In this document: piece after piece, positions 1 through 64,000 of the stretch | How positions within the stretch are numbered: the first letter of the stretch is position 1 | Layout: the number at the start of each line of letters is the position of its first letter | NCBI GenBank assembly: GCA_018830445.1 | Contig: JAHJSN010000098.1 | Location: 1 to 64,000, forward strand | Direction of reading: 5' to 3' | Origin: Alphaproteobacteria bacterium | GTDB taxonomy: Bacteria; Pseudomonadota; Alphaproteobacteria; Rhizobiales; Hyphomicrobiaceae | DNA length: 64,000 nt | The notes under the pieces: generated by a model | What the model saw: only the letters and a program-made list of their open reading frames with translations | The model's database searches: none | Told to the model about the DNA's origin: nothing | Program-made: the position numbers and the translations under genes

Positions 1-136
1 GGTTCCCTGCCGGGAACCTGAATGTCAGCCCGGAACACTCAGCCCAGAAGACTAGGCAACCTTTTGATTGTGTTCTGGATTCACAAACATTTGACGACCT
101 ACACCCGGGAATCAAATGTTTGATCCAGAACACTAG
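1..136. repeat. Double-hairpin palindromic repeat, copy 1 (left end cut by window)
   Basis: The copy starts inside the first hairpin and ends in GAACACTAG. It matches the elements at 13585, 15551 and 18075 almost base for base. Between the two hairpins it carries an extra degenerate copy of the CAGCCCGGAACACT segment, like the duplication in the 15551 copy. It lies downstream of the miaA stop. It is probably a non-autonomous mobile element (MITE-like). Confidence 0.85.
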
Positions 137-206
137 CGCCGACATGTCGAAATCAAGCTGACCTGTCAACAAAAATTCCGAATAACAGCTCAAATTTCTA
201 ATTAAA

Positions 207-1127
207 TTAATTTTTAGACCCACTCCACGAAATCATATGCTTTTTCAGCCAGGTCGTCTGGCGCTTTATGTATTGCCGCGTCATCACCTTGCCGCGCACG
301 ACGGCGTCCTCCAACGTCGCTTCGCCTTTCAGATGGCTCAGCAACGGCGCCACCCCCAGAGCACGCATGGCTGGGAGATCGGAATCGAGTTGCATCGCCT
401 GCAATTGTTCCACTTCGCCCAGCGCCCCCTCTGCGATCATAGTGTCGAACCGCGTATCGGCCCGCTCATGCAGCGTTGCACGTTCCGGCAGCATGACGAT
501 GCCCTCGAACGACCCCGGCGCCAGCAGCGGTTGCCCCGGCGCTTCCTGGAATTCCGCCAGCGGGCGCCCGGTCGAATCGATGACTTCCAGCGCCCGGATG
601 ATGCGCTGCGGATCGCTCGGACGGATTCCAGCGGCACTCAGCGGATCCCGCCGGGTAAGTTCCTCGTGCAGTTCATGCGGCGGTCGTAACCGTCCCTCCT
701 CGCGCCAGAACTTGCGCACGTCCGCAGGAATGTCGGGGATCGGCGCCAGCCCCTCGGTCAGCGCCTTGAAGTATAGCCCCGTCCCGCCGACGATTATGGC
801 GCGCTTGCCGAGCCCCTCGATCTCCTCCAGCGCCACCTTGACGTCATCGAGCCACCGCGCCACCGAATACCATTCCCGAGCGCCGACGTGGCCATAGAGG
901 AAATGCCGGACGGCGATCTCATCCTCACGCGACGGCCGCGCGGTCAGTATCCTCAATTCACGGTAGACCTGCATCGAGTCGGCGTTGACGATCATCCCAT
1001 CGAGTTCGTGCGCCAGCCTCAGCGCCTCGGCCGACTTGCCGCTGGCCGTCGGTCCTGCAATAAGAATTGCGCCCCTGCCAACCAATAAAACACCCCTTCG
1101 CTTCAATCCTGGCGGCGGCCCGCCCAC
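207..1127 (-). CDS. miaA: tRNA dimethylallyltransferase MiaA
   Basis: MiaA transfers the dimethylallyl group of DMAPP to N6 of A37 in tRNAs that read codons starting with U. The 306-residue length fits the family. The Walker A motif GPTASGKS lies near residue 25. It is followed by the conserved NADSMQVY segment and the GGTGLYFKAL segment, and the protein ends with the RQYIKRQTTWLK region typical of MiaA. The start is uncertain. The longest frame begins at a GTG (1127), but a TTG at 1085, preceded by AAGGGG, would give the usual short lead before the P-loop. It is divergent from serB, with 17 bp between the longest frames. The stop is followed by an AT-rich stretch and then a palindromic repeat. 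Confidence 0.95.
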   Translation of the reverse strand: MGGPPPGLKRRGVLLVGRGAILIAGPTASGKSAEALRLAHELDGMIVNADSMQVYRELRILTARPSREDEIAVRHFLYGHVGAREWYSVARWLDDVKVALEEIEGLGKRAIIVGGTGLYFKALTEGLAPIPDIPADVRKFWREEGRLRPPHELHEELTRRDPLSAAGIRPSDPQRIIRALEVIDSTGRPLAEFQEAPGQPLLAPGSFEGIVMLPERATLHERADTRFDTMIAEGALGEVEQLQAMQLDSDLPAMRALGVAPLLSHLKGEATLEDAVVRGKVMTRQYIKRQTTWLKKHMISWSGSKN

Positions 1128-1144
1128 CCTAAATGCGAGCCTGA

Positions 1145-2068
1145 ATGCCTATGCCGGTGTCCTCAACCCAGGTGCTCGTTCTGACGACGCCCGAACTATC
1201 ACCATGCCTCAATGCAACGCTCATCGATAGCATCACCCGCGCCCTCCCCAAAGACGCGATTGTTGCGAGCCGCTGGCTCTGCCCCGGGCAAGCCTGGGAA
1301 CTGCGCTTCAACGCCGATGTCGACGCCGGTAAGGGTCTGCACCAGGAGGCCAAGACAAGTCTTGCAGACCGGCCCGTCGATGTGAACCTGCTCACCGATG
1401 AGGGACCAGACAGGCGCAAGAAACTTCTTGTCGCGGACATGGATTCGACAATCATCGAACAGGAATGCATCGACGAGATCGCCGACTTCGCCGGCGTCCG
1501 CGCCAAGGTTGCCGAGATCACTGAACGCGCCATGCGCGGCGAACTCGACTTCGCGGAAGCTCTGATCACCCGCGTTGCCTTGCTGAAGGGGCTTGACGAA
1601 GCAGTCCTTGAGGAAATCATCGAGCGCCGCCTCACCATCATGCCGGGAGCAACAACGCTGGTCAGAACGATGCAGGCGCACGGCGCACGCGCCAGTCTCG
1701 TTTCCGGCGGCTTCGGTTTCTTCACAAGTCGCATCGCCCAGCGCGTCGGCTTCGATACCGACCAGGCCAACCAGCTGGCCATCAGCGGCGGCCGCCTCAC
1801 CGGCGCGGTCATCCCACCGATCCTCGGCCGCAACGCCAAGCGTGAGGCACTCATCGAACATGCGCGCCAACTCGGTATCGAGCTGAACGAGACGCTTGCC
1901 GTCGGCGACGGCGCGAACGACCTGGCGATGATCCGCGAAGCCGGCCTCGGCGTCGCCTACCGGGCCAAGCCAATTGTCGCGGCCGAAGCAAAAGCTGCAA
2001 TCACCCATGGCAATTTGACAGCACTGCTCTATTTGCAAGGCTACGCACGCGACGAATTTGTCGAATAG
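1145..2068 (+). CDS. serB: Phosphoserine phosphatase SerB
   Basis: SerB is the last step of serine synthesis, hydrolysing O-phosphoserine to serine. It is a HAD-superfamily enzyme. The catalytic DMDST motif is at residues 98-102, with the nucleophile Asp98 followed by EQECIDE. Motif II is VSGGFGFF and motif III/IV is VGDGANDLAMI. The roughly 85-residue N-terminal part corresponds to the small ACT-like domain common in proteobacterial SerB. At 307 residues the length is normal. The other two enzymes of the pathway, SerC and SerA, are encoded about 22 kb downstream in this window, so the pathway is complete but not in one operon. The stop is 40 bp from the antiporter start. Confidence 0.96.
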   Translation: MPMPVSSTQVLVLTTPELSPCLNATLIDSITRALPKDAIVASRWLCPGQAWELRFNADVDAGKGLHQEAKTSLADRPVDVNLLTDEGPDRRKKLLVADMDSTIIEQECIDEIADFAGVRAKVAEITERAMRGELDFAEALITRVALLKGLDEAVLEEIIERRLTIMPGATTLVRTMQAHGARASLVSGGFGFFTSRIAQRVGFDTDQANQLAISGGRLTGAVIPPILGRNAKREALIEHARQLGIELNETLAVGDGANDLAMIREAGLGVAYRAKPIVAAEAKAAITHGNLTALLYLQGYARDEFVE

Positions 2069-2108
2069 CTCCTCACACGCTCCCGCCATCAACCCCGACG
2101 GGCCATAT

Positions 2109-3110
2109 ATGCTTGACATCCTGTTTCTACTGATAGGCTTCGCACTGCTGATTGCCGGTGGCGAATTGCTCGTTCGCGGCTCGGTGGCGGTCGCCGAACG
2201 CATCGGCGTCTCCCCGCTCATCATCGGCATCGTGCTCGTCGGTTTCGGCACCTCGATGCCCGAGCTCGTCATCAGCATCCAGGCATCGCTGGCCGGAAGC
2301 CCAGGCATCTCGATCGGCAACTTCGTCGGCTCCAACATCACCAACGTCCTGCTGATCGTCGGCTTCTCCGCGCTGCTGGCGCCGCTGACCGTCACCTCGC
2401 GGGCCTTGAAACGCGACGGCGGCGTCGTCATCGCGGCCTCACTGGCATTCCTCGGACTGGCGTTCGTCACGCCATTGAACCAGCCGATAGGCGCGCTGTT
2501 TCTAGGCGCCCTGGCCGCCTATCTCACCTTCGCCATTCGCCAGGAGCGCATCGCCCCGCACGAAGGCCACAGCGCAGCCTTCGAAATGTCGGCGGCCGAG
2601 GAGGAATTCCTGCGCAACGGCGACCACTGGGCGGCGCGCCGGTTGAAATGGAGCGCGCGGCTCGGTCACGTCCTGCCCTACCTCATGGCGCTCGGTGGAT
2701 TGGCGGTCATCATTTTCGGCGGCCGGCTCCTGGTCGACGCGGCCGTCTCGCTTGCCAACCAGATTGGTGTTTCAGAAACCGTTATCGGCCTGACCATCGT
2801 CGCCGTCGGCACATCGCTGCCGGAACTCGTTACCTCTGTGGTCGCCGCCCGCCGCGGCCATTCGGATGTCGCGATCGGCAACGTGCTCGGTTCATGCATC
2901 TATAACATTCTCGGGATCGGCGGCACCGTCGGCCTGCTCGCACCGACCGCCGTCCCGACGGAAATCATCCACTACGACAACTTCGTCATGGCAGGTAGCG
3001 CCATCGCACTCATCGTCTTTTCGGCAACCGGCGGCCACATCAGCCGGCTTGAGGGCGCGGTCTTCCTCACCGCCTACGTCCTCTACATCTATTCCCTCTG
3101 GCCGCATTGA
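2109..3110 (+). CDS. Calcium/sodium antiporter, CaCA family (YrbG-like)
   Basis: This is an inner-membrane cation/Ca2+ exchanger. The 333 residues are almost entirely hydrophobic helices in two homologous halves. Each half carries an alpha-repeat motif: GFGTSMPELVISI near residue 45 and VAVGTSLPELVTSVVA near residue 235. Each is followed by a GNxxGSxxxN motif (GNFVGSNITN and GNVLGSCIYN). A central cytosolic loop contains charged residues. The ATG at 2109 was chosen because the longer frame from 2058 overlaps serB and would add a polar leader before the first helix. It probably follows serB in one transcript. Confidence 0.92.
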   Translation: MLDILFLLIGFALLIAGGELLVRGSVAVAERIGVSPLIIGIVLVGFGTSMPELVISIQASLAGSPGISIGNFVGSNITNVLLIVGFSALLAPLTVTSRALKRDGGVVIAASLAFLGLAFVTPLNQPIGALFLGALAAYLTFAIRQERIAPHEGHSAAFEMSAAEEEFLRNGDHWAARRLKWSARLGHVLPYLMALGGLAVIIFGGRLLVDAAVSLANQIGVSETVIGLTIVAVGTSLPELVTSVVAARRGHSDVAIGNVLGSCIYNILGIGGTVGLLAPTAVPTEIIHYDNFVMAGSAIALIVFSATGGHISRLEGAVFLTAYVLYIYSLWPH

Positions 3111-3130
3111 TCGATGGATCGAGGATCGTC

Positions 3131-5068
3131 TCACTCCCCCGGAACATCCACCCGGTCCCAGCCCACCGGCAGTGCGCCAGTCCGTTCGGCTTCCTCCAGC
3201 GCATTGGCCAGTTGCTCGCGCGCTTTCTCCGCCTGCCGCTGACGGTTCCACAGGCTGGCGTAAAGCCCATCCCTGGCAATCAGTTCGGCATGCGTACCCT
3301 GCTCGGCGACCCGCCCGTTCTCAAGCACGAGAATGCTGTCGGCATGCACGATAGTTGACAGCCGGTGCGCGATGACCAGCGTCGTGCGCCCACGCGAAAC
3401 CTTGTCGAGGGCGTCCTGGATTTCCTTTTCGGTATGGCTGTCGAGCGCGCTCGTCGCTTCATCCAGCATCAGGATCGGCGGCGCCTTCAGGATCGTCCGC
3501 GCGATCGCGACGCGCTGCTTCTCGCCGCCGGAGAGTTTCAGGCCGCGCTCGCCGACCATCGTCTGGTAGCCTTGCGGCATCCCGATGATGAAATCGTGGA
3601 TCTGCGCCAGCTTGGCGGCGGCTATGATTTCCTCTTCGCTGGCATCCGGCCGACCGTACTGGATATTGTAGTGGATCGTATCGTTGAACAGGACGGTATC
3701 CTGCGGCACCACGCCAATCGCCGCGCGCAGAGACTTCTGCGTGACGTCGCGGATATCCTGTCCGTCTATTTTGACGCTGCCCGAATCGATGTCGTAGAAG
3801 CGGAACAGGATACGCGAGATGGTCGACTTACCCGCCCCCGAAGGCCCGACGATCGCCACCATCTTGCCGGCGGGAACGTCGAAGGAAACGTCCTTCAGGA
3901 TCGGCCTGTCTTCATCGTAGGAAAAGCAGACCTTCTCGAACTCGATGCGCCCCTCGGGAACCAAGAGCGCCTTCGCGTTCGGCCTGTCGACCACCTCGGC
4001 ATCCTGCCCCAGCAGGGCGAACATGACTTCGATGTCGACGAGCCCCTGTTTGATCTCGCGGTAGACCATCCCCATGAAGTTGAGCGGCATCCAAAGCTGG
4101 ATCATCATTGTGTTGATCATGACGAAGTCACCGATGGTATGCGTGCCGGCGGCCACGCCTTGCGCCGCCAGCCACATCATCGCCAGCATGCCGGCGGTGA
4201 AAACCGCTGCCTGCCCGGAGTTCAGCACCGCCAGCGAATAATAGGTCCGGATCGCTGCCCCTTCATAGCGTTGCATCGCCTTGTCGAAGCGCCGCGATTC
4301 GACGTCCTCGTTTCCGAAATACTTGACCGTTTCGAAATTGAGCAGGCTGTCGATTGCTTTCGTGTTGGCGTCGGTGTCGCTGTCGTTCATCTCGCGCCGG
4401 ATGCCGATCCTCCATTCGGACGCCTTGAATGTGAACCACAAATAGATCGCTACAGTCGCGATCACGATCGCCACATAGGTCAGGTCGAAGAAGTACAGCA
4501 GCACCGCGCAGATCAGCACGAGTTCGATGATCGTCGGCACCACGTTGAGGATGCCCATCCGGATGATGAGTTCGATAGCCCTGGCGCTGCGCTCCAGCAC
4601 GCGCGACAGTCCACCGGTCCGCCGTTCCAGGTGGAAGCGCAGACTGAGCTTGTGCAGATGCTCGAACGTTCGCGTATTGAGCTGGCGCACCGCGTTCTGT
4701 CCGACCTTGGTGAACAGAACGTCTCGGATCTGGTTGAAGACTATCGACATCAGCCGGGCGCTGCCGTAAGCGACGATCAGCATCGTAACCCCGGCCGACA
4801 GCATCACCGCTCCGCTCGCCGGTTCCGCCCCGGTCAGCGCCGTCAGCGCATCGGTCGCCATCTTGAAGGCGACCGGCACCGACACCGTGATGATCTTCGC
4901 AGCAAGCAGGATGGCGAAAGCCAGCACGACGTTGCGCCTGAGATCGGGCCGGCCCTGCGGCCACACGAACGGCAAAAGCCCCTTGAAGACCGTCCAATGG
5001 TCCTCGCGGGCACCAAGCAGTTCGGCATTTATCTTGGGCCGGCGCCCCATTCCACTGCCGTGAGCCAA
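3131..5068 (-). CDS. Atm1-type ABC exporter (fused permease and ATPase)
   Basis: This is a half-transporter of the ABCB7/Atm1/HMT1 group, which in bacteria and mitochondria exports glutathione-type compounds and supports metal and Fe-S homeostasis. The six-helix membrane domain covers roughly residues 40-340 and includes the signature stretch AIDSLLNFETVKYFGNE that marks this subfamily. The ATPase domain follows, with Walker A GPSGAGKST, the ABC signature LSGGEKQRVAIARTIL, Walker B ILMLDEATSALD and the H-loop IAHRLST. The 645-residue length is typical. It is convergent with the antiporter gene, 20 bp apart. The substrate is inferred from the subfamily only. Confidence 0.93.
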   Translation of the reverse strand: MAHGSGMGRRPKINAELLGAREDHWTVFKGLLPFVWPQGRPDLRRNVVLAFAILLAAKIITVSVPVAFKMATDALTALTGAEPASGAVMLSAGVTMLIVAYGSARLMSIVFNQIRDVLFTKVGQNAVRQLNTRTFEHLHKLSLRFHLERRTGGLSRVLERSARAIELIIRMGILNVVPTIIELVLICAVLLYFFDLTYVAIVIATVAIYLWFTFKASEWRIGIRREMNDSDTDANTKAIDSLLNFETVKYFGNEDVESRRFDKAMQRYEGAAIRTYYSLAVLNSGQAAVFTAGMLAMMWLAAQGVAAGTHTIGDFVMINTMMIQLWMPLNFMGMVYREIKQGLVDIEVMFALLGQDAEVVDRPNAKALLVPEGRIEFEKVCFSYDEDRPILKDVSFDVPAGKMVAIVGPSGAGKSTISRILFRFYDIDSGSVKIDGQDIRDVTQKSLRAAIGVVPQDTVLFNDTIHYNIQYGRPDASEEEIIAAAKLAQIHDFIIGMPQGYQTMVGERGLKLSGGEKQRVAIARTILKAPPILMLDEATSALDSHTEKEIQDALDKVSRGRTTLVIAHRLSTIVHADSILVLENGRVAEQGTHAELIARDGLYASLWNRQRQAEKAREQLANALEEAERTGALPVGWDRVDVPGE

Positions 5069-5158
5069 CTTACAAACCTTCTGTTCGGAAAAACCATGTC
5101 ATGTCACAGGTGGACGCTGGCACCTCGCCAGTCAACACGCGGACACGTTCTGACGCGG

Positions 5159-7552
5159 TCAGAGCCGCGGCAACCAGACGCGCTGGCAGGGATAGATCAT
5201 CCTGGGATTGCGGAGCTTGCGGCGATTGGCCTTGTAGATCCGCCGGTAGTTTTCACCGGTGCGGTAATGCCGCCATGAGATTTGCCATAGGGTATCCCCC
5301 CTCGCGACGACGTAGGTGCCCGGCACCTGGATCGTTTGCCCGGCGCGGCTGTCCTTGCAGCCCGTGTCGATCGGCACGGACCACTGCCGCCAACCCGCCA
5401 GACGTGCGGCGGAATCTTCTTCCAGCGAGGCTGCCGAAACGTCCTTGAGGGAACCGCGGCGCCTGACTTCCGGCCCGCCCAAACCGTTTGCGGAGCGAAA
5501 CGTTTCACCGCGACCTGCCCGCTGCGTTGGCAACGACGGCGCGCCAACCCTGCCCTTTTCCGTGACTGACCCGTCCGCGACCGCCCTGTCCGCGACCGCC
5601 CTGTCCGCGACCGCCCTGTCGGCGCTTACCTGATCGCGGTCGATCCGCGCGGCGGCCTGACTTTCGCGGTCTTCGCCGTCCATGGCGGCAACCCCGCGCC
5701 GGCGATCCGGTTTCGCGTCGGGCAGGGCGATGCTTTTATTCTTCTCATCCTCGCCACCCGTCGCCGGCTTCTGGGTCGTCCTCCCGAAACCTGCCTCGTC
5801 AGCAAGCCGGGCAACCCTGTCGGCACGTTCGCTCTTGGCCGCGATCCGCGCACTTCGCCGGCCGGCTTCTGCTGCCTGGTCGCGCGCAATCCTGAGCCGC
5901 CGCTCCGCGTCTTCGCGCAGCTGCCGTTCCGCTGCCAGCCGCTCGTCCTCGGCAGCTTCGCGCGCCACCCGTTCGCTTTCGAGCCGGGCCAGACGCTCGC
6001 GCTCGGCTTCGGCCTCGGCTTGCCTCAAGCGCTTTTCTTCCTCGGCGCGGGCTCGCGCGGCCTCCTCCTCGGCGAGTACCGCCTCAAGCCTGCGCGCCGC
6101 TTCGGCCTTGCGTTCTTCATCGTCCCGCAAGCGCTCGGCCGCGTGGCGTTCCTCCTCACGGGACTGGGCTTCGAGGCGCGCAGCCTCCATCCGGGCAGCA
6201 TGTTCGGCGCGACGCGTCTCGGCCTCCCGCGCGGCCAGCAACTCATCGAGCCGCCGCTGGCGTTCGATGGCCTGCTGCCGCGAAGCTTCCTCTTGCTCAC
6301 GGCGTATATCCGCCTGCCGTTGCTGTTCGCCATCAGGCCGCGCCTCGGCCGCACGTTGGTCTTCCACCACCTGCCGCGCAACCTCTTGCGCCTGCCGGTC
6401 GAGCGCCCCTTGCCGCTCACCATCGCGCTGCTCGGGTTGCGACGCGCGCCGGTCCTCGCGGCCCCCTTCGACTTGTGCCGTCTCTTGGCGCTCTGCCTGC
6501 CGCTCGCCGCCTCGCGACAAGTCGACAACGATCTCATCGTGATAGGTTCGGTTGGCGTCGCGAAGCCACACTTCCACCCGGTTCGCCAATGTACTGAAAT
6601 CAGGCAGCGCGGGCCGCCGCGGCAGATCCTTGCTGTCTCCGCCCGGACGCCCGGGCACCGGAACGTTTTCAGCCGTCAAAGAAGGTTGCCGCGGACCTTT
6701 CTTTGCGAGTTCTGGCACGACGTAGTCGTAGTAGTCGCGCGAGGATTGCGACAGCCAGTCCGTGACAGGCGCTAATGGATCGGGGCTGGAAACGGCATCC
6801 TTGCGCCGGTCGCCTGCATCATTTTCCGACCCGTCCCTGCCAGCCTGGGCGGATTTCGGCGGCTGCTCTTCGACGCTCTGCTTCTGCGTAAACGTGTCGA
6901 ACTCCCGGCTGGCTTCGCGCGCCAGCCGCTCGGCATAGTCACGCACTGCCGTATCGTCCAGCGGCTCTACCCGGTTGGCGAGGCTGTCGTCGAACGCGAC
7001 GATCTCAGCACCCCGCGCGCCCTCGGGAATCGAAATTCGAACCTCCTGCCCCTCTGTGGTCCCGCCGTTTTCGCTGACCTGCTGCTCAATCAAAAGCCGA
7101 AGCCGGTGGTCGCCCGGGCCCAGGGCAGGTGCCGTTATGTTCCAATTCCCGTCCGCATCGACACTGGCAATGCCAAGAATTCTACCGTTCAGCTCCACAG
7201 TGACATCACGCCCCGCCGGACCACTCCCGTTAAATCGCGCCGTGCGTCCCGGTTCGATCGTAATTCTGGAAAACCGGGGCCGTTCGATCCTGAAATCGCT
7301 CGTCGCCGAGGTCACGGCGCCATCGCGTCCCTGAGCTTCCGCGGCCCCCCCGCCAACGAAAGTTCGAACCAGTTCGATCAAGATCTTTGGAGTTGCCGCA
7401 CCTCCCCCTCCCCCAACACCGTTGCCTGCCGCTCCAAGCCCAGCCGTCTGCCAGCCATCGGTCCATCGCGCAGCCGGGCGCGAAGCCGACAACCAACTGG
7501 CCGCCACCGCTGCGAGCACCAGAAGCGCTGCGGGGATGAAACCACCCCTCAT
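5159..7552 (-). CDS. Membrane-anchored coiled-coil protein with C-terminal LysM domain
   Basis: The 797-residue protein has an N-terminal hydrophobic anchor (about residues 5-25). A beta-rich Ig-like segment follows around residues 90-165 (it includes VTVELNGRILGIASVDADGN). Then comes a very long Glu/Arg/Ala-rich region (about residues 370-600) that reads as coiled coil, and a C-terminal LysM domain (YVVARGDTLWQISWRHYRTGENY) that should bind peptidoglycan. The layout suggests a periplasmic linker between inner membrane and cell wall. A small in-gene repeat encodes ADRAV three times (5574-5618). The exact role is unknown. Similar LysM proteins are common in Hyphomicrobiales. The start is followed directly by the anchor and is probably right. 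Confidence 0.85.
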   Translation of the reverse strand: MRGGFIPAALLVLAAVAASWLSASRPAARWTDGWQTAGLGAAGNGVGGGGGAATPKILIELVRTFVGGGAAEAQGRDGAVTSATSDFRIERPRFSRITIEPGRTARFNGSGPAGRDVTVELNGRILGIASVDADGNWNITAPALGPGDHRLRLLIEQQVSENGGTTEGQEVRISIPEGARGAEIVAFDDSLANRVEPLDDTAVRDYAERLAREASREFDTFTQKQSVEEQPPKSAQAGRDGSENDAGDRRKDAVSSPDPLAPVTDWLSQSSRDYYDYVVPELAKKGPRQPSLTAENVPVPGRPGGDSKDLPRRPALPDFSTLANRVEVWLRDANRTYHDEIVVDLSRGGERQAERQETAQVEGGREDRRASQPEQRDGERQGALDRQAQEVARQVVEDQRAAEARPDGEQQRQADIRREQEEASRQQAIERQRRLDELLAAREAETRRAEHAARMEAARLEAQSREEERHAAERLRDDEERKAEAARRLEAVLAEEEAARARAEEEKRLRQAEAEAERERLARLESERVAREAAEDERLAAERQLREDAERRLRIARDQAAEAGRRSARIAAKSERADRVARLADEAGFGRTTQKPATGGEDEKNKSIALPDAKPDRRRGVAAMDGEDRESQAAARIDRDQVSADRAVADRAVADRAVADGSVTEKGRVGAPSLPTQRAGRGETFRSANGLGGPEVRRRGSLKDVSAASLEEDSAARLAGWRQWSVPIDTGCKDSRAGQTIQVPGTYVVARGDTLWQISWRHYRTGENYRRIYKANRRKLRNPRMIYPCQRVWLPRL
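5574..5618 (-). repeat. Three 15-bp tandem repeats inside the LysM-protein gene
   Basis: The unit TCCGCGACCGCCCTG occurs three times head to tail and encodes a repeated five-residue block (ADRAV) just before the C-terminal part of the LysM protein. It keeps the reading frame. Confidence 0.85.
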
Positions 7553-7752
7553 GAACCAAAGCCTCCTTGCACCACTCGATGATGTCCCGTGCTTGGCAAG
7601 CCGGACGTCGGCACGGAATAGTTCGTTTACGGCGAGACTTGCCGCATTTCACGCCAAACTGCCTCGGAGCTTAACCACGAAAAAGCCAGCAAGCCAATGA
7701 AACACCGACAAGAATATCGCATGCAACGGGACCTGCGTTAACCGTCTGCGAA

Positions 7753-7769
7753 AAGTCAAACTTTGACTT
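7753..7769. promoter_or_regulatory. Perfect palindrome between divergent LysM and LOG genes
   Basis: AAGTCAAA and TTTGACTT are separated by one C, giving a 17-bp dyad. It lies in the 348-bp gap (7553-7900) between two divergent genes, 131 bp from the LOG start and 200 bp from the LysM start. The size and symmetry suit an operator for a dimeric regulator. The rest of the gap shows nothing else I can name. Confidence 0.4.
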
Positions 7770-7900
7770 CACGCTGTTGAAACACCATCTCATTCGGCCA
7801 TTCGTCATCGTCAAGCCGAAGTGATGTAGGATGCCCAGTGGATTTTGCGGCAGGCGATGGGCGCCAACCGCACCGAAGACCGAAAAGCGATATTCGAATT

Positions 7901-8557
7901 ATGAACGATCACACACTTGAACACCTCGAACCGACTGAAATTGAAATGAATTCCCCGACTGCCGGCCTGCACGCCATCTGCGTCTATTGCGGTTCCGGCC
8001 CCGGTACCCATCCCGCCTATATGACGGCCGCCCGCACCCTGGGAAACAGCCTCGCCAAATCGAACATCGGCCTCGTTTACGGCGGCGGCGGCATGGGGCT
8101 GATGGGCGAAGTCGCCCGCTCGACCATCGCCGCCGGCGGCAAAGTCACTGGTATTATTCCCGACTTCCTGTCCGAACGCGAACATATGTTGACGGAAGTC
8201 CAGGAGCTGATTGTCACCGCCGACATGCATGAACGCAAACGCCTCATGTTCGAGCGCTCCGATGCCTTCGTCGCACTGCCCGGCGGCGTTGGCACCCTGG
8301 AGGAACTCGTCGAGCAACTCACCTGGTCGCAGCTCGGCCAGCACCGCAAACCGATCGTGCTCGCCAACATCAACGGCTTCTGGGATCCCTTCCTGGAACT
8401 GTTGCGCCACATGCGCACCCAGCAGTTCATCCGAAACGGCATCGACGTTCAGTTCAACGTCGTCACCGCCGCTGAAGCCATCGTTCCTGCAGCGATCGCC
8501 GCGTGCGCGGTAACCGGAGCGCCCCCCCCGGACGAAGCAACCCTGGCGAAGTTCTGA
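7901..8557 (+). CDS. LOG family protein (TIGR00730, nucleotide 5'-monophosphate phosphoribohydrolase)
   Basis: LOG-type enzymes cleave the N-glycosidic bond of nucleoside 5'-monophosphates, including cytokinin ribotides. Many bacterial members act as nucleotide-salvage hydrolases of wider specificity. The Rossmann-like core starts with AICVYCGSGPG. The two family motifs are present: VYGGGGMGLMGE (phosphate binding) and PGGVGTLEEL (catalytic/nucleotide site). The length is 218 residues from the ATG at 7901. Another ATG at 7946 would give 203 residues and is equally possible, since neither has a clear Shine-Dalgarno sequence. It is divergent from the LysM gene. Confidence 0.9.
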   Translation: MNDHTLEHLEPTEIEMNSPTAGLHAICVYCGSGPGTHPAYMTAARTLGNSLAKSNIGLVYGGGGMGLMGEVARSTIAAGGKVTGIIPDFLSEREHMLTEVQELIVTADMHERKRLMFERSDAFVALPGGVGTLEELVEQLTWSQLGQHRKPIVLANINGFWDPFLELLRHMRTQQFIRNGIDVQFNVVTAAEAIVPAAIAACAVTGAPPPDEATLAKF

Positions 8558-8575
8558 TCACTGTTGCCTGCCCCC

Positions 8576-8609
8576 GCGCGACAAACAAACCTGGCGCGCT
8601 GCTTTTTTT
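8576..8609 (+). terminator. Weak terminator-like hairpin after the LOG gene
   Basis: GCGCG (8576-8580) pairs with CGCGC (8595-8599) across a 14-nt loop and is followed by seven T (8603-8609). The stem is short but the T-run is good, and the site is 19 bp after the LOG stop. Confidence 0.45.
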
Positions 8610-8818
8610 GGCCGCAACTTTGGCCTTAAATTCGGCTCATGCGAAAAAGCCGGGGCGGTGGCGTATTGCAGTTGCCAGCCCATTCACCGATTGCCAAACA
8701 ACTCAATGAGCCGCTGCCGAGCAACTTCGGTAATCAAGGACTTGGAAAAAGAGGCCGGACTCCAGTGCAACCGCTCCTCGACGCCGAACGCCTTCGCGAG
8801 CATCGCCAACGTAACATC

Positions 8819-9736
8819 ATGCATTCGATCCTGCTGATCGGCGGTATCGGTGCAATCCTGGCCGTCGCCACGACGCTGCTGTGGGGCATCGCCGGCATCG
8901 CCGTCTCGCTGATCGGTGTGGGATTGCTCGTACTTTTCGCCCCAAGCGTCCCCGCCGCGGCCGTGATGCGTCTCTATAGCGCGCGCAAGGTCGAACCCGG
9001 AAGTGACCAGCTCAGCCGGGTCGTCGACGAGTTGGCGCAACGTGCCGAACTTCCTGCCCGGCCGGGCCTCTACGTGATCCCGAGCGCAACTTTGAACGCT
9101 TTCGCGACCGGCAACCCGCAGAACGCATCGATCGCCGTGACCGAGGGGCTCCTGCGCCGCCTCACCATGCGCGAGATTGCCACCGTGATCGCGCACGAGA
9201 TGAGCCACATCCGCAACAACGACCTCTGGCTCATGAACCTCGCCGACGTCATGACCCGATTGGTCCAGTCGCTCTCCTATGTTGCACTGGCACTCGCAAT
9301 CATGAACGTATTCGGCATGCTGACCGGCGAGGCGCCCATCTCCTGGTGGGCGGTCCTGGCGCTCTACGTCGCGCCGGCATTCTCGAGCCTGCTCCAACTC
9401 GGACTGTCGCGCGCCCGCGAATTCGACGCCGACCTCGAAGCCGCCATGCTGACCGGCGATCCCATGGGCCTTGCGTCCGCACTGAGCCGGCTGGAACACT
9501 ACCAGGGCCAGTTCTGGGAAGATCTCGTCTACCCGGTCCCCGCCCGCCGCGTACCGCAGCCCTCCTTGCTGCGGACGCATCCTGCCACTGAAGAACGCAT
9601 CGACCGTCTTCGCGAACTCGCAGGTAGCCCGAGCCTGCCTCAGATCGTGGTGCGCGACGAACCCATGGTTTCGATGCTCGGGCTCGGTCCGATTGAAATG
9701 CGCCCACGCTACCGTTTCCCCGGGCTTTGGTACTGA
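8819..9736 (+). CDS. htpX: HtpX-type membrane zinc metalloprotease (M48B)
   Basis: HtpX is an inner-membrane protease for quality control of membrane proteins. The zinc-binding HEMSH motif is at residues 126-130. The third zinc ligand is in the FDADLEAAML segment (EFDAD) further on. Two hydrophobic helices precede the catalytic domain and two more follow it (around SYVALALAIMNVFGM and WAVLALYVAPAF). The length is 305 residues. The ATG at 8819 begins directly before the first helix; upstream in-frame sequence is polar and unlikely to be translated. The symbol is given by family; paralogues of htpX are common in alphaproteobacteria. Confidence 0.87.
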   Translation: MHSILLIGGIGAILAVATTLLWGIAGIAVSLIGVGLLVLFAPSVPAAAVMRLYSARKVEPGSDQLSRVVDELAQRAELPARPGLYVIPSATLNAFATGNPQNASIAVTEGLLRRLTMREIATVIAHEMSHIRNNDLWLMNLADVMTRLVQSLSYVALALAIMNVFGMLTGEAPISWWAVLALYVAPAFSSLLQLGLSRAREFDADLEAAMLTGDPMGLASALSRLEHYQGQFWEDLVYPVPARRVPQPSLLRTHPATEERIDRLRELAGSPSLPQIVVRDEPMVSMLGLGPIEMRPRYRFPGLWY

Positions 9737-9854
9737 TGATCGGCCTGACTCCGGCTTCCTGTCACGGAGCCGGACCGGCGCCATTCACGCTTTCCAACGT
9801 TCATGGCACCAATGCCCTTGCTAAAGGGCCGCCGCCTCGCGTATCAGCCCCGCC

Positions 9855-10835
9855 ATGACCGACAATGCCGCAAATTCCGACAGTCCAGCCGCCGGTGTCG
9901 CCACGAAAACCGCGGCCGACGAACTCGTCGCCGGTATCCTGAAACGCGACCGCCGCACCATCGCCAAGGCCGTCACCGTCCTCGAAAGCCTTTCGACCGA
10001 GGCACCCGATTTGTTGCAGAGCCTCCAGCCGCACCTCGGCAACGCCATCGTGGTCGGCCTCACCGGACCGCCCGGCGCCGGAAAATCCACCCTGGTCAAC
10101 GCCCTGATCCGCGACCTGCGCAAGGATCATCTGCGCATCGGCGTTATTGCGGTCGATCCGTCGAGCCCGATTTCAGGAGGTGCAATCCTCGGCGATCGCA
10201 TTCGCATGACCGCCGCCCTCGATGACGACGGCGTCTTCGTCCGCTCGCTGTCAAGCCGCGGCTACCTCGGCGGCCTGTCGCCCGCAGCCGTACGCATCAT
10301 CGACGCCCTCGACGCGGCCGCTTTCGATCTGATCTTGCTTGAGACAGTCGGTGCGGGCCAGAACGAGATCGACGTCGCCGAAGTCGCCGACATCCGCATC
10401 GTCGCCTCTGCCCCCGGCCTCGGAGACGACATCCAGGCGATGAAGTCAGGCTTGCTCGAAATTGCCGACATCCTCGTCGTCAACAAGGCCGATCGCGAAG
10501 GTGCTGAACGAACCCTGCAGCAGCTCAAGGGAGCGCTGTCGATCCGCTCCGGCCGGCAAAGTCGCGTCCCGGTTGTGAAAACCAGCGCACTCAACGGCGA
10601 AGGAATTGCAGAGCTGATTGCCGCGATTCAATCCGAAAGCGCCAAGGTTCGCGCCATTGACCCGCTTGAACGCCGCCGCCGCCGCGCTCGCTACCTGATC
10701 GCCCGCGCCGCAGCCGACTTGGTTGCCGAACGGATCAAATCCGGCGGCACGGGTTTAATCGGGAAGCTTGCCGACGAGGTTCTCAGCGGAAAATCAAGTC
10801 CTTCGGCTGCGGCGCTAAGAATTCTTGACGCCTGA
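9855..10835 (+). CDS. meaB: MeaB-type G3E GTPase (methylmalonyl-CoA mutase chaperone)
   Basis: MeaB/ArgK proteins are GTPases that protect and load the B12-dependent methylmalonyl-CoA mutase. The P-loop GPPGAGKST is at residues 71-79. AVDPSSPISGGAILGDRIRM, the switch region characteristic of this family, follows. The ETVGAGQNE segment and the NKAD base-specificity motif (VVNKADREGAE) are also present. The C-terminal helical part is typical, and 326 residues is the normal length. No mutase gene lies in this window, so the partner is inferred from the family. Confidence 0.92.
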   Translation: MTDNAANSDSPAAGVATKTAADELVAGILKRDRRTIAKAVTVLESLSTEAPDLLQSLQPHLGNAIVVGLTGPPGAGKSTLVNALIRDLRKDHLRIGVIAVDPSSPISGGAILGDRIRMTAALDDDGVFVRSLSSRGYLGGLSPAAVRIIDALDAAAFDLILLETVGAGQNEIDVAEVADIRIVASAPGLGDDIQAMKSGLLEIADILVVNKADREGAERTLQQLKGALSIRSGRQSRVPVVKTSALNGEGIAELIAAIQSESAKVRAIDPLERRRRRARYLIARAAADLVAERIKSGGTGLIGKLADEVLSGKSSPSAAALRILDA

Positions 10836-11062
10836 AATCAAGGCTCCGAACCGGTCGCGAACGATGTTTTGGCGAAACAACCCTTGCAGCCAAATGTGCC
10901 AAGGTCTATGTAAAGGCCGTCGATTTTGGCCGGACGACAGGGCCGCTACGCCTTCGAAACTGCTAGGCGCACGTTCAGTACTCTACCCAAACTCGAGAAT
11001 TCGAGGCCAGATTTGCGCTTCAAGCGCTGAAATTGGCTTCACGCCAACGCAATCGAAAAGGC

Positions 11063-11281
11063 ATGCAGATTATGCAGAACGGAACCGTAAAATTCTACAA
11101 TGAGCAAAAGGGCTATGGCTTTATCGCTCCAGATGGCGGCGACAAGGACGTCTTCGTCCATGCAACCGCACTTGAGCGCGCCGGGATCCGCGGTCTCGCG
11201 GAAGGCCAGAAAGTCGCCTTCGACACCGAAGTCGACCGCCGCTCGGGCAAGTCGGCCGTCAATAACATCGAACTCCTCTGA
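11063..11281 (+). CDS. Cold-shock domain protein (CspA family)
   Basis: A 72-residue single OB-fold protein that binds single-stranded RNA or DNA and acts as an RNA chaperone. The RNP1 motif KGYGFI and RNP2 motif VFVHA are both present. It ends at NIELL as CspA proteins do. Two ATG codons are possible (11063 and 11072), giving 72 or 69 residues. About 225 bp separate it from meaB, leaving room for the long leader usual for csp genes, though I see no conserved cold box. A strong terminator follows. Confidence 0.93.
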   Translation: MQIMQNGTVKFYNEQKGYGFIAPDGGDKDVFVHATALERAGIRGLAEGQKVAFDTEVDRRSGKSAVNNIELL

Positions 11282-11341
11282 GTTCGTTGCTGACGCGGCT
11301 TCGGGCAGCAGGCAGCAGCTCGTAGAATTTGCGACAAAACG

Positions 11342-11382
11342 AAACCCGCTCCCCGGCTCACCGGTGGGGCGGGTTTTTTTGT
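11342..11382. terminator. Rho-independent terminator between csp and cimA
   Basis: A GC-rich inverted repeat (CCCGCTCCCCGG against CCGGTGGGGCGGG, one irregularity) is followed by seven T. It sits between the convergent csp and cimA genes. The AAA on the left side of the stem means it may also work in the other direction. Confidence 0.8.
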
Positions 11383-11400
11383 TATCGTATCAGGGCCGGC

Positions 11401-13029
11401 CTATGCCACGTGCGCACTCGCCGCCGCCCCGTCCTTCATCAGCTTGTAGTTGATCGAATCGACCAGTGCCTCGAAACTTGCATCGATGATGTTCGGCGAA
11501 ACCCCGACGGTCAACCAGCGGTCGCCTGTAGCCTTGTCGTGGCTTTCGACCAGTACGCGCGTCACCGCTTCCGTGCCGCCGCCGGCCGTCAGGATGCGCA
11601 CCTTGTAGTCGACCAGTTCGACATCCTTGATGTGATCCTGATATCGCCCCAGATCCTTGCGCAAAGCTGAATCGAGCGCATTGACCGGACCGTTGCCTTC
11701 GGAGACCGACCACAGCGGCTCTTCGTCACCATTGATGAAGACCTTCACTGTGGCTTCCGAAACGGTCACGAGATCGCCCCGGGCGTTGTGACGCCGCTCC
11801 ACCATCACCCGGAATGAATCGATCGAGAAGTAACGCGGAACCTCGCCCAGTTCGCGGCGCGCCAGCAGCTCGAACGAAGCGTCAGCCGATTCATACGAAT
11901 AGCCCTGCGCCTCGCGCTGCTTGACGGCTTCAAGCAGAACCGGAATGCGCTGATCGTCCTTGTCGACCTGGATGCCGAGGCGCGCCAGTTCGGCAACGAT
12001 ATTCGAACGCCCTCCTTGATCGGAAACCAGCAGCCGGCGCTTGTTGCCGACCGCTTCCGGCGGTACATGTTCATAGGTCTCCGGATCCTTCAGGATCGCG
12101 GAAGCGTGGATACCCGCTTTGGTCGCGAACGCGCTTTCCCCGACGTAGGGTGCATGCCGGTAGGGCGACTGGTTGACGACCTCGTCGAGGACCCGCGAGG
12201 CGTGCGTCAGCATCCTGAGCCGTTCCGGCGTGACGCCGGTATCGAACCTGTCGGCATATTCGCTCTTCAACAGCAGCGTCGGGATGATCGACGTCATGTT
12301 GGCATTGCCGCAACGCTCCCCCAGCCCGTTCAGCGTGCCCTGGATCTGCCGGCACCCCGCCCGCACCGCGATCAGCGTATTGGCGACCGCGTTTTCAGTA
12401 TCGTTATGAGTGTGGATGCCAAGATGGCTTCCCGGAATGATTTCCGCCACCTCCTTGACGATGCGCTCGACCTCGTGCGGCAGCGTTCCCCCGTTGGTGT
12501 CGCACAACACCACCCAGCGCGCCCCCGCCTCATAGGCAGCCAGCAGCACGGCACGTGCATACTCGCGGTTGGCCTTGTAGCCGTCGAAGAAGTGTTCCGC
12601 ATCGAGCATGGCTTCGCGGCCGGACTGCACCACCGCCGCGATCGATTCACGGATCGCCACGAGATTTTCTTCGTTCGTACAGCCGAGCGCCACTCGGACG
12701 TGATAATCCCACGACTTGGCGACCAGACAGATGGCGTTGGCCCGCGATTGCAGCAACCCCTGGAATCCGGGGTCGTTATGAACCGAGCGGCCCGGCCGCT
12801 TGGTCATCCCGAACGCCGTGAATTTCGCATTTGCGTATGCGGGGTCGGCAGCAAAAAATTCCGTATCGGTCTGGTTGGCGCCCGGATAGCCGCCCTCGAT
12901 GTAGTCGACACCCAGATCGTCGAGCACCTTTGCGATTCGGCGCTTATCGGCCAGCTTGAAATCGACACCCGTCGTCTGCGCCCCATCGCGCAGTGTCGTA
13001 TCGAACAGATAGAGGCGTTCGCGGCTCAT
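11401..13029 (-). CDS. cimA: (R)-citramalate synthase CimA
   Basis: CimA condenses pyruvate and acetyl-CoA to (R)-citramalate, a threonine-independent entry to isoleucine. The N-terminal TIM barrel begins with LFDTTLRDGAQT, the metal- and substrate-binding motif. GIHTHNDTENAVANT supplies the metal-binding histidines and NGLGERCGNANM is the conserved glycine/asparagine segment. The C-terminal 110 residues form the LeuA-type regulatory dimer domain. The 542-residue length and the DGAQT variant separate CimA from 2-isopropylmalate synthase. The start codon overlaps the stop of the upstream GNAT gene (ATGA), so the two are translationally coupled. Confidence 0.93.
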   Translation of the reverse strand: MSRERLYLFDTTLRDGAQTTGVDFKLADKRRIAKVLDDLGVDYIEGGYPGANQTDTEFFAADPAYANAKFTAFGMTKRPGRSVHNDPGFQGLLQSRANAICLVAKSWDYHVRVALGCTNEENLVAIRESIAAVVQSGREAMLDAEHFFDGYKANREYARAVLLAAYEAGARWVVLCDTNGGTLPHEVERIVKEVAEIIPGSHLGIHTHNDTENAVANTLIAVRAGCRQIQGTLNGLGERCGNANMTSIIPTLLLKSEYADRFDTGVTPERLRMLTHASRVLDEVVNQSPYRHAPYVGESAFATKAGIHASAILKDPETYEHVPPEAVGNKRRLLVSDQGGRSNIVAELARLGIQVDKDDQRIPVLLEAVKQREAQGYSYESADASFELLARRELGEVPRYFSIDSFRVMVERRHNARGDLVTVSEATVKVFINGDEEPLWSVSEGNGPVNALDSALRKDLGRYQDHIKDVELVDYKVRILTAGGGTEAVTRVLVESHDKATGDRWLTVGVSPNIIDASFEALVDSINYKLMKDGAAASAHVA

Positions 13030-13526
13030 TGAGCGTCATCCTTGGCGGCAGGCGTAAACGTCTTGGTCATCGTCGTATTCATCAACCACTGGTCCTCGAC
13101 CGGTACCGAGTTCCGGCTCTGTGCGACATAGCCGCGTTGCTCGAAAAAGATCTGCGCGCTGTCGCTTGCATCCACCGTCACGCCGGCCGAGCCCCGCCCC
13201 TTGGCAAGCCGCTCCAGCGCATCGAGAAGAGTCGACCCCACGCCATTCCCCGCAAGATGCGGATGAACATAGAGCATGTCGATAACACGGTTATCTTTTA
13301 ATGAACCGAAGCCGTGATATTCACCATCAATTTCAACGACAAGCGTTGTCGCGTCGGCAAGACGCCGGGCAAACGATTCGCCATCCTCCACCACGCTTGC
13401 CCAGGCAGCGCGCTGATCTTCGTCATAGTCCTCCTGCGTAAGCTCCTCGACGGACTGCGCAAACAGCTCCCGCAACGCGTCCGTATCCTTCAACAGAAAC
13501 GGCCGCAGCGGTATCCCCTGGCCCAT
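13026..13526 (-). CDS. GNAT family N-acetyltransferase
   Basis: A 166-residue acyltransferase of unknown substrate. The GNAT fold is visible: IPLRPFLLKDTDALRELF at the start, VIDMLYVHPHLAGNGVGSTLLDAL as motif A with the acetyl-CoA pyrophosphate loop (GNGVGS), and a C-terminal FFEQRGYVAQSRNSV. The ATG at 13526 puts the first beta strand at the N-terminus. The longer frame to 13571 runs towards the palindromic repeat at 13585 and adds a non-conserved leader. It overlaps cimA by 4 bp and is probably the first gene of that operon. Confidence 0.85.
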   Translation of the reverse strand: MGQGIPLRPFLLKDTDALRELFAQSVEELTQEDYDEDQRAAWASVVEDGESFARRLADATTLVVEIDGEYHGFGSLKDNRVIDMLYVHPHLAGNGVGSTLLDALERLAKGRGSAGVTVDASDSAQIFFEQRGYVAQSRNSVPVEDQWLMNTTMTKTFTPAAKDDAQ

Positions 13527-13584
13527 TGCCTTCTCCTCGCCCGGCAGCGGCAGCCCACCCAACATTGGCAAGCGCCAGCTTCTG

Positions 13585-13729
13585 CTAGTGTTCCGACTCT
13601 GACATATGGTTCCCTGCCGGGAACCTGAAGGTCAGCCCGGAACACTAGGCAACCTTTTGATTGTGTTCTGGATTCACAAACATTTGACGACCTCCGCCCG
13701 GGAATCAAATGTTTGATCCAGAACACTAG
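13585..13729. repeat. Double-hairpin palindromic repeat, copy 2
   Basis: 145 bp from CTAGTGTTCC to GAACACTAG. Hairpin 1 (13585-13648) nests GTGTTCC/GGAACAC, CTGACAT/(A)GGTCAG and GGTTCCC/GGGAACC. A 14-nt spacer follows. Hairpin 2 (13663-13729) pairs GTGTTCTGGAT with ATCCAGAACAC and CAAACATTTGA with TCAAATGTTTG. It lies just upstream of the GNAT-cimA operon. No transposase is encoded. Confidence 0.88.
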
Positions 13730-13900
13730 TTATGGCGGCAGCGGACGCCTCGCCGGATCAATCGGCCGTGCCGCACGAACGTTGGTTAAATTCCACCGGC
13801 CGGCGGCAACATTTGCATGCGCCTGCCGCCGCCCCTTCTCATGAAGTCCTGCAAATTTCCCGGCGAAGACACAAGGGCTTCGCATGCCAGAGCCTGCAAA

Positions 13901-15304
13901 CTATCGCGCCAGCTCCCATGTCGTCACGATGTCCCCCGATGCCGGATCCTTGGTATCCTTGAGCACGACCCCAAGCGCCGCCAATTCGTCCCTGATCCGG
14001 TCTGCCTCCGACCAGTTCTTGCCCTTCCGTGCTTCCAGCCGCGCAGCAATCAGCACCTCGACAGCCCCCGCATCGATGTCGCGGACTTCCCGGCCCGGAT
14101 CGAGGTCTTCAAGCGTTTCATCACCATAGAGCCCCATGAATTGCAGCGTCGCCTTCAGTTCCGGGCGCTTTTCGGAATTGCGCTTGGCCGACTTCAGAAG
14201 CCCGTGCACGATCGAAAGTGCGCTCGGCGTATTGAGATCATCCGATAGCGCCGCCAGCACCTCGCCATTGGGTTCCCCCGAAGGCTCGACCCCGTGCAGC
14301 ACGTCCGCCACCTCGAACATCGTCGCACGCGCCTGCTGCAGCCGCTCCACAGTCCAGTCGATCGGCTGGCGGTAGTGCGTCGCCAGCATCGCCCAGCGAA
14401 CCACCCTGCCGTTCCACTGGCTGTTCCCGAAATCCTTTGTATCGAGCAGATCGTGGATCGTGATGAAGTTGCCGAGCGACTTTGACATCTTCTCGCCTTC
14501 GACCTGCAGGAAGCCGTTGTGCATCCACACGCGCGCCATGAGATCGGTGCCATGTGCGCATCGGCTCTGCGCGATCTCGTTTTCGTGGTGCGGGAAGGTC
14601 AGATCGATACCGCCGCCATGGATGTCGAACACCTGGCCGAGATGCTTGCCGGCCATTGCCGAGCACTCGATGTGCCAGCCCGGCCGACCGTCGCCCTCAA
14701 TTCCGCATGGTGACGGCCACCCCGGCTCTGCCTGCTTGGAAGGCTTCCACAGCACGAAATCCATCGGCCCTTTCTTGTAGGGAGCCACCTCGACCCGCGC
14801 ACCCGCCTCCATCTCTTCCAGGCTGCGGTTGGACAGGCGCCCGTAATCGGCCATGGATGCCACGTCGAACAGCACATGACCGTCCGCCACGTAGGCATGG
14901 CCTTTTGCAACGAGCTGCTCGCACAGCGCCTTCATTTCGTCGATGTGTTCCGTCGCACGCGGCTCAACCGTCGGCGGCAGCACGCCAAGCGCTGCGATGT
15001 CGGCATGGAACTGCTTTGCCGTACGCTCCGTCAATTCGCGGATCGATGAGCCTTCCTCGGCAGCCCGCGCGTTGATCTTGTCGTCGACATCGGTGATGTT
15101 GCGCACGTAGGTGACGTGATCGGCGCCGTAGGCATGGCACAAAAGCCGGTAGACGACGTCGAACACGATCACAGGACGGGCATTTCCGATATGCGCGTAA
15201 TCGTAGACCGTCGGTCCACACACGTACATCCGCACATTCCTCGGGTCGATCGGTTCGAACGCCTCCTTCTTGCGCGTCAATGTATTGTAGAACGTGAGCG
15301 ACAT
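13901..15304 (-). CDS. cysS: Cysteine--tRNA ligase
   Basis: Charges tRNA-Cys. This is a class I synthetase of 467 residues. Cys29, in [10 protein letters not shown], is the first zinc ligand. The HIGH-type motif AHIGNARP follows at residues 38-44, and EKMSKSLGN is the KMSKS loop. The GWHIECSAM and [14 protein letters not shown] segments carry the other zinc and active-site residues. The C-terminal helical anticodon-binding domain is complete. It stands alone, flanked by palindromic repeats about 170 bp downstream and 82 bp upstream. Confidence 0.96.
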
Positions 15305-15385
15305 TGGTCCTCTTAGTCCTTCTCAATCGCCAAGCAGTCCGGCGTTCCTGACACCCCTTGAGCATCGCAACGGGACAGCCAACCG

Positions 15386-15462
15386 CTCGTGTTCCGGCCC
15401 CGACACTTGGTTCCCCTTGCAGCACGCTATCGACCAAGTGCCGGAGCCATAAGGAACACGAG
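15386..15462. repeat. Single-hairpin palindromic element, type B
   Basis: 77 bp with perfect 10-bp terminal inverted repeats CTCGTGTTCC and GGAACACGAG. Nested inside are GGC/GCC and ACACTTGGT, the latter pairing (apart from its first base) with ACCAAGTG. Its first 23 bp closely resemble the start of the double-hairpin repeats, so it looks like a diverged relative. It occupies part of the 516-bp gap between cysS and folP. Confidence 0.75.
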
Positions 15463-15550
15463 CAAAGCTATGATTCTCGTGTCGCTTTTGCACCAAACGT
15501 TTGGCATCGAGCCAAGCCGCAAGTGGGGACCAAACATTAGGTGCGCACCA

Positions 15551-15711
15551 CTAGTGTTCCGACTCTGACATATGGTTCCCTGCCGGGAACCTGAATGTCA
15601 GCCCGGAACACTGTCAGCCCGGAACACTTGGCAACCTTTTGATTGTGTTCTGGATTCACAAACATTTGACGACCTCCACCCGGGAATCAAATGTTTGATC
15701 CAGAACACTAG
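15551..15711. repeat. Double-hairpin palindromic repeat, copy 3
   Basis: 161 bp, the same as copies 2 and 4 except for a 16-bp tandem duplication (GTCAGCCCGGAACACT twice) at the end of hairpin 1. It begins CTAGTGTTCC and ends GAACACTAG. It lies 110 bp upstream of folP, in the gap between the divergent cysS and folP genes and close to the point where strand composition changes. Confidence 0.88.
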
Positions 15712-15820
15712 GTCCAAGGTTGCTCGCTGTAAGAATTGGACGCAAACTTGCCGGACGGCCGTGGTGGTTACCGCGGCCGTTTCGCGTTGAGAACTGGATG
15801 CGGTGGCGGCGGGAGATTTC

Positions 15821-16912
15821 ATGCAACGGTCCGTATATCTGAAGCCGGTCGGCTTCATCGCGCACAAGAACGCCGGAGAGGACGGCGAAGGAGAGGTCTG
15901 GGGCGGCATACCTTTGGCCGGCGGGCCGCTGGCCTTCATGGGCCTCGAGATCGCAGAGCGGCAGGGGGCAGGTGTCAAACGGCGGATCTGCTCGCTGAGT
16001 GAGTTCTTCGAACGCGACTGGGGGCGCCAGACGCTGGCGGCAGCCGACATGTTCGAGGCGCTGCGCCAGCCGCGCGGGCGCATCGCCGGGCTGCCGATGG
16101 ACCGGCCGCAGATCATGGGCATCGTCAATGTGACACCCGACAGCTTTTCCGACGGTGGAACTTTTGATGGCGTACAAGCGGCCGTCGACCACGCGTTGAA
16201 GCTGGAAGAAGAGGGCGCCACGATACTCGATATCGGCGGCGAGTCGACGCGGCCTGGGTCGGAGACGGTTCCGATCGAGGAGGAGTTGCGCAGGGTGCTG
16301 CCGGTCCTCGAAGCGTTGCGCCCCAGGACCGACGCTCTCATTTCGGTCGACACGCGCAAGGGGCAACTGATGCAGGCCGCCGCGGATGCTGGGGCTGATA
16401 TTCTCAACGACGTTTCGGCGCTGACGTACGATCCCGACGCGATCCATATTGCCGCCGAGACGGGATTGCCGGTGATGCTGATGCATGCGCAGGGCGATCC
16501 AAAAACAATGAACGACGACCCGAAGTATTCCGACGTGGTGCTTGACGTATTCGATTTCCTGGAACGACGGGTGCATGCCTGCGCCGCCGCGGGGATCGCG
16601 CGCGACAAGCTGGTCGTCGATCCCGGCATCGGGTTCGGCAAGCTCCTCCAGCATAATGTCCAGGTGTTGTCGGCGATGAGCCTCTATCACGGGCTCGGCG
16701 TACCGGTGCTGCTCGGGGCCAGCCGCAAGAAGTTGATCGGCCAACTCTGCAACGTGGACGATGCGACGGCGCGCGTGCCTGGTTCGATTTCGGCAGCGCT
16801 GTCGTCGGTTGCGCAAGGCGTGCAGATCGTGCGGGTGCATGACGTCGCGGCAACCAGACAGGCGCTGTCGGTGTGGATGGCCGCGTTGATGGGAGACGAG
16901 GCTGCTGTATAG
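15821..16912 (+). CDS. folP: Dihydropteroate synthase FolP
   Basis: Condenses p-aminobenzoate with hydroxymethyl-dihydropterin diphosphate in folate synthesis, and is the sulfonamide target. The catalytic TIM barrel starts near residue 100 with IMGIVNVTPDSFSDGG. ILDIGGESTRPGS is the second pterin-site motif and ISVDTRKGQLMQAA the third. LVVDPGIGFGK and LLGASRKKLIG complete the family pattern. About 95 extra residues precede the barrel, which is longer than the E. coli enzyme but seen in other alphaproteobacteria. The ATG at 15821 has GGGAG at 5 bp; a GTG at 15803 is the alternative. FtsH, its usual upstream neighbour in this group, is absent here. Confidence 0.94.
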   Translation: MQRSVYLKPVGFIAHKNAGEDGEGEVWGGIPLAGGPLAFMGLEIAERQGAGVKRRICSLSEFFERDWGRQTLAAADMFEALRQPRGRIAGLPMDRPQIMGIVNVTPDSFSDGGTFDGVQAAVDHALKLEEEGATILDIGGESTRPGSETVPIEEELRRVLPVLEALRPRTDALISVDTRKGQLMQAAADAGADILNDVSALTYDPDAIHIAAETGLPVMLMHAQGDPKTMNDDPKYSDVVLDVFDFLERRVHACAAAGIARDKLVVDPGIGFGKLLQHNVQVLSAMSLYHGLGVPVLLGASRKKLIGQLCNVDDATARVPGSISAALSSVAQGVQIVRVHDVAATRQALSVWMAALMGDEAAV

Positions 16913-16976
16913 GCAGCAAGAGCGTTGCTATGGGGTTCGACAGGACTTTCGGGGGTTCCGGAATGGGGTTGCTGGC

Positions 16977-18071
16977 TCAGTAATCGCGGAACAGGGCCCG
17001 GTTTTTCCAGGGCTCGTCCGCCAGGGAGCCGGGCTGCGATTTGGGCGGCTTTGGCGGGGCGGGACGCGAAACCGTGCGCGGCCGCACTCGCCTCTTGATC
17101 TTCGATTCCTTGATTTCGGGTGCTGCGTAACCAGGCGCGACGCCGGGTTTTTTGACCGGGAGCAGCGGGGCCGGTTCGGCGGTGTCAAAAGTTACGCCGG
17201 CGACTTCTTCCGTCTTGATGGTGCGCATCAAGCGCCATCCTGCGACTTGCGGCGTTTTCGATGAGCGTGGGGTCTGCTGGCTGTTGTCGGCTGTCAGCGT
17301 CGACTGAGGCGGCAATGCTTGGAGGACTCGTACCGGCTTGGGTACGGCGGAAGCGCTTGCGGCCGGCAGAGATTTTAGTTCGCTTGCCGGGAGGGACGCG
17401 AATTCGTTGCGGGGGGGGGCGCTCTGGTGGTCCGCAAGGGTTGAGACGACCGCCGGTCCGATGAAGTCGAAGCGATCGGCGACCGGCCGGCTGGTGATCG
17501 GTTCGGCCGGAACGACCGAAGCGACCGGAAGGGAAATGGCCGAATCCCGAGGCTTTGACGCCGCCTGCGCTGACTGTGCTTGCCGGGGGGGCTCAGCAAC
17601 TCCGGGCTGGACTTCAAGGGTGCGGTCTCCTGCGCCTATGGAGGATCGCTCTGGGTCGCTGCCGATCGCCGGGTCAGGGGAAGCGGATTGGCTGCTTTCG
17701 GCTACATTGCTGGCTGCGGTATCCGACTTTGCCGAGGCAGCAGCCGAGGGGGCATTTGACGCCGGTTTGATGCTTTCGCCCGGGGGCGGGTCGGGTACTT
17801 GGAGCCTGCAAGGTTCAGTGCAATTCTCGACGTGCGTTGAATGTTGTCTTGGGTTATCCGGAAGGGGTGTTTTCGTGGTCGATATGATGATGACAGCCGC
17901 GACCATCAGCCCGAGAGCGACCATGACGGTCTCGAAGCGCACGATGCCTCCCGGGGCTGGAATTCTCAAATCGTCTGGCACGGCAGCGGCTGCTCTCTTC
18001 CCGAAGCGGGCGTATGCGCCATTGGGCGCTGTTCGTGAAACTCTCGCAACGAACGGGCGGAACAGACTCAA
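16977..18071 (-). CDS. Membrane-anchored proline/alanine-rich protein of unknown function
   Basis: 364 residues with no family I recognise. A single transmembrane helix (ETVMVALGLMVAAVIIIS, about residues 47-65) follows a basic cytoplasmic N-terminus. The remaining 300 residues are low-complexity Pro/Ala/Ser, with a basic C-terminal end rich in Lys-Pro (SKIKRRVRPRTVSRPAPPKP). It probably lies in the periplasm. The start is doubtful: the frame opens at a TTG with no Shine-Dalgarno sequence, and palindromic repeat copy 4 begins 4 bp beyond it, so the 5' end may have been displaced or cut. It lies between folP and glmM on the opposite strand. Confidence 0.65.
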   Translation of the reverse strand: MSLFRPFVARVSRTAPNGAYARFGKRAAAAVPDDLRIPAPGGIVRFETVMVALGLMVAAVIIISTTKTPLPDNPRQHSTHVENCTEPCRLQVPDPPPGESIKPASNAPSAAASAKSDTAASNVAESSQSASPDPAIGSDPERSSIGAGDRTLEVQPGVAEPPRQAQSAQAASKPRDSAISLPVASVVPAEPITSRPVADRFDFIGPAVVSTLADHQSAPPRNEFASLPASELKSLPAASASAVPKPVRVLQALPPQSTLTADNSQQTPRSSKTPQVAGWRLMRTIKTEEVAGVTFDTAEPAPLLPVKKPGVAPGYAAPEIKESKIKRRVRPRTVSRPAPPKPPKSQPGSLADEPWKNRALFRDY

Positions 18072-18074
18072 CGA

Positions 18075-18219
18075 CTAGTGTTCCGACTCTGACATATGGT
18101 TCCCTGCAGGGAACCTGAATGTCAGCCCGGAACACTAGGCAACCTTTTGATTGTGTTCTGGATTCACAAACATTTGACGACCTCCACCCGGGAATCAAAT
18201 GTTTGATCCAGAACACTAG
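18075..18219. repeat. Double-hairpin palindromic repeat, copy 4
   Basis: 145 bp, CTAGTGTTCC to GAACACTAG, differing from copy 2 by only a few bases (for example CCTGCAGGG in place of CCTGCCGGG). It separates the 364-residue membrane protein from the 181-residue gene and abuts the start codon of the former. Confidence 0.88.
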
Positions 18220-18306
18220 GGAAACTAAAGACTACGACCAAAGCTGTGCAAGTAAAAATGATATTAAATCAAGCACAGCCCATGTAACTCATCGGCCATA
18301 CGCTGC

Positions 18307-18852
18307 TCACAGCTGGACTTTCCGATCGGATACGCGCTGCTCGACGGCAGCGAGAACCGCGCTCCGAACGGTTTCGATGGACGCGTCGCCGCGGCGGACG
18401 TCGCGCGGGAGAATGATCTGCTGAGCTTTGGCCATCTCGCGCAGATTTTCAACATCGCCAATTTCGTTGAGGCGCGCAGCGAGGCCGTCGGCGCCTTCGC
18501 GCTTGTACACCGGCACGAGTCCGAAAACGAAGGGGTCGAACTTAGGTGTGGCCGTGCCCGGCTGGGGCGGCGGTTTGGTTTGCGTGGGCGGTGGCGACGC
18601 ATCGACCGCGGGGGGAGATGCAAGTTTCTGGGGGTTCTGTGACCGTGCGGGCCTGCTCGGTTTTTCAGGTGCCGGTTGCGGTTCCGAAGTCCGGGCTTTC
18701 GAACGCAAATCCTTCGAGACGGGCCAAGCTTCCTTGCGGACCTGCAACGATGTGACGGCTGCCTTGGCTTCATCGGGGGTCAAACCGGCGTCGAAGAAAT
18801 TATCCTTCGCGCGGCCGCTCAATTTGCGTGTCGTTGCTTTTCCGCTCGCCAT
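18307..18852 (-). CDS. Small basic/proline-rich protein downstream of parA
   Basis: 181 residues, no family recognised. The N-terminal 45 residues are basic and helical (ASGKATTRKLSGRAKDNFF, then GLTPDEAKAAV). A disordered linker of Pro/Ala/Lys/Gln spans roughly residues 50-100. A C-terminal helical domain follows (FDPFVFGLVPVYKREGADG through EQRVSDRK). It follows the ParA gene by 83 bp on the same strand. A basic N-terminus on a small partly disordered protein next to a ParA ATPase is the layout of ParA-stimulating partners such as ParB or McdB. That role is inference from position and composition. Confidence 0.75.
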   Translation of the reverse strand: MASGKATTRKLSGRAKDNFFDAGLTPDEAKAAVTSLQVRKEAWPVSKDLRSKARTSEPQPAPEKPSRPARSQNPQKLASPPAVDASPPPTQTKPPPQPGTATPKFDPFVFGLVPVYKREGADGLAARLNEIGDVENLREMAKAQQIILPRDVRRGDASIETVRSAVLAAVEQRVSDRKVQL

Positions 18853-18935
18853 CTTGTCGGTCTTTCACAGGTTTGGACGCGGATACTGTTCAGCGGTTGG
18901 CGTGCCGTAGCCTTGGAACTCCTCGGTCGACGCGG

Positions 18936-19802
18936 TCAGACGGGCACGTAGGTCGTCAATTCCCGATAGAGGGCGGCCATCGGCTCAAGTGCGGCTCCGT
19001 ATTTTTCTTCGAGCGTCTGGCGCTCCGGCGACCAGAAGAAGGCGTTTGCCAGATCACCCGACATCGGCATCTGGGTGGCAAGCGTCGGATGGTCGGCGGC
19101 AATCGTGTCGATGAAAACCTGGTCCTGGCCGCCGGGGCGGACGTAGTTGGCCAGGCAGCGGTAGCGCCGCTCGTTGTGAGGCGTGGCGCGCAGCGCTTCA
19201 GGATCCTTACCTTCGATGATCATCGAAATCTTGTCGACGGCGAACTCGGAGACCGAGTCGGGGCGGAACGGCACGATGACCTGATCGGCGAGGCGAAGGG
19301 CTGCCTGGGTGGCATTCGAAATCCCCGGGGCGCAGTCGAGCACGATAAGGTCGGCCAACGGGGCAGCGAATTGGAATGCTCGCCTGAAGTGTTCCGCGCA
19401 GCGCGTCTTGGCCTGCCGGAAGGGGGCGTTGTGACGCGAATAATGAGATATCAGTTCGTCCTGCATGTCCTCGAACTGAAGCGAGCCCGGCAGCAGGTCG
19501 ATGGTCGCGGGACGGCCGTCGTCGGTCTCGATGTCGCCGACGCCCTTCAACACGTAGTCGCCGATCGGGTTCTGCCCGTACATGCGGTCTTCGATGTAGG
19601 CGGCGACGTTGCGGGATGACTTCTGGGCCTGGATCCAGTCGGCGTTGCCGGTCAGGATCAGGGAAGAGTTCGACTGCGCGTCGAGGTCGATCAACAAAAC
19701 GCGCTTGCCGCCCCACACCGCGAAGGCGTGAGCCAGCATGACCGAAATCGTCGACTTGCCAACTCCGCCCTTGCGGTTGGCGACGGCCAGAAAATACCCC
19801 AT
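18936..19802 (-). CDS. ParA/MinD-family ATPase
   Basis: A deviant Walker A P-loop ATPase of 288 residues. KGGVGKST at about residues 11-18 contains the signature lysine. LLIDLDAQSN is the A' motif, and LIVLDCAPGISNATQAAL is the Walker B region of ParA proteins. It lacks the N-terminal DNA-binding extension of plasmid ParA. No ParB gene and no obvious centromere-like repeats are next to it, so it is not the usual chromosomal parAB. It may position a cellular cargo with the 181-residue protein downstream. ATG 19802 is preceded by GAGGATGT. Confidence 0.88.
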   Translation of the reverse strand: MGYFLAVANRKGGVGKSTISVMLAHAFAVWGGKRVLLIDLDAQSNSSLILTGNADWIQAQKSSRNVAAYIEDRMYGQNPIGDYVLKGVGDIETDDGRPATIDLLPGSLQFEDMQDELISHYSRHNAPFRQAKTRCAEHFRRAFQFAAPLADLIVLDCAPGISNATQAALRLADQVIVPFRPDSVSEFAVDKISMIIEGKDPEALRATPHNERRYRCLANYVRPGGQDQVFIDTIAADHPTLATQMPMSGDLANAFFWSPERQTLEEKYGAALEPMAALYRELTTYVPV

Positions 19803-20162
19803 GACATCCTCAGTTCAAACGCGCTGCATCAACCAACAGTCGGTGCTCGTATCTGCCTAAAGCCCGGCATTGCGGCCATTCGACGTCGCAGCCCAAACGC
19901 AGTGGCCCTATCCCGATATGCGGTGATTCCCTGTGCCTATGCAGCCACTTGGAAAAATTGCTTGTGAGCGAACCTGTTGGCGCGCCGGCGTCCCTCGTCG
20001 GGTGCCGGGTAAATTCATACTTTGGGAGGAGGCGACGTTAGGTCAATCCTGCGCCGAAGACGGCTTAAATGGAATGGGATGTAACTTCCGCTTATCTTAA
20101 TTGATGTGTGCTTTTCGGACAGTGGAGGCATATTCCCGCCGTATCCTCTTGGGTTTGGGGGA

Positions 20163-20225
20163 GCGCGCGGTGACCACCAAAGGTCTCGAAGGGGGGCTTC
20201 GGCAGACTTGACGGTCACCGCGCGC
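20163..20225 (+). promoter_or_regulatory. Strong nested hairpin in the glmM leader
   Basis: A perfect 13-bp inverted repeat (GCGCGCGGTGACC at 20163-20175, GGTCACCGCGCGC at 20213-20225) encloses a second hairpin, CGAAG-GGGGG-CTTCG (20187-20201). It ends 85 bp before the glmM start and has no T-run, so it is not a simple terminator. The remainder of the 508-bp gap (19803-20310) shows no gene I can support. Confidence 0.5.
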
Positions 20226-20310
20226 AACATCCATCTAGTCGTGCAGGCCATGTCAGCGATTCGCGCGGGCGACAGCCTGAGCAACCGACGACGATGGCCG
20301 GGGACGCATC

Positions 20311-21672
20311 ATGGCTAGACGCTATTTCGGTACTGACGGCATTCGCGGGCTTGCCAACAAACATCCGATGACCTCCGAAGTTGCCCTGAAGGTCGGCATG
20401 GCCGCGGGCAAGGTTTTCCATACCGCGGACCATTCGCACAGACCGCGCGTCGTGATCGGCAAGGATACGCGCCTTTCGGGCTATATGCTGGAAGCCGCGC
20501 TGATGTCCGGCTTCACTTCCGTCGGAATGGATGTGTTCCTGCTCGGCCCGATGCCGACACCGGCGGTCGCAATGCTGACGCGATCGCTCAGGGCGGACCT
20601 TGGCGTGATGATCTCGGCCTCGCACAACAGGTTCGACGACAACGGGATCAAGCTGTTCGATCCGGATGGCTACAAGCTTTCCGATGAAATGGAACTCCGG
20701 ATCGAGGAACTGATCGATGCGGATTCGGATACGCTGCTGGTTCGGGCGGACGAAATCGGGCGTGCCAAGCGCATCGAGAGCGCGCAGGAGCGCTACGTCG
20801 AGTACGCCAAGCGGACACTGCCGAGGAACCTGCGCTTCGATGGGCTTCGTATCGTCGTCGACTGTGCCAATGGAGCCGGCTACCGGGTCGCCCCGGATGT
20901 TCTGTGGGAATTGGGGGCGGAAGTCATCAAGATCGGCGTGGAGCCCGACGGGCGCAACATCAACCTCAAATGCGGATCTACCTCCCCTGAGGCGCTAATC
21001 GAGAAGGTGCGCGAGGTACGTGCCGACATCGGCGTGGCGCTCGACGGCGATGCCGACCGGGTGGTGATCGTCGACGAGAAGGGGCACATCATCGACGGCG
21101 ACCAGTTGATGGCGGTGATCGCGGAGAGCTGGCTGCGGCGCGGCAAGCTTGCGGCCGGCGGTATCGTCGCGACGGTGATGTCGAACCTCGGTCTTGAGCG
21201 CTACCTCCAGGGACTCGGGTTGACGATGGCGCGCACGCCTGTCGGGGACCGCTACGTTGTCGAGCACATGCGCAGACACGGGTTCAACGTCGGTGGAGAA
21301 CAGTCAGGCCATATCGTGTTGTCGGACTTCACGACGACGGGCGACGGACTGGTTTCAGCTTTGCAGGTGCTGGCGGTGGCGGTGGCAAGCCAACGTCCGG
21401 TGTCGGAGGTGTGCTCGCGCTTCACGCCGGTGCCGCAGATGCTGAAGAACGTTCGTTACGCCAGCGGCGAGCCGCTCAACGACAGCGGCGTCAAGCAGGC
21501 AATCGAGTCGGCCAAGGCGCAGCTCGGCAATTCCGGCCGGCTGGTGATTCGCGCTTCAGGAACCGAACCGGTGATCCGGGTGATGGCCGAGGGCGACGAC
21601 GAAGGGCTCGTGGAGGCGGTTGTCGGCAGTATCTGCGAAGCGGTGAAATCGGCCGCCGCGCGCGCGGCATAA
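20311..21672 (+). CDS. glmM: Phosphoglucosamine mutase GlmM
   Basis: Interconverts glucosamine-6-phosphate and glucosamine-1-phosphate, the middle step between GlmS and GlmU on the way to UDP-GlcNAc. The protein opens with [14 protein letters not shown]. The phosphoserine loop is [14 protein letters not shown], with Ser104 the phosphorylated residue. The metal loop is DGDADR, the sugar loop is GGEQSGH, and [12 protein letters not shown] is the phosphate-binding loop. The length is 453 residues and the start is a clear ATG. glmU and glmS lie 24 kb further on. A structured leader precedes the gene. Confidence 0.96.
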
Positions 21673-21877
21673 ACCCAAAAACGCCTGTAAGACATGGAAA
21701 CTGCGTGGCGAATCGGCCACGCCGGACGGGCCCGTTGTGGCATGGGGCGGTCATTCGTTTCATGCAAGGACGGCGATTAAGCCTCCTTTAAACCTTCCGG
21801 GCGAATACTCCCTTCAGCAAATCGTTTCGCGTTGCACGTCCTGTCGGCAGGTGGCCGACCGATCGATGAGGGGTATC

Positions 21878-22654
21878 ATGATCAGGACCAGCAGCGCCCT
21901 CGCGTTGAGCGCTCTCGTGTTGTCCTGTTACACCGGCGGTGCCGGCGCAGCGGACATCTACGACAGCACCTATGGCGCGCGCATCAAGGATTCTTATGCA
22001 TCCGAGGCGTGGGGGAATTCGCGGCCGACATTCTATCTGCGTCTCGACGGCTTGTATGGCGAGCATGACGCTCCGGTCATGGTGGAAGACGGCATCTACG
22101 ATCTCAAGCATGAGCAGGTCGATGGCGCGTGGGGGATCGGCGGCGGCGTCGGCACCTATTTCACACCGAATCTTCGCGGCGACGTGACCGTCGAGCGGCG
22201 TTTTGAAACCGACGCATCGGGTGCTCTCCTGAACCGGGCCTCCGGGATCGGCGGCGTGCGCGAATTCGGACTCGAAAGCACGCTCGTCATGTTCAACGCC
22301 TATTACGATTTCGATTCACGCAGCCACTTCACGCCATATCTCGGTGTCGGGCTTGGATACATCTACAACGAAACGAAAGACGGGTCGGTGGCCTTGACCG
22401 GCGGCGGTACCGGCACGGTTGCGGGCGCCGGCAAAAGCGATGCGGCGGGGGCGTTGATGGCCGGAGTTTCGGTTGCCCTGCTGGACCGGGTCAAACTCGA
22501 TGTCGGTTACCGGTTCCTCTACATGGGCGAAGCAACGACGGGGCCGGTTGTCGTCACGACTCCAGGCGGGGGACGTGTGGCCTCGCGGGATCCGACCGTC
22601 GAGGACCTCCATGCACACGAAGTGAAATTCGGCCTGCGCTACGACTGGAACTAA
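21878..22654 (+). CDS. Outer-membrane beta-barrel protein (first of pair)
   Basis: 258 residues. The signal peptide is visible (MIRTSSALALSALVLSCYTGG, cleavage after GAGA). Alternating polar/hydrophobic aromatic strands follow, such as PTFYLRLDGLYGEHDAP, FNAYYDFDSRSHFTPYLGVGLGYIYNETK, VKLDVGYRFLYMGEA and a final strand ending in tyrosine-asp-trp-asn. This is the OmpA-like/porin-type small barrel (OMP_b-brl) pattern. The ATG at 21878 has GAGGGG at suitable distance. The gene is followed by a related barrel gene after about 95 bp, with which it shares the FTPY(L/V)G(V/A)G motif, so the two probably arose by duplication. The function is unknown. Confidence 0.82.
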   Translation: MIRTSSALALSALVLSCYTGGAGAADIYDSTYGARIKDSYASEAWGNSRPTFYLRLDGLYGEHDAPVMVEDGIYDLKHEQVDGAWGIGGGVGTYFTPNLRGDVTVERRFETDASGALLNRASGIGGVREFGLESTLVMFNAYYDFDSRSHFTPYLGVGLGYIYNETKDGSVALTGGGTGTVAGAGKSDAAGALMAGVSVALLDRVKLDVGYRFLYMGEATTGPVVVTTPGGGRVASRDPTVEDLHAHEVKFGLRYDWN

Positions 22655-22750
22655 CCAGCCGGTGGCCGTTCAGAATTGTGAAATGTCAGTCCAGGTGATG
22701 CCGGTCCGCAAGCTTCCGGTCCAGCCCCGCGGTAAAGAGAGAACGTGATC

Positions 22751-23662
22751 ATGAAACTCAATCAAATCAGTCTTTCGCTCATGGTTGCGGCGTTCGCAGC
22801 GATCAGCGTGCCGGCATCTGCGGCGGATTGGAATTACGGCGCAGGCAGCATCAAGGACACCGGGCCGGTCGCCGTGCCTGTACCGGCACCGGTTCCGATT
22901 CCCGAATACTCGGCGCGCTATTATTTCCGCGTGGATGCCGGTATCGGCCTGGGCGATGGGCCGGAAGCCTCAGAGTCGGGCTACTACTACGGCGGCGACG
23001 CCAGTTACGGGCGCAGGGAATTGGGCGATGGGTGGCTGACTGAAGATTTCGATACGTTCGTGACGTTCGGGGTCGGCGTCGGCATGTATATCAGCGACAG
23101 GTTCCGCGTCGATGTCACGGCAGAAACCCGCTCCAGGGGCGAAGTCGAAATCGACGGGAATTATCGCTTTGAGACCGTGGAGCTCCACGGCGCCTGGGAG
23201 GATGTCTACGGTACCGTTCATGACAAGACCTCGGTCAGCGGCGGTATCTTCCTTCTCAACGGCTATTACGATTTCAACCGTGGTCCGCAGTCGCGCTTCA
23301 CACCGTACGTCGGCGCCGGCATCGGGTTCGCCTGGAACGAACTGCGCCGGGTGCACGGCACTAGCGAAGCTTCATGGGATTGCGACGCCGGCGGTTGCAG
23401 GGCGCCACGCACTGTCCGCGACAGTCAGCACGTCACCGACAAAACGCACGACCTCTCGATTGCGGCGATGGCCAGCGTCGGTCTGGGCTACCGGATCAAC
23501 GACTACATGCTGCTCGATATGAACTACCGCTACCTGTTCGTCGATTCGACCGATGCCGGTTTCAGCATCCGCGGCGAACAGTTCGGCGGGGATTCGAAGG
23601 TGTCGATCGGGGCGATGCACGAGCACCAGCTTCGGGCAGGTCTGCGCTTCGACGTGAATTGA
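22751..23662 (+). CDS. Outer-membrane beta-barrel protein (second of pair)
   Basis: 303 residues, with a signal peptide (MKLNQISLSLMVAAFAAI, cleavage after ASA). The mature N-terminus has a Pro/Val linker (VAVPVPAPVPIPEYSARYYF). The rest reads as a small eight-strand-type barrel with strands such as FVTFGVGVGMYISDRFRVDV, LLNGYYDFNRGP, RFTPYVGAGIGFAWNEL and YMLLDMNYRYLFV. There are two cysteines (WDCDAGGC) in a loop. The ATG at 22751 is preferred over a GTG at 22745. Paralogue of the preceding gene. Confidence 0.82.
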   Translation: MKLNQISLSLMVAAFAAISVPASAADWNYGAGSIKDTGPVAVPVPAPVPIPEYSARYYFRVDAGIGLGDGPEASESGYYYGGDASYGRRELGDGWLTEDFDTFVTFGVGVGMYISDRFRVDVTAETRSRGEVEIDGNYRFETVELHGAWEDVYGTVHDKTSVSGGIFLLNGYYDFNRGPQSRFTPYVGAGIGFAWNELRRVHGTSEASWDCDAGGCRAPRTVRDSQHVTDKTHDLSIAAMASVGLGYRINDYMLLDMNYRYLFVDSTDAGFSIRGEQFGGDSKVSIGAMHEHQLRAGLRFDVN

Positions 23663-23810
23663 CCGACGGACAACACGCAATCGGGGCACGCGGACGGGCC
23701 CTGGAAGCAGAACGGCGGCGCTCGCAAGGGTGCCGCCGTTCGCGGTTCGTAAAATCGTGCTCGGCCGAACGTCGGCCTTGCTCGCGGCTTGGCTTTGAGC
23801 TAGCTGTTCA

Positions 23811-23856
23811 GGTGGGCCACCTCCCCCCAACGGGAGGCTTCTATCTGGAAGGATAG
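23811..23856 (+). ncRNA. serC-type leader RNA (candidate serC motif)
   Basis: Three consecutive small hairpins lie directly before serC: GGTGG/CCACC (from 23811), CCTCCC/GGGAGG (about 23819-23836) and CTATC/GATAG (23841-23856). The last encloses the GGAAGGA Shine-Dalgarno sequence seven bases from the ATG. The serC motif is an established alphaproteobacterial structured leader found upstream of serC-serA. Position and structure match that description, but I could not align it to the family model. Confidence 0.6.
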
Positions 23857-23860
23857 CCAA

Positions 23861-25036
23861 ATGAACCACCCCACGAAGCCGGATGTGCGTCCGGCCAATC
23901 CGCACTTTTCTTCCGGTCCCTGCTCCAAGCACCCCGGCTGGAATCTCGAAAATCTCAATAGTGCGTTTCTTGGCCGCTCGCATCGTGCGACGGACGGCAA
24001 GGCGCGCCTGAAACTTGCCATCGACAAGACCCAGGCCCTGCTCGGGCTGCCGGCGGGCTACGTCTGCGGGATCATGCCGGGGTCGGATACCGGCGCGTTC
24101 GAAGCAGCAATGTGGAACCTGCTCGGGCCACGCGGCGTCGATGTGCTTGCCTGGGAAAGCTTCGGCTCGGTCTGGGTCGGCGATGCCATCAAGCAACTCA
24201 GAATTGAGAACGTGCGCGGGTTCGAAGCCGATTACGGATCGCTTCCGGATCTTTCCCGTGTGGACTTTTCCCGCGATGTGGTGTTCACCGCGAACGGGAC
24301 GGCGGCCGGCGTCAAGGTTCCCGATTACGATTGGATACCGAATGACCGGGAAGGGCTGACGCTGCTCGATGCGACGTCGGCGGTGTTCGCGCAGCCGATC
24401 GATTGGGCGAAGGTCGACTGTCTTACGTTCTCCTGGCAGAAGGTGATGGGCGGGGAAGCTGCTCACGGCATGCTGATCCTGTCGCCGCGCGCGATCGAGC
24501 GGCTTGAAACCTACAGGCCGCCGTGGCCGTTGCCGAAGCTGTTCCGCCTGACGAAGGGCGGCAAGCTGATCGCGGAAATCTTCACCGGCGAGACGATCAA
24601 CACACCTTCGATGCTGGCGCTGGAAGACTACCTCGATGCACTGTCATGGGCGGAAGCGATCGGCGGGCTGCCGGCGCTGCACGCCAGGGCAGATGCCAAC
24701 GCAAAGATGCTGAATGACTGGGTCGACCGGACGGCATGGATCGACAATCTGGCTGTCGATCGGGCGACGCGTTCCAACACCGGCGTGTGCCTGAAGATCG
24801 TCGATCCCGACGTGGTCGGCCTCAATGCGGATGCACAGGCGGCGTTCGCCAAGAGTATCGTAGCGATGCTCGACAAGGAGGGTGTCGCCAAGGACATCGG
24901 CTCCTACAGGGATGCGCCAGCCGGCTTGCGCATCTGGTGCGGCTCGACGATCGAGACGAGCGATGTGGAAGCACTGCTGCCGTGGCTCGATTGGGCATTT
25001 GCTGAAGCGAAGTCAGCTCTGGCAAAAGCCGCCTGA
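23861..25036 (+). CDS. serC: Phosphoserine aminotransferase SerC
   Basis: Makes phosphoserine from 3-phosphohydroxypyruvate and glutamate with PLP. It is a 391-residue class V aminotransferase of the alphaproteobacterial type. The N-terminus [16 protein letters not shown] resembles [11 protein letters not shown] of relatives. The PLP lysine is in [34 protein letters not shown] binds the cofactor phosphate. The C-terminal small domain is complete ([17 protein letters not shown]). It is followed by serA after 176 bp that contain a palindromic element. The leader has the serC-type structure. Confidence 0.95.
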
Positions 25037-25087
25037 GGGCGGGAGCCCATTTTCATCGACGCAATTCTCGATTCCGACCGGCCAGCC

Positions 25088-25165
25088 CTCGTGTTCCGGC
25101 TCTGATATTTGCCCCACCCGTGCGGCAAGGCTCAGAGCGAATGTGCTAACCAATTGGAACACTAG
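25088..25165. repeat. Single-hairpin palindromic element, type C
   Basis: 78 bp from CTCGTGTTCC to GGAACACTAG, with nested CTCTGA/TCAGAG and TTGCC/GGCAA pairs. Its first 23 bp differ from the type B element at 15386 at only five positions, while the interior is different. It sits between serC and serA, 47 bp before the serA start. Confidence 0.72.
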
Positions 25166-25212
25166 CAGCAATTGGTGCGCGGGCGGTCGTACAGGCTTGA
25201 AAGGACTTTAAC

Positions 25213-26802
25213 ATGACGACGCCAAAGGTTCTCATTTCCGATGAGTTGTCGGACAGCGCGGTACAGATCCTCAAAGACCGCGGCATCGATGTCACATTCG
25301 AACCGAAGCTGGGAAAGGACAAGGAGAAGCTTGCCGAAATGATCGGCGGCTACGATGGTTTGGCGATCCGTTCGGCGACCAAGGTTACCGACAAGCTGAT
25401 CGCGAAGGCCGATAGGTTGCGCGTCGTCGGGCGGGCCGGGATCGGGGTCGACAACGTCGACATCAAGGCCGCGACTTCGCGCGGCATCATCGTGATGAAC
25501 ACTCCGTTCGGCAATTCGATCACGACGGCGGAACATGCCATCTCGTTGATGCTGTCGCTGGCGCGGCAGATCCCGCAGGCGAATGTGTCGACGCATCAGG
25601 GCAAGTGGGAGAAGTCCCGCTTCATGGGCGTCGAGCTGTTCAACAAGACGCTCGGTATCATCGGTTGCGGCAACATCGGTGCGATCGTCGCCGACCGCGC
25701 GCAGGGGCTGAAGATGCGGGTGATCGCGTTCGATCCGTTTCTTTCTGCCGAACGGGCGCAGGAACTCGGGGTCGAGAAGGTGGAACTCGATTCGTTGCTG
25801 GCGCGGGCGGATTTCATTTCGCTGCACACCCCGCTGACGGATCAGACCCGCAACATCCTTTCCAGCCAGGCGCTGGCCAAGACCAAGGCGGGGGTCAGGA
25901 TCATCAACTGCGCGCGCGGCGGGTTGATCGACGAAGCGGCCCTGGCGGCGGCGCTGCGGGAAGGCCATGTCGGCGGAGCCGCGCTCGATGTATTCGCGCA
26001 GGAGCCGGCGGCAGCCCACGAGTTGTTCGGCATGGACAACGTCATCTGCACGCCTCACCTGGGCGCGTCCACTGGCGAAGCGCAGGAGAATGTCGCCGTG
26101 CAGGTGGCAGAGCAGATGGCCGATTATCTGCTCAAGGGGGCGATCACGAACGCGATCAACTTCCCGTCGATCTCGGCGGAAGAAGCTCCGCGATTGACGC
26201 CCTGGGTGTTGCTTGCCGAGCAGCTCGGTTCGTTTGCCGGTCAGCTTACCGGAGTCGCCTTGAAGGGCGTGCGCATCGAATATTGCGGTGAGGTTTCCAA
26301 GCTCAACAACAAACCGATGACGGCGGCGGCGCTGGCCGGCGTGATGCGCTCGACGCTGCAAGACGTCAACATGGTCTCGGCAGGCGTGATCGCGAAAGAT
26401 CGCGGCATCGCGGTCGAGGAACTGCTTTGCGATGCGGGCGGCATCTATGAAAGCTTCGTCAAGTTGACGGTGAAGACGGCCGAGTACAACCGCTCGATTG
26501 CCGGCACCGTGTTCTCCGATGGGCGGCCGCGCATCATCCAGGTGCGCGACATCAATATGGACTTCGAGCTGACGCCGCACATGATGTTCGTGCGCAATTC
26601 CGACAAGCCGGGGTTCATCGGCAGCTTCGGCCAACTGCTCGGCGATCACGGCGTCAACATCGCGACCTTCAATCTCGGCCGGGAGAAGCCAGGCGGGGAT
26701 GCCATCACCGTCGTCGCGCTGGACGAGCCGATTACGGACGATGTGCTGGCGGAGGTGACGGCGCTGCCGCATGTGGTGCGCGCCAGGCGGCTTGCGTTCT
26801 AG
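25213..26802 (+). CDS. serA: D-3-phosphoglycerate dehydrogenase SerA
   Basis: Oxidises 3-phosphoglycerate to 3-phosphohydroxypyruvate with NAD+, the committed step to serine. It is 529 residues, the long form with three domains. The substrate domain carries GRAGIGVDNVD. The NAD domain has LGIIGCGNIGAIVADRAQ, and the catalytic residues are INCARGGLIDEAAL (Arg) and the PHLGAST histidine. After about residue 320 comes the allosteric substrate-binding domain, and the final 75 residues form an ACT domain (IGSFGQLLGDHGVNIATFNLGR). Serine feedback through ACT is likely. It pairs with serC. Confidence 0.96.
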   Translation: MTTPKVLISDELSDSAVQILKDRGIDVTFEPKLGKDKEKLAEMIGGYDGLAIRSATKVTDKLIAKADRLRVVGRAGIGVDNVDIKAATSRGIIVMNTPFGNSITTAEHAISLMLSLARQIPQANVSTHQGKWEKSRFMGVELFNKTLGIIGCGNIGAIVADRAQGLKMRVIAFDPFLSAERAQELGVEKVELDSLLARADFISLHTPLTDQTRNILSSQALAKTKAGVRIINCARGGLIDEAALAAALREGHVGGAALDVFAQEPAAAHELFGMDNVICTPHLGASTGEAQENVAVQVAEQMADYLLKGAITNAINFPSISAEEAPRLTPWVLLAEQLGSFAGQLTGVALKGVRIEYCGEVSKLNNKPMTAAALAGVMRSTLQDVNMVSAGVIAKDRGIAVEELLCDAGGIYESFVKLTVKTAEYNRSIAGTVFSDGRPRIIQVRDINMDFELTPHMMFVRNSDKPGFIGSFGQLLGDHGVNIATFNLGREKPGGDAITVVALDEPITDDVLAEVTALPHVVRARRLAF

Positions 26803-26934
26803 TCACGGCGGCGGCGGGGCTCGCGGTATTTCGGCGAGGTCGCAGGGGTGGACGGCGGTCTGAGGTGTCGTCATAAAAGGGGCGGTTTCTCCGACGACGG
26901 CTGACAGCCGAACGAAGCTTGCCCGAAAGGTTTG

Positions 26935-28650
26935 ATGATGACTTCCGTTGCCCCTCTGCGCGCTGTCCTGCTGGCGTCCATGTGTATTTCGATGCCAGGA
27001 CTGGCGGCGACGGCTTTTGCCGACGACCTGAAGGCGGTTTCGTCGATCGATGCGGTGACCGTATTCCCTGCTGGCGCGGAAGTGACGCGGACCGCGAAAG
27101 TGGAGGTTCCGCCAGGAGAGACGACGCTGATCTTCGACGACCTGCCCGCCGAAACCGTGCCCGGGTCGATCCGGGTCGAGGGGCAGGCGGGCGCGGCGCT
27201 GAAAATCGGCTCGGTGGATCAGAGGCGGATGTTCGTTCCGCAATCGGGTGGCGACCATAGTGCGGATCGGCGGCGCATCGAATCGGAGATCGAGAACCTC
27301 CGGGATCAGCGACTGATCCTCGAAGGCAATCTGCAGGCAGCGCAGACACAGCAGACGCTTCTCAATAATCTTGCCAACCTGCCCAACGTGTCGCCCGGGC
27401 GCGAGAGCGGCGCCGGCGGTCAGCCGGACTGGTCGGCGCTGCTCGGCGTCATCTCGCGCGGGATGGGGGAAGCGCAGCAGACCATGCTGACGGCGCGCGT
27501 GGAGATGCGCGATCTCGACCGGAAGGTGGCGGATCTGGAGGCGAAGCTTTCCGAACTGGCTCCCAAACGTATCGAGCGGACCGAAGTGAAAGTGCACGTC
27601 ATTGCAGACAGTGCGCTCGAAGCGGATATGACGTTGAAATACCAGGTGCGCAGTGCGTCGTGGACGCCTTCCTACGAAGCCCGCCTCGACACCGGCGATG
27701 CGGCATCGTCGGCAAAGCTGCAACTGGTCCGCCGCGCCACAATCTCGCAACGCACAGGCGAAGATTGGATGGATGTGGGCGTTGCGCTGTCGACGACACG
27801 GCCGACATCGGGTTCGACGGCGCCGGATCTGCGGCCGATCGTGATCGATATTCTGGAGCCGCGCCCGCCGCGGCCCGTCGCCGAGGTCGGTGGCGGCATG
27901 ATGAGCATGGCCGACGAAGCTGCGGAGAAGAAGGATCGCCGCCGCTACATGGCACGCCGGGCGGCGCCGACGGCGATGGAGCCGGAGGTTGCCGCCGCAC
28001 CTGTCGTTGCGGAAGCCGAAGTTTCGCCATTCCAGGCGGTCTTCAAGGTGCCCGGGCGAACTGACATATCCGCGAGCGGTGAAGAAAAGAACGTGGTGAT
28101 AGCCTTCGAGGACTTCTCTGCAGCCCTGCACGTCAAGGCCGTGCCGAAGGAGGCGGCGACCGCATTTCTCTACGCCAAGCTGAAGCGAGATGGAGAAACC
28201 CCGCTGCTGCCGGGTCCGGTGACGCTGTTCCGTGACGGAACATTCGCCGGCAAGGGGCAATTGCCGCTGATTGCCGGGGAAGAACACGAAATCGGGTTCG
28301 GTGCCGACGATCTGGTGCGCGTCAAGCATGCCATCTTGCAGGAGAAACGCGGCGAGACAGGCCTCATCTCGACGACGCGGACCGATGACCGCAACTACAA
28401 GATGACGGTCACGAACCTGCACAAGCAGAAAATCGACGTCACGGTGCTCGATCAGGTGCCCGTCTCGGGCAACGAAAAAATCGAGGTGTCGCCGGCTCGC
28501 GGCAGCGAACCCACGAAAAAGGATGTCGACGACAAGCGCGGCGTCGTTGCCTGGGAATTCTCGCTGGCGCCGCAGGAAGAAAAGACGATCGACTTCGGCT
28601 ATGTCGTGCGCTGGCCGCCTGACAAGGAAATCGTTTATCGGAAGAAATGA
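26935..28650 (+). CDS. MuiA-family protein (DUF4140/DUF4139)
   Basis: 571 residues with a signal peptide (SVAPLRAVLLASMCISMPGL, cleavage near AFA). The N-terminal DUF4140 domain opens with AVTVFPAGAEVTRTAKVEVP. A coiled-coil-like stretch (residues 100-200) is followed by the DUF4139 beta-rich domain, from YQVRSASWTPSYEARLD to TIDFGYVVRWPPDKEIVYRK. Members are called mucoidy inhibitor A-like, but the molecular function is not known. It is probably periplasmic or secreted. Two ATG codons (26935, 26938) follow AAAGG. The gene stands alone, with 132 bp after serA. Confidence 0.85.
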   Translation: MMTSVAPLRAVLLASMCISMPGLAATAFADDLKAVSSIDAVTVFPAGAEVTRTAKVEVPPGETTLIFDDLPAETVPGSIRVEGQAGAALKIGSVDQRRMFVPQSGGDHSADRRRIESEIENLRDQRLILEGNLQAAQTQQTLLNNLANLPNVSPGRESGAGGQPDWSALLGVISRGMGEAQQTMLTARVEMRDLDRKVADLEAKLSELAPKRIERTEVKVHVIADSALEADMTLKYQVRSASWTPSYEARLDTGDAASSAKLQLVRRATISQRTGEDWMDVGVALSTTRPTSGSTAPDLRPIVIDILEPRPPRPVAEVGGGMMSMADEAAEKKDRRRYMARRAAPTAMEPEVAAAPVVAEAEVSPFQAVFKVPGRTDISASGEEKNVVIAFEDFSAALHVKAVPKEAATAFLYAKLKRDGETPLLPGPVTLFRDGTFAGKGQLPLIAGEEHEIGFGADDLVRVKHAILQEKRGETGLISTTRTDDRNYKMTVTNLHKQKIDVTVLDQVPVSGNEKIEVSPARGSEPTKKDVDDKRGVVAWEFSLAPQEEKTIDFGYVVRWPPDKEIVYRKK

Positions 28651-28781
28651 AGGGCCGGTCGCGATTTCCGGGTGGCTGCTGAGCCGGAGGCGGCGGCAGG
28701 GTGAATTCCTTGCCACTGCCTTCGACGGAGGCTAATTCTGGCGCATCTAATCGGCAGAGGATGCGGTTTGAGAGGCGTTCC

Positions 28782-29177
28782 ATGAACAAGACATCACTTT
28801 TCCTCATCGGACTTCTGGTGTTCGCGGTGGCGGCCGGCGGCATGTGGTATCGCGTGGCCGGAGCTCCCGGCGCCATGCAGCGCTATCAATGGGTGCTGGA
28901 GCAGACCGGCCTGAGCAAGCCCAGCGAGAGCGCGGCGCCTGATCAATCGGAAATCGGAGCGGCGACCAAGGATGCAGACGGACGGACACGAGCCGCGAAG
29001 CGCGATCCGGCCAATTCCGATAGGGTCGCCGCGCGTCAGGACCGCCGCCAAAAGCGCGAGCAGCTCGAGTTGTTCAAGCTTGGGCTCGACCTTGCCAACA
29101 TCCTGGTGGGCCTGATCGGCATCTACCTTGCGGTCAGCGGGATGCGCATGCGCCGGGAGTCGCAGCACCAGGGCTGA
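28782..29177 (+). CDS. Small protein with two membrane segments, unknown function
   Basis: 131 residues. An N-terminal hydrophobic helix (TSLFLIGLLVFAVAAGGMWY) is followed by a charged, probably disordered middle (ATKDADGRTRAAKRD...). A C-terminal helix closes it (LGLDLANILVGLIGIYLAVSG). The QDRRQKREQLELFKLGLDLA segment just before the second helix is amphipathic and basic. No family is recognised. The ATG at 28782 was chosen because it starts directly before the first helix. The preceding in-frame 27 residues are not protein-like. Confidence 0.72.
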   Translation: MNKTSLFLIGLLVFAVAAGGMWYRVAGAPGAMQRYQWVLEQTGLSKPSESAAPDQSEIGAATKDADGRTRAAKRDPANSDRVAARQDRRQKREQLELFKLGLDLANILVGLIGIYLAVSGMRMRRESQHQG

Positions 29178-29276
29178 AGCGGCCGCTTTGCCTGAGCACC
29201 GGACAGGCAAGTGCGTTAGCCGGCTTTTATAGATAGCTTATTTTGACAAACAGCTGGGTTCAGAGTAACCGGCGGC

Positions 29277-29296
29277 GTTGGACCCGAGGGTCCAAC
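29277..29296 (+). promoter_or_regulatory. Palindrome in the purA leader
   Basis: GTTGGACCC and GGGTCCAAC flank a 2-base centre, giving a near-perfect 20-bp dyad that ends 29 bp before the purA start. It could be an operator or an RNA hairpin near the ribosome-binding region. Confidence 0.45.
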
Positions 29297-29325
29297 GTCA
29301 CCTACAGCATGCCGAAAGGGCGGAA

Positions 29326-30618
29326 ATGTCGAACGTGGTGGTTGTCGGGGCCCAATGGGGCGACGAAGGCAAGGGCAAAATCGTGGACTGGCTTTCGGAG
29401 CGCGCGGATATCGTCGTGCGTTTCCAGGGTGGGCATAATGCCGGCCATACGCTCGTCATCGGCGGCAAGACCTACAAGCTGTCGCTGCTGCCCTCGGGCG
29501 TCGTCCGCGAAGGCAAGCTCGGTATCATCGGAAACGGCGTGGTCATCGACCCATGGGCGCTGTCCAAGGAAATCGAGACGCTGAAGGGGCAGGGCGTCAA
29601 CATCACGCCCGACAACCTGAGAATTGCCGAAAATGCGACGCTGATCCTGCCGTTGCACCGGGAGCTCGACCTGTGGCGCGAGGAGGCTGCCGGCGGCGGC
29701 AAGATCGGCACGACAGGGCGCGGTATCGGCCCGGCCTACGAGGACAAGGTCGGGCGGCGAGCGATCCGGGTCAACGACCTTGCCAACCCCGATACGCTTG
29801 GTCCGAAGATCGAGCGCATACTTGCCCACCACAACGCGTTGCGGCGCGGGCTCGGAAAGCCCGAATTCAAGGCAGAAGATCTCAAGGCTGCACTGGAAGA
29901 CGTGCGCGGCGGCATTCTTCCCTATGTCGATGTCGTCTGGGATCTGCTCGACAAGGCGCGGCGGGCGGGCAAACGTATCCTGTTCGAAGGCGCGCAGGGG
30001 GCGCTCCTCGATATCGATCACGGAACCTATCCGTTCGTGACGTCGTCGAACACGGTGGCGGCTCAGGCGGCGACCGGATCAGGGGTCGGTCCGCGGGTGA
30101 TCGGCAACGTGCTCGGCATCGCAAAGGCATACACAACCCGGGTCGGGTCCGGACCATTTCCGACAGAGCTCGAGGATGAGATCGGGCAGAGAATCGGCGA
30201 GCGCGGGCGGGAGTTCGGCACGGTTACCGGACGCCAGCGGCGGTGCGGCTGGTTTGACGCGGTGCTGGTGCGTCAAACCATCAAGGTCTGCGGCATCAAT
30301 GGTATAGCATTGACAAAACTCGATGTTCTCGACGGCTTCGAGGAGATCAAGGTCTGCGTCGGCTATGAGCTTGACGGTCAAAGGATCGACCGCTTGCCTG
30401 CCGGGCAGAATGCGCAAGCCCGTATCAAGCCGATGTGGGAAACCTTCGAAGGCTGGTCGCAGTCGACCCAAGGGGCGCGCTCATGGGCGGAATTGCCGGC
30501 GCAGGCGGTCAAGTATGTGCGGCATATCGAGGAACTGATCGAGTGTCCGGTGACGCTGCTATCGACCTCGCCGGAGCGCGACGACACGATCCTGATGCGC
30601 GATCCGTTCGAGGATTGA
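29326..30618 (+). CDS. purA: Adenylosuccinate synthetase PurA
   Basis: Forms adenylosuccinate from IMP, aspartate and GTP in AMP synthesis. The 430-residue protein opens with [22 protein letters not shown], the GTP-binding and catalytic glycine-rich loop. [21 protein letters not shown] and [22 protein letters not shown] follow, all diagnostic. The ATG at 29326 places this motif at the N-terminus as in other PurA; the upstream in-frame ATG is not supported. It is preceded by a palindrome and followed by a hairpin. Confidence 0.96.
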
Positions 30619-30632
30619 TAAGGCCGATCGTT

Positions 30633-30660
30633 CGCCCGCGGGTGTTTCTCTGCGGGCGTT
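30633..30660 (+). terminator. Terminator-like hairpin after purA
   Basis: CGCCCGC (30633-30639) pairs with GCGGGCG (30652-30658) across a 12-nt loop, followed by TTCTCC. It lies 15 bp after the purA stop. The T-run is poor. Confidence 0.5.
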
Positions 30661-30743
30661 CTCCGGTAGGCGTGAGCGATGTTCATGTGACGTTTCACGT
30701 GAAAGAGGCCCGGAGGGTTGCTAGATTTCTATCGTGAAATCAG

Positions 30744-31322
30744 CTACTTATCCGGCTGGTCGGTGCGGATTGCGCGGATGGGTCCGTGAAACCTTGCAAT
30801 TGCGCCCGGCGCCAGTTCAAAAGCCAGAATGCGCCCAGGATCAACCGGACCAGGGAAGACGATCTGGTCGCGGGGCACCGGAACGAACCCGAATTTCCCG
30901 TAGTAGGAGGAATTCCCGACCAGGATGACCAACTGGAGACCCTTCTCCCGGGCCGCTGCAAGGCTCGATGCGATCAGTTGGCGGCCATACCCCTTGTTGA
31001 CGTACTGAGGTTCAACGGCGAGCGGCCCGAGTAGCAGTGCGCCGCCGGTGCCGCCAACTTCGATCTCGGTCATTCGGACGGCGGCAATGAGCGTGCCGTC
31101 GCGCTCGGATACTCTGCAGAACTGCGAGATCGGCGGCGTGCCTTCGCGGATTCGGTAGGCGGTCAAGGCGAAACGGCCGGGTCCGAATGCGCGGCGGTGC
31201 AGTTGCAGGATTGCGGGAAGGTCGGCAGCCTTCGTTTGCCGCACTTCGGCGGGGCCGAAGTTGTCTTTTGGTCCGATTGCAGTGGTGTCGGGGGTGCCTT
31301 GTATGGCTTGCTTCGCGGTCAT
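30744..31322 (-). CDS. GNAT family N-acetyltransferase (YhbS-like)
   Basis: 192 residues. Motif A of the GNAT fold is LLGPLAVEPQYVNKGYGRQLIASSLAAA, with the acetyl-CoA loop NKGYGRQ. VILVGNSSYYGKFGFVPVP follows, a pattern of the YhbS subgroup of predicted acetyltransferases. The C-terminus has the PVDPGRILAFELAPGA segment. The start at 31322 overlaps the NUDIX stop by 4 bp (ATGA), so the pair is coupled. The longer frame to 31472 lies inside the NUDIX gene and is not used. Substrate unknown. Confidence 0.87.
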   Translation of the reverse strand: MTAKQAIQGTPDTTAIGPKDNFGPAEVRQTKAADLPAILQLHRRAFGPGRFALTAYRIREGTPPISQFCRVSERDGTLIAAVRMTEIEVGGTGGALLLGPLAVEPQYVNKGYGRQLIASSLAAAREKGLQLVILVGNSSYYGKFGFVPVPRDQIVFPGPVDPGRILAFELAPGAIARFHGPIRAIRTDQPDK

Positions 31323-31783
31323 GACCAGAGGTCCGAGGTTCGGACGCCGGATATGACCTCGTCGATCCGGTCGCGGGTGGGCGGGTGAATGTCGACTGGC
31401 AGGTCGTCTGGAGCGAAAAAGCCGTGGTCGGCGATCTCGCGGTTCGGTTTGGGTGGTTCGGTCTGGCGCCATTCGCGAATGGCGAAAAGGGCTATATGAT
31501 CACCAGGGAAGAACTGGAAATTGGCGTAAAGTCCGAAGAGTACCGGGGGGGCGGTCAGTTGCACGCGGGCTTCCTCGAACAACTCGCGCTCGAGGGCGGC
31601 CTGGATGGTTTCATTTTTCTCCACCCCGCCGCCGGGAAAGTGCCATCCGGGCCGGTAGGTGTGGCGAATGAGGAGAATTTTGCCGTCGTCAGTCAAGACG
31701 CAGCCCTGGGCTCCGATCGTCAGCGCACGGGTCGTGCGCCAGTAGTATTGCAGCGTTTTGGTAACAAGTCCGCTGGACTTCAT
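31319..31783 (-). CDS. NUDIX hydrolase
   Basis: 154 residues. The NUDIX box is GGVEKNETIQAALERELFEE, which keeps the Gly, Glu and REx-x-EE metal-binding residues; the usual glycine after the EE pair is replaced by Arg (EEARV). Upstream, GAQGCVLTDDGKILLIRHTYRPGWHFPGG is typical of the fold. It would hydrolyse a nucleoside diphosphate linked to another moiety; the substrate is unknown. The start at 31783 (MKSSGLVTKTL) is preferred to the longer frame at 31870, which overlaps the divergent phosphoesterase start. It is coupled to the GNAT gene. Confidence 0.87.
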   Translation of the reverse strand: MKSSGLVTKTLQYYWRTTRALTIGAQGCVLTDDGKILLIRHTYRPGWHFPGGGVEKNETIQAALERELFEEARVQLTAPPVLFGLYANFQFFPGDHIALFAIREWRQTEPPKPNREIADHGFFAPDDLPVDIHPPTRDRIDEVISGVRTSDLWS

Positions 31784-31869
31784 CTCGATCAGGTGCCTCT
31801 GTGGTGCCGCCTCTGGTGGTTGTCTCTTTATTGCAGCGTAGCGGCAAAAACATGAGGTTGCAGGAGACA

Positions 31870-32853
31870 ATGCCTATGGCGGGCAGTGAACTTTTGACGC
31901 TGGCCCATTTATCGGATCTGCACCTGCCGACGGTGGGCGGGTTCGGGCCGCGACACTGGACGCTGAAACGGACCCTTGGCTACCTCAATTGGCAAAGGGG
32001 GCGCAAGCGGTGGTTCACGCGTGGCGCCGTCGATGCGCTTGTGAAGGACATGGCCCAACAGCGCCCCGATCATATCGCGCTGACGGGGGATCTGGTTAAT
32101 CTCGGTTTACCTTCGGAACTGGCGGCAGCGCGGTCGTTCCTGGAAGATCTGGGATCGCCCGACGAGGTCAGCGTGGTTCCTGGAAACCACGACATTTATG
32201 TGCCTCTACAACGCGATCCGGGGGTGGCCCGTTGGCGCGATTACATGGCGTCAGACGCTTTCGGGCGGGAGATCATGGCCGGTATTAGAGTGCGGCGGGA
32301 TGGGTTCCCCTATGTCAGGCGGCGCGGGCGTATCGCCCTGATAGGGCTCAATTCATCGCTGCCGATGCCACCGTTCGTCGCCGCGGGCCTGCTTGGTGGG
32401 GAGCAATTGACGGCGCTGGAGCGGATACTCGGGCTCATCAGGCAGCGGGGTCTGGTGCGGGTCGTGATGATCCACCATCCCCCGTTGGCGGGCCTGGCAT
32501 CGCGCCGCAGGGGTCTGCACGACGCGCAACTTTTTGCCGATGTGCTTGCCCGCAGTGGGGCAGAGCTGGTTCTGCATGGGCATAATCATACCAATACGCT
32601 GGCGTGGACGAAGGGCGCGCACGGTGCGGTGCCGGTCGTGGGGGTCGCTGCTGGAGGGATGTCGGGGGCCGGAAAAAGGTCGCATGCGCTGGGGCGGTAT
32701 AATCTCATGCGCTTTACCGATTCAGGTGGCACACTGGGGATTGAACTGGTCGGGCGAGGCTTTTCGGCGCCGGGCGGCGAGGTTATGGAATTGGAACGCA
32801 AGTCGCTCGCGATGTTGGGGGCGGGAGACGCCGCCGACCCTGTGACCGCCTGA
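31870..32853 (+). CDS. Calcineurin-like metallophosphoesterase
   Basis: 327 residues with the full two-metal phosphoesterase pattern: LAHLSDLHLP (Asp, His), IALTGDLVNLG (Asp), VVPGNHDIY (Asn, His), MIHHPPLA (His) and LHGHNHTN (His, His). This is the Icc/CpdA-like group that includes cyclic-nucleotide and other phosphodiesterases; the substrate is not evident. The ATG at 31870 is preceded by GGAG at 3-4 bp. An alternative ATG lies at 31876. It is divergent from the NUDIX-GNAT pair. Confidence 0.87.
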   Translation: MPMAGSELLTLAHLSDLHLPTVGGFGPRHWTLKRTLGYLNWQRGRKRWFTRGAVDALVKDMAQQRPDHIALTGDLVNLGLPSELAAARSFLEDLGSPDEVSVVPGNHDIYVPLQRDPGVARWRDYMASDAFGREIMAGIRVRRDGFPYVRRRGRIALIGLNSSLPMPPFVAAGLLGGEQLTALERILGLIRQRGLVRVVMIHHPPLAGLASRRRGLHDAQLFADVLARSGAELVLHGHNHTNTLAWTKGAHGAVPVVGVAAGGMSGAGKRSHALGRYNLMRFTDSGGTLGIELVGRGFSAPGGEVMELERKSLAMLGAGDAADPVTA

Positions 32854-32905
32854 AGTTTTGCGAAACGCATGTCCCGGACGCGATCCGCGCAATTGTGATA
32901 GGCCC

Positions 32906-34129
32906 ATGCAAAGACAAATCAAAGCGTCCGTTTCGACCCCGTTGTGGGCGATTACACTTGCCGCTGCGTCGATCGCTGCGATCGGTATGGGTATCCGGCA
33001 GGTCATGGGCCTATACTACGTACCGGTCAGCGATGCGCTGGGGCTCGGGCGTGAATCGTTTGCGCTGGCGATCGCGATCGCCAACCTCGTCTGGGGAATA
33101 TCTGCACCCGTGACCGGCGCGGTTTCCGACAAGTACGGGACCGGGATCGTCGTCGTTTTCGGGGCTCTGACGACAATCGCCGGACTTCTCCTGATGTATG
33201 CGGCGCAAAGCGAGATCGATCTTTATCTGGCCGGTGTCTTTCTCGGTTTCGGCGTCGCGGGGGCCGGTGTCAACGCGGTCGTTGGTGCTGTTGGCCGGGC
33301 TGCCGCGCCGGAGGAACGCTCGGCGGCTATCGCGTGGATAGGCATGGGGGCGGGCATCGGGTTTCTCGTAGCGCTTCCCTATGCGCACCTGCTGATGACG
33401 GAATTCGGCTGGCAGACGAGCCTTCTGCTGTTGGCTTCGACCGCTTCGCTGATCCTGCTGCTGGCGTGGCCGGTGAGCGGCCGCCCGGAGCAGTTGTCCG
33501 GCCATGCCGCATCGCAGTCGCTCTGGGCGGCGGTGAGCGAGGCTGCAAAGCATCCAAGTTTCTGGTTGCTCAATGCCGGCTTTTTCGTATGCGGGTTCCA
33601 CGTCATCTTCTACGCCACGCACCTGCCGGCCTACGTCGCCGACCAAGGTCTCGGCGCGGAGGTCGGCGTATGGGGCCTGATGGCGGTGGGCCTGGGTAAT
33701 CTTGCGGGGACGTACCTGGCCGGACAGTGGGGAAGATATTATTCCAAACGGATCGGCCTGACGCTGATCTACAGTCTGCGTTCACTGGTTTTTCTCGGGT
33801 TTCTGTTGCTGCCGATCACTCCGGCGACCGTGATTTTTCTCAGCGGGGCTTTGGGGATATTGTGGCTGTCGACGGTGCCGCTGACGTCGAGCCTGGTTGC
33901 GACATTCTTTGGCGCCAAGTGGATGACGATGCTCTACGGCATCGTGTTCTTTTCCCACCAGCTCGGATCGTTCCTTGGGGCGTGGATGGGCGGTGCGATT
34001 TACGACCGCTTGCAGTCATACGATGCAATGTGGTGGATTTGCGTGGTGCTTGGAGTCGTGGCGAGCATCCTGCATTGGCCAATCGTCGAGCAGCCGGTGG
34101 CGCGGCCTGTCACAGAGGCTGCCCGATAA
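32906..34129 (+). CDS. MFS transporter
   Basis: 407 residues with about twelve hydrophobic helices in two halves. The loop between helices 2 and 3 contains GAVSDKYGTGIVVV, the MFS motif A (usual form G-x3-D-R/K-x-G-R/K-R/K). Segments such as GLYYVPVSDALGLGRESFALAIA and FFSHQLGSFLGAWMGGAIYD suggest the OxlT/MFS_1-type monocarboxylate group. The substrate cannot be deduced. The ATG at 32906 was chosen to start just before helix 1. The following small membrane protein begins 18 bp after the stop. Confidence 0.87.
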   Translation: MQRQIKASVSTPLWAITLAAASIAAIGMGIRQVMGLYYVPVSDALGLGRESFALAIAIANLVWGISAPVTGAVSDKYGTGIVVVFGALTTIAGLLLMYAAQSEIDLYLAGVFLGFGVAGAGVNAVVGAVGRAAAPEERSAAIAWIGMGAGIGFLVALPYAHLLMTEFGWQTSLLLLASTASLILLLAWPVSGRPEQLSGHAASQSLWAAVSEAAKHPSFWLLNAGFFVCGFHVIFYATHLPAYVADQGLGAEVGVWGLMAVGLGNLAGTYLAGQWGRYYSKRIGLTLIYSLRSLVFLGFLLLPITPATVIFLSGALGILWLSTVPLTSSLVATFFGAKWMTMLYGIVFFSHQLGSFLGAWMGGAIYDRLQSYDAMWWICVVLGVVASILHWPIVEQPVARPVTEAAR

Positions 34130-34147
34130 ACCAGGAGAAAGACGGTA

Positions 34148-34348
34148 ATGACTGCCGAGGCCCGGGAGACCGAAAGCAAGATTGCAAGAGACGGCAGACG
34201 ATCGTCGGGCTCGATGCCGGGTTCGGTGCGTCTTGCCGTTGGGGTGCTGCTGGCGGTGATCGTCGCCGGGGCGCTCTATCTTCTTGCAGTCCGGGGCGAT
34301 GCACTTCTTGCCGATCTTGCGGCTATTGCGGCGTTGATCTGCGGTTAA
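34148..34348 (+). CDS. Small membrane protein (66 residues)
   Basis: A short protein with a polar N-terminus and one or two hydrophobic helices (VRLAVGVLLAVIVAGALYLLAV, then ALLADLAAIAALICG). It has a strong Shine-Dalgarno sequence (AGGAGA) and starts 18 bp after the MFS gene, which supports real translation and co-transcription. No family is recognised. Confidence 0.65.
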   Translation: MTAEARETESKIARDGRRSSGSMPGSVRLAVGVLLAVIVAGALYLLAVRGDALLADLAAIAALICG

Positions 34349-34557
34349 ACCGCCTCAAGGCTGCGATGTTCCGTGGCTGTTATTCCATTCTGCGCGTTTT
34401 GATCTGTTGCCGGGTCCGCACTGTGTCCGGGCCTACGTAACGCGACGGTAGCGAATCGCTCGTCAAGGGATCATGCTTGCCGGGCAAAAGGCAGATCGCC
34501 TCTGCGTCATCTCCGGCGCGTGGCCGGCTTTGGTGGGTTTTGTTGCGGGGGGAACGG

Positions 34558-35082
34558 ATGAGGTTCACGCCAAATCGGCTTGCGGGGTATGCGGGGTTTG
34601 CGCTTGCCGTGATGTTGGCCATCGAGGGGTTTGATGGCGAGCCGCACCAGATTGCAGTTGCGGCGATATCGGCGGCGACGGCGGCTTCGGGTGAGGCTGC
34701 GGAAGCCAAGGGTGCCGGCGCGCTGGGGGTGTACTTGGATCACCGCGGCGATGGCGCGGTGGAATTCGCCGACTGCGGCGGCAAGCTCTGCGGCCGCGTG
34801 GTGTGGGTTCGCCAAGGTCTTCCAGCCGATGCGTGCGGCAAGGAAGTCATCGGAAGCGTCGCCCGCATTCGCGAAGGCGTGTGGGACGGCGGCTGGATAC
34901 TCGATCCTGAGATCGATCAGAAATTCGACGTTGAAATCAGTAAGCTCAGCGATGAAGAAATTCAGGTGCTTGGGTATCTCGGCAGCAAGGATCTGAGCGA
35001 GACGTTCGTCTGGAAGAAGGCGCCGCAAGGTCTTGTGAAGTGCACGGTACAGCGTGACGTTGCACTGGTGCCCGGGAAATGA
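34558..35082 (+). CDS. DUF2147 domain protein
   Basis: 174 residues. A hydrophobic N-terminal signal or anchor (YAGFALAVMLAIEG) leads to a DUF2147 domain from about residue 60: GVYLDHRGDGAVEFADCGGKLCGRVVWV, then GGWILDPEIDQKFDVEISKLS and VLGYLGSKDLSETFVWKK. Members are small exported beta proteins of unknown function. Cysteines in DCGGKLCG are typical. The ATG at 34558 directly precedes the signal-like segment. It is followed by a long perfect hairpin shared with the convergent gene on the other strand. Confidence 0.85.
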   Translation: MRFTPNRLAGYAGFALAVMLAIEGFDGEPHQIAVAAISAATAASGEAAEAKGAGALGVYLDHRGDGAVEFADCGGKLCGRVVWVRQGLPADACGKEVIGSVARIREGVWDGGWILDPEIDQKFDVEISKLSDEEIQVLGYLGSKDLSETFVWKKAPQGLVKCTVQRDVALVPGK

Positions 35083-35138
35083 AGCGGGGCCGTTTCGAAT
35101 TTCAGAAAAATAGAGGGGCGAGCGGAAGGCTCAAAGTA

Positions 35139-35176
35139 ATAACGCTCCCAACGGAGGGCGCCGTTGGGAGCGTTAT
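35139..35176. terminator. Perfect 16-bp stem between convergent genes
   Basis: ATAACGCTCCCAACGG (35139-35154) pairs perfectly with CCGTTGGGAGCGTTAT (35161-35176) across a 6-nt loop. It is symmetric and without a real T-run. It lies between the DUF2147 stop and the convergent small gene's stop, so a two-way terminator is the likely role. Confidence 0.65.
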
Positions 35177-35195
35177 CCAGGGGATTCCCCCCCGT

Positions 35196-35552
35196 TTAGG
35201 CCTCGCTGAACGCAGCATCTGCGGGGTTGATACTATCGTACGGCGTGGCTTTCCAAATTTTCGATAGTCGGCGCAACAACTCCCATTGTACTGCGGGATC
35301 ATTTTGCGAAATCCGCTCCGCGCGCTGACAGGTTATGCAGAGGCTATTCCACAAGATGTCGCATGTAAATGGGAAAAATTCCTTCAATCCAGAGTATGAA
35401 CTCAATCGTCGTCCGTCGTTTTGAAATGTCTTTTTGCGCTGCACCGTCGATGGCGGTGGAATTCCATTAATATAATCAGGCCGTTTTGGTCGCCAGGAAT
35501 CACCTTGTTGCAGCGCAGTGCGGGCGGGCGTCAACTTAGGGCGATCGCTCAT
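35196..35552 (-). CDS. Hypothetical protein overlapping the peroxidase gene's 3' end
   Basis: 118 residues, no family recognised. The reading frame is visibly more AT-rich than its neighbours. The protein looks natural (it includes LKEFFPFTCDILWNSLCITC and RRLSKIWKATPYDSINPADA), with a Cys-x-x-Cys pair. The ATG lies inside the last codons of the peroxidase gene (17-bp overlap), consistent with coupling, and a strong hairpin follows the stop. It may be a recently acquired or lineage-specific gene. It could also be a chance frame. Confidence 0.5.
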   Translation of the reverse strand: MSDRPKLTPARTALQQGDSWRPKRPDYINGIPPPSTVQRKKTFQNDGRRLSSYSGLKEFFPFTCDILWNSLCITCQRAERISQNDPAVQWELLRRLSKIWKATPYDSINPADAAFSEA

Positions 35553-36537
35553 CAATACTTTTGATGAAGGCGATCAGCGCCATCGTGTCGTATGCCGATA
35601 GCTGCATTGGCCGGATGAGGTTCGGTGACAGTGTCGGATCGTCCTGTGGGAGGCCTGCATAGTGGGCGATGACCTCGCGGATGGAATTCCGCGAGCCGTC
35701 GTGCATGAAAGGGGCTGTGCTCGATAAACCGCGCAATGTCGGTGTCTTCATCGCTTGTCGAGACAGGCCGGTGCGATGCAGGCGATCATCGGTGAACCGC
35801 CAGCCGCTATGGCAGGATACGCAGCCGGCCTTGCCGACGAAAAGCGCGAAACCCTGCTGCTCGAGCCGTGAGAGGCTGGCGGTTTTTCCGGAGACGAATT
35901 CGTCGAAGCGGGTCAACGGTGAAACGAGGGAGCGCTCGAAACTCGCCAACGCGGCGACGATGTTTGCCTTTGTTGGTTCGGGGTTGTGCGGGAACGCCTT
36001 GCGGAGCTGCTCGTCGAGCGCACGATCGGCGGAGAGGCGGGATAATATTGCTCCCCACGAGCCGGCCATTTCCTGCGGGTGTTCGATGGGGAAGGGGGCC
36101 TGCTCTTCGAGGCTATTCGCGCGGCCGTCCCAGAAAAATCTGCCGGCCCAAGCCAGATTGAAAAGCGTCGGCGTGTTCGCGAGTCGGGTCTTGCCGTCGA
36201 TGGGTTTAGCGCGCGCCCGGCCATCGGTGTAATCGCGGTCCGCGTCGTGGCAGGTTGCGCACGATCGGTTGCCAGCTCCCGAAAGGCGTGTATCGGCAAA
36301 CAGCGTCTGGCCGAGCCGGATTTTTTCGCGCGTGAGGGGATTATCGGGCGGGGCGGGGATTTGTGAAATTCCGGTCGGGGGCCTGGCAAATATCTCGCGC
36401 CATATGGGTAGGGTGCCGTCTGCGGAAGCGGTTTTGATCGGAGCCGCGGCAATCAGAAAGAACGCCAGGCAAATCTTGAGGGCGGTCGATCGAGAGGGTG
36501 ACGACGGCGGCGTCAAGCGGGAGGGGGCCGCGGGCAT
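35536..36537 (-). CDS. Di-haem cytochrome c peroxidase / MauG-type protein
   Basis: A periplasmic c-type cytochrome of the CcpA/MauG family. Two haem-binding motifs are visible, CATCHD in the N-terminal half and CVSCHSG in the C-terminal half. MHDGS follows, containing the candidate distal or proximal Met. From the ATG at 36537 there is a signal peptide (STALKICLAFFLIAAAPIKTASA) and 333 residues in all. A longer frame starts at 36612, immediately after the epmB stop, but would bury the signal. The substrate may be hydrogen peroxide or a protein target. It follows epmB on the same strand. Confidence 0.86.
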   Translation of the reverse strand: MPAAPSRLTPPSSPSRSTALKICLAFFLIAAAPIKTASADGTLPIWREIFARPPTGISQIPAPPDNPLTREKIRLGQTLFADTRLSGAGNRSCATCHDADRDYTDGRARAKPIDGKTRLANTPTLFNLAWAGRFFWDGRANSLEEQAPFPIEHPQEMAGSWGAILSRLSADRALDEQLRKAFPHNPEPTKANIVAALASFERSLVSPLTRFDEFVSGKTASLSRLEQQGFALFVGKAGCVSCHSGWRFTDDRLHRTGLSRQAMKTPTLRGLSSTAPFMHDGSRNSIREVIAHYAGLPQDDPTLSPNLIRPMQLSAYDTMALIAFIKSIDERSP

Positions 36538-36612
36538 CAACCGTGCGTAGCAAGCCTGTGCCAGGAAACATCCCCCGGTCGGGTCGAACGGGCGGCGCTT
36601 GATCAATTGCAT

Positions 36613-37680
36613 TCAACAGCTGTCGCGGTAGGTGTGCGTGCGTCCTTGGCGGTCGGTGACGCTATAGGCGTCGTCATCGCCGGCGGCGCGGTCGAGATAG
36701 GTCGGTCCGACGGGAACCTTGCCGTGGGCGCCGGGGATGTCGAGGACATACGTCGGCATGGCAAGTCCGGACAGGCGGCGGCGTAGCTCGGCCATGATGC
36801 GCCTGCCGGTTTCGAGCGGAACCCGGAAGTGTCCTGTCCCGGGTGCGAGATCGGGGTGGTGCAGATAGTAGGGCTTGATGCCGAATTCGACGAAGCCGCG
36901 CATGAGCGCTTCGAGGGTTTCGGCGTCGTCGTTGACGCCGCGCAAAAGCACGGTTTGGCTGACGAGCGAGATGCCCGCAGATGACAGGCGGCGGCAAGCT
37001 TGCCGTGCTGCCTCGGTCAACTCCATCGGGTGATTGGCATGGAGCGCGAGGAAGGCGGTTGGCCGTGACGAAGCGAGGGCTGCGACGAGTTCGTCAGTCA
37101 CCATTTGCGGGGCGACGGCTGGAACGCGGGTATGCCAGCGGATGACCTTCACGTGGGAAATTGCGGACAGGCGATGAGTCAAGTTCGCGATGCGCCTTGG
37201 CGACAGGATCAGCGGATCGCCGCCGGTCAGGATGACTTCCCAGATTTCGTTGTGATGAGCGATGTAATCCAAGGCTTGATCGAGCGCGGCTTCATCGAGT
37301 GCGTCGCCGTGCTGAGGCCCGACCATTTCGCGGCGGAAGCAAAACCTGCAATAGACCGGGCAGATGCCAACGGCCTTCAACAAGACACGGTCGCGGTAGC
37401 GGTGGACGATGCCGCGCACGGGGCTCTTGTCGTTATCGCCGATCGGGTCGTCGCGCTCATCGGGACGGCGGTCCAGTTCGGCAATCGAAGGAATGAACTG
37501 GCGGGCCATCGGGTCGGCGGGATCGGAATCGTCGATAAGGGCCGCCATGGCGGGGGTGACGGCGATGGCATATCGCTCGGCGACCTCGCGCAGCGCCGTC
37601 GATTCGGTTTGCGAGATGAGGCCGGCCTCGCGCAGCGCTGGCAGCGATTGGAGGGTTTTGTCGGTCGTATTCGCGGTCAT
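36613..37680 (-). CDS. epmB: EF-P beta-lysylation enzyme EpmB (lysine 2,3-aminomutase family)
   Basis: A radical SAM, PLP-dependent aminomutase that converts L-alpha-lysine to beta-lysine for EF-P modification. Cys107, Cys111 and Cys114 (CPVYCRFCFRRE) form the 4Fe-4S/SAM site. GGDPLILSPRRI, HTRVPAVAP and HANHPMELT are conserved KamA-family segments. The PLP lysine is in the DIPGAHGKVPVGP region. At 355 residues it is EpmB-sized rather than the longer catabolic KamA. It overlaps epmA by 4 bp and is encoded near divergent efp. Confidence 0.93.
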   Translation of the reverse strand: MTANTTDKTLQSLPALREAGLISQTESTALREVAERYAIAVTPAMAALIDDSDPADPMARQFIPSIAELDRRPDERDDPIGDNDKSPVRGIVHRYRDRVLLKAVGICPVYCRFCFRREMVGPQHGDALDEAALDQALDYIAHHNEIWEVILTGGDPLILSPRRIANLTHRLSAISHVKVIRWHTRVPAVAPQMVTDELVAALASSRPTAFLALHANHPMELTEAARQACRRLSSAGISLVSQTVLLRGVNDDAETLEALMRGFVEFGIKPYYLHHPDLAPGTGHFRVPLETGRRIMAELRRRLSGLAMPTYVLDIPGAHGKVPVGPTYLDRAAGDDDAYSVTDRQGRTHTYRDSC

Positions 37681-38753
37681 TGCTCTAGAGGTGTCCAGAG
37701 CACCTGATCGATATGGGTGGCGCCGGTCGCCAGCATGACGAGGCGGTCGAAACCGAGGGCGCAGCCCGCAGTGCCGACGGGCATTCTTGCGACGGCATTG
37801 AGGAAGTCTTCGTCGAGCGGATAGCGTTCGGCGTACAGGCGTTGCTTTTCGTCCATTTCGGCGGCAAGTCCCGTGCGTACCATTTCGGCGTCGTTGCTTT
37901 CGGAAAAGCCGTTGGCGAGTTCGATGCCGGCGGCAAACGCTTCGAAGCGGCCGGCGAGGCGGGTATCGGCTGGCAGTGGGCGGGCGTGTGGCGACATGTG
38001 AGCTGGGTAAGAAGAGAGGATCAGGGTTCGTTCTTGGCCGGCGCGGGTGACGATGGCGGGCAATTCGCCATAGCGGCGCTCGGCCTCGACCATCAGCTTG
38101 GAAAAGATGTCGCCCCAGGTTTCGTCATCGGCGGCGCTGATGTCAATGCGTGCCGCGGCTCGGGCCAATGCGTCGCGGTCTGGAGTTCCGCCGGGGATGG
38201 TGTCGAGGATGTCGATCGGGAACAGTTCGGAAATAAGCTGCGGGACCGTTAGGGTGGCATTGGCAGCGGCTGCGTCGAATTTCCGGTTCTTCCATTGCCA
38301 ATCCGCGTTCCCCACTGTTTCGGCGGCGATTTCGATCAGCCGTTTGCAGTCGGCCTGGATCGCTTCGTAATAGTCGCTACCGGGTTCGGCGCGGTACCAT
38401 TCGAGCATGGTGAATTCTGGCGCGTGCAGGGGGCCGCGCTCGTTGTTGCGGTAGACGGGGGCGAAGGTGAAGATCTTCGTCTCGCCGGCGGCGATCAGTT
38501 TCTTGGCGGCAAATTCGGGTGAGGTGTGCAGATACATGGCGCGCGAGGAGGCATCCGGTGCGTCGAGCCTGGTCGGGAATGCCTTGAGGTGGGTTTCATT
38601 GCCGGGAGAAACGACGAGGGCGCCGGCTTCGATTTCGACAAATCCCTGCGCCTCGAACCATCGGCGGATGGCGGCCTTGATGCGGCCGCGCGCAAGGAGG
38701 CCCGGCCGCCTGTCGGCGTGGCGTTGGGCGTGCCACCAGGGTCTATCGGACAT
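37677..38753 (-). CDS. epmA: EF-P lysine ligase EpmA (GenX/PoxA)
   Basis: A truncated class II lysyl-tRNA synthetase homologue that attaches (beta-)lysine to Lys34 of EF-P instead of tRNA. The 358 residues lack the N-terminal anticodon-binding domain of LysS. Motif 2 contains FAPVYRNNERGPLHAPEFTMLEWYRA, and motif 3 is CALGFDRLVMLATG. ELANGFSESND is the typical EpmA/LysS segment. The start at 38753 (MSDRPWW) was chosen; a longer frame reaches 38801. It overlaps epmB and is divergent from efp, 223 bp away. Confidence 0.93.
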   Translation of the reverse strand: MSDRPWWHAQRHADRRPGLLARGRIKAAIRRWFEAQGFVEIEAGALVVSPGNETHLKAFPTRLDAPDASSRAMYLHTSPEFAAKKLIAAGETKIFTFAPVYRNNERGPLHAPEFTMLEWYRAEPGSDYYEAIQADCKRLIEIAAETVGNADWQWKNRKFDAAAANATLTVPQLISELFPIDILDTIPGGTPDRDALARAAARIDISAADDETWGDIFSKLMVEAERRYGELPAIVTRAGQERTLILSSYPAHMSPHARPLPADTRLAGRFEAFAAGIELANGFSESNDAEMVRTGLAAEMDEKQRLYAERYPLDEDFLNAVARMPVGTAGCALGFDRLVMLATGATHIDQVLWTPLEQ

Positions 38754-38976
38754 CATCGAGGATCTGGTTCTCACTAAAGGCGGTTTTTGGCTCGGGGGCA
38801 TAGCGGAAACGAAGTATTGGCGCAGTCAAGGTGCCGCAATAGCGCAGTTTTACAGGCTTGGCGATTGGCGTGTGAGCGAGTAGAACCGCCGGATCGGATT
38901 TCCAGCCAGCCTGTCGGTGCACCAGCGAACGGTATCTTTCGCGTGCGGCAGGGCATGGCCAACAACGGAGACTAAC

Positions 38977-39546
38977 GTGGTCAAGGTGATCGCCAGCTCG
39001 ATCCGCAAGGGTAACGTCCTCGAAATCAACGGTGCGCTTGCCGTGGTGATGAACGCCGACAACATCCACCCCGGCAAGGGCACGCCGGTGACCCACCTCG
39101 AAATGCGCCGCATCTCCGATGGTGTGAAGATCGTCGAGCGCTATCGCACAACCGAACAGGTCGAGAAGGCGTTCGTGGAAGAAGTCGACTACGGCTATTT
39201 GTTCGACGACGAGCAGGGGTTCACGTTCATGCACCCGGAAAGCTACGACCAGGTGATGGTGTCGAAAGACGTCATCGGTGACCAGGGCATCTGGTTGAAA
39301 GAGGGCATGGTTTGTACGCTCTCGATGCACGAGGGCAACCCGATCGCGATTTCGCTGCCGCAGCGGGCTTCCTACGAGATCGTCGAAGCCGATCCGGTGG
39401 TGAAGGGGCAGACGGCTTCGTCATCCTATAAGCCGGCGGTGCTCGACAACGGCGCCAAGATCATGGTGCCGCCGCACATCGCCGCCGGCACCCGCGTTGT
39501 CGTCATGCTGGACGACGGCAGCTATGTGGAGCGCGCGAAGGATTGA
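38977..39546 (+). CDS. efp: Elongation factor P
   Basis: EF-P relieves ribosome stalling at polyproline. The protein is 189 residues in three domains. Lys34 is in the loop NIHPGKGTP, the exact position modified by EpmA/EpmB, which are both encoded next door. The C-terminal OB domain ends in [14 protein letters not shown]. The start is a GTG at 38977 with GGAG six bases upstream. The longer ATG frame would place the Lys loop too far in. Its presence with both modifying enzymes shows the beta-lysylation route. Confidence 0.96.
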
Positions 39547-39570
39547 GGGTCATTTCGATAAAAGGAGTAG

Positions 39571-39867
39571 ATGATGGCGACTACGCGCTTCGTTCTGTTG
39601 GATGAGGCCGGGGGCCCTGTCGTTGGGCGGAAATTTGAAGCGGTTTTTCGAGATCAGAATTTGTGTGGGTTCGAGCAACATCACATTATAACGGTTGCGA
39701 TTGGAGAGGTTTCGATTGATCACAATCAATCAGCTTTTGTGAAGATTTTCTTCTCGGGTCCAGATCCGTAGGGGCATGGAAATTATCCCGCTCCGGGAAT
39801 CTACATGCTGATTGTCAGGGATCTTGGGCAAGATCCGAATGCCATGTTGAATGTCAGCTCTATCTGA
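39571..39867 (+). pseudogene. Small ORF interrupted by an in-frame TAG
   Basis: Two ATG codons follow a strong AAAAGGAG site. The frame runs 66 residues (starting TTRFVLLDEAGGPVVGRKF) to TAG at 39769-39771. The same frame then continues without a stop for 32 more codons with protein-like sequence (GHGNYPAPGIYMLIVRDLGQ) to TGA at 39865. This looks like a 98-residue protein with a nonsense mutation. A genuine 66-residue product, or amber readthrough, are alternatives. No family recognised. The region is AT-richer than its surroundings. Confidence 0.55.
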
Positions 39868-39883
39868 TTGTTTCGCAAGTGAT

Positions 39884-39998
39884 GCTTGCTTGGGTTCCCG
39901 CCTGCGCGGGAATGACGTTGAGTTTGTGGGCCTCGGCGTGCCCTAGTGGTTCGGGAAATACTGACGTCATCCCCACGAAGGTGGGGATCTAAGCAAGC
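39884..39998. repeat. Pair of inverted REP-like palindromes beside a GIY-YIG gene
   Basis: The left arm (39884-39917) contains TTCCCGCCTGCGCGGGAATGACG, itself a hairpin. The right arm (39965-39998) is the diverged reverse complement, with CGTCATCCCCACGAAGGTGGGGAT. Both arms share the outer GCTTGCTT. Repeats of the CGGGAATGAC type are widespread intergenic palindromes. Confidence 0.7.
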
Positions 39999-40021
39999 CT
40001 TAAGTTTGGGGTGAGACTGCT

Positions 40022-40366
40022 GTGTTTGATAAGCCAAAACAGCCGTGCGTCTATATCATGGCCAGCGGCTACAACGGGACACTCTATATTGGTGTCACGA
40101 GCCAGTTGTTTGACCGGGTGATGATTCACAAGCACGACTTGGTCGATGGTTTCAGCAAGGCTCATCAAATTCACGTGCTTGTCTACTACGAAATGCACGC
40201 CACTATGGATGCGGCAATTCTTCGGGAAAAACAGCTGAAGAAATGGAACCGACTGTGGAAGATCAGGCTGATCGAGGAGATGAATCCCGGGTGGCAGGAT
40301 CTGTTTGTCGAAGGTGAAGGAATTCTGTTTTTGGGGAAAGGGGGTATTGCGCCAAGGTTGGGCTGA
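40022..40366 (+). CDS. GIY-YIG nuclease family protein
   Basis: 114 residues. The single-domain UvrC/YhbQ-like GIY-YIG fold is seen in CVYIMASGYNGTLYIGVTSQLFDRVMIHK, where YIM and YIG are the two catalytic strand motifs. REKQLKKWNRLWKIRLIEEMNPGWQDLF supplies the conserved Lys and Glu. Such stand-alone proteins are common and of unknown function. The start is a GTG. It sits beside REP-like palindromes and has atypical AT content, so acquisition is likely. Confidence 0.88.
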   Translation: MFDKPKQPCVYIMASGYNGTLYIGVTSQLFDRVMIHKHDLVDGFSKAHQIHVLVYYEMHATMDAAILREKQLKKWNRLWKIRLIEEMNPGWQDLFVEGEGILFLGKGGIAPRLG

Positions 40367-40387
40367 GTGAAATTCGTATCAATTCAA

Positions 40388-40873
40388 TCAGCCCCGGCTC
40401 TTGAGCTGGTAGATTTCCATGATCCTGGTGCCGCGGTGGGGGCCGTCGCAGACGAACTGCCATTTGCCGTCGGTGTAGGTGTCACACAGCTTGACGCCCT
40501 TGACGAGGATCCAGTGGCCGTCCTTGCCGCGATGGATGGCGAGAAGATAATAGACCCAGGCATTGCGCGGTTTCTGCATCCAGCTCCACAGCGTCGGGCG
40601 TTCCCTTTTTTCGAGATGCCAGAATGTGTCGTGGAGCGTCATCTCCCAGCCGAGTTCGGTGGCGGCGGCGGCGACCTCCATGGCGCTGGTGCCCTTGATC
40701 GGAGCATCGTCGTCGACGCGGCGAAAGCGGTTCACTTCGCGTTCGACGCGGCTGATCGGGAAACCCGTCAGCGCGGACAGGATATAGGGCCCGCAAAAAG
40801 CCGTGCGGCCGGTATCATTCTTGACCTTGTTGAGGCCGGAGGTTCTCATAGGGTGAGCCAAGGCGTCGGTCAT
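40388..40873 (-). CDS. Small protein with papain/C39-like Cys-His pattern
   Basis: 161 residues. GRTAFCGPYILSALTG places a Cys at the start of a helix, and GKDGHWILVKGVKLCD places a His at the start of a strand. This is the order seen in C39-like and other papain-fold cysteine peptidases. The rest (SAMEVAAAATELGWEM, RNAWVYYLLAIHRG) is consistent with that fold. I do not recognise a family by name. It may act as a small peptidase or a non-catalytic relative. It is convergent with the GIY-YIG gene. Confidence 0.6.
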   Translation of the reverse strand: MTDALAHPMRTSGLNKVKNDTGRTAFCGPYILSALTGFPISRVEREVNRFRRVDDDAPIKGTSAMEVAAAATELGWEMTLHDTFWHLEKRERPTLWSWMQKPRNAWVYYLLAIHRGKDGHWILVKGVKLCDTYTDGKWQFVCDGPHRGTRIMEIYQLKSRG

Positions 40874-41119
40874 CGACCGGAACTCCGAATAAACAGCCGC
40901 GAATCAATTCGTTAAGAAAGGATGATGCGGTAGGGTTTACAAAGGGTAAACGGCTTAGTGCGAGTGTTGGAATTATCTCGATGGCTGTTGCTGAAATCAT
41001 GTATACAATCCGGCCATGTGTTTGACGCGCCGGCGTCGCATCGAGAAGTCCCCAAGTGTTCGTCGGTTCGTGGCGATGCGAAGTCGCCGTTCATCAGGCC
41101 AGGCTAATCGTGAGGCGAC

Positions 41120-42589
41120 ATGAACACCTCCTTCCTGCAGGAACTGCTCAATGCCGTTGCCGAACAGGGACGCGCGCTGTTGCCGAAGTCCTTGTTCGGG
41201 GACGAACCGGAAAAGGGCATGCAGGCCCTTGTCGATGCGCTGGTGTCGGGGCGAGGCGAAGCCTCGGGGGTCGCGATCGCTCAGCAGATCCTCAAGCACT
41301 ACCAGTTGCTCGGAGCAGAAGAAAAACGCGCCTATTTCCGCTATCTGGCGGCGGCGCCGGTGCTGCGTCCCGACGCGGACGCGGTGCTTGATGCCGCCGA
41401 AGGTTACGTCAGCCATCCCAGCGACGCGGCATTGGCAACATTGCAGGCTGCCGTCGACAGTCCCAGACAGGAGTTCTTCAGGCGGCTCAACCTGGCGCCC
41501 GGTGCGACGGCGGAGATCGTGGCAATGCGGCGCGATCTGTTGCGCCTGCCGAAGGACGATGCCTCGCTGGCGGCGGTCGACAACGACCTGCGCCACCTGT
41601 TTTATTCGTGGTTCAACCGAGGTTTTCTGGTGTTGCGCAGGATCGACTGGCAAACGCCGGCAGCGATCCTGGAAAAGATCATTGCCTATGAGGCGGTGCA
41701 CGAGATCAAGGGTTGGGATGACCTGCGGCGCAGGCTCGATCCGGCCGACCGGCGCTGCTTTGCGTTCTTCCATCCCTCGCTGGTCGATGAACCGCTGATT
41801 TTCGTCGAGGTGGCGCTGGGTGACGAAATCACTGGAGCCATCGAGCCGGTGCTCAACGAGGAGCGCAAGGCCGAGCCGCTGAGAGAGCCGACGACGGCGG
41901 TATTCTATTCGATATCGAACTGCCAGGAGGGGCTGCTTGGCATCTCATTCGGCAATTTCCTGATCAAGCAGGTTGTCGAGGAACTGGTGCGCGAGCTGCC
42001 GAGCCTCAAGACCTTCGTCACGCTGTCGCCGGTGCCGGTGTTCGCGCGCTGGCTCGACCGGGTGCGCGGCGAGGACGCCGAGGAACTGTTGAGCGAGGAA
42101 GACCGCAAGGTGCTGGCGCGGTTGCGCGATCCGGAGTGGGCCGACCGGCATGGCGAGGACGAAGCGTTGAAGGATACCGTGATGGCGTTGGCGGCGCACT
42201 ACTTCATGCGGGCCAAATCCGATCGCAACAAGCCGGTCGATCCGGTGGCACGGTTTCATCTCGGCAACGGGGCCCGACTTGAGCGCATCAACTGGCTTGG
42301 GGACGCCTCCGACAAGGGATTGCGGCAGGCGCATGGATTGATGGTCAATTACCGCTATGAGATCAAGGATATCGAGAAGAATCACGAAGCGTATGCCAAC
42401 AACGGTACGATTGCGGCTTCGCGAGGGGTGAAGTCCCTACTTCGCCAGCAGAAGGGTAAGGGCGGCCCCGAAACGGGAAGCGTTTTGATGTTGCCGAGCG
42501 CCGTTTCGAAATCCGTTTTGGGAACTAATGACGCCGACGGGGTGACCTTGGAGCGCGCCAAAAAAGGGGGAGCCGCTGAAGATGTCTGA
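41120..42589 (+). CDS. Malonyl-CoA decarboxylase
   Basis: Decarboxylates malonyl-CoA to acetyl-CoA, controlling malonyl-CoA level or allowing malonate use. The 489 residues match the MLYCD family: an N-terminal helical domain (to about residue 150), then the GNAT-like catalytic domain. Conserved segments are RRCFAFFHPSLVDEPLIFVE, YSISNCQEGLLGISFGNFLI (acyl-CoA loop), TLSPVPVFARWL and HYFMRAKSDRNKPVDPVARFH, including the catalytic His in the RFHLGNGARLERINW region. No malonate transport or ligase genes are adjacent. A 246-bp gap precedes it with no feature I can support. Confidence 0.93.
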   Translation: MNTSFLQELLNAVAEQGRALLPKSLFGDEPEKGMQALVDALVSGRGEASGVAIAQQILKHYQLLGAEEKRAYFRYLAAAPVLRPDADAVLDAAEGYVSHPSDAALATLQAAVDSPRQEFFRRLNLAPGATAEIVAMRRDLLRLPKDDASLAAVDNDLRHLFYSWFNRGFLVLRRIDWQTPAAILEKIIAYEAVHEIKGWDDLRRRLDPADRRCFAFFHPSLVDEPLIFVEVALGDEITGAIEPVLNEERKAEPLREPTTAVFYSISNCQEGLLGISFGNFLIKQVVEELVRELPSLKTFVTLSPVPVFARWLDRVRGEDAEELLSEEDRKVLARLRDPEWADRHGEDEALKDTVMALAAHYFMRAKSDRNKPVDPVARFHLGNGARLERINWLGDASDKGLRQAHGLMVNYRYEIKDIEKNHEAYANNGTIAASRGVKSLLRQQKGKGGPETGSVLMLPSAVSKSVLGTNDADGVTLERAKKGGAAEDV

Positions 42590-42722
42590 GGGTCGGTATC
42601 CCGGCGCATAGCCTCTTGCCAGCAGGGGGTGTCCATGCACTATGGCCGCAGTGCGTGGCGGCGCTTCCTGCGGAATTGCCGTATTGCACCAAGCATATCG
42701 GGTTCAAGTGGAGAATTGCGTC

Positions 42723-43745
42723 ATGCGGTATGACGATCAGGACAGGCGCAGCTCAAACGTCGAGGACCGGCGCTCGCAGGGCGGGCGCGGATTTCGTTTT
42801 CCAGGCGGATTGGGCGGCGGCGGCGGAGGCGGTGTGCGTATCCCGGTCGGCGGACGCGGCGGGTTTTCCCTGACGACGCTGCTTATTCTCGGCGCCATCA
42901 TGTTGTTCTTCGGGATCAACCCGCTTGAAATTTTGATGGGTGGCGGCGGAATTCCTGGTGGCCGCAACAGCTTCGATATTCCCCAACTTCCCAGAACCGA
43001 GCAGGCCGACCACAGCGGGCCGCGATCGGGCCTGGATATCCCGGGCCTGCCCGGTGGCCGCGATGCAAGCGCGCAGAAGACACCTTCCAGCGAAGACGAG
43101 ATGAAGGTGTTTATTGAAAACGTGCTGGCCGATACCGAAGACGTTTGGAACCGCGTATTCGAATCTTCCGGTAAGGATTACCCGGAGCCGAAGCTCGTGT
43201 TGTTCCGTGGCTACACTTCAACGGGCTGCGGCATGGGTCAGGCGGCGATGGGTCCATTCTACTGCCCGCTCGACAAGAAGATCTATATCGACCTTGCCTT
43301 CTACGATCAGCTTAAGCAGCAGTTCTCGGCGCCGGGAGATTTCGCGCAGGCTTATGTCATCGCGCATGAGGTCGGACACCATATCCAAACGATTGTCGGT
43401 ATCGCCGACAAGGTGCAGCGCGCGAAACAGGGGCGCAGCAAGGAGGAAGGCAACCGTCTTCAGGTGCGCATGGAGTTGCAGGCCGATTGTCTGGCGGGCG
43501 TCTGGGCGGCGCGCAACCATCAGCTCAATCAGCGGCTCGAACCCGGCGATATCGAGGAAGGGCTCAATGCGGCAAAGCAAATCGGAGACGACATGATCCA
43601 GCGGCGCCAGCAAGGCTACGTCGTGCCGGACGCGTTCACGCACGGTTCGGCGGCACAGCGCCAGCGGTGGTTCAAGCTGGGGTTCAAGGACGGCAATATT
43701 CAGGCCTGTCAGCCGGCCTTCGAACTGCCTTACGAGGAAATGTAA
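42723..43745 (+). CDS. Neutral zinc metallopeptidase family protein (YpfJ-like)
   Basis: 340 residues. A glycine-rich N-terminus (residues 20-45) precedes one transmembrane helix (SLTTLLILGAIMLFFGINPL). The C-terminal domain carries YVIAHEVGHHIQTIVG, the HExxH zinc motif, with further family segments GCGMGQAAMGPFYCPLDKKIYID, ELQADCLAGVWA (third ligand) and HGSAAQRQRWFKLGFKDG. This is the YpfJ/KPN_02809 family, whose proteolytic role is predicted rather than shown. ATG 42723 starts the conserved MRYDDQDRRSSNVEDRR. Followed by a good terminator. Confidence 0.9.
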   Translation: MRYDDQDRRSSNVEDRRSQGGRGFRFPGGLGGGGGGGVRIPVGGRGGFSLTTLLILGAIMLFFGINPLEILMGGGGIPGGRNSFDIPQLPRTEQADHSGPRSGLDIPGLPGGRDASAQKTPSSEDEMKVFIENVLADTEDVWNRVFESSGKDYPEPKLVLFRGYTSTGCGMGQAAMGPFYCPLDKKIYIDLAFYDQLKQQFSAPGDFAQAYVIAHEVGHHIQTIVGIADKVQRAKQGRSKEEGNRLQVRMELQADCLAGVWAARNHQLNQRLEPGDIEEGLNAAKQIGDDMIQRRQQGYVVPDAFTHGSAAQRQRWFKLGFKDGNIQACQPAFELPYEEM

Positions 43746-43805
43746 CACTGGCGTCGTGGATCGGGTTCGCCTCCGGTCCTGCCAGTCATAACGGATTTCA
43801 TGAAT

Positions 43806-43839
43806 AAGCGGCCTTCCGAAGAATTCGGGGGCCGCTTTT
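43806..43839 (+). terminator. Terminator after the zinc peptidase gene
   Basis: AAGCGGCC (43806-43813) pairs with GGCCGCTT (43830-43837), leading into TTTT. It lies about 60 bp past the stop. Confidence 0.72.
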
Positions 43840-43899
43840 GCGTCCTGCGGTCGTGTGGATGAGTTCGCGTGGGCGTCAAGGGTGCTTGAACATTCGTCT

Positions 43900-44847
43900 T
43901 TAGAGGGCGTTGCCGCCGAAAGGCGTGGTGCGGCAGCTGAGGCCTTCGCTGACGAGTGCGCTGCACACGCGGGCGACGTCGGTTGCGGAAACGACCGGGC
44001 CAGCCACAAGCGTGAAACCGCGCTCCGGTACGGCGGGGTTCTGTTCGAGGATGTAGCGCGGTTCCAGGTTGGCGAGCGCGGCGGCGTGGCGCTCCTGCAG
44101 CAGGTTCCAGGTCAGCCGGAGGGATTCAATCGACGAGCCTGAGGCGAGCAGAATTGCCAGTGCGGGCGGCTGTTCGGGAACCTGCCTGGCATCCGTCACC
44201 ACGGCGGTTCCGAAGTCGACCGGTGCGGCCGGCGGACGGGATACCTTGTTGGCGGAGGGGTTGGCGGAGGGTCTGGAGAGTTCAGGCGCAACGGCAGGCT
44301 TGAGGGCGGTGCGGACAACGGCCGGGCGCGGCGGGGCGCGTTCCGGGGGTGGTGGAACGGTGATGCTGCCGGTGGTTATGTTGGAGGTGCCTGGCGGTAT
44401 GGTGCCCTGCGGGTCGGCTGGGGCTGCGTCGGCAATGCGTTCTGGTTGGGGCGTCATCTTCGCAGGGGCTTCATGGAGGCGTGAAGCGAGAATCTGCTGG
44501 GTCGTGACGTATTTGGTTTCAATTCCCGTCGCGGGATCGGGCGTGTCGGCAACTTCGTGGGATTGCGGATCGGCAGCGGTGTCCGGGGCGGCAACGGCCG
44601 TTGCGGGTTGCGGCTTCTCTTCGAAAGATTCGGTGCGGACGGCGGCGGCCATCCTGGGCTCTGCGCCAGCTTCGCTGGGGCTTGCAATACCGGGGCGTCC
44701 GGCGTCGAAAACGGGACTGTCAATACCGCTCATCACGGCGCTGAGGTAGAGCAGAGACGCGATTCCGACGACGGCGTATCCGGCGATGTACGGCGTCGGC
44801 AGGCCGACGGGAATCAGGCTCGGGTTGTGAGGTTCTTCACTCGACAT
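43900..44847 (-). CDS. Membrane-anchored protein with C-terminal SPOR-like domain
   Basis: 315 residues. A short cytoplasmic N-terminus is followed by one helix (YIAGYAVVGIASLLYLSAVM). A long Pro/Ala/Thr-rich linker spans roughly residues 45-230. The last 80 residues resemble a SPOR fold: AILLASGSSIESLRLTWNLL, FTLVAGPVVSATDVARVCSAL and LSCRTTPFGGNAL, with the Gly-Pro of the conserved SPOR strand. SPOR domains bind denuded peptidoglycan at division sites. The match is by eye and partial. It is divergent from glmU. Confidence 0.72.
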   Translation of the reverse strand: MSSEEPHNPSLIPVGLPTPYIAGYAVVGIASLLYLSAVMSGIDSPVFDAGRPGIASPSEAGAEPRMAAAVRTESFEEKPQPATAVAAPDTAADPQSHEVADTPDPATGIETKYVTTQQILASRLHEAPAKMTPQPERIADAAPADPQGTIPPGTSNITTGSITVPPPPERAPPRPAVVRTALKPAVAPELSRPSANPSANKVSRPPAAPVDFGTAVVTDARQVPEQPPALAILLASGSSIESLRLTWNLLQERHAAALANLEPRYILEQNPAVPERGFTLVAGPVVSATDVARVCSALVSEGLSCRTTPFGGNAL

Positions 44848-44893
44848 CTTCGACGCGCTCCGGTCGTTCGGATTTCAAACTGGTTTACCGGCG

Positions 44894-44926
44894 GATGCGG
44901 GCCCATCATAGTGCCGGGCCTGCATC
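44894..44926. promoter_or_regulatory. Hairpin in the 444-bp gap before glmU
   Basis: GATGCGGGCCC (44894-44904) and GGGCCTGCATC (44916-44926) form an 11-bp stem with one mismatch and an 11-nt loop. It is nearer the minus-strand SPOR-like gene (47 bp upstream of its start) than glmU. The remainder of the gap (44848-45291) holds no gene I can support. Confidence 0.35.
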
Positions 44927-45291
44927 GTTGCCGGACACAACTGCGTTCTCTGGGCAGACCGACGGGCTCGAACGTCTGCTGAGTCGGGCTGGCGAATCAA
45001 CGCCGCGGGCACGCAAAGCGGTGGAGGGCCTGTGGATGGCTGCCCCGATTTCCGGGGGGCGGCGAGCAATTTGTTGCCTGGGGGCGGGTATTGTCGCTTG
45101 AGTGCCACATAGCGGCATCGCGATGTTGCGGCTTTCTCCAACTCCTGAATCGTTGGCTTTGCCTGAACGGTGCGCGATCTGTATGGGAGTTGGCGGATAT
45201 AGCCGGCCGTTGCCGGATGAACGATAAAATCACCGCCGTTCGCGTCGAACAGGCGTGCCAGACATCAATGGAAAGATGACGGAGTGCCTTC

Positions 45292-46668
45292 ATGAGCGAC
45301 CGCCCCTTGCTGATCGTGATCCTTGCCGCCGGCAAGGGAACGCGGATGAAATCAGCCCTGCCGAAGGTGCTTCACAAGGTTGCCGGACGCTCGATGCTGG
45401 CACACGTGATGGCGCTTTCCGCCGATTTGGGCGCGGCGCGGATCGCCGTCGTGGTCGGGCCGGAGATGGCCAATGTGCGGGCTGAAGTTCATGCTTTGGC
45501 CCCCGACGCGGCGATCTACGAGCAAACCGAGCAGCGGGGAACGGGCGATGCCGTGCTCGCGGCTCGCGAGGCGATCGCCGGGCATTCCGGCGACGTTCTG
45601 GTCCTTTACGCCGACACTCCGTTGACGCGGGCAGCGTCGCTCATCGCCATGCGCCGGTCGCTGGACGTGGCGGAGGGCGTCTGCGTGCTCGGCTTCGATG
45701 CGGCCGATCCGACGGGTTACGGGCGGTTGCTGACGAGCGCTGACGGTTCGCTGCTGGCGATCCGCGAGCACAAGGACGCAAGCCCCGACGAACTCGATGT
45801 CACGTTGTGCAACTCGGGTGTCATGGGGTTTCGCGTCGCCGATCTCGCCGGCCTGCTGGACCGCATCGGCAACGATAACGCCAAGGGTGAATATTACCTG
45901 ACGGATGCCGTCGAAATCGCTCGCGGCGCCGGCCTCAGGGCAAGCGTGGTGACGTGCGGGGAGGACGAGGTTCTCGGGGTCAATTCGCGCGATCAACTGG
46001 CGGTTGCCGAGGCGATCTGGCAGCGGCGGGCGCGGGCGCGGGCAATGGCGGAAGGCGTGACCATGGTGGCGCCGGAAACGGTGTTTTTGTCATATGACAC
46101 GACCTTTGGCCGTGATGTCGTGCTGGAGCCCAACGTCTTTTTCGGTCCGGGCGTGGCGATCGCGGACGATGTCCTGATCCGGGCGAACTGCTATCTGGAA
46201 GGTCACGACCAGAAATCGCGGGCGGGGTTGACGATCGGCAAAGGCACGTCGATCGGTCCGTTTGCGCGTCTGCGGCCGGGGACGACGCTTGGTGAAGACG
46301 TTCATGTCGGTAATTTCGTCGAGGTGAAGAACGCGTCGCTCGAAGACGGCGCCAAAGCCAATCACCTGACCTACGTCGGCGATGCCCGGGTGGGCGCTGG
46401 GGCCAATATCGGCGCAGGAACGATCTTCTGCAATTACGACGGATACAATAAGAACCGTTGCGATGTGGGTGCCGGGGTGTTCATCGGGTCGAATTCGGCA
46501 CTCGTTGCCCCGGTTTCGATCGGGGATGGCGCCTATGTCGCCGCCGGCAGCACCATTACACGCGATGTCGCGGCCGGAGCGCTGGGTATCGAGAGGGCGG
46601 AACAGACCGAAAAGCCGGAATGGGCTGCCAACTACCGGTTCAGGATGGAGAAGCCGAAGGGTGGGTAA
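45292..46668 (+). CDS. glmU: Bifunctional GlmU (GlcN-1-P acetyltransferase / GlcNAc-1-P uridylyltransferase)
   Basis: Catalyses the last two steps to UDP-GlcNAc. The uridylyltransferase domain opens with LAAGKGTRMKSALPKVLHK (nucleotide loop and Mg site) and has QRGTGDAVLAA and YADTPL. From about residue 250 come the left-handed beta-helix hexapeptide repeats, and NHLTYVGDARVGAGANIGAGTIFCNYDG is the acetyl-CoA/GlcN-1-P region. It has 458 residues. It is followed by glmS after 189 bp, so UDP-GlcNAc supply is organised as glmU-glmS with glmM elsewhere. Confidence 0.96.
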   Translation: MSDRPLLIVILAAGKGTRMKSALPKVLHKVAGRSMLAHVMALSADLGAARIAVVVGPEMANVRAEVHALAPDAAIYEQTEQRGTGDAVLAAREAIAGHSGDVLVLYADTPLTRAASLIAMRRSLDVAEGVCVLGFDAADPTGYGRLLTSADGSLLAIREHKDASPDELDVTLCNSGVMGFRVADLAGLLDRIGNDNAKGEYYLTDAVEIARGAGLRASVVTCGEDEVLGVNSRDQLAVAEAIWQRRARARAMAEGVTMVAPETVFLSYDTTFGRDVVLEPNVFFGPGVAIADDVLIRANCYLEGHDQKSRAGLTIGKGTSIGPFARLRPGTTLGEDVHVGNFVEVKNASLEDGAKANHLTYVGDARVGAGANIGAGTIFCNYDGYNKNRCDVGAGVFIGSNSALVAPVSIGDGAYVAAGSTITRDVAAGALGIERAEQTEKPEWAANYRFRMEKPKGG

Positions 46669-46710
46669 TCGGCACGATAATTGCTCAACTTGAATGGGCG
46701 ATGTGAAAGC

Positions 46711-46754
46711 ACGGTGTGAACACATCACCGGATGGAGCCAGGAGTCCTGGCTCC
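46711..46754 (+). promoter_or_regulatory. Two tandem hairpins between glmU and glmS
   Basis: Hairpin 1 is CGGTG (46712-46716) with CACCG (46726-46730). Hairpin 2 is GGAGCCAGG (46734-46742) with CCTGGCTCC (46746-46754), a perfect 9-bp stem. There is no T-run; GTATTAGTAATAC follows, itself a short dyad. The place suggests glmU termination or glmS leader control. Confidence 0.5.
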
Positions 46755-46857
46755 GTATTAGTAATACAACGTGAATTGGTCGAATCGGGCATCCGCATTA
46801 CGAAATGCGGGGTGTCATGCAGGCTTCGCGCTGCACCAATAGGGATCGAAGAAGCAG

Positions 46858-48678
46858 ATGTGCGGTATCGTTGGAATTCTCGGTTCGCAGCCGGTGGCAG
46901 GCGATCTCGTCGATGCGCTCAGGCGCCTCGAATACCGCGGCTACGATTCGGCGGGGATTGCGACGGTGGAGAACGGACACCTCGAACGTCGCCGGGCGGA
47001 AGGCAAGCTGCGCAATCTGGAACAGCGTATCGCCGAGGAGCCGCTGAAGGGGTCGACGGGTATCGGTCACACAAGGTGGGCGACACACGGCAAGCCGACG
47101 GAAGCCAATGCGCATCCGCACATGTCGGAGCGGGTGTCGGTGGTTCATAATGGGATCATCGAGAATTTCCGCGCGCTGCGCGACGCGCTGACCGCGAAGG
47201 GGCACCATTTTGACAGCGACACCGATACCGAAGCCGTCGTTCACCTCGTCACGGAAGAATTGAACCGCTGCGGCGACCCTATCGCGGCGGTGAAGGCGGC
47301 GCTGCCGCAGCTCCAAGGCGCGTTTGCTCTCGGGATCGTTTTCGCCGGCCACGACGACCTGATGATTGCGGCACGCAGGGGCAGTCCGTTGGCCATCGGG
47401 CATGGCGAGAACGCGATGTATCTTGGATCGGATGCGATTGCGCTGGCCCCGTTCACCAGCGAGATCACCTATCTTGATGAAGGCGACATGGCGGTGCTGC
47501 GCCGTTCCGGCGCGGAGATCTTCGAGGAGAGCGGTGCGCTGGTTACGCGCGCGGCGATCAAGTCACAGGCAAGCTCGCTGCTGGTCGACAAGGGCAACCA
47601 CCGCCATTTCATGGCGAAAGAGATCCACGAACAGAGCGAGGTCATCAGCCACACGCTGTCGCATTACATCGACATGGCGACCGGCAAGGTCGATTTTCCG
47701 GATCTCGGCGTCGATATCAAGACGTTGTCGCGCGTCACAATTTCGGCATGCGGGACGGCCTATTACGCCGGGCTCGTCGGTAAATACTGGATCGAGCGTT
47801 ATGCGCGGATCCCCGTCGAAGTCGATGTGGCTTCGGAAATGCGCTACCGCGAGGCGCCGCTGCCGGAAAACGGTCTGGCGCTGTTCATTTCGCAGTCCGG
47901 CGAGACGGCGGATACACTGGCGGTGCTGCGCTACTGCAAGGAGCAGGGGCAGCGCATCGCCTCCATCGTCAACGTGCGGACCTCGACGATCGCACGCGAG
48001 TCGGATGTCATTCTACCAACGCTTGCCGGGCCCGAAATCGGGGTCGCATCGACCAAGGCATTCACCTGCCAGCTGGCCGCGCTTGCAAGTCTTGCGCTGG
48101 AACTCGGCCGGGTGCGCGGAACGATTTCAGACGAACTGGAACAGGAACTCGTCAAGGGGCTTCTCGAAGTGCCGCGCCACATCGCGGAGATGGTCGCCGA
48201 CGAGAGCCCCTACGAAAAACTTGCCCACGATCTTTCCAAGGCGCGCGATGTACTCTACCTCGGGCGGGGGATCAATTACCCGCTGGCGCTCGAGGGCGCT
48301 CTGAAGCTGAAGGAAATCTCCTACATTCACGCCGAGGGCTATGCGGCCGGCGAACTGAAGCATGGACCGATTGCACTGATCGACGAGAATGTGCCGGTGA
48401 TCGTCGTGGCACCGAAAGACAACTTGAGCGAGAAGACCGTTTCGAACGTGCAGGAGGTGGCCGCCCGCGGCGGGCAAATCATCCTGATTTCGAACGGGGA
48501 CGCCAATTTGGCGGGCTGCGAACTGAAGGCGCACATCAAGGTGCCCGATGCGCATCCGTTCACCAATCCGCTGATCTACGCGGTTCCCATCCAGCTCATC
48601 GCCTACCATACAGCAGTATTCATGGGCACCGACGTCGATCAGCCGCGCAACCTCGCGAAGTCGGTAACGGTCGAATAG
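46858..48678 (+). CDS. glmS: Glutamine--fructose-6-phosphate transaminase GlmS
   Basis: Makes glucosamine-6-phosphate from fructose-6-phosphate and glutamine. Cys2 (MCGIVGILGS) is the glutaminase nucleophile; GHTRWATHGKP and HNGIIENF complete the N-terminal Ntn domain. Two SIS domains follow (ISACGTAYYAGLVGKYWIE, FISQSGETADTLAVLR, and the second with GRGINYPLALEGALKLKEIS). The C-terminus DQPRNLAKSVTVE is canonical. 606 residues. No ribozyme core is recognisable upstream. Confidence 0.97.
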   Translation: MCGIVGILGSQPVAGDLVDALRRLEYRGYDSAGIATVENGHLERRRAEGKLRNLEQRIAEEPLKGSTGIGHTRWATHGKPTEANAHPHMSERVSVVHNGIIENFRALRDALTAKGHHFDSDTDTEAVVHLVTEELNRCGDPIAAVKAALPQLQGAFALGIVFAGHDDLMIAARRGSPLAIGHGENAMYLGSDAIALAPFTSEITYLDEGDMAVLRRSGAEIFEESGALVTRAAIKSQASSLLVDKGNHRHFMAKEIHEQSEVISHTLSHYIDMATGKVDFPDLGVDIKTLSRVTISACGTAYYAGLVGKYWIERYARIPVEVDVASEMRYREAPLPENGLALFISQSGETADTLAVLRYCKEQGQRIASIVNVRTSTIARESDVILPTLAGPEIGVASTKAFTCQLAALASLALELGRVRGTISDELEQELVKGLLEVPRHIAEMVADESPYEKLAHDLSKARDVLYLGRGINYPLALEGALKLKEISYIHAEGYAAGELKHGPIALIDENVPVIVVAPKDNLSEKTVSNVQEVAARGGQIILISNGDANLAGCELKAHIKVPDAHPFTNPLIYAVPIQLIAYHTAVFMGTDVDQPRNLAKSVTVE

Positions 48679-48816
48679 GCAAGGTTTCTTGTTCGCAGGT
48701 GTTGACGGACGGCCTTCAAATTTGCCGAATCTGCTTGCATTTACTACGCTAAAGCAAGTTTTGGCCTGCTTTGGACCTTATCCTTTTCGCTGTTGATGCT
48801 TGGGAGATCCGTATAA

Positions 48817-49968
48817 ATGACGCCCGCAGCCGGACTGCTGTCCCGCTTTTGCCTGCTCCTCGGGGTAGCCTCTGTAGCGCTGGCCGGACAAGTGCTGACG
48901 TTGGATCCGGCACTTGCGCAGTCGGTCAAGAAACAGAGCAAGACCGCGGCAACCGGTGTTGATGGGCGCAATACTGTTATCGAAGGCATCAAGGCTTACG
49001 AAGCGCGCAAGGATGACAAGGCGGTTGCAACGTTGTCGAAAGCCGTCTCCGCGGGCGGGCTTTCTTCGCAGGATCTGGCCAAGGCTTTCTATTATCGCGG
49101 GATGTCCTACCAGCGCACCGGCAAATCAGCGCAGGCTATCGCCGACCTGACGAATGCGGTGTGGATGAGGGGTGGATTGTCGCCAGAAGAGCAGAAGAAA
49201 GCTCTGGAAATCCGCGGCCAAGCTTATGCGAAACTCGGCGTTCCGGATCCGGGGCCGCCGGTGACCAGTGTCGGTACGCCTTCTTCAACGGCTGCGGTTG
49301 CGGCACCGGCTGCGGCGCCGACAGTTGCCACTAAGAACACCGCGTCTCCAGGTCCCGCCGCGACGTCCAATGCCGTTCAGGATGTGCCGGCAGCGGGATT
49401 TTCAACGCAAGTCTCCAAGGCCGGCGAGGCCGCGCCGCAAACTGGCAGTACCGCCTCGGGTAGCAGCAATCCGCTGAGCGGGGTGGGGAATTTCTTCTCC
49501 AATTTGTTCAGCGGCGGTTCTTCCGAACCGAGCGAACCGGCAGCGGCTGCGAGCACGGCTCCGGCTGCCACTGCGTCGATCGCGGCGCCTTCAACGCAGG
49601 GGGCGGTCTCGGCGGTGTCGGCATGGTCGAGTGAAACTTCGGTCAGCGCTGCCAATACCAAGGTTGCGGCGGTCGCGGTTCCCAAGCAGACCAAGACGGC
49701 GGCACCGCAGGCGCCATCGGGTGCCTATAACCTGCAGGTCGCGGCCGTGCGTTCAAAAACCGAAGCCGAGCGGCTCGCACAGCAGTTGAGCCAGAAACAT
49801 GGCGGGCAGATCGGCGCGCGCATTCCGCACATCAGCGAGACGGTTTTTGGAAATATGGGCACATTCTATCAGGTGAATGTCGGCCCGTTCGCGAAGGTCA
49901 GCGAAACCGACAAGGTTTGCAGGGTGTTGAAGTCCGATGGCTTCGATTGCCTGGTCGTCAAGAAGTAA
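48817..49968 (+). CDS. Exported SPOR-domain protein with TPR-like region
   Basis: 383 residues. A signal peptide (SRFCLLLGVASVALAGQVL, cleavage after ALA) is followed by a helical TPR-like part (about residues 50-145: VIEGIKAYEARKDDKAVATLS, AKAFYYRGMSYQRTGKSAQA). Next is an Ala/Ser/Pro/Thr-rich linker (150-300). The C-terminal SPOR domain is clear (YNLQVAAVRSKTEAERLAQQ, FYQVNVGPFAKVSETDKVCR, GFDCLVVKK). It should bind septal peptidoglycan in the periplasm. Located after glmS; the other SPOR-like gene is on the far side of glmU. Confidence 0.87.
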   Translation: MTPAAGLLSRFCLLLGVASVALAGQVLTLDPALAQSVKKQSKTAATGVDGRNTVIEGIKAYEARKDDKAVATLSKAVSAGGLSSQDLAKAFYYRGMSYQRTGKSAQAIADLTNAVWMRGGLSPEEQKKALEIRGQAYAKLGVPDPGPPVTSVGTPSSTAAVAAPAAAPTVATKNTASPGPAATSNAVQDVPAAGFSTQVSKAGEAAPQTGSTASGSSNPLSGVGNFFSNLFSGGSSEPSEPAAAASTAPAATASIAAPSTQGAVSAVSAWSSETSVSAANTKVAAVAVPKQTKTAAPQAPSGAYNLQVAAVRSKTEAERLAQQLSQKHGGQIGARIPHISETVFGNMGTFYQVNVGPFAKVSETDKVCRVLKSDGFDCLVVKK

Positions 49969-50077
49969 GAGATTTTTCATCCAGGTTTGTGCTCAAACGA
50001 AAGTCTGGGGGCGGGCTTGATCGGTCCCGTGTGATGATAGCTTTCGCGGGTGTTGTGCGGCTGAGGGCTGGCGATCG

Positions 50078-50842
50078 ATGGCGGGTGACAGGTCGGACTC
50101 GAAAAAAGCGCGCGCCGGCAAATCCGGACATGAAGGCGATCTGCCCGGCCCGTTTGCGCCGGAGCCCAAACGGAGCTTCGGTTCGCATCTGGGCGCGCGG
50201 CTGAGGAACTACTTTCTGACCGGTCTCATCATCGTCGGGCCAGTGACGATCACGATCTATATCGTGTGGACGTTCATTCACCTGGTCGACACCTACGTCA
50301 AACCGTTCATTCCCGACCGCTACCTTCCGGAGACCTATCTGCCGTTTGCGGTTCCCGGTATCGGTCTGATCTTCGGTGTCGTGGTGCTCATGCTAATCGG
50401 GGCGCTTGCCGCCAACCTGCTCGGGAGGTCGCTGATTTCTGCCGGCGAGATGATGCTTGAGCGGATGCCGATCGTGCGCAACGTCTATCGCGCCTTGAAA
50501 CAGGTGTTCGAAGGGGTGATCTCGACGGCGGGCACGAACCAGAGTTTCCAGAAGGTCGGACTGGTGGAGTTTCCATCGAAGGGCCTGTGGTCGATCGTGT
50601 TCGTCACCAGTGAATCGACCGGCGAGATCAACGCCAAGGCCGGGGATGGAACGAAGGAACTCGTCGGCGTATTCATGCCGACGGGGGTGGTGCCGCCGAC
50701 CGGGTTCATTTGTTTCGTTCCGCGCGATCGGGTGAAAATCCTCGACATGACCGCGGAGGATGCCGCCAAGGTCATCATTTCGGCGGGCATGGTGGTGCCG
50801 GAATACGAGGCGAAAGTCCGCGAGTTGACGGAGAAGGAATGA
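50078..50842 (+). CDS. DUF502 family membrane protein
   Basis: 254 residues, two transmembrane helices (NYFLTGLIIVGPVTITIYIVW and PFAVPGIGLIFGVVVLMLIG) followed by a soluble C-terminal beta domain with the family segments MLERMPIVRNVYRALKQV, STAGTNQSFQKVGLVEFP and GVFMPTGVVPPTGFICFVPR. DUF502 proteins are conserved in alphaproteobacteria, often next to recG, as here. The function is not established. The start may be the ATG at 50078. Confidence 0.9.
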   Translation: MAGDRSDSKKARAGKSGHEGDLPGPFAPEPKRSFGSHLGARLRNYFLTGLIIVGPVTITIYIVWTFIHLVDTYVKPFIPDRYLPETYLPFAVPGIGLIFGVVVLMLIGALAANLLGRSLISAGEMMLERMPIVRNVYRALKQVFEGVISTAGTNQSFQKVGLVEFPSKGLWSIVFVTSESTGEINAKAGDGTKELVGVFMPTGVVPPTGFICFVPRDRVKILDMTAEDAAKVIISAGMVVPEYEAKVRELTEKE

Positions 50843-50943
50843 GGCGCGCCGAAGTGTGCTCCTGCGGTCCGGCATGCAGGAGTGGTGCCACCTTCCAAGG
50901 CTATCATTTTGAGCCATGCCGACAATTTCGCGATTGTGAACGT

Positions 50944-51294
50944 TCAGATCGAAATGCCGAGCTTCGGCAGCAGCCACATCGTCAATACGTAGAGCGCGAT
51001 CGTCAGAAGGCAGGACAGGCCGAGCGAGAGCCAGAACCCCGTGCCGTGTCGCAACAGCCAGGGAAGCAAGAGAAACATCGGCATCGTCGGCAGGACCAGC
51101 CAGAAAGTCGCTTCGGCGTGACTGGCGATGCGGCCGGTATCAGAAGTGTCGCGCCAGAGCCAGATCATCGCCAAGATCGATACGAGCGGCAGGGAGGCGA
51201 TCAGGGCTCCCAGGCCGGGGCTGCGCTTGGCGACTTCAGAGACGATGGCGATGATGATGCCGGAGAGGAGTGCTTTGGTGGCAAGGTAGAACAT
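50944..51294 (-). CDS. DUF3147 family membrane protein
   Basis: 116 residues almost wholly made of four hydrophobic helices, beginning MFYLATKALLSGIIIAIVSE and including LGALIASLPLVSILAMIWLW and LTIALYVLTMWLLPKLG. The GALIASLPLVSIL segment with a following Asp/Thr pattern fits DUF3147. The start at 51294 leaves off a short extra leader. No function is known. Confidence 0.82.
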   Translation of the reverse strand: MFYLATKALLSGIIIAIVSEVAKRSPGLGALIASLPLVSILAMIWLWRDTSDTGRIASHAEATFWLVLPTMPMFLLLPWLLRHGTGFWLSLGLSCLLTIALYVLTMWLLPKLGISI

Positions 51295-51448
51295 GGCGAT
51301 CCTTGGGTGGAGCAATGGGCTGAACGTGGCGCAGCATAGCCGATGGCGGCGGGGGCTGCTTTACTGTCGATCCAAGGACTGATGCTCGGCAGTTGGAGCC
51401 CGGCCGAGTCTGCGCTCAACCGGGCTACCGCGAAAGCCATGAGTCCTT

Positions 51449-51802
51449 TCAATCTCCGAAAATATAGCGGCCATTGTCCTTCTTCCAGAAACAATTACCG
51501 GTTTCGGAATTGGATCGCGTGCCGGGCGGGCAGCCCTTGGTGCGGCCGAATTCGCGGCCCTTATCGGAATAGCCATCAAAATTCTTGCCGCCGGTAAATT
51601 CGGACGCAACCGCGAGGCCGTATGCGAGGCCGTCGGACAGCATTGCGCGGCGGCCCTTGCCGGCCGTCTTCAGGACAATTCGAACTCCGGCCTTGGAGGC
51701 GGCGTCGTACAGTCCACTCATGCCTGCGTGCGCGGGGACGAGGGAAAAGAAGACCACTGTTGCGGCGGCCAGGGCCGTCAGTGCGGCATATGTTGATTTC
51801 AT
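51449..51802 (-). CDS. Small exported protein of unknown function
   Basis: 117 residues. The signal peptide is clear (MKSTYAALTALAAATVVFFS, cleavage after AHA). The mature part has two Cys (KGCPPGTRSNSETGNCFW), probably forming a disulfide. SEFTGGKNFDGYSDKGREFGRTKG is unfamiliar. I recognise no family. The start at 51802 is chosen to open the signal. About 200 bp between it and recG show nothing else. Confidence 0.7.
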   Translation of the reverse strand: MKSTYAALTALAAATVVFFSLVPAHAGMSGLYDAASKAGVRIVLKTAGKGRRAMLSDGLAYGLAVASEFTGGKNFDGYSDKGREFGRTKGCPPGTRSNSETGNCFWKKDNGRYIFGD

Positions 51803-52002
51803 TACATTGCTCTTCCTGTTGGTGTTGCGTGCGGGCACGCTGCTTCGTTCCTTCCCGGGGAAAGGGTGGGATTATTCGATCTTGGAATTATTGCGGACGG
51901 CGCGCCCGATGGCTGTCACTCAGGGAACAGTGTCGGCGCTTTGCCAATGGAGGGGAGGAAGCAGGGCATGATCAGACTGCGCGTCCATCACGGCAATCGA
52001 TA

Positions 52003-54120
52003 TCAGGCCGCACGGAACAGACGGACAGCCTCGTCGGCCTCGAACAGATAGAGCAGCGTCCTGATGGCTTGTCCGCGCGGGCTTTCGAGTTCGGGGTCTT
52101 TTGCCAGCAAGAGGCGTGCGTCGTCGTGGGCTGCGCCGAGCAGATCTTCGAAGTTGGGGACGTTGGCTACGCGATATTCGGGCAGGCCGCTTTGCCGGGC
52201 GCCGAGGACTTCGCCGCCGCCGCGCAGTTCGAGATCCTTCTCGGCGATCTCGAAACCGTCTTCGGTGCGCTCCATCATCTGGAGACGCTGGCCAGCAACC
52301 TCGCCGAGCGGCGTCTTGTAAAGCAGCATGCAATAGGACTGGCGGTCGCCGCGCCCGACGCGGCCGCGCAACTGGTGGAGCTGCGCGAGGCCGAAGCGTT
52401 CGGCGTGCTCGATCACCATGATGTTGGCGTTGGGTACGTTGACGCCGACTTCGATGACGGTGGTGGCGACCAGGATCTTCAGCTTGTTTTCCGCAAACCG
52501 CGCCATCACGTCGTCCTTGGCTGAACCGCTCATGGCGCCGTGCAACAGGCCGACGCTGTCGCCGCCGAATATCTGCACGAGATGGGCCGCGCGCTCTTCG
52601 GCTGCCGCCAGTTCGCTTTTGGCGCTCGATTCGATCAGCGGGCAGACCCAGTAGACCTGGGCGCCTTCCTCGAACTGGGCTTTCAAGCGTTCGATCAGCC
52701 GTTCGATGCCGTCGACGGGCAGCATCTTGGTGACAATGGGCTTGCGGCCCGGCGGCTTTTCGGTGAGGCGGGAGACATCGAGGTCGCCGAAGTGCGTCAT
52801 CAGCAGCGTGCGCGGAATCGGCGTTGCGGTCATCACCAGCATGTTGGCACCGCCGCCACCGCCCTTGGCCTGCAAGGCGAGGCGCTGATGAACCCCGAAA
52901 CGGTGCTGCTCATCGATCACGGCAAGCGCGAGGTCCTGGAAGACGACGTCGGGCTGGAACAGGGCGTGCGTGCCGATCAGGATATCGAGATAGCCGGAAC
53001 TGAGGAGTTCGAGGATGTCCTTTCTGACCTTGCCTTTCTCGCGGCCGGTCAGGAGCGCGACGCGCAGGCCGACGGCCTTGGCGAGGGGTTCGATGGTCTC
53101 CATGTGCTGGCGGGCGAGCACTTCGGTCGGTGCCATCAAGGCGGCCTGGGCGCCGATCTCGACGGCATTGGCCATGGCCATCAGCGCGACGACCGTCTTG
53201 CCGGAGCCGACATCTCCCTGCAACAGGCGAAGCATCCGGAAGGGTCCGGACATGTCTTCGGCGATCTCTTTCAAGGCTTCGGTTTGCGATCCGGTCAGAG
53301 AGAAGGGAAGTGCCGCCTTGATTTTCTCGCGGATCGAACCGTCGCCGGCGATCTGGCGCCCGCGCTGACCTTTCAATTTGGCGCGCACTATGGCCAGAGC
53401 GATCTGGCTGGTGAGGAGTTCGTCGTAGGCGAGGCGCTGCCAGTGGGCGCTGCCGGTGGAAACGTCGGAAGTGTCTTCGGGGCGATGAAGATGGCGGATG
53501 GCGTCGTGGAACGATGGCCAGTTGCGTGCCGCCATCCAGCGCGGTTCCTGCCATTCGGTCATTTCGGGGACCTTGTCCAGCGCCTGACGAATGGCCTTAC
53601 AAAGTACCTTGCCGGATAGTCCGGCGGTGAGACCGTAGACCGGTTCCATCAGGGGTAGGTCGCCGCGTTGATCGGGCGGTACGATATAATCGGGATGGGT
53701 CATCTGAAGCTTGTCACCGTAAAGCTCGATGCGGCCCGATACGAAGCGTTCCTCGCCGGGAGGCAGCTGGCCTTCGACATAGCGCCGGTCGGCGTGGAAG
53801 AAGACGATGTCGAGTTTGCCGGTGTCGTCTTCGCAGGTGACTCTATAGGGCGCCTTCTTATTGCCTTTCGGCGAAGGGCGGTGCTTCAGAGCACGAACCT
53901 TGAGCGTTACGATGCTGCCGGGGGCGGCGTGGGCGATGCTCGGCTCGGCGCGGCGGTCGATGACGCCGGTCGGGAGGTGCCACAGAAGATCGACAATGCG
54001 CGGTTCTGTGACGTTGGGCGGGATTGAGAGAGCCTTGGCCAGCAGCACGGCAAGTCGCGGCCCAATGCCGGCGAGGCTCTGGGCTGGGGCGAACAGCGGT
54101 GTCAACAGGCTCGGACGCAT
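52003..54120 (-). CDS. recG: ATP-dependent DNA helicase RecG
   Basis: Branch-migration helicase that reverses stalled forks. It has 705 residues. The N-terminal wedge/OB domain is at about residues 55-170 (IDLLWHLPTGVIDRRAE, YRVTCEDDTGKLDIVFFHA). Motif I is GDVGSGKTVVAL, motif II is VIDEQHRFGV, motif III is MTATPIPRTL, and the later motifs include ATTVIEVGVNVPNA and QLRGRVGRGD. The ATG at 54120 fits known RecG ends. The same frame stays open through the tandem array upstream, to 54666, but that extension is repetitive and not RecG-like. Divergent from sdhE-mfd, a common arrangement here. Confidence 0.94.
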   Translation of the reverse strand: MRPSLLTPLFAPAQSLAGIGPRLAVLLAKALSIPPNVTEPRIVDLLWHLPTGVIDRRAEPSIAHAAPGSIVTLKVRALKHRPSPKGNKKAPYRVTCEDDTGKLDIVFFHADRRYVEGQLPPGEERFVSGRIELYGDKLQMTHPDYIVPPDQRGDLPLMEPVYGLTAGLSGKVLCKAIRQALDKVPEMTEWQEPRWMAARNWPSFHDAIRHLHRPEDTSDVSTGSAHWQRLAYDELLTSQIALAIVRAKLKGQRGRQIAGDGSIREKIKAALPFSLTGSQTEALKEIAEDMSGPFRMLRLLQGDVGSGKTVVALMAMANAVEIGAQAALMAPTEVLARQHMETIEPLAKAVGLRVALLTGREKGKVRKDILELLSSGYLDILIGTHALFQPDVVFQDLALAVIDEQHRFGVHQRLALQAKGGGGGANMLVMTATPIPRTLLMTHFGDLDVSRLTEKPPGRKPIVTKMLPVDGIERLIERLKAQFEEGAQVYWVCPLIESSAKSELAAAEERAAHLVQIFGGDSVGLLHGAMSGSAKDDVMARFAENKLKILVATTVIEVGVNVPNANIMVIEHAERFGLAQLHQLRGRVGRGDRQSYCMLLYKTPLGEVAGQRLQMMERTEDGFEIAEKDLELRGGGEVLGARQSGLPEYRVANVPNFEDLLGAAHDDARLLLAKDPELESPRGQAIRTLLYLFEADEAVRLFRAA

Positions 54121-54140
54121 GGTTTTCTTTTGGTTTGCCC

Positions 54141-54597
54141 TTCGGTTGCCCACTGCGCAACCGGGCTCTTTTCTGGCCCTTCGGTTGCCCACTTCGCAAC
54201 CGGGCTCTTTTCTGGCCCTCCGGTTGCCCACTTCGCAACCGGGCTCTTTTCTGGCCCTCCGGTTGCCCACTTCGCAACCGGGCTCTTTTTTGGCCCTCCG
54301 GTTGCCCACTTCGCAACCGGGCTCTTTTCTGGCTCTTCGGTTGCCCACTTCGCAACCGGGCTCTTTTCTGGCCCTTCGGTTGCCCACTTCGCAACCGGGC
54401 TCTTTTTTGGCCCTCCGGTTGCCCACTTCGCAACCGGGCTCTTTTTTGGCCCTCCGGTTGCCCACTGCGCAACCGGGCTCTTCTCTGGCCCTTCGGTTGC
54501 CCACTGCGCAACCGGGCTCTTTTCTGGCCCTTCGGTTGCCCACTGCGCAACCGGGCTCTTTTCTGGCCCTTCGGTTGCCCACTTCGCAACCGGGCGC
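54141..54597. repeat. Array of twelve 39-bp palindromic tandem repeats upstream of recG
   Basis: The unit starts TTCGGTTGCCCAC and continues with (T/G)(T/C)GCAACCGGGCTC, then TTTTCTGGCCC. Each holds a CCGGTTGC/GCAACCGG hairpin (7-8 bp). Twelve units follow head to tail, with mostly single-base differences (TTC or TGC before GCAAC; CTT or CTC before CGG). The array stands between recG and sdhE. Confidence 0.93.
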
Positions 54598-54804
54598 TGG
54601 CATACCTTCGGTGCGCAGTGATGGGGTGATTTGGGTTGAATGGAGCGGACTACCGGCCTTCCCCATTTGCCGGGTGGGCTTTATACCACGGCTCTCCGGC
54701 GGTGCTGGTGCAGGGGAAGTGAATAACTGTCGATAGTTTCGGCCGGTACAATTCGATACTCAGTTCCGTCGGGCCTCGGCCTTGCGTGCAAGGGTGGAAG
54801 CAAC

Positions 54805-55098
54805 ATGGATGACATGGAAGTACGGCGGCGCCGGGCGATCTACAGGGCGCAGCATCGCGGCACCAAGGAACTCGACATCGTGATGAGCCGGTTCGCGGCA
54901 GCGCGGGTTGCGGAAATGAATGCGGACGAAATGACGCTGTTCGAACAGTTTCTGGTTCTGCCCGAGCCGCAGCTATATGACTGGGTGATGAGAGGCGAGC
55001 CGGTCGGGGATCCAGGATTTGCGGGCCTGGTCGCGGATGTGCGTCGGCTTGGCGGTTTCGATGGCGGTTGCAAGGCCGGCCAGCAAGACTTGAACTGA
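54805..55098 (+). CDS. sdhE: FAD assembly factor SdhE
   Basis: A small (97-residue) helper that promotes covalent flavinylation of succinate dehydrogenase and relatives. The RRRRAIYRAQHRGTKELDIV segment contains the RGxxE motif of the family, and the rest is a five-helix bundle (MTLFEQFLVLPEPQLYDWV). It is followed by mfd after 34 bp. The recG / sdhE / mfd layout is common in alphaproteobacteria. Confidence 0.93.
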   Translation: MDDMEVRRRRAIYRAQHRGTKELDIVMSRFAAARVAEMNADEMTLFEQFLVLPEPQLYDWVMRGEPVGDPGFAGLVADVRRLGGFDGGCKAGQQDLN

Positions 55099-55132
55099 CG
55101 CGACAGAGGGCAGGGACCGTACTTAGGTGGCA

Positions 55133-58100
55133 ATGAACGACACGAAAAAAGCGGCACCCTTGCGGGATGTGCAACTGACCGGTGTTCCGGAGGGCATGGA
55201 AGCCTGGGTGCTGGGGCAGATCGCCCGGGAGCTTCCCGCGGACAGGCAGGGGCAGCCCGGTATCCTGGTGCACGTGGCGCGCGACGACCGGCGCCTTGCG
55301 CAGCTCGAAGCAGGCTTGCAGTTCTTCGCGCCGGAGTTGCGCGTGCTGTCGTTTCCGGCATGGGATACGGTGCCGTACGATCGCATCGGACCCAATTCGG
55401 AAATCGTCGCGCACCGCATTGCGACGCTTGCGAAGTTGTCGGTCGGCAGGCGCAAGACGCCGACCGTTCTGCTGACGACCGTCAATGCGATCCTGCAGCG
55501 GGTTCCGCCGCGGGATTTCCTGAAAGCCAGCCTGAAGCAGATGGCGGCGGGTCAGCGCATCGACATGAACCGGCTGTTGAAGCGATTGCAGCTTGCCGGC
55601 TTCACGCGCACCGGCACGGTGATGGAGCCGGGCGAATATGCCGTGCGCGGCGGTATCGTCGATCTGTTTCCGCCGGGACGCGCGATGCCGGTCCGGCTCG
55701 ACTTCTTCGGGGATACCCTCGAAAGCATCAAGACGTTCGATCCGCAGACGCAAAGGACGATAAAGGCGGTTCAGAAAGTCATCCTGATGCCGATTGCCGA
55801 AGTGGCGCTCGGCGAGGATGCGACGCGCCGGTTCCGGCAAAACTACGTGGAGTTGTTCGGCGGCGGGCATGGCGAGGATCCGCTCTACGAAGCCGTCAGT
55901 GCGGGTGGGCGCTATCCCGGTCAGGAGCACTGGCTGCCGCTGTTCCACGAGTCGCTCGAGACGCTGGCCGATTATGCGCCGGGTGCGCCGGTGTCATTCG
56001 ATCACAATGCGGATGAAGCCGTAAAGCAGCGCTTCGATCAGATTGCCGAGCATTACGATTCGCGCGTCGATGCCCTCGAAGTGCAGACATTCGGCGCGCC
56101 GCCCTACCGGCCGGTGCCGCCGCAGCGGATGTTTCTCGACGGGGCTTCGTGGGCGGAGCTTCTGCGCGAGCGGCAGGTTTATCGCTTGAACCCGTTCGAA
56201 GTCGCGGAGGGCGAAACAGTAAGATCATGGTCCGGGGTTCCTGGCCGGCAGTTCGCTCCGGAACGGCAGAATCCCGACATCAACGTTTTCGATGCGGTGG
56301 TCGGTCACGTCCGTGCTTCAATCGCAGGCAACCGCAGGGTGATTGTGGCCAGTTGGTCGCCGGGGTCGCGGGAGCGGTTGTTGGGGCTGCTCGGGGAACA
56401 TGGGCTGGGTGATACGCGCCACGTGGGAAGTCTCGACGAAGCCCGGGCGCTGCCCGGGAAAACCGTAGGGCTGGCGGTTCTCGGCGTGGAGCGCGGTTTC
56501 GAAACGCCTGACCTGGTGGTCGTCGGCGAGCAGGATATCCTCGGCGAGAGATTGATCCGGCAGCGGCGCAAGCAACGCAAGGCCGCCGACGTGCTGAGCG
56601 AGGCGACAAGCCTGTCGGTCGGCGATCTCGTGGTGCATGCCGATCACGGCATCGGTCAGTTCGTCGGCCTCAAGGCGATCGAGGCGCTGGGCTCCAAGCA
56701 CGATTGCCTCGAGCTTCACTATGCGGGCGGCGACAAGCTGTTTCTGCCGGTGGAGAACATCGAACTGCTGTCGCGCTACGGCGGCGAGGAGGGCACCGCG
56801 CAGCTTGACCGACTTGGCGGGGCAAGCTGGCAATCGCGCAAGTCGCGCCTGAAGCAGCGGTTGCTGGAGATCGCCGGGGAGTTGATCAAGATTGCCGCGC
56901 TGCGCCAGCTGCGTGAGGCGCCGGCGCTGACGGTCGCACAAGGTGACTACGAAGAATTCGCGGCGCGTTTTCCCTATGAGCCGACCGAGGATCAGGAAGC
57001 CAGCATCGAAGCGGTTCTGGATGATCTCGGGTCCGGGCGCCCGATGGACCGGCTCGTGTGCGGCGACGTCGGTTTCGGCAAGACGGAAGTCGCGCTGCGT
57101 GCGGCTTTCGTCACCGCGCTCAATGGTTTCCAGGTGGCCGTGGTGGTGCCAACAACACTACTGGCGCGGCAGCACTTCAAGACGTTCTCTGACCGCTTCG
57201 AAGGTTTGCCGGTGAAGATTGCGCAGGCATCGCGGCTGGTCGGGGCCAAGGAGCTGAGCGCAGTGAAAGAGGGCATGAAGGACGGCTCGATCGATATCGT
57301 GATCGGAACGCACGCGCTGCTTGGCAAGCAGGTCAGTTTCCAGCGGCTGGGCCTGCTGATTATCGATGAAGAGCAGCACTTCGGTGTGACGCACAAGGAG
57401 CGCCTCAAGCAGATGCGCGAAGACGTGCATGTGCTGACGCTTTCGGCGACACCTATTCCGCGCACGCTGCAACTGGCGCTGACGGGCGTGCGCGAACTTT
57501 CGCTGATCACGACGCCACCGGTCGACCGGCTGGCGGTGCGAACCTACATTTCGCCGTTCGATCCGGTCGTCATTCGCGATGCGCTGCGCCGCGAGCGCTA
57601 CCGCGGCGGGCAGACGTTCTACGTGGTGCCGCGCATTTCCGATCTTGAAGACGTCTCGGAATTCCTCAGGGAGGCGGTTCCCGAATTGCGCGTGGCCCGC
57701 GCCACCGGGCAAATGACGCCGACGGAGCTCGAAGACGTCATGACAGCCTTCTACGACGGCAGCTTCGATATCCTGCTGTCGACACCGATCGTGGAATCCG
57801 GACTGGACGTTCCGAACGCCAATACGCTGATCGTCCACCGGTCCGATATTTTCGGGCTGGCGCAGCTCTACCAGATCCGCGGCCGGGTGGGGCGGTCGAA
57901 GACGCGCGCTTATGCCTACATCACGACGGAGCCGGGCAAGGTGCTGACCCCTGGCGCCGAAAAGCGCCTCAAGGTGCTGCACTCGCTCGACTCCCTTGGT
58001 GCGGGGTTCTCGCTTGCCTCCCACGATCTCGACCTTCGCGGCGCGGGCAATCTACTCGGCGAGGAGCAGTCGGGACATATCCGCGAAGTCGGATTCGAAC

Positions 58101-58636
58101 TCTACCAGCAGATGCTGGAGGAGGCGGTCGCCTCGATGAAAGATGGCGAGGATGGCGCTGCGAGCGACAGGTGGAGTCCGGAAATCTCGCTTGGCACGTC
58201 GATCCTTCTGCCGGAAGACTACATCAGCGATCTGCAGACCCGGCTCGGGCTTTACCGGCGGTTGTCATCGCTGGAGACGCGCGAGGAAATCGATCAATTC
58301 GCCGAGGAGCTTGCCGACCGGTTCGGGTCGCCGCCGGAAGAAGTCCGCCACCTGCTCGACGTGATGGAAATCAAGGGGCTGTGTCGGAAGGCCGGTATTT
58401 CCAAGGTCGATGCCGGACCGAAGGGAGCAGTGGTGCAGTTCCACAACGACACATTCGCCAACCCGGAAGGTCTGCTCAGTTTGATTTCCGCGTCGCGTGG
58501 CCTGATCAAGCTGCAAAGCGATCACAAGATTGTCTTCCGGGGCGACTGGGATTTGCCGGAAAAGCGGTTAATCGGCGTCAGGGGTTTCGTTTCGAAAGTC
58601 GCGGACGTGGCGGCTGCCGGGCGCAAGGCGGCGTAG
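55133..58636 (+). CDS. mfd: Transcription-repair coupling factor Mfd
   Basis: Displaces RNA polymerase stalled at lesions and recruits UvrA. 1167 residues. An N-terminal UvrB-like part carries FPAWDTVPYDRIGPNSEIV and RGGIVDLFPPG. The RNAP-interacting domain opens near residue 490 with LSVGDLVVHADHGIGQFVGL. The RecG-like motor has GDVGFGKTEVALRA, DEEQHFGV and SATPIPRTLQLAL. QIRGRVGRS follows, then the C-terminal TRCF domain. The ATG at 55133 was chosen over a GTG at 55127. It follows sdhE. Confidence 0.95.
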   Translation: MNDTKKAAPLRDVQLTGVPEGMEAWVLGQIARELPADRQGQPGILVHVARDDRRLAQLEAGLQFFAPELRVLSFPAWDTVPYDRIGPNSEIVAHRIATLAKLSVGRRKTPTVLLTTVNAILQRVPPRDFLKASLKQMAAGQRIDMNRLLKRLQLAGFTRTGTVMEPGEYAVRGGIVDLFPPGRAMPVRLDFFGDTLESIKTFDPQTQRTIKAVQKVILMPIAEVALGEDATRRFRQNYVELFGGGHGEDPLYEAVSAGGRYPGQEHWLPLFHESLETLADYAPGAPVSFDHNADEAVKQRFDQIAEHYDSRVDALEVQTFGAPPYRPVPPQRMFLDGASWAELLRERQVYRLNPFEVAEGETVRSWSGVPGRQFAPERQNPDINVFDAVVGHVRASIAGNRRVIVASWSPGSRERLLGLLGEHGLGDTRHVGSLDEARALPGKTVGLAVLGVERGFETPDLVVVGEQDILGERLIRQRRKQRKAADVLSEATSLSVGDLVVHADHGIGQFVGLKAIEALGSKHDCLELHYAGGDKLFLPVENIELLSRYGGEEGTAQLDRLGGASWQSRKSRLKQRLLEIAGELIKIAALRQLREAPALTVAQGDYEEFAARFPYEPTEDQEASIEAVLDDLGSGRPMDRLVCGDVGFGKTEVALRAAFVTALNGFQVAVVVPTTLLARQHFKTFSDRFEGLPVKIAQASRLVGAKELSAVKEGMKDGSIDIVIGTHALLGKQVSFQRLGLLIIDEEQHFGVTHKERLKQMREDVHVLTLSATPIPRTLQLALTGVRELSLITTPPVDRLAVRTYISPFDPVVIRDALRRERYRGGQTFYVVPRISDLEDVSEFLREAVPELRVARATGQMTPTELEDVMTAFYDGSFDILLSTPIVESGLDVPNANTLIVHRSDIFGLAQLYQIRGRVGRSKTRAYAYITTEPGKVLTPGAEKRLKVLHSLDSLGAGFSLASHDLDLRGAGNLLGEEQSGHIREVGFELYQQMLEEAVASMKDGEDGAASDRWSPEISLGTSILLPEDYISDLQTRLGLYRRLSSLETREEIDQFAEELADRFGSPPEEVRHLLDVMEIKGLCRKAGISKVDAGPKGAVVQFHNDTFANPEGLLSLISASRGLIKLQSDHKIVFRGDWDLPEKRLIGVRGFVSKVADVAAAGRKAA

Positions 58637-58795
58637 GTTCCATCCAGGGCATTGCGTCAGTGAAGTCGCGGGAATGAATAGAGTTTCTTGTTTTTCGGCA
58701 TTCAGCGCAGGTTAATTCTGCCAATTTTACCACGTACCATACGGACAATAGCGTTGTGCTTTCATGCGCGACGAACCCTGGGCGAGGTATTTGTC

Positions 58796-60295
58796 ATGAA
58801 ACGACTTATATTGGCGGCTGCTGTGGCCGGGTTGAGTTCGTCTTGTGCGATGGCGCAGAGCTTCGATTGTTCGGGGCGGCTGGCGGTCGATGAGCAGGCG
58901 ATCTGCGATAGCCGGGCATTGTCGCGGCTCGATGTCGAACTCTCCGATGTCTACGAGGACGTACTTGCGAAAGCTCCCGAACATGACCGGGTTCGCATCC
59001 GGGATGAACAGCGCGATTGGATCGGTACGCGCAGCGCCTGCCGGGAGAGGGGCTCTTGCCTCTCGCGACTTTACCGCGACCGCATTTCCGAGCTTGAAGA
59101 TAAGAACGAGCGGTATGGCCGGTCGGCGGCTCCCGGCGAAGCCTACGACGGGCGGGACCGTTGGGCGGCGCTGGGTTCGGTCGATGTGGGCGATGATTCC
59201 GAACCGCTGACCATTCTGGTCGGCTTCTCGCGCGGGCGGTTTGATGCCCTGCAGTTGAGGGTGCGGGATTCGGGGGCACGCATTCGCAGGCTTACGGTCG
59301 TTTACGCCAATGGCATGTCGCAGAGTTACAGATTCCGGCGGCCGTTCCGCGCGGGGCAGCTGTCTGACTTAATTGAGCTGCGTGCGCGCAGGTTCGGACG
59401 TTTCATCGAGCGCATCGTTGTCGAAGCACGGGGGGCGGGAGCTACCAGGATCGATGTGATCGGGCGGCGCAGTGGCAACGGCTTCAATGACCGGCAATAT
59501 TCGCGCGATGATGATGGCGGGCGGGATGGTCGGGGCGGATATACCGAACGGGATCGTTATCCCGACCAGTATCGCACCGAACGGGATCGTTATCCCGACC
59601 AGTATCGCACCGAACGGGATCGTTATTCCGACCAGGATCGCACCGAACGGGATCGTTATCCCGACCAGGATAGCGCCGACCGGGATCGTTATTCCGACCG
59701 GGATCGCAATGACCGGGACGGGGATGACGATCGCAGACGGTATTCGGATCTGCAGCGGGATACAGAGCGCGATCCTGGCCGGTTCGAGGGGCGGGATTTC
59801 GAGGATCGCGGAGCGGATACGGATCGGGATCGCGAGGTTGATCGCGACGAACCACGCGATTGGCGCGAGGGGGATCGACGCGATGACTACGTCGATGATC
59901 GGCGCGCGGACGTGAGCCGCGAGCGGCTCCTCGATTTCGTGAAGGACGTATTTCACCGCACCGCCGAGATGAGCGAGCGGGAATTGAGAGAGACCTATGC
60001 GTCGCGCGCCGACTATTACGGTGAACGCCGCAAACCGATCGACGACATCATTGCGGACAAACGCAATTACGCCGAGCGCTGGAACGACCGCGCGTTTCGG
60101 GTGCGCGACGATACGTTTCGCTTCGAGGAGACTGCCGAACCCGGCGTCTACGAGTTGACCTACGCCTACGATTTCCACGTGCGCGGCGATGGACGCGAAA
60201 GCAAGGGCAACGGCGAGACGACGTTACTCGTCGATACGAACGGCGAGCGCTATGTCATCCTCAAGGAAGACGGCAAGGTGTTGCAGAAGTTCTAG
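58796..60295 (+). CDS. Exported LprI-N/DUF1311-type protein with Arg/Asp repeats
   Basis: 499 residues. A signal peptide (MKRLILAAAVAGLSSSCAMA) is followed by a DUF1311/LprI N-terminal domain with four or more Cys (FDCSGRLAVDEQAICDSRAL, DEQRDWIGTRSACRERGSCL). A beta-rich part and a low-complexity Arg/Asp/Tyr stretch follow (residues about 250-390), of which the first section is a clear 11-residue tandem repeat. A folded C-terminal domain ends the protein (RADYYGERRKPIDDIIADKR to KEDGKVLQKF). It is probably a periplasmic protein. Function unknown. Confidence 0.8.
   Translation: MKRLILAAAVAGLSSSCAMAQSFDCSGRLAVDEQAICDSRALSRLDVELSDVYEDVLAKAPEHDRVRIRDEQRDWIGTRSACRERGSCLSRLYRDRISELEDKNERYGRSAAPGEAYDGRDRWAALGSVDVGDDSEPLTILVGFSRGRFDALQLRVRDSGARIRRLTVVYANGMSQSYRFRRPFRAGQLSDLIELRARRFGRFIERIVVEARGAGATRIDVIGRRSGNGFNDRQYSRDDDGGRDGRGGYTERDRYPDQYRTERDRYPDQYRTERDRYSDQDRTERDRYPDQDSADRDRYSDRDRNDRDGDDDRRRYSDLQRDTERDPGRFEGRDFEDRGADTDRDREVDRDEPRDWREGDRRDDYVDDRRADVSRERLLDFVKDVFHRTAEMSERELRETYASRADYYGERRKPIDDIIADKRNYAERWNDRAFRVRDDTFRFEETAEPGVYELTYAYDFHVRGDGRESKGNGETTLLVDTNGERYVILKEDGKVLQKF
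59543..59707 (+). repeat. Five 33-bp tandem repeats in the LprI-like gene
   Basis: Each unit encodes TERDRYPDQYR or a close variant, in frame. The first two copies are almost identical at nucleotide level, showing recent expansion; later ones drift (YSDQDR, YPDQDS, YSDRDR). Confidence 0.88.
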
Positions 60296-60345
60296 GTTCG
60301 GGACGGCGTTAGATTGGGTTGAATGGGCCTGGCGGCGCGGATTTT

Positions 60346-61911
60346 TCAGCCGAGTTTCGAGCGTATGACCTTGCCGTTGGCGGTGCGCGGCAGGGTTTTC
60401 ACGAAACGGATCTCGCGCGGGCGCTTGTAGGCAGAAAGGCGCGCGGCTGCGAAATCGAGAATCGCACCGGCCGCGGGTGGGGCGTGCCAATCGTGCGGGA
60501 CAACGAACGCGGCAATGACCGAAACGTCATCGCGCACGCGCACTTCGGCGCATGCCACTTCGGCGATGCCGGGGTGGGCGATGAGAACCGCTTCGACCTC
60601 TTGCGGGGCAACCCGGTAGCCTTGTGCTTTCATGATGTCGTTGGCGCGGCCTAGGTGGGTGACGTAGCCATCGTCGTCGATGCGCCCGATGTCGCCGCTG
60701 ATGAACCAGTCGCCACGGTACACTTCGGCTTCTTCCTCAGATCGGTTCCAGTATCCAAGCATCAAGCCTGGGTCAGACCGGTGAACGGCGATGAGTCCGT
60801 CTTCGCCCGGGGGGAGCGGGGTGCCTTCAGCATCATCCAGGGGGAGGATCGCGATGGCGCGGCCCGGCTGTGGTTTGCCGATCGCACCGGGCTTTCTTGG
60901 GACAGACGGTGCGCTCGAAATGTAGGTCGAGATTTCGCTCATGCCGAGGGCTTCGTAGAGTTCGGTGCCGGTTCGTTGGCGCCACTCTGCAAACAGGCCG
61001 GGGGGGGGTGCTTCGCCGGCGGTCAGCGCATGGCGGAGGGTTGCGAATTGCGGCTTCGAAACGTCCGCATACTTGAGGATCTGGCGGAGCAATCCGGGGA
61101 CGGCGGCGAACAATGTGGCTTCGGTTTTCTGGATCAGTGCGGGCCAGACCGCGGGGCGTTTTTCTCCGGTGTAGATGATGGCGGTGGCGCCGTTAGCCCA
61201 CGGGTCGGTGAGACCGGTGCCGAGGGTGTAGGTCCAGTTGAAGGCGCCAGCGTGCAGCATGCGGTCATCGCGGCCGATGTCGCACCAGCCATCATACATC
61301 GGCCGGCGTCCCCAGGCGGCGCGATGTGCATGCAGAACCCCCTTGGGGCGTGATGTCGTGCCGGATGTGTAGATCAGGTAGGCGGGATCATCGGCGTGTG
61401 TATCGGCCCAGCTGGCGCGATGGCACTGCCGGCACATGGCTTCGATTTCGGCGACTGCCAGCCGCTTCACAGTCTCAAGGATCGGAATCGGAGGCAGAGC
61501 GTCGTCGATAGCAATCGCGGATGCGCGACTGTCGTGCAGCAGGAATTCGACGTCGCCTTCAGTGAGTGTGCTTGAGGTTGCCAGTGGAACGATGCCGGCA
61601 GCCTGGGCGGCGAAGAAGACGATCGGATAAAGCGGTGTGTTCGGGAGGCGCAGCAGGAGCCGGTCGCCGGTGCCGAGGCCCATGGTCTGGAGGCCGCTGG
61701 CGAGGCGGAGGACGGCGTCCTCGATTTCGGCGAAGGTCCACACTTGCGCCGGCTCGATGTCATTCGCATCGTGGACGACGATCAGGGCAGGCTTGTCGGG
61801 TGTGGTAGAAGCTGCGCCGGCAAGGCAGTAGCGGGCCATGTTGAAACGGTCCGGCGGCGGAGGTCCGCTGAAGCCGCTCAACTTGCCAGCAACGTTGAGT
61901 GAACGGCTCAC
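60346..61911 (-). CDS. Acyl-CoA synthetase / AMP-binding protein
   Basis: 521 residues of the acyl- or aryl-CoA ligase class (ANL superfamily). The P-loop-like A3 motif is LIYTSGTTSRPKGVLHAH. EALGMSE is the A5 motif and GDWFISGDIGRIDDDGYVTHLGR the A7/A8 hinge. The catalytic lysine is in LPRTANGKVIRSKLG near the C-terminus. It resembles benzoate- or short acyl-CoA ligases, but the substrate cannot be fixed. The start is a GTG at 61911, overlapping the upstream gene's stop as GTGA; an alternative ATG is at 61840. Confidence 0.87.
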   Translation of the reverse strand: MSRSLNVAGKLSGFSGPPPPDRFNMARYCLAGAASTTPDKPALIVVHDANDIEPAQVWTFAEIEDAVLRLASGLQTMGLGTGDRLLLRLPNTPLYPIVFFAAQAAGIVPLATSSTLTEGDVEFLLHDSRASAIAIDDALPPIPILETVKRLAVAEIEAMCRQCHRASWADTHADDPAYLIYTSGTTSRPKGVLHAHRAAWGRRPMYDGWCDIGRDDRMLHAGAFNWTYTLGTGLTDPWANGATAIIYTGEKRPAVWPALIQKTEATLFAAVPGLLRQILKYADVSKPQFATLRHALTAGEAPPPGLFAEWRQRTGTELYEALGMSEISTYISSAPSVPRKPGAIGKPQPGRAIAILPLDDAEGTPLPPGEDGLIAVHRSDPGLMLGYWNRSEEEAEVYRGDWFISGDIGRIDDDGYVTHLGRANDIMKAQGYRVAPQEVEAVLIAHPGIAEVACAEVRVRDDVSVIAAFVVPHDWHAPPAAGAILDFAAARLSAYKRPREIRFVKTLPRTANGKVIRSKLG

Positions 61912-63800
61912 GGGTTGGGCTTCTTTTCCGGTTCGGAAGACGCCGCCCACCAGGTGTCGAGCTGATAGCCGAACAACGAGGTCTTTTCCGGCTGGCGGAG
62001 GTTGGTCCAGGAGCCGACCCATTGCTTTGGCAGGTGGAACAGCGGCAGGACGTAATGGCCGGACAGGAGCACCCGATCGAGAGCGCGCACGGCGGAAACG
62101 AATTCGGCTTGCTGGCGGGCGGCGAGCATGGCCTCGATCATGGCATCGGCTGCCGGGTTCTTGACGCCGGCAAAGTTGAAGGTGCCGTCGCGGTCGGCCA
62201 TCGAAGAGGACCAACGGAAAATCTGTTCGTTTCCAGGCGATAGTGACGACGGCCATCGGGTCTGGATCATGTCGTAGTCGTAGCTCTTGATGCGCTGCTG
62301 GTACTGGGCGCTGTCGACAACGCGAACGCGGGCGGCGATGCCGAGTTTGGCAAGATCACGGGCAAAGGAGAGGAACAGGCGCTCGTTGATCGTTGTGCCG
62401 GCGAGGAGTTCGAAAGCGAGTTGTTGACCGGTTTTGCGGTTGATCAGTTTGCGGTCCGTGAGGTCGTATCCGGCCTCCCCAAACAAATCGAGGGCGGCAC
62501 GCCAGTTGGCCCGGTTGCGGCCGCTGCCGTCGGAAACCGGCATGCGGTAAGTGCCCGCCATGGCGTCTGCCAAAACAGCATCCGGAAACGGCGATAGCAG
62601 CGCCTTTTCTCGATCGTCGGCTGGGTTGCCGACAGAGGAGAGAACGGATCGCTCGAAGTAGCTTTGCGTGCGCTGGTACAAGCCGTGATAAAGGTTCTTG
62701 TTGATCCACTCGAAATCAAACAGCTTGATGATGGCTTCGCGAACCTTCGGGTCGGCAAACGCGGAGCGGCGGGTATTGAATGCCATCGCATTCATGCCGG
62801 CGGGCAGGCCGAGTTCGAACTCGCGGCGGACGAGTTTCCTCGAATTCCTGTCGTGCTCGCCGTAGCCGCCGGCCCAGCGGGAGGGGTCTTCCTCGATGCG
62901 CAGGTCGATCTTGCCGGACTTGAAGGATTCGAGCATGGCTGCGTCGTCGCGGAAATAATCGTAGCGGATTTCGTCGAAGTTGAAGCGGCCGCGGCTGGTC
63001 GGCAGGTCGTTCGCCCACCAATCCGGATTGCGCTTGTAGACGAGGCCGCGGCCCGCATCGACGGTTGAAATGACATAGGGGCCGCTGCCGATGGGCGGTG
63101 CCAGCGTCGTGAGCTGGAAGGTTTCTTCGGTCAGGACGTGGCTTGGGATGACCGGCATCAGTCCGAGGATCAGCGGCAGTTCGCGGTCGCCGGGTTCCAG
63201 TTCGAAACGCACGGAGAGATCGGACGCTCGCGTCGCCTTGGTCACCTTCTTGTAATAGGCGCGGTGGTTGGGCCGTCCGTGATCGCGCAGCGTTTTCCAG
63301 GAGAACAGGATGTCGTCGGCGGTGATCGGCTTGCCGTCGGAAAATTTCGCCTTGGGGTTGATGTTGAAGGTGATGGCGCTGCGGTCGTCGGGGACGATAA
63401 TCGTTTCGGCAATATGGCCGTAGAGTGTGAACGGTTCATCGAGGCCCCGGGTCAGCAGGCTTTCAAAAAGGAAATCGCGAAGGCCGGCAGCGGCTACGCC
63501 CTTGATGATGAAGGGATTGAGGCTGTCGAACGACCCGAGGATGCCGAGGTTGACGACGCCGCCTCTGGGGGCGTTGGGGTCGACATAGGCGAATTGGCTG
63601 AAACCCTCCGCCAGCAGCGGCTGGCCGTGCATCGCGATTGCGTGCCGCGGGCTGTTGGCGGCCGCGATATCGGCGGGGGCTGCCGGGGCCGTTTCGGCAA
63701 ATGCGGTTGATACGGACAGAGCCGCGGCAACGGTCAGGTTGAAGCCCGCTAGAAGCAGGAGGTTGAACACGCTTGCAAATGTGGTGCTGGGAGGCGTCAT
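61908..63800 (-). CDS. ABC transporter substrate-binding protein, family 5 (YejA-like)
   Basis: A periplasmic binding protein of 630 residues for peptides or related solutes. A hydrophobic signal (residues 10-35, ending TAFA) is followed by HAIAMHGQPLLAEGFSQFAYVDPNAPRGG, the YejA-type start. GSFDSLNPFIIKG and FSDGKPITADDILFSWKTL are typical of SBP_bac_5. RRSAFADPKVREAIIKLFDFEWINKN and SPGNEQIFRWSS further mark the YejA group. No permease or ATPase genes follow; downstream is an acyl-CoA ligase overlapping by 4 bp. Start at 63800 is chosen; a longer frame reaches 63827. Confidence 0.9.
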   Translation of the reverse strand: MTPPSTTFASVFNLLLLAGFNLTVAAALSVSTAFAETAPAAPADIAAANSPRHAIAMHGQPLLAEGFSQFAYVDPNAPRGGVVNLGILGSFDSLNPFIIKGVAAAGLRDFLFESLLTRGLDEPFTLYGHIAETIIVPDDRSAITFNINPKAKFSDGKPITADDILFSWKTLRDHGRPNHRAYYKKVTKATRASDLSVRFELEPGDRELPLILGLMPVIPSHVLTEETFQLTTLAPPIGSGPYVISTVDAGRGLVYKRNPDWWANDLPTSRGRFNFDEIRYDYFRDDAAMLESFKSGKIDLRIEEDPSRWAGGYGEHDRNSRKLVRREFELGLPAGMNAMAFNTRRSAFADPKVREAIIKLFDFEWINKNLYHGLYQRTQSYFERSVLSSVGNPADDREKALLSPFPDAVLADAMAGTYRMPVSDGSGRNRANWRAALDLFGEAGYDLTDRKLINRKTGQQLAFELLAGTTINERLFLSFARDLAKLGIAARVRVVDSAQYQQRIKSYDYDMIQTRWPSSLSPGNEQIFRWSSSMADRDGTFNFAGVKNPAADAMIEAMLAARQQAEFVSAVRALDRVLLSGHYVLPLFHLPKQWVGSWTNLRQPEKTSLFGYQLDTWWAASSEPEKKPNP

Positions 63801-64000
63801 CGACGGGTCCGCTCCAGGGCTGGTCATGTGGCGTATTTTCGGTCAGGTTGTCGCCGGAAAGCGGTGCAGGGACAAGAGTGCGGTAAAGTGGGTCGTTTCT
63901 ATGTTGTCGCGTGGCGGGTTTGCCACGTGCGGACAGGAGGAGACGCAATAGCACGGTGGAGGATCGATTTGCGTCACGGGATTGCCTCATTCGGGGCATT

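Follow-up and report, generated by a model that had tools for sequence, protein, structure and literature searches.

Among the short repeats described so far, two systems come closest to the one reported here: the RUP elements with IS630-Spn1 in mechanism, and the CIR repeats in anatomy. RUP elements (107 bp, from Streptococcus pneumoniae) are gene-less, occur in about 100 copies, carry ends like those of an IS630 element of the same genome and use a TA-containing target, and their two ends pair with each other (PMC2229807, PMC3049150). CIR repeats, known from Caulobacter, Brucella and other Alphaproteobacteria, are about 110 bp long and intergenic, and consist of two hairpin arms joined by a linker, with TA termini and GANTC sites, one of which is at or partly in a hairpin loop; the available text of the 2007 review that describes them gives no IS630 link and states that more is needed on their mobility (PMC2229807). 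Bru-RS1 and Bru-RS2 (103-105 bp, PMC2267715) are palindromic repeats favoured as landing sites by IS711, whose target is YTAR (PMC2266754). MITEPsy1 from Pseudomonas syringae (100 nt, few copies) targets CTAG or YTAA, duplicates 4 nt on insertion and has been seen to move, and its ends resemble ISPsy2 of the IS5 family (PMC3189936). Finally, ISY100, a member of the IS630 group, transposes in vitro into TA with duplication of the target (PMC2170065).

The DNA analysed in this work (the window, 64,000 nucleotides in length) is part of contig C73 of a draft genome of 4.15 Mb (213 contigs) from an alphaproteobacterium of the Hyphomicrobiaceae. It carries a repeat family, hereafter family A, which is very probably a non-autonomous MITE of the IS630 type (Tc1/mariner-like), moved in trans. 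The first-pass annotation had proposed a non-autonomous element, and this reading is now supported by 201 matches in the host genome, by the CTAG target, by related empty sites, by IS630-like ends and by an open IS630 gene. The relevant features of the window are the following:

1-136, + strand: family A element, 5' part lost at the window start; slipped-repeat variant, ending CACTAG at 136
13585-13729, + strand: complete family A element, 145 bp
13585-13648, + strand: first hairpin (H1) of this element, an IS630-type terminus followed by its inverted copy, CTAG at both ends; right-end type, judged by GANTC offset, with a matching end
13649-13662, + strand: linker, G followed by CAACCTTTTGATT, in keeping with the 13-nt consensus of linkers across the wider family
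13663-13729, + strand: second hairpin (H2), an inverted copy followed by the IS630-type terminus, ending CTAG (hairpin at 13663-13726, then TAG); left-end type, judged by GANTC offset
13595-13599, + strand: GACTC, matching GANTC, at offset 7 within the left outer end, read from the sequence; the offset recurs in IS and in other MITEs
13702-13706, - strand: GATTC (GAATC on the + strand), matching GANTC, at offset 20 within the right outer end and on the border of the H2 loop, read from the sequence; this offset also recurs
15386-15554, + strand: older double hairpin of family B (H1b at 15386-15462, linker, then H2b ending in the CTAG at 15551-15554); H1b was among the stretches folded by computation
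15551-15711, + strand: family A element, 161 bp long owing to a repeat that has slipped in the H1 3' arm
18075-18219, + strand: complete family A element, 145 bp
25088-25165, + strand: decayed single H1b-like hairpin (CTCG...CTAG) between serC and serA

All four family A copies announced by the first-pass annotation were located, each on the + strand, and copies 2 to 4 do begin with CTAGTG and finish with CACTAG (copy 1 finishes with CACTAG). The layout of a complete copy is CTAG, H1, a CTAG-type site, the linker, H2 and again CTAG, so that, in contrast to RUP, each end is a hairpin of its own with a linker in between, and the target is CTAG. The hairpins had been called perfect, which they are not, since both stems contain mismatches and bulges. 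The copy at 15551 is lengthened to 161 bp by its slipped repeat, and copy 1 also carries one. Slipped tandem units (AGCCCGGAACACT-like), several of them within one copy, are seen in the 3' arm of H1 in L129, L150 and the window copy at 15551-15711. Folded on the + strand, the two 145-nt copies reach -69 and -70.4 kcal/mol (z of -8.7 and -9.3, with 0 of 200 shuffles folding equally well). For the end motif AGTGTTCYG, 14 occurrences were counted in the window where 0.68 would be expected, and none of 100 shuffles reached that number. The CTAG at 15551-15554 is common to the young family A copy and to the diverged, older family B element on its left; the region around the relic (25080-25170) folds weakly, with a z of -1.4. 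None of the repeats matched Rfam at gathering thresholds, the sole match in the window being the serC leader (RF00517, 69.3 bits) ahead of serC at 23810-23861. The window also holds a tandem array of a 39-nt unit (54020-54676, with 12 overlapping 228-nt register copies) and a short array of a 33-nt unit (59510-59718).

The description of family A as a four-copy element applies to the window and fails genome-wide, where further copies of the unit abound. The first 32 bases, with up to three mismatches, account for the 201 matches (100 on one strand and 101 on the other, with 0 for the reversed-pattern control), the hairpin-end pattern is found at 165 sites and near-full-length matches number at least 41 (40 stretches scored of 302 candidates), all of these being draft counts in which some contigs end inside a copy. 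The instances are on median 98.5% identical to the query (minimum 80.5%) and the family has therefore spread recently, in agreement with the recent activity suggested earlier. Family A is thus short, gene-less and multicopy, 145 bp being too short for a transposase gene. It was matched in five of the 39 genomes searched (the host, G003, G004, G008 and G011). The plasmid sequence search gave no match to family A, and no viral contig contained an exact match to a 25-base stretch of it; a family B copy from G003 matched one plasmid record, from Ochrobactrum quorumnocens (Brucellaceae).

The host genome has a single DDE_3 (IS630) match, and it belongs to an element with CTAG on both sides (L173:924 and 2094, with 1168 bp between the TAs) and ends like those of the MITE, the kind of IS that the first-pass annotation had anticipated. 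Its transposase reading frame (L173:985-2097, 370 aa) is open and scores 275.5 bits with NF033545 (cut-off of 100); its right end starts with GTGTTCT and its left end with GTGTAGC. Over 27 bases, the outer end of H1 matches the right end of this element at 21 positions and the left end at 19, and that of H2 matches the left end at 17 and the right end at 21. Compared with an IS from Mesorhizobium sp. L-8-3 (L181), H1 matches 21 of 27 with either end, and H2 matches 21 with the left and 19 with the right; both ends of family A are thus like those of one IS630 element (21 and 21 of 27). For comparison, the maxima at 63 other CTAG sites were 14 and 12, and the maximum at 455 TAG sites was 17, which the match of H2 to the host left end equals (the right end matches H2 better, with 21). 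Given these uneven matches, raw identity provides no one-to-one pairing of the ends and the host IS may not be the partner; we infer that family A is moved either by the host IS or by a relative, lost or unassembled, whose ends match better.

IS of the IS630/IS870-like group have ends like those of family A, share its CTAG target and encode the transposase which family A lacks. DDE_3 matches were also found in G002 and G004; CTAG-bounded stretches in L172 of G002 showed no match to the family A ends. No DDE_3 match was found in G003 (85% complete) or G008, which carry the elements, and the ends of family C were unlike those of the IS (6-12 of 27 positions shared, counting rows with true ends). 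The host genome also gave four DDE_Tnp_1 matches, and the one that was typed (L176) is an IS1182. This IS1182-family element (L176:471-2118) lies between a family A element and a solo H1 that is a perfect palindrome, a hairpin pattern found at one place in the search, on both strands.

A preference for CTAG is reportedly a feature of IS630, and both the MITE and its IS relatives display it. Among the 64 family A instances with both flanks, 46 are CTAG/CTAG, two have equal flanks other than CTAG (CTAA/CTAA in L013 and TTAG/TTAG in L139) and 16 have unequal flanks (CTAG/CTAC and others), seven of the latter having no recognisable left site. For the IS630 relatives (at least 584 encoding stretches among the matches listed, from which 79 loci were retained), flanks were read at 64 loci, many of which are copies in one genome, BAL199; 58 are CTAG/CTAG, one is TTAG/TTAG, one is GTAG/GTAG and four are unequal (ATAG/CTAG, CTAC/CTAG and two more). 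Equal flanks other than CTAG therefore occur in both groups.

Related empty sites inside other repeats confirm that insertion takes place at a single CTAG, as had been proposed. In two of them family A sits in the inner CTAG of family B, once in each orientation (L140, with CTCG/CTAG, and L049, with CTAG/CTAG), and the empty B copies are 91.9-95.9% identical over 122-125 bp among the rows listed; in the third, family C is inserted at the CTAG of a family A copy (L101), the related empty copy being 99.2% identical over 124 bp. A possible fourth case, in which family B lies between the end of a C element and the start of an A element (L072; 96.7% identical to L134 over 122 bp), is less clear because elements also lie side by side unaided. 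The query's own locus, tandem copies and slipped repeats were left out of these comparisons. In six related species (G001, G002, G003, G004, G005 and G008) the gap between a GNAT-like gene and cysS holds no family A element, in an alignment too weak for a base-exact reading. While the target proposed by the first-pass annotation stands, the duplication of TA that came with it may instead be one of four bases. Since MITEPsy1, an IS5-related element, shares CTAG and a 4-nt duplication, target and duplication alone do not prove an IS630 origin.

Concerning the genes around the insertions, 7 of the 49 insertion rows scored lie inside predicted genes, compared with 62% of random positions, and 13 of the 49 fall precisely on the TAG stop of a predicted gene next to them (some rows being overlapping loci). 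Insertion at a TAG stop lets the duplicated CTAG retain the stop codon. An actual preference for stop codons was not clearly above supply in an open-frame test (24 of 50; for comparison, 4 of 12 at other CTAG sites and 34% at random positions). IS870 takes its own stop codon from CTAG, and in the host IS630 element the stop codon TAG of the transposase sits in the right CTAG (L173:2094-2097).

In the mechanism that we favour, an IS630 transposase acting in trans would bind the outer ends of family A and cut the element out, and the excised copy would be pasted into CTAG, leaving CTAG on both sides; we infer that the movement is of this cut-and-paste type. Each outer end carries an inverted copy of itself and thereby forms a hairpin, and the linker joins the two hairpins. 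Judged by GANTC, the left outer end of family A corresponds to the right-end type of the IS, and the right outer end to the left-end type.

The double-hairpin plan extends well beyond family A. In the host it is fully shared by the sister families B and C, and it is seen in part in family D (L113, which shows one complete hairpin, the linker and the beginning of the other hairpin); both nested, H1a-(H2c-H1c)-H2a, and tandem orders were found. Family B is abundant in G003 and present in G008, and two of its elements (L125 and L317) carry the first hairpin in its usual place but inverted. In L133, L145 and L146 an H1 hairpin stands by itself between two CTAG sites, lacking H2, and H1 may move alone or H2 may have been lost. 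At the level of the order, the junction CACTAG-N12-14-CTAGTG occurs in 45 of 397 genomes (host included) and in 26 of 140 genera, up to 59 times per genome; with counts of 0 to 13 per genome for the reversed control, lone junction matches prove nothing. With the linker set to exactly 13 bases, 9 of 289 genomes of the class (host included) have the junction. Examined as double hairpins (arm score of at least 0.75 in both arms; among 1000 random windows 99% scored below 0.71, with a maximum of 0.79, and the loci were given the best of several boundaries, which random windows were not), 21 of 27 order-level loci passed, and so did 3 of 8 class-level loci, all three in other orders. The plan is thus shared by elements in other families and orders of Alphaproteobacteria. 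The 64 linkers of 13 bases among the matches listed share a consensus of CAA, five variable positions, TG, one of A, T or G (T in most), and a final T; one of them is on a plasmid of Ochrobactrum quorumnocens, and 25 of the 50 distinct linkers, from 12 of 21 genomes, form a GANTC together with the C that follows. In the accessible part of the open-access literature on IS630 and MITEs, on related repeats and on RUP, we found no IS630 MITE of double-hairpin anatomy (an absence that is unproven).

Two hairpin arms and a linker are therefore common to CIR, to family A and to those 21 of 27 loci; from the described anatomy, with CIR compared by description only, the present families and CIR appear to be of one kind.

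Could the hairpins have another origin, or another use? Their complementary arms may be kept without selection, by template switching in quasi-palindromes during replication, which we consider possible yet doubtful. In the solo hairpin of L176 the inner arm exactly copies the outer arm, including the variant TGCTCC/GGAGCA, and 17 of the 64 family A instances exceed the common form by at least 11 bases, as the slipped repeats of the H1 3' arm do. Template switching explains the symmetry of the arms only, and neither the spread, nor the target, nor the IS-like ends; it is compatible with the reading of family A as an IS630 MITE.

It is quite unlikely that the hairpins are instead maintained as host RNA or DNA structures (terminators, mRNA stability, nucleoid sites), with transposition belonging to the past. 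The strong folds of both 145-nt copies and the 13 of 49 rows at TAG stop codons would suit such a role, and so would the stems of family B, analysed on 34 of 46 sequences (12 were left out, 11 with a reverse-read or inverted hairpin and one unparsed). Here, 7 of the 25 pairs in each hairpin are changed on both sides, covariation scores are 0.164 and 0.107 where shuffles give 0.085 and 0.067 (neither score being reached in any of 500), and paired cells amount to 95.5% and 93.3% versus 23-40% in slid controls. Against this, neither the count of doubly changed pairs in H1b (reached in 40 of 500 shuffles) nor its number of pair types (457 of 500) exceeds the shuffles, and kin copies inflate the scores. 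Moreover, most double changes separate the copies of different species (as does the change from G-C to C-G at H1b columns 26/53), a pattern that selection acting on source copies, or copying from arm to arm, would produce more readily than selection at each site, and the insertion at stop codons, as seen above, does not clearly exceed supply.

An IS5-type transposase, perhaps that of the IS5-type IS which sits in many of the elements, is a highly improbable mover. Eight of the ten left ends of this IS found in the host genome (L157-L166) lie in or at the edge of elements, at CTAG or CTAA, and an IS5-related MITE is already known to use CTAG and to duplicate 4 nt (PMC3189936); the ends of the host IS (GGCCTGTCGTCAGTTGARCC), however, are unlike the element ends when compared by eye, and the likeness to Bru-RS and IS711, drawn from their description, concerns the landing site only. 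The right end of this IS shares a 13-base stretch with one H2 variant, and L171 (the same place as L051; with L052 and L128) holds a 26-base hybrid of the IS5-type right end and an H2 end, with TTGAGCCAGAACA in common, possibly a product of recombination.

Barely credible is a single-strand element of the REP/RAYT-like or IS200/IS605 type, with a Y1 (HUH) transposase as its mover: double hairpins do recall IS200/IS605 ends, and among nine genomes Y1_Tnp (a Pfam model that does not tell RAYT from IS200) is found in the element carriers G000, G003 and G011, where in G011, a genome of another genus, the gene directly adjoins a related double hairpin on one side (L153), and is absent from the element-free G001, G002, G005 and G007, but G008 and G004 carry elements without a Y1 match, the host Y1 gene is cut by a contig start and has no element in its visible right flank, and the ends of family A resemble IS630 ends.

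Returning to the IS630 reading, what is new here is a fixed place for GANTC, the CcrM methylation site, in each IS630 end, which family A and many other MITEs keep. Ends were compared in 39 IS630 elements (that of the host plus 38 from the 79 loci, with almost all of the BAL199 copies set aside). At offset 7-11 of the right end, GANTC is present in 28 of 29 distinct sequences (N being G in 15, A in 8 and C in 5); at offset 20-24 of the left end, G, T and C are invariant and A is found in 31 of 32 distinct sequences (N being T in 23, G in 6 and A in 3). GANTC also occupies both of these positions in an IS870-family copy from an Agrobacterium Ti plasmid. Family A carries it at offset 7 in its left and offset 20 in its right outer end, and other MITEs often keep these places. 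Of the 36 double-hairpin loci, 25 passed the hairpin test for this count (9 from one genus, two of these 9 identical in sequence); within the outermost 26 bases of each end, every GANTC of these elements sits either at offset 7 (15 cases) or at offset 20 (11 cases). Seven of them have both offsets, in opposite ends, ten have GANTC in the linker and 23 of the 25 have it somewhere, as CIR repeats and family A do; in L338 the site at offset 20 stands in the other end. Overall, GANTC has a frequency of 1.78 per kb in the window. Owing to the common ancestry of IS and MITEs, the counts do not represent independent events.

Dam methylation controls the transposition of IS10. By analogy, and tentatively, we suggest that IS630 elements of Alphaproteobacteria and the double-hairpin MITEs might be under CcrM control through the fixed GANTC in each end, a proposal that is possible rather than likely; hemimethylation just behind the replication fork would license transposition, as in the Dam case, and could couple the movement of the elements to the cell cycle. 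Plasmid-borne IS630 relatives (15 places from 60 listed of 1767 records, two of them without clear ends) weaken a reading by CcrM only. In the eight alphaproteobacterial ones with ends, GANTC is at offset 7 in all eight right ends and at offset 20 in five of eight left ends, so that three do without the latter, and among the five from outside the class, two (Streptomyces and Azotobacter) have offset 7 and none has offset 20. The GA-TC bases could simply be those that the transposase touches.

For the biology of the Alphaproteobacteria, the reading of family A as an IS630-type MITE connects a class of their double-hairpin repeats with a target, an end structure and a family of transposases, and it turns the reported link between repeats and CcrM sites into a testable question. 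If it were true, control by CcrM would explain how CIR-type repeats spread and why they carry GANTC.
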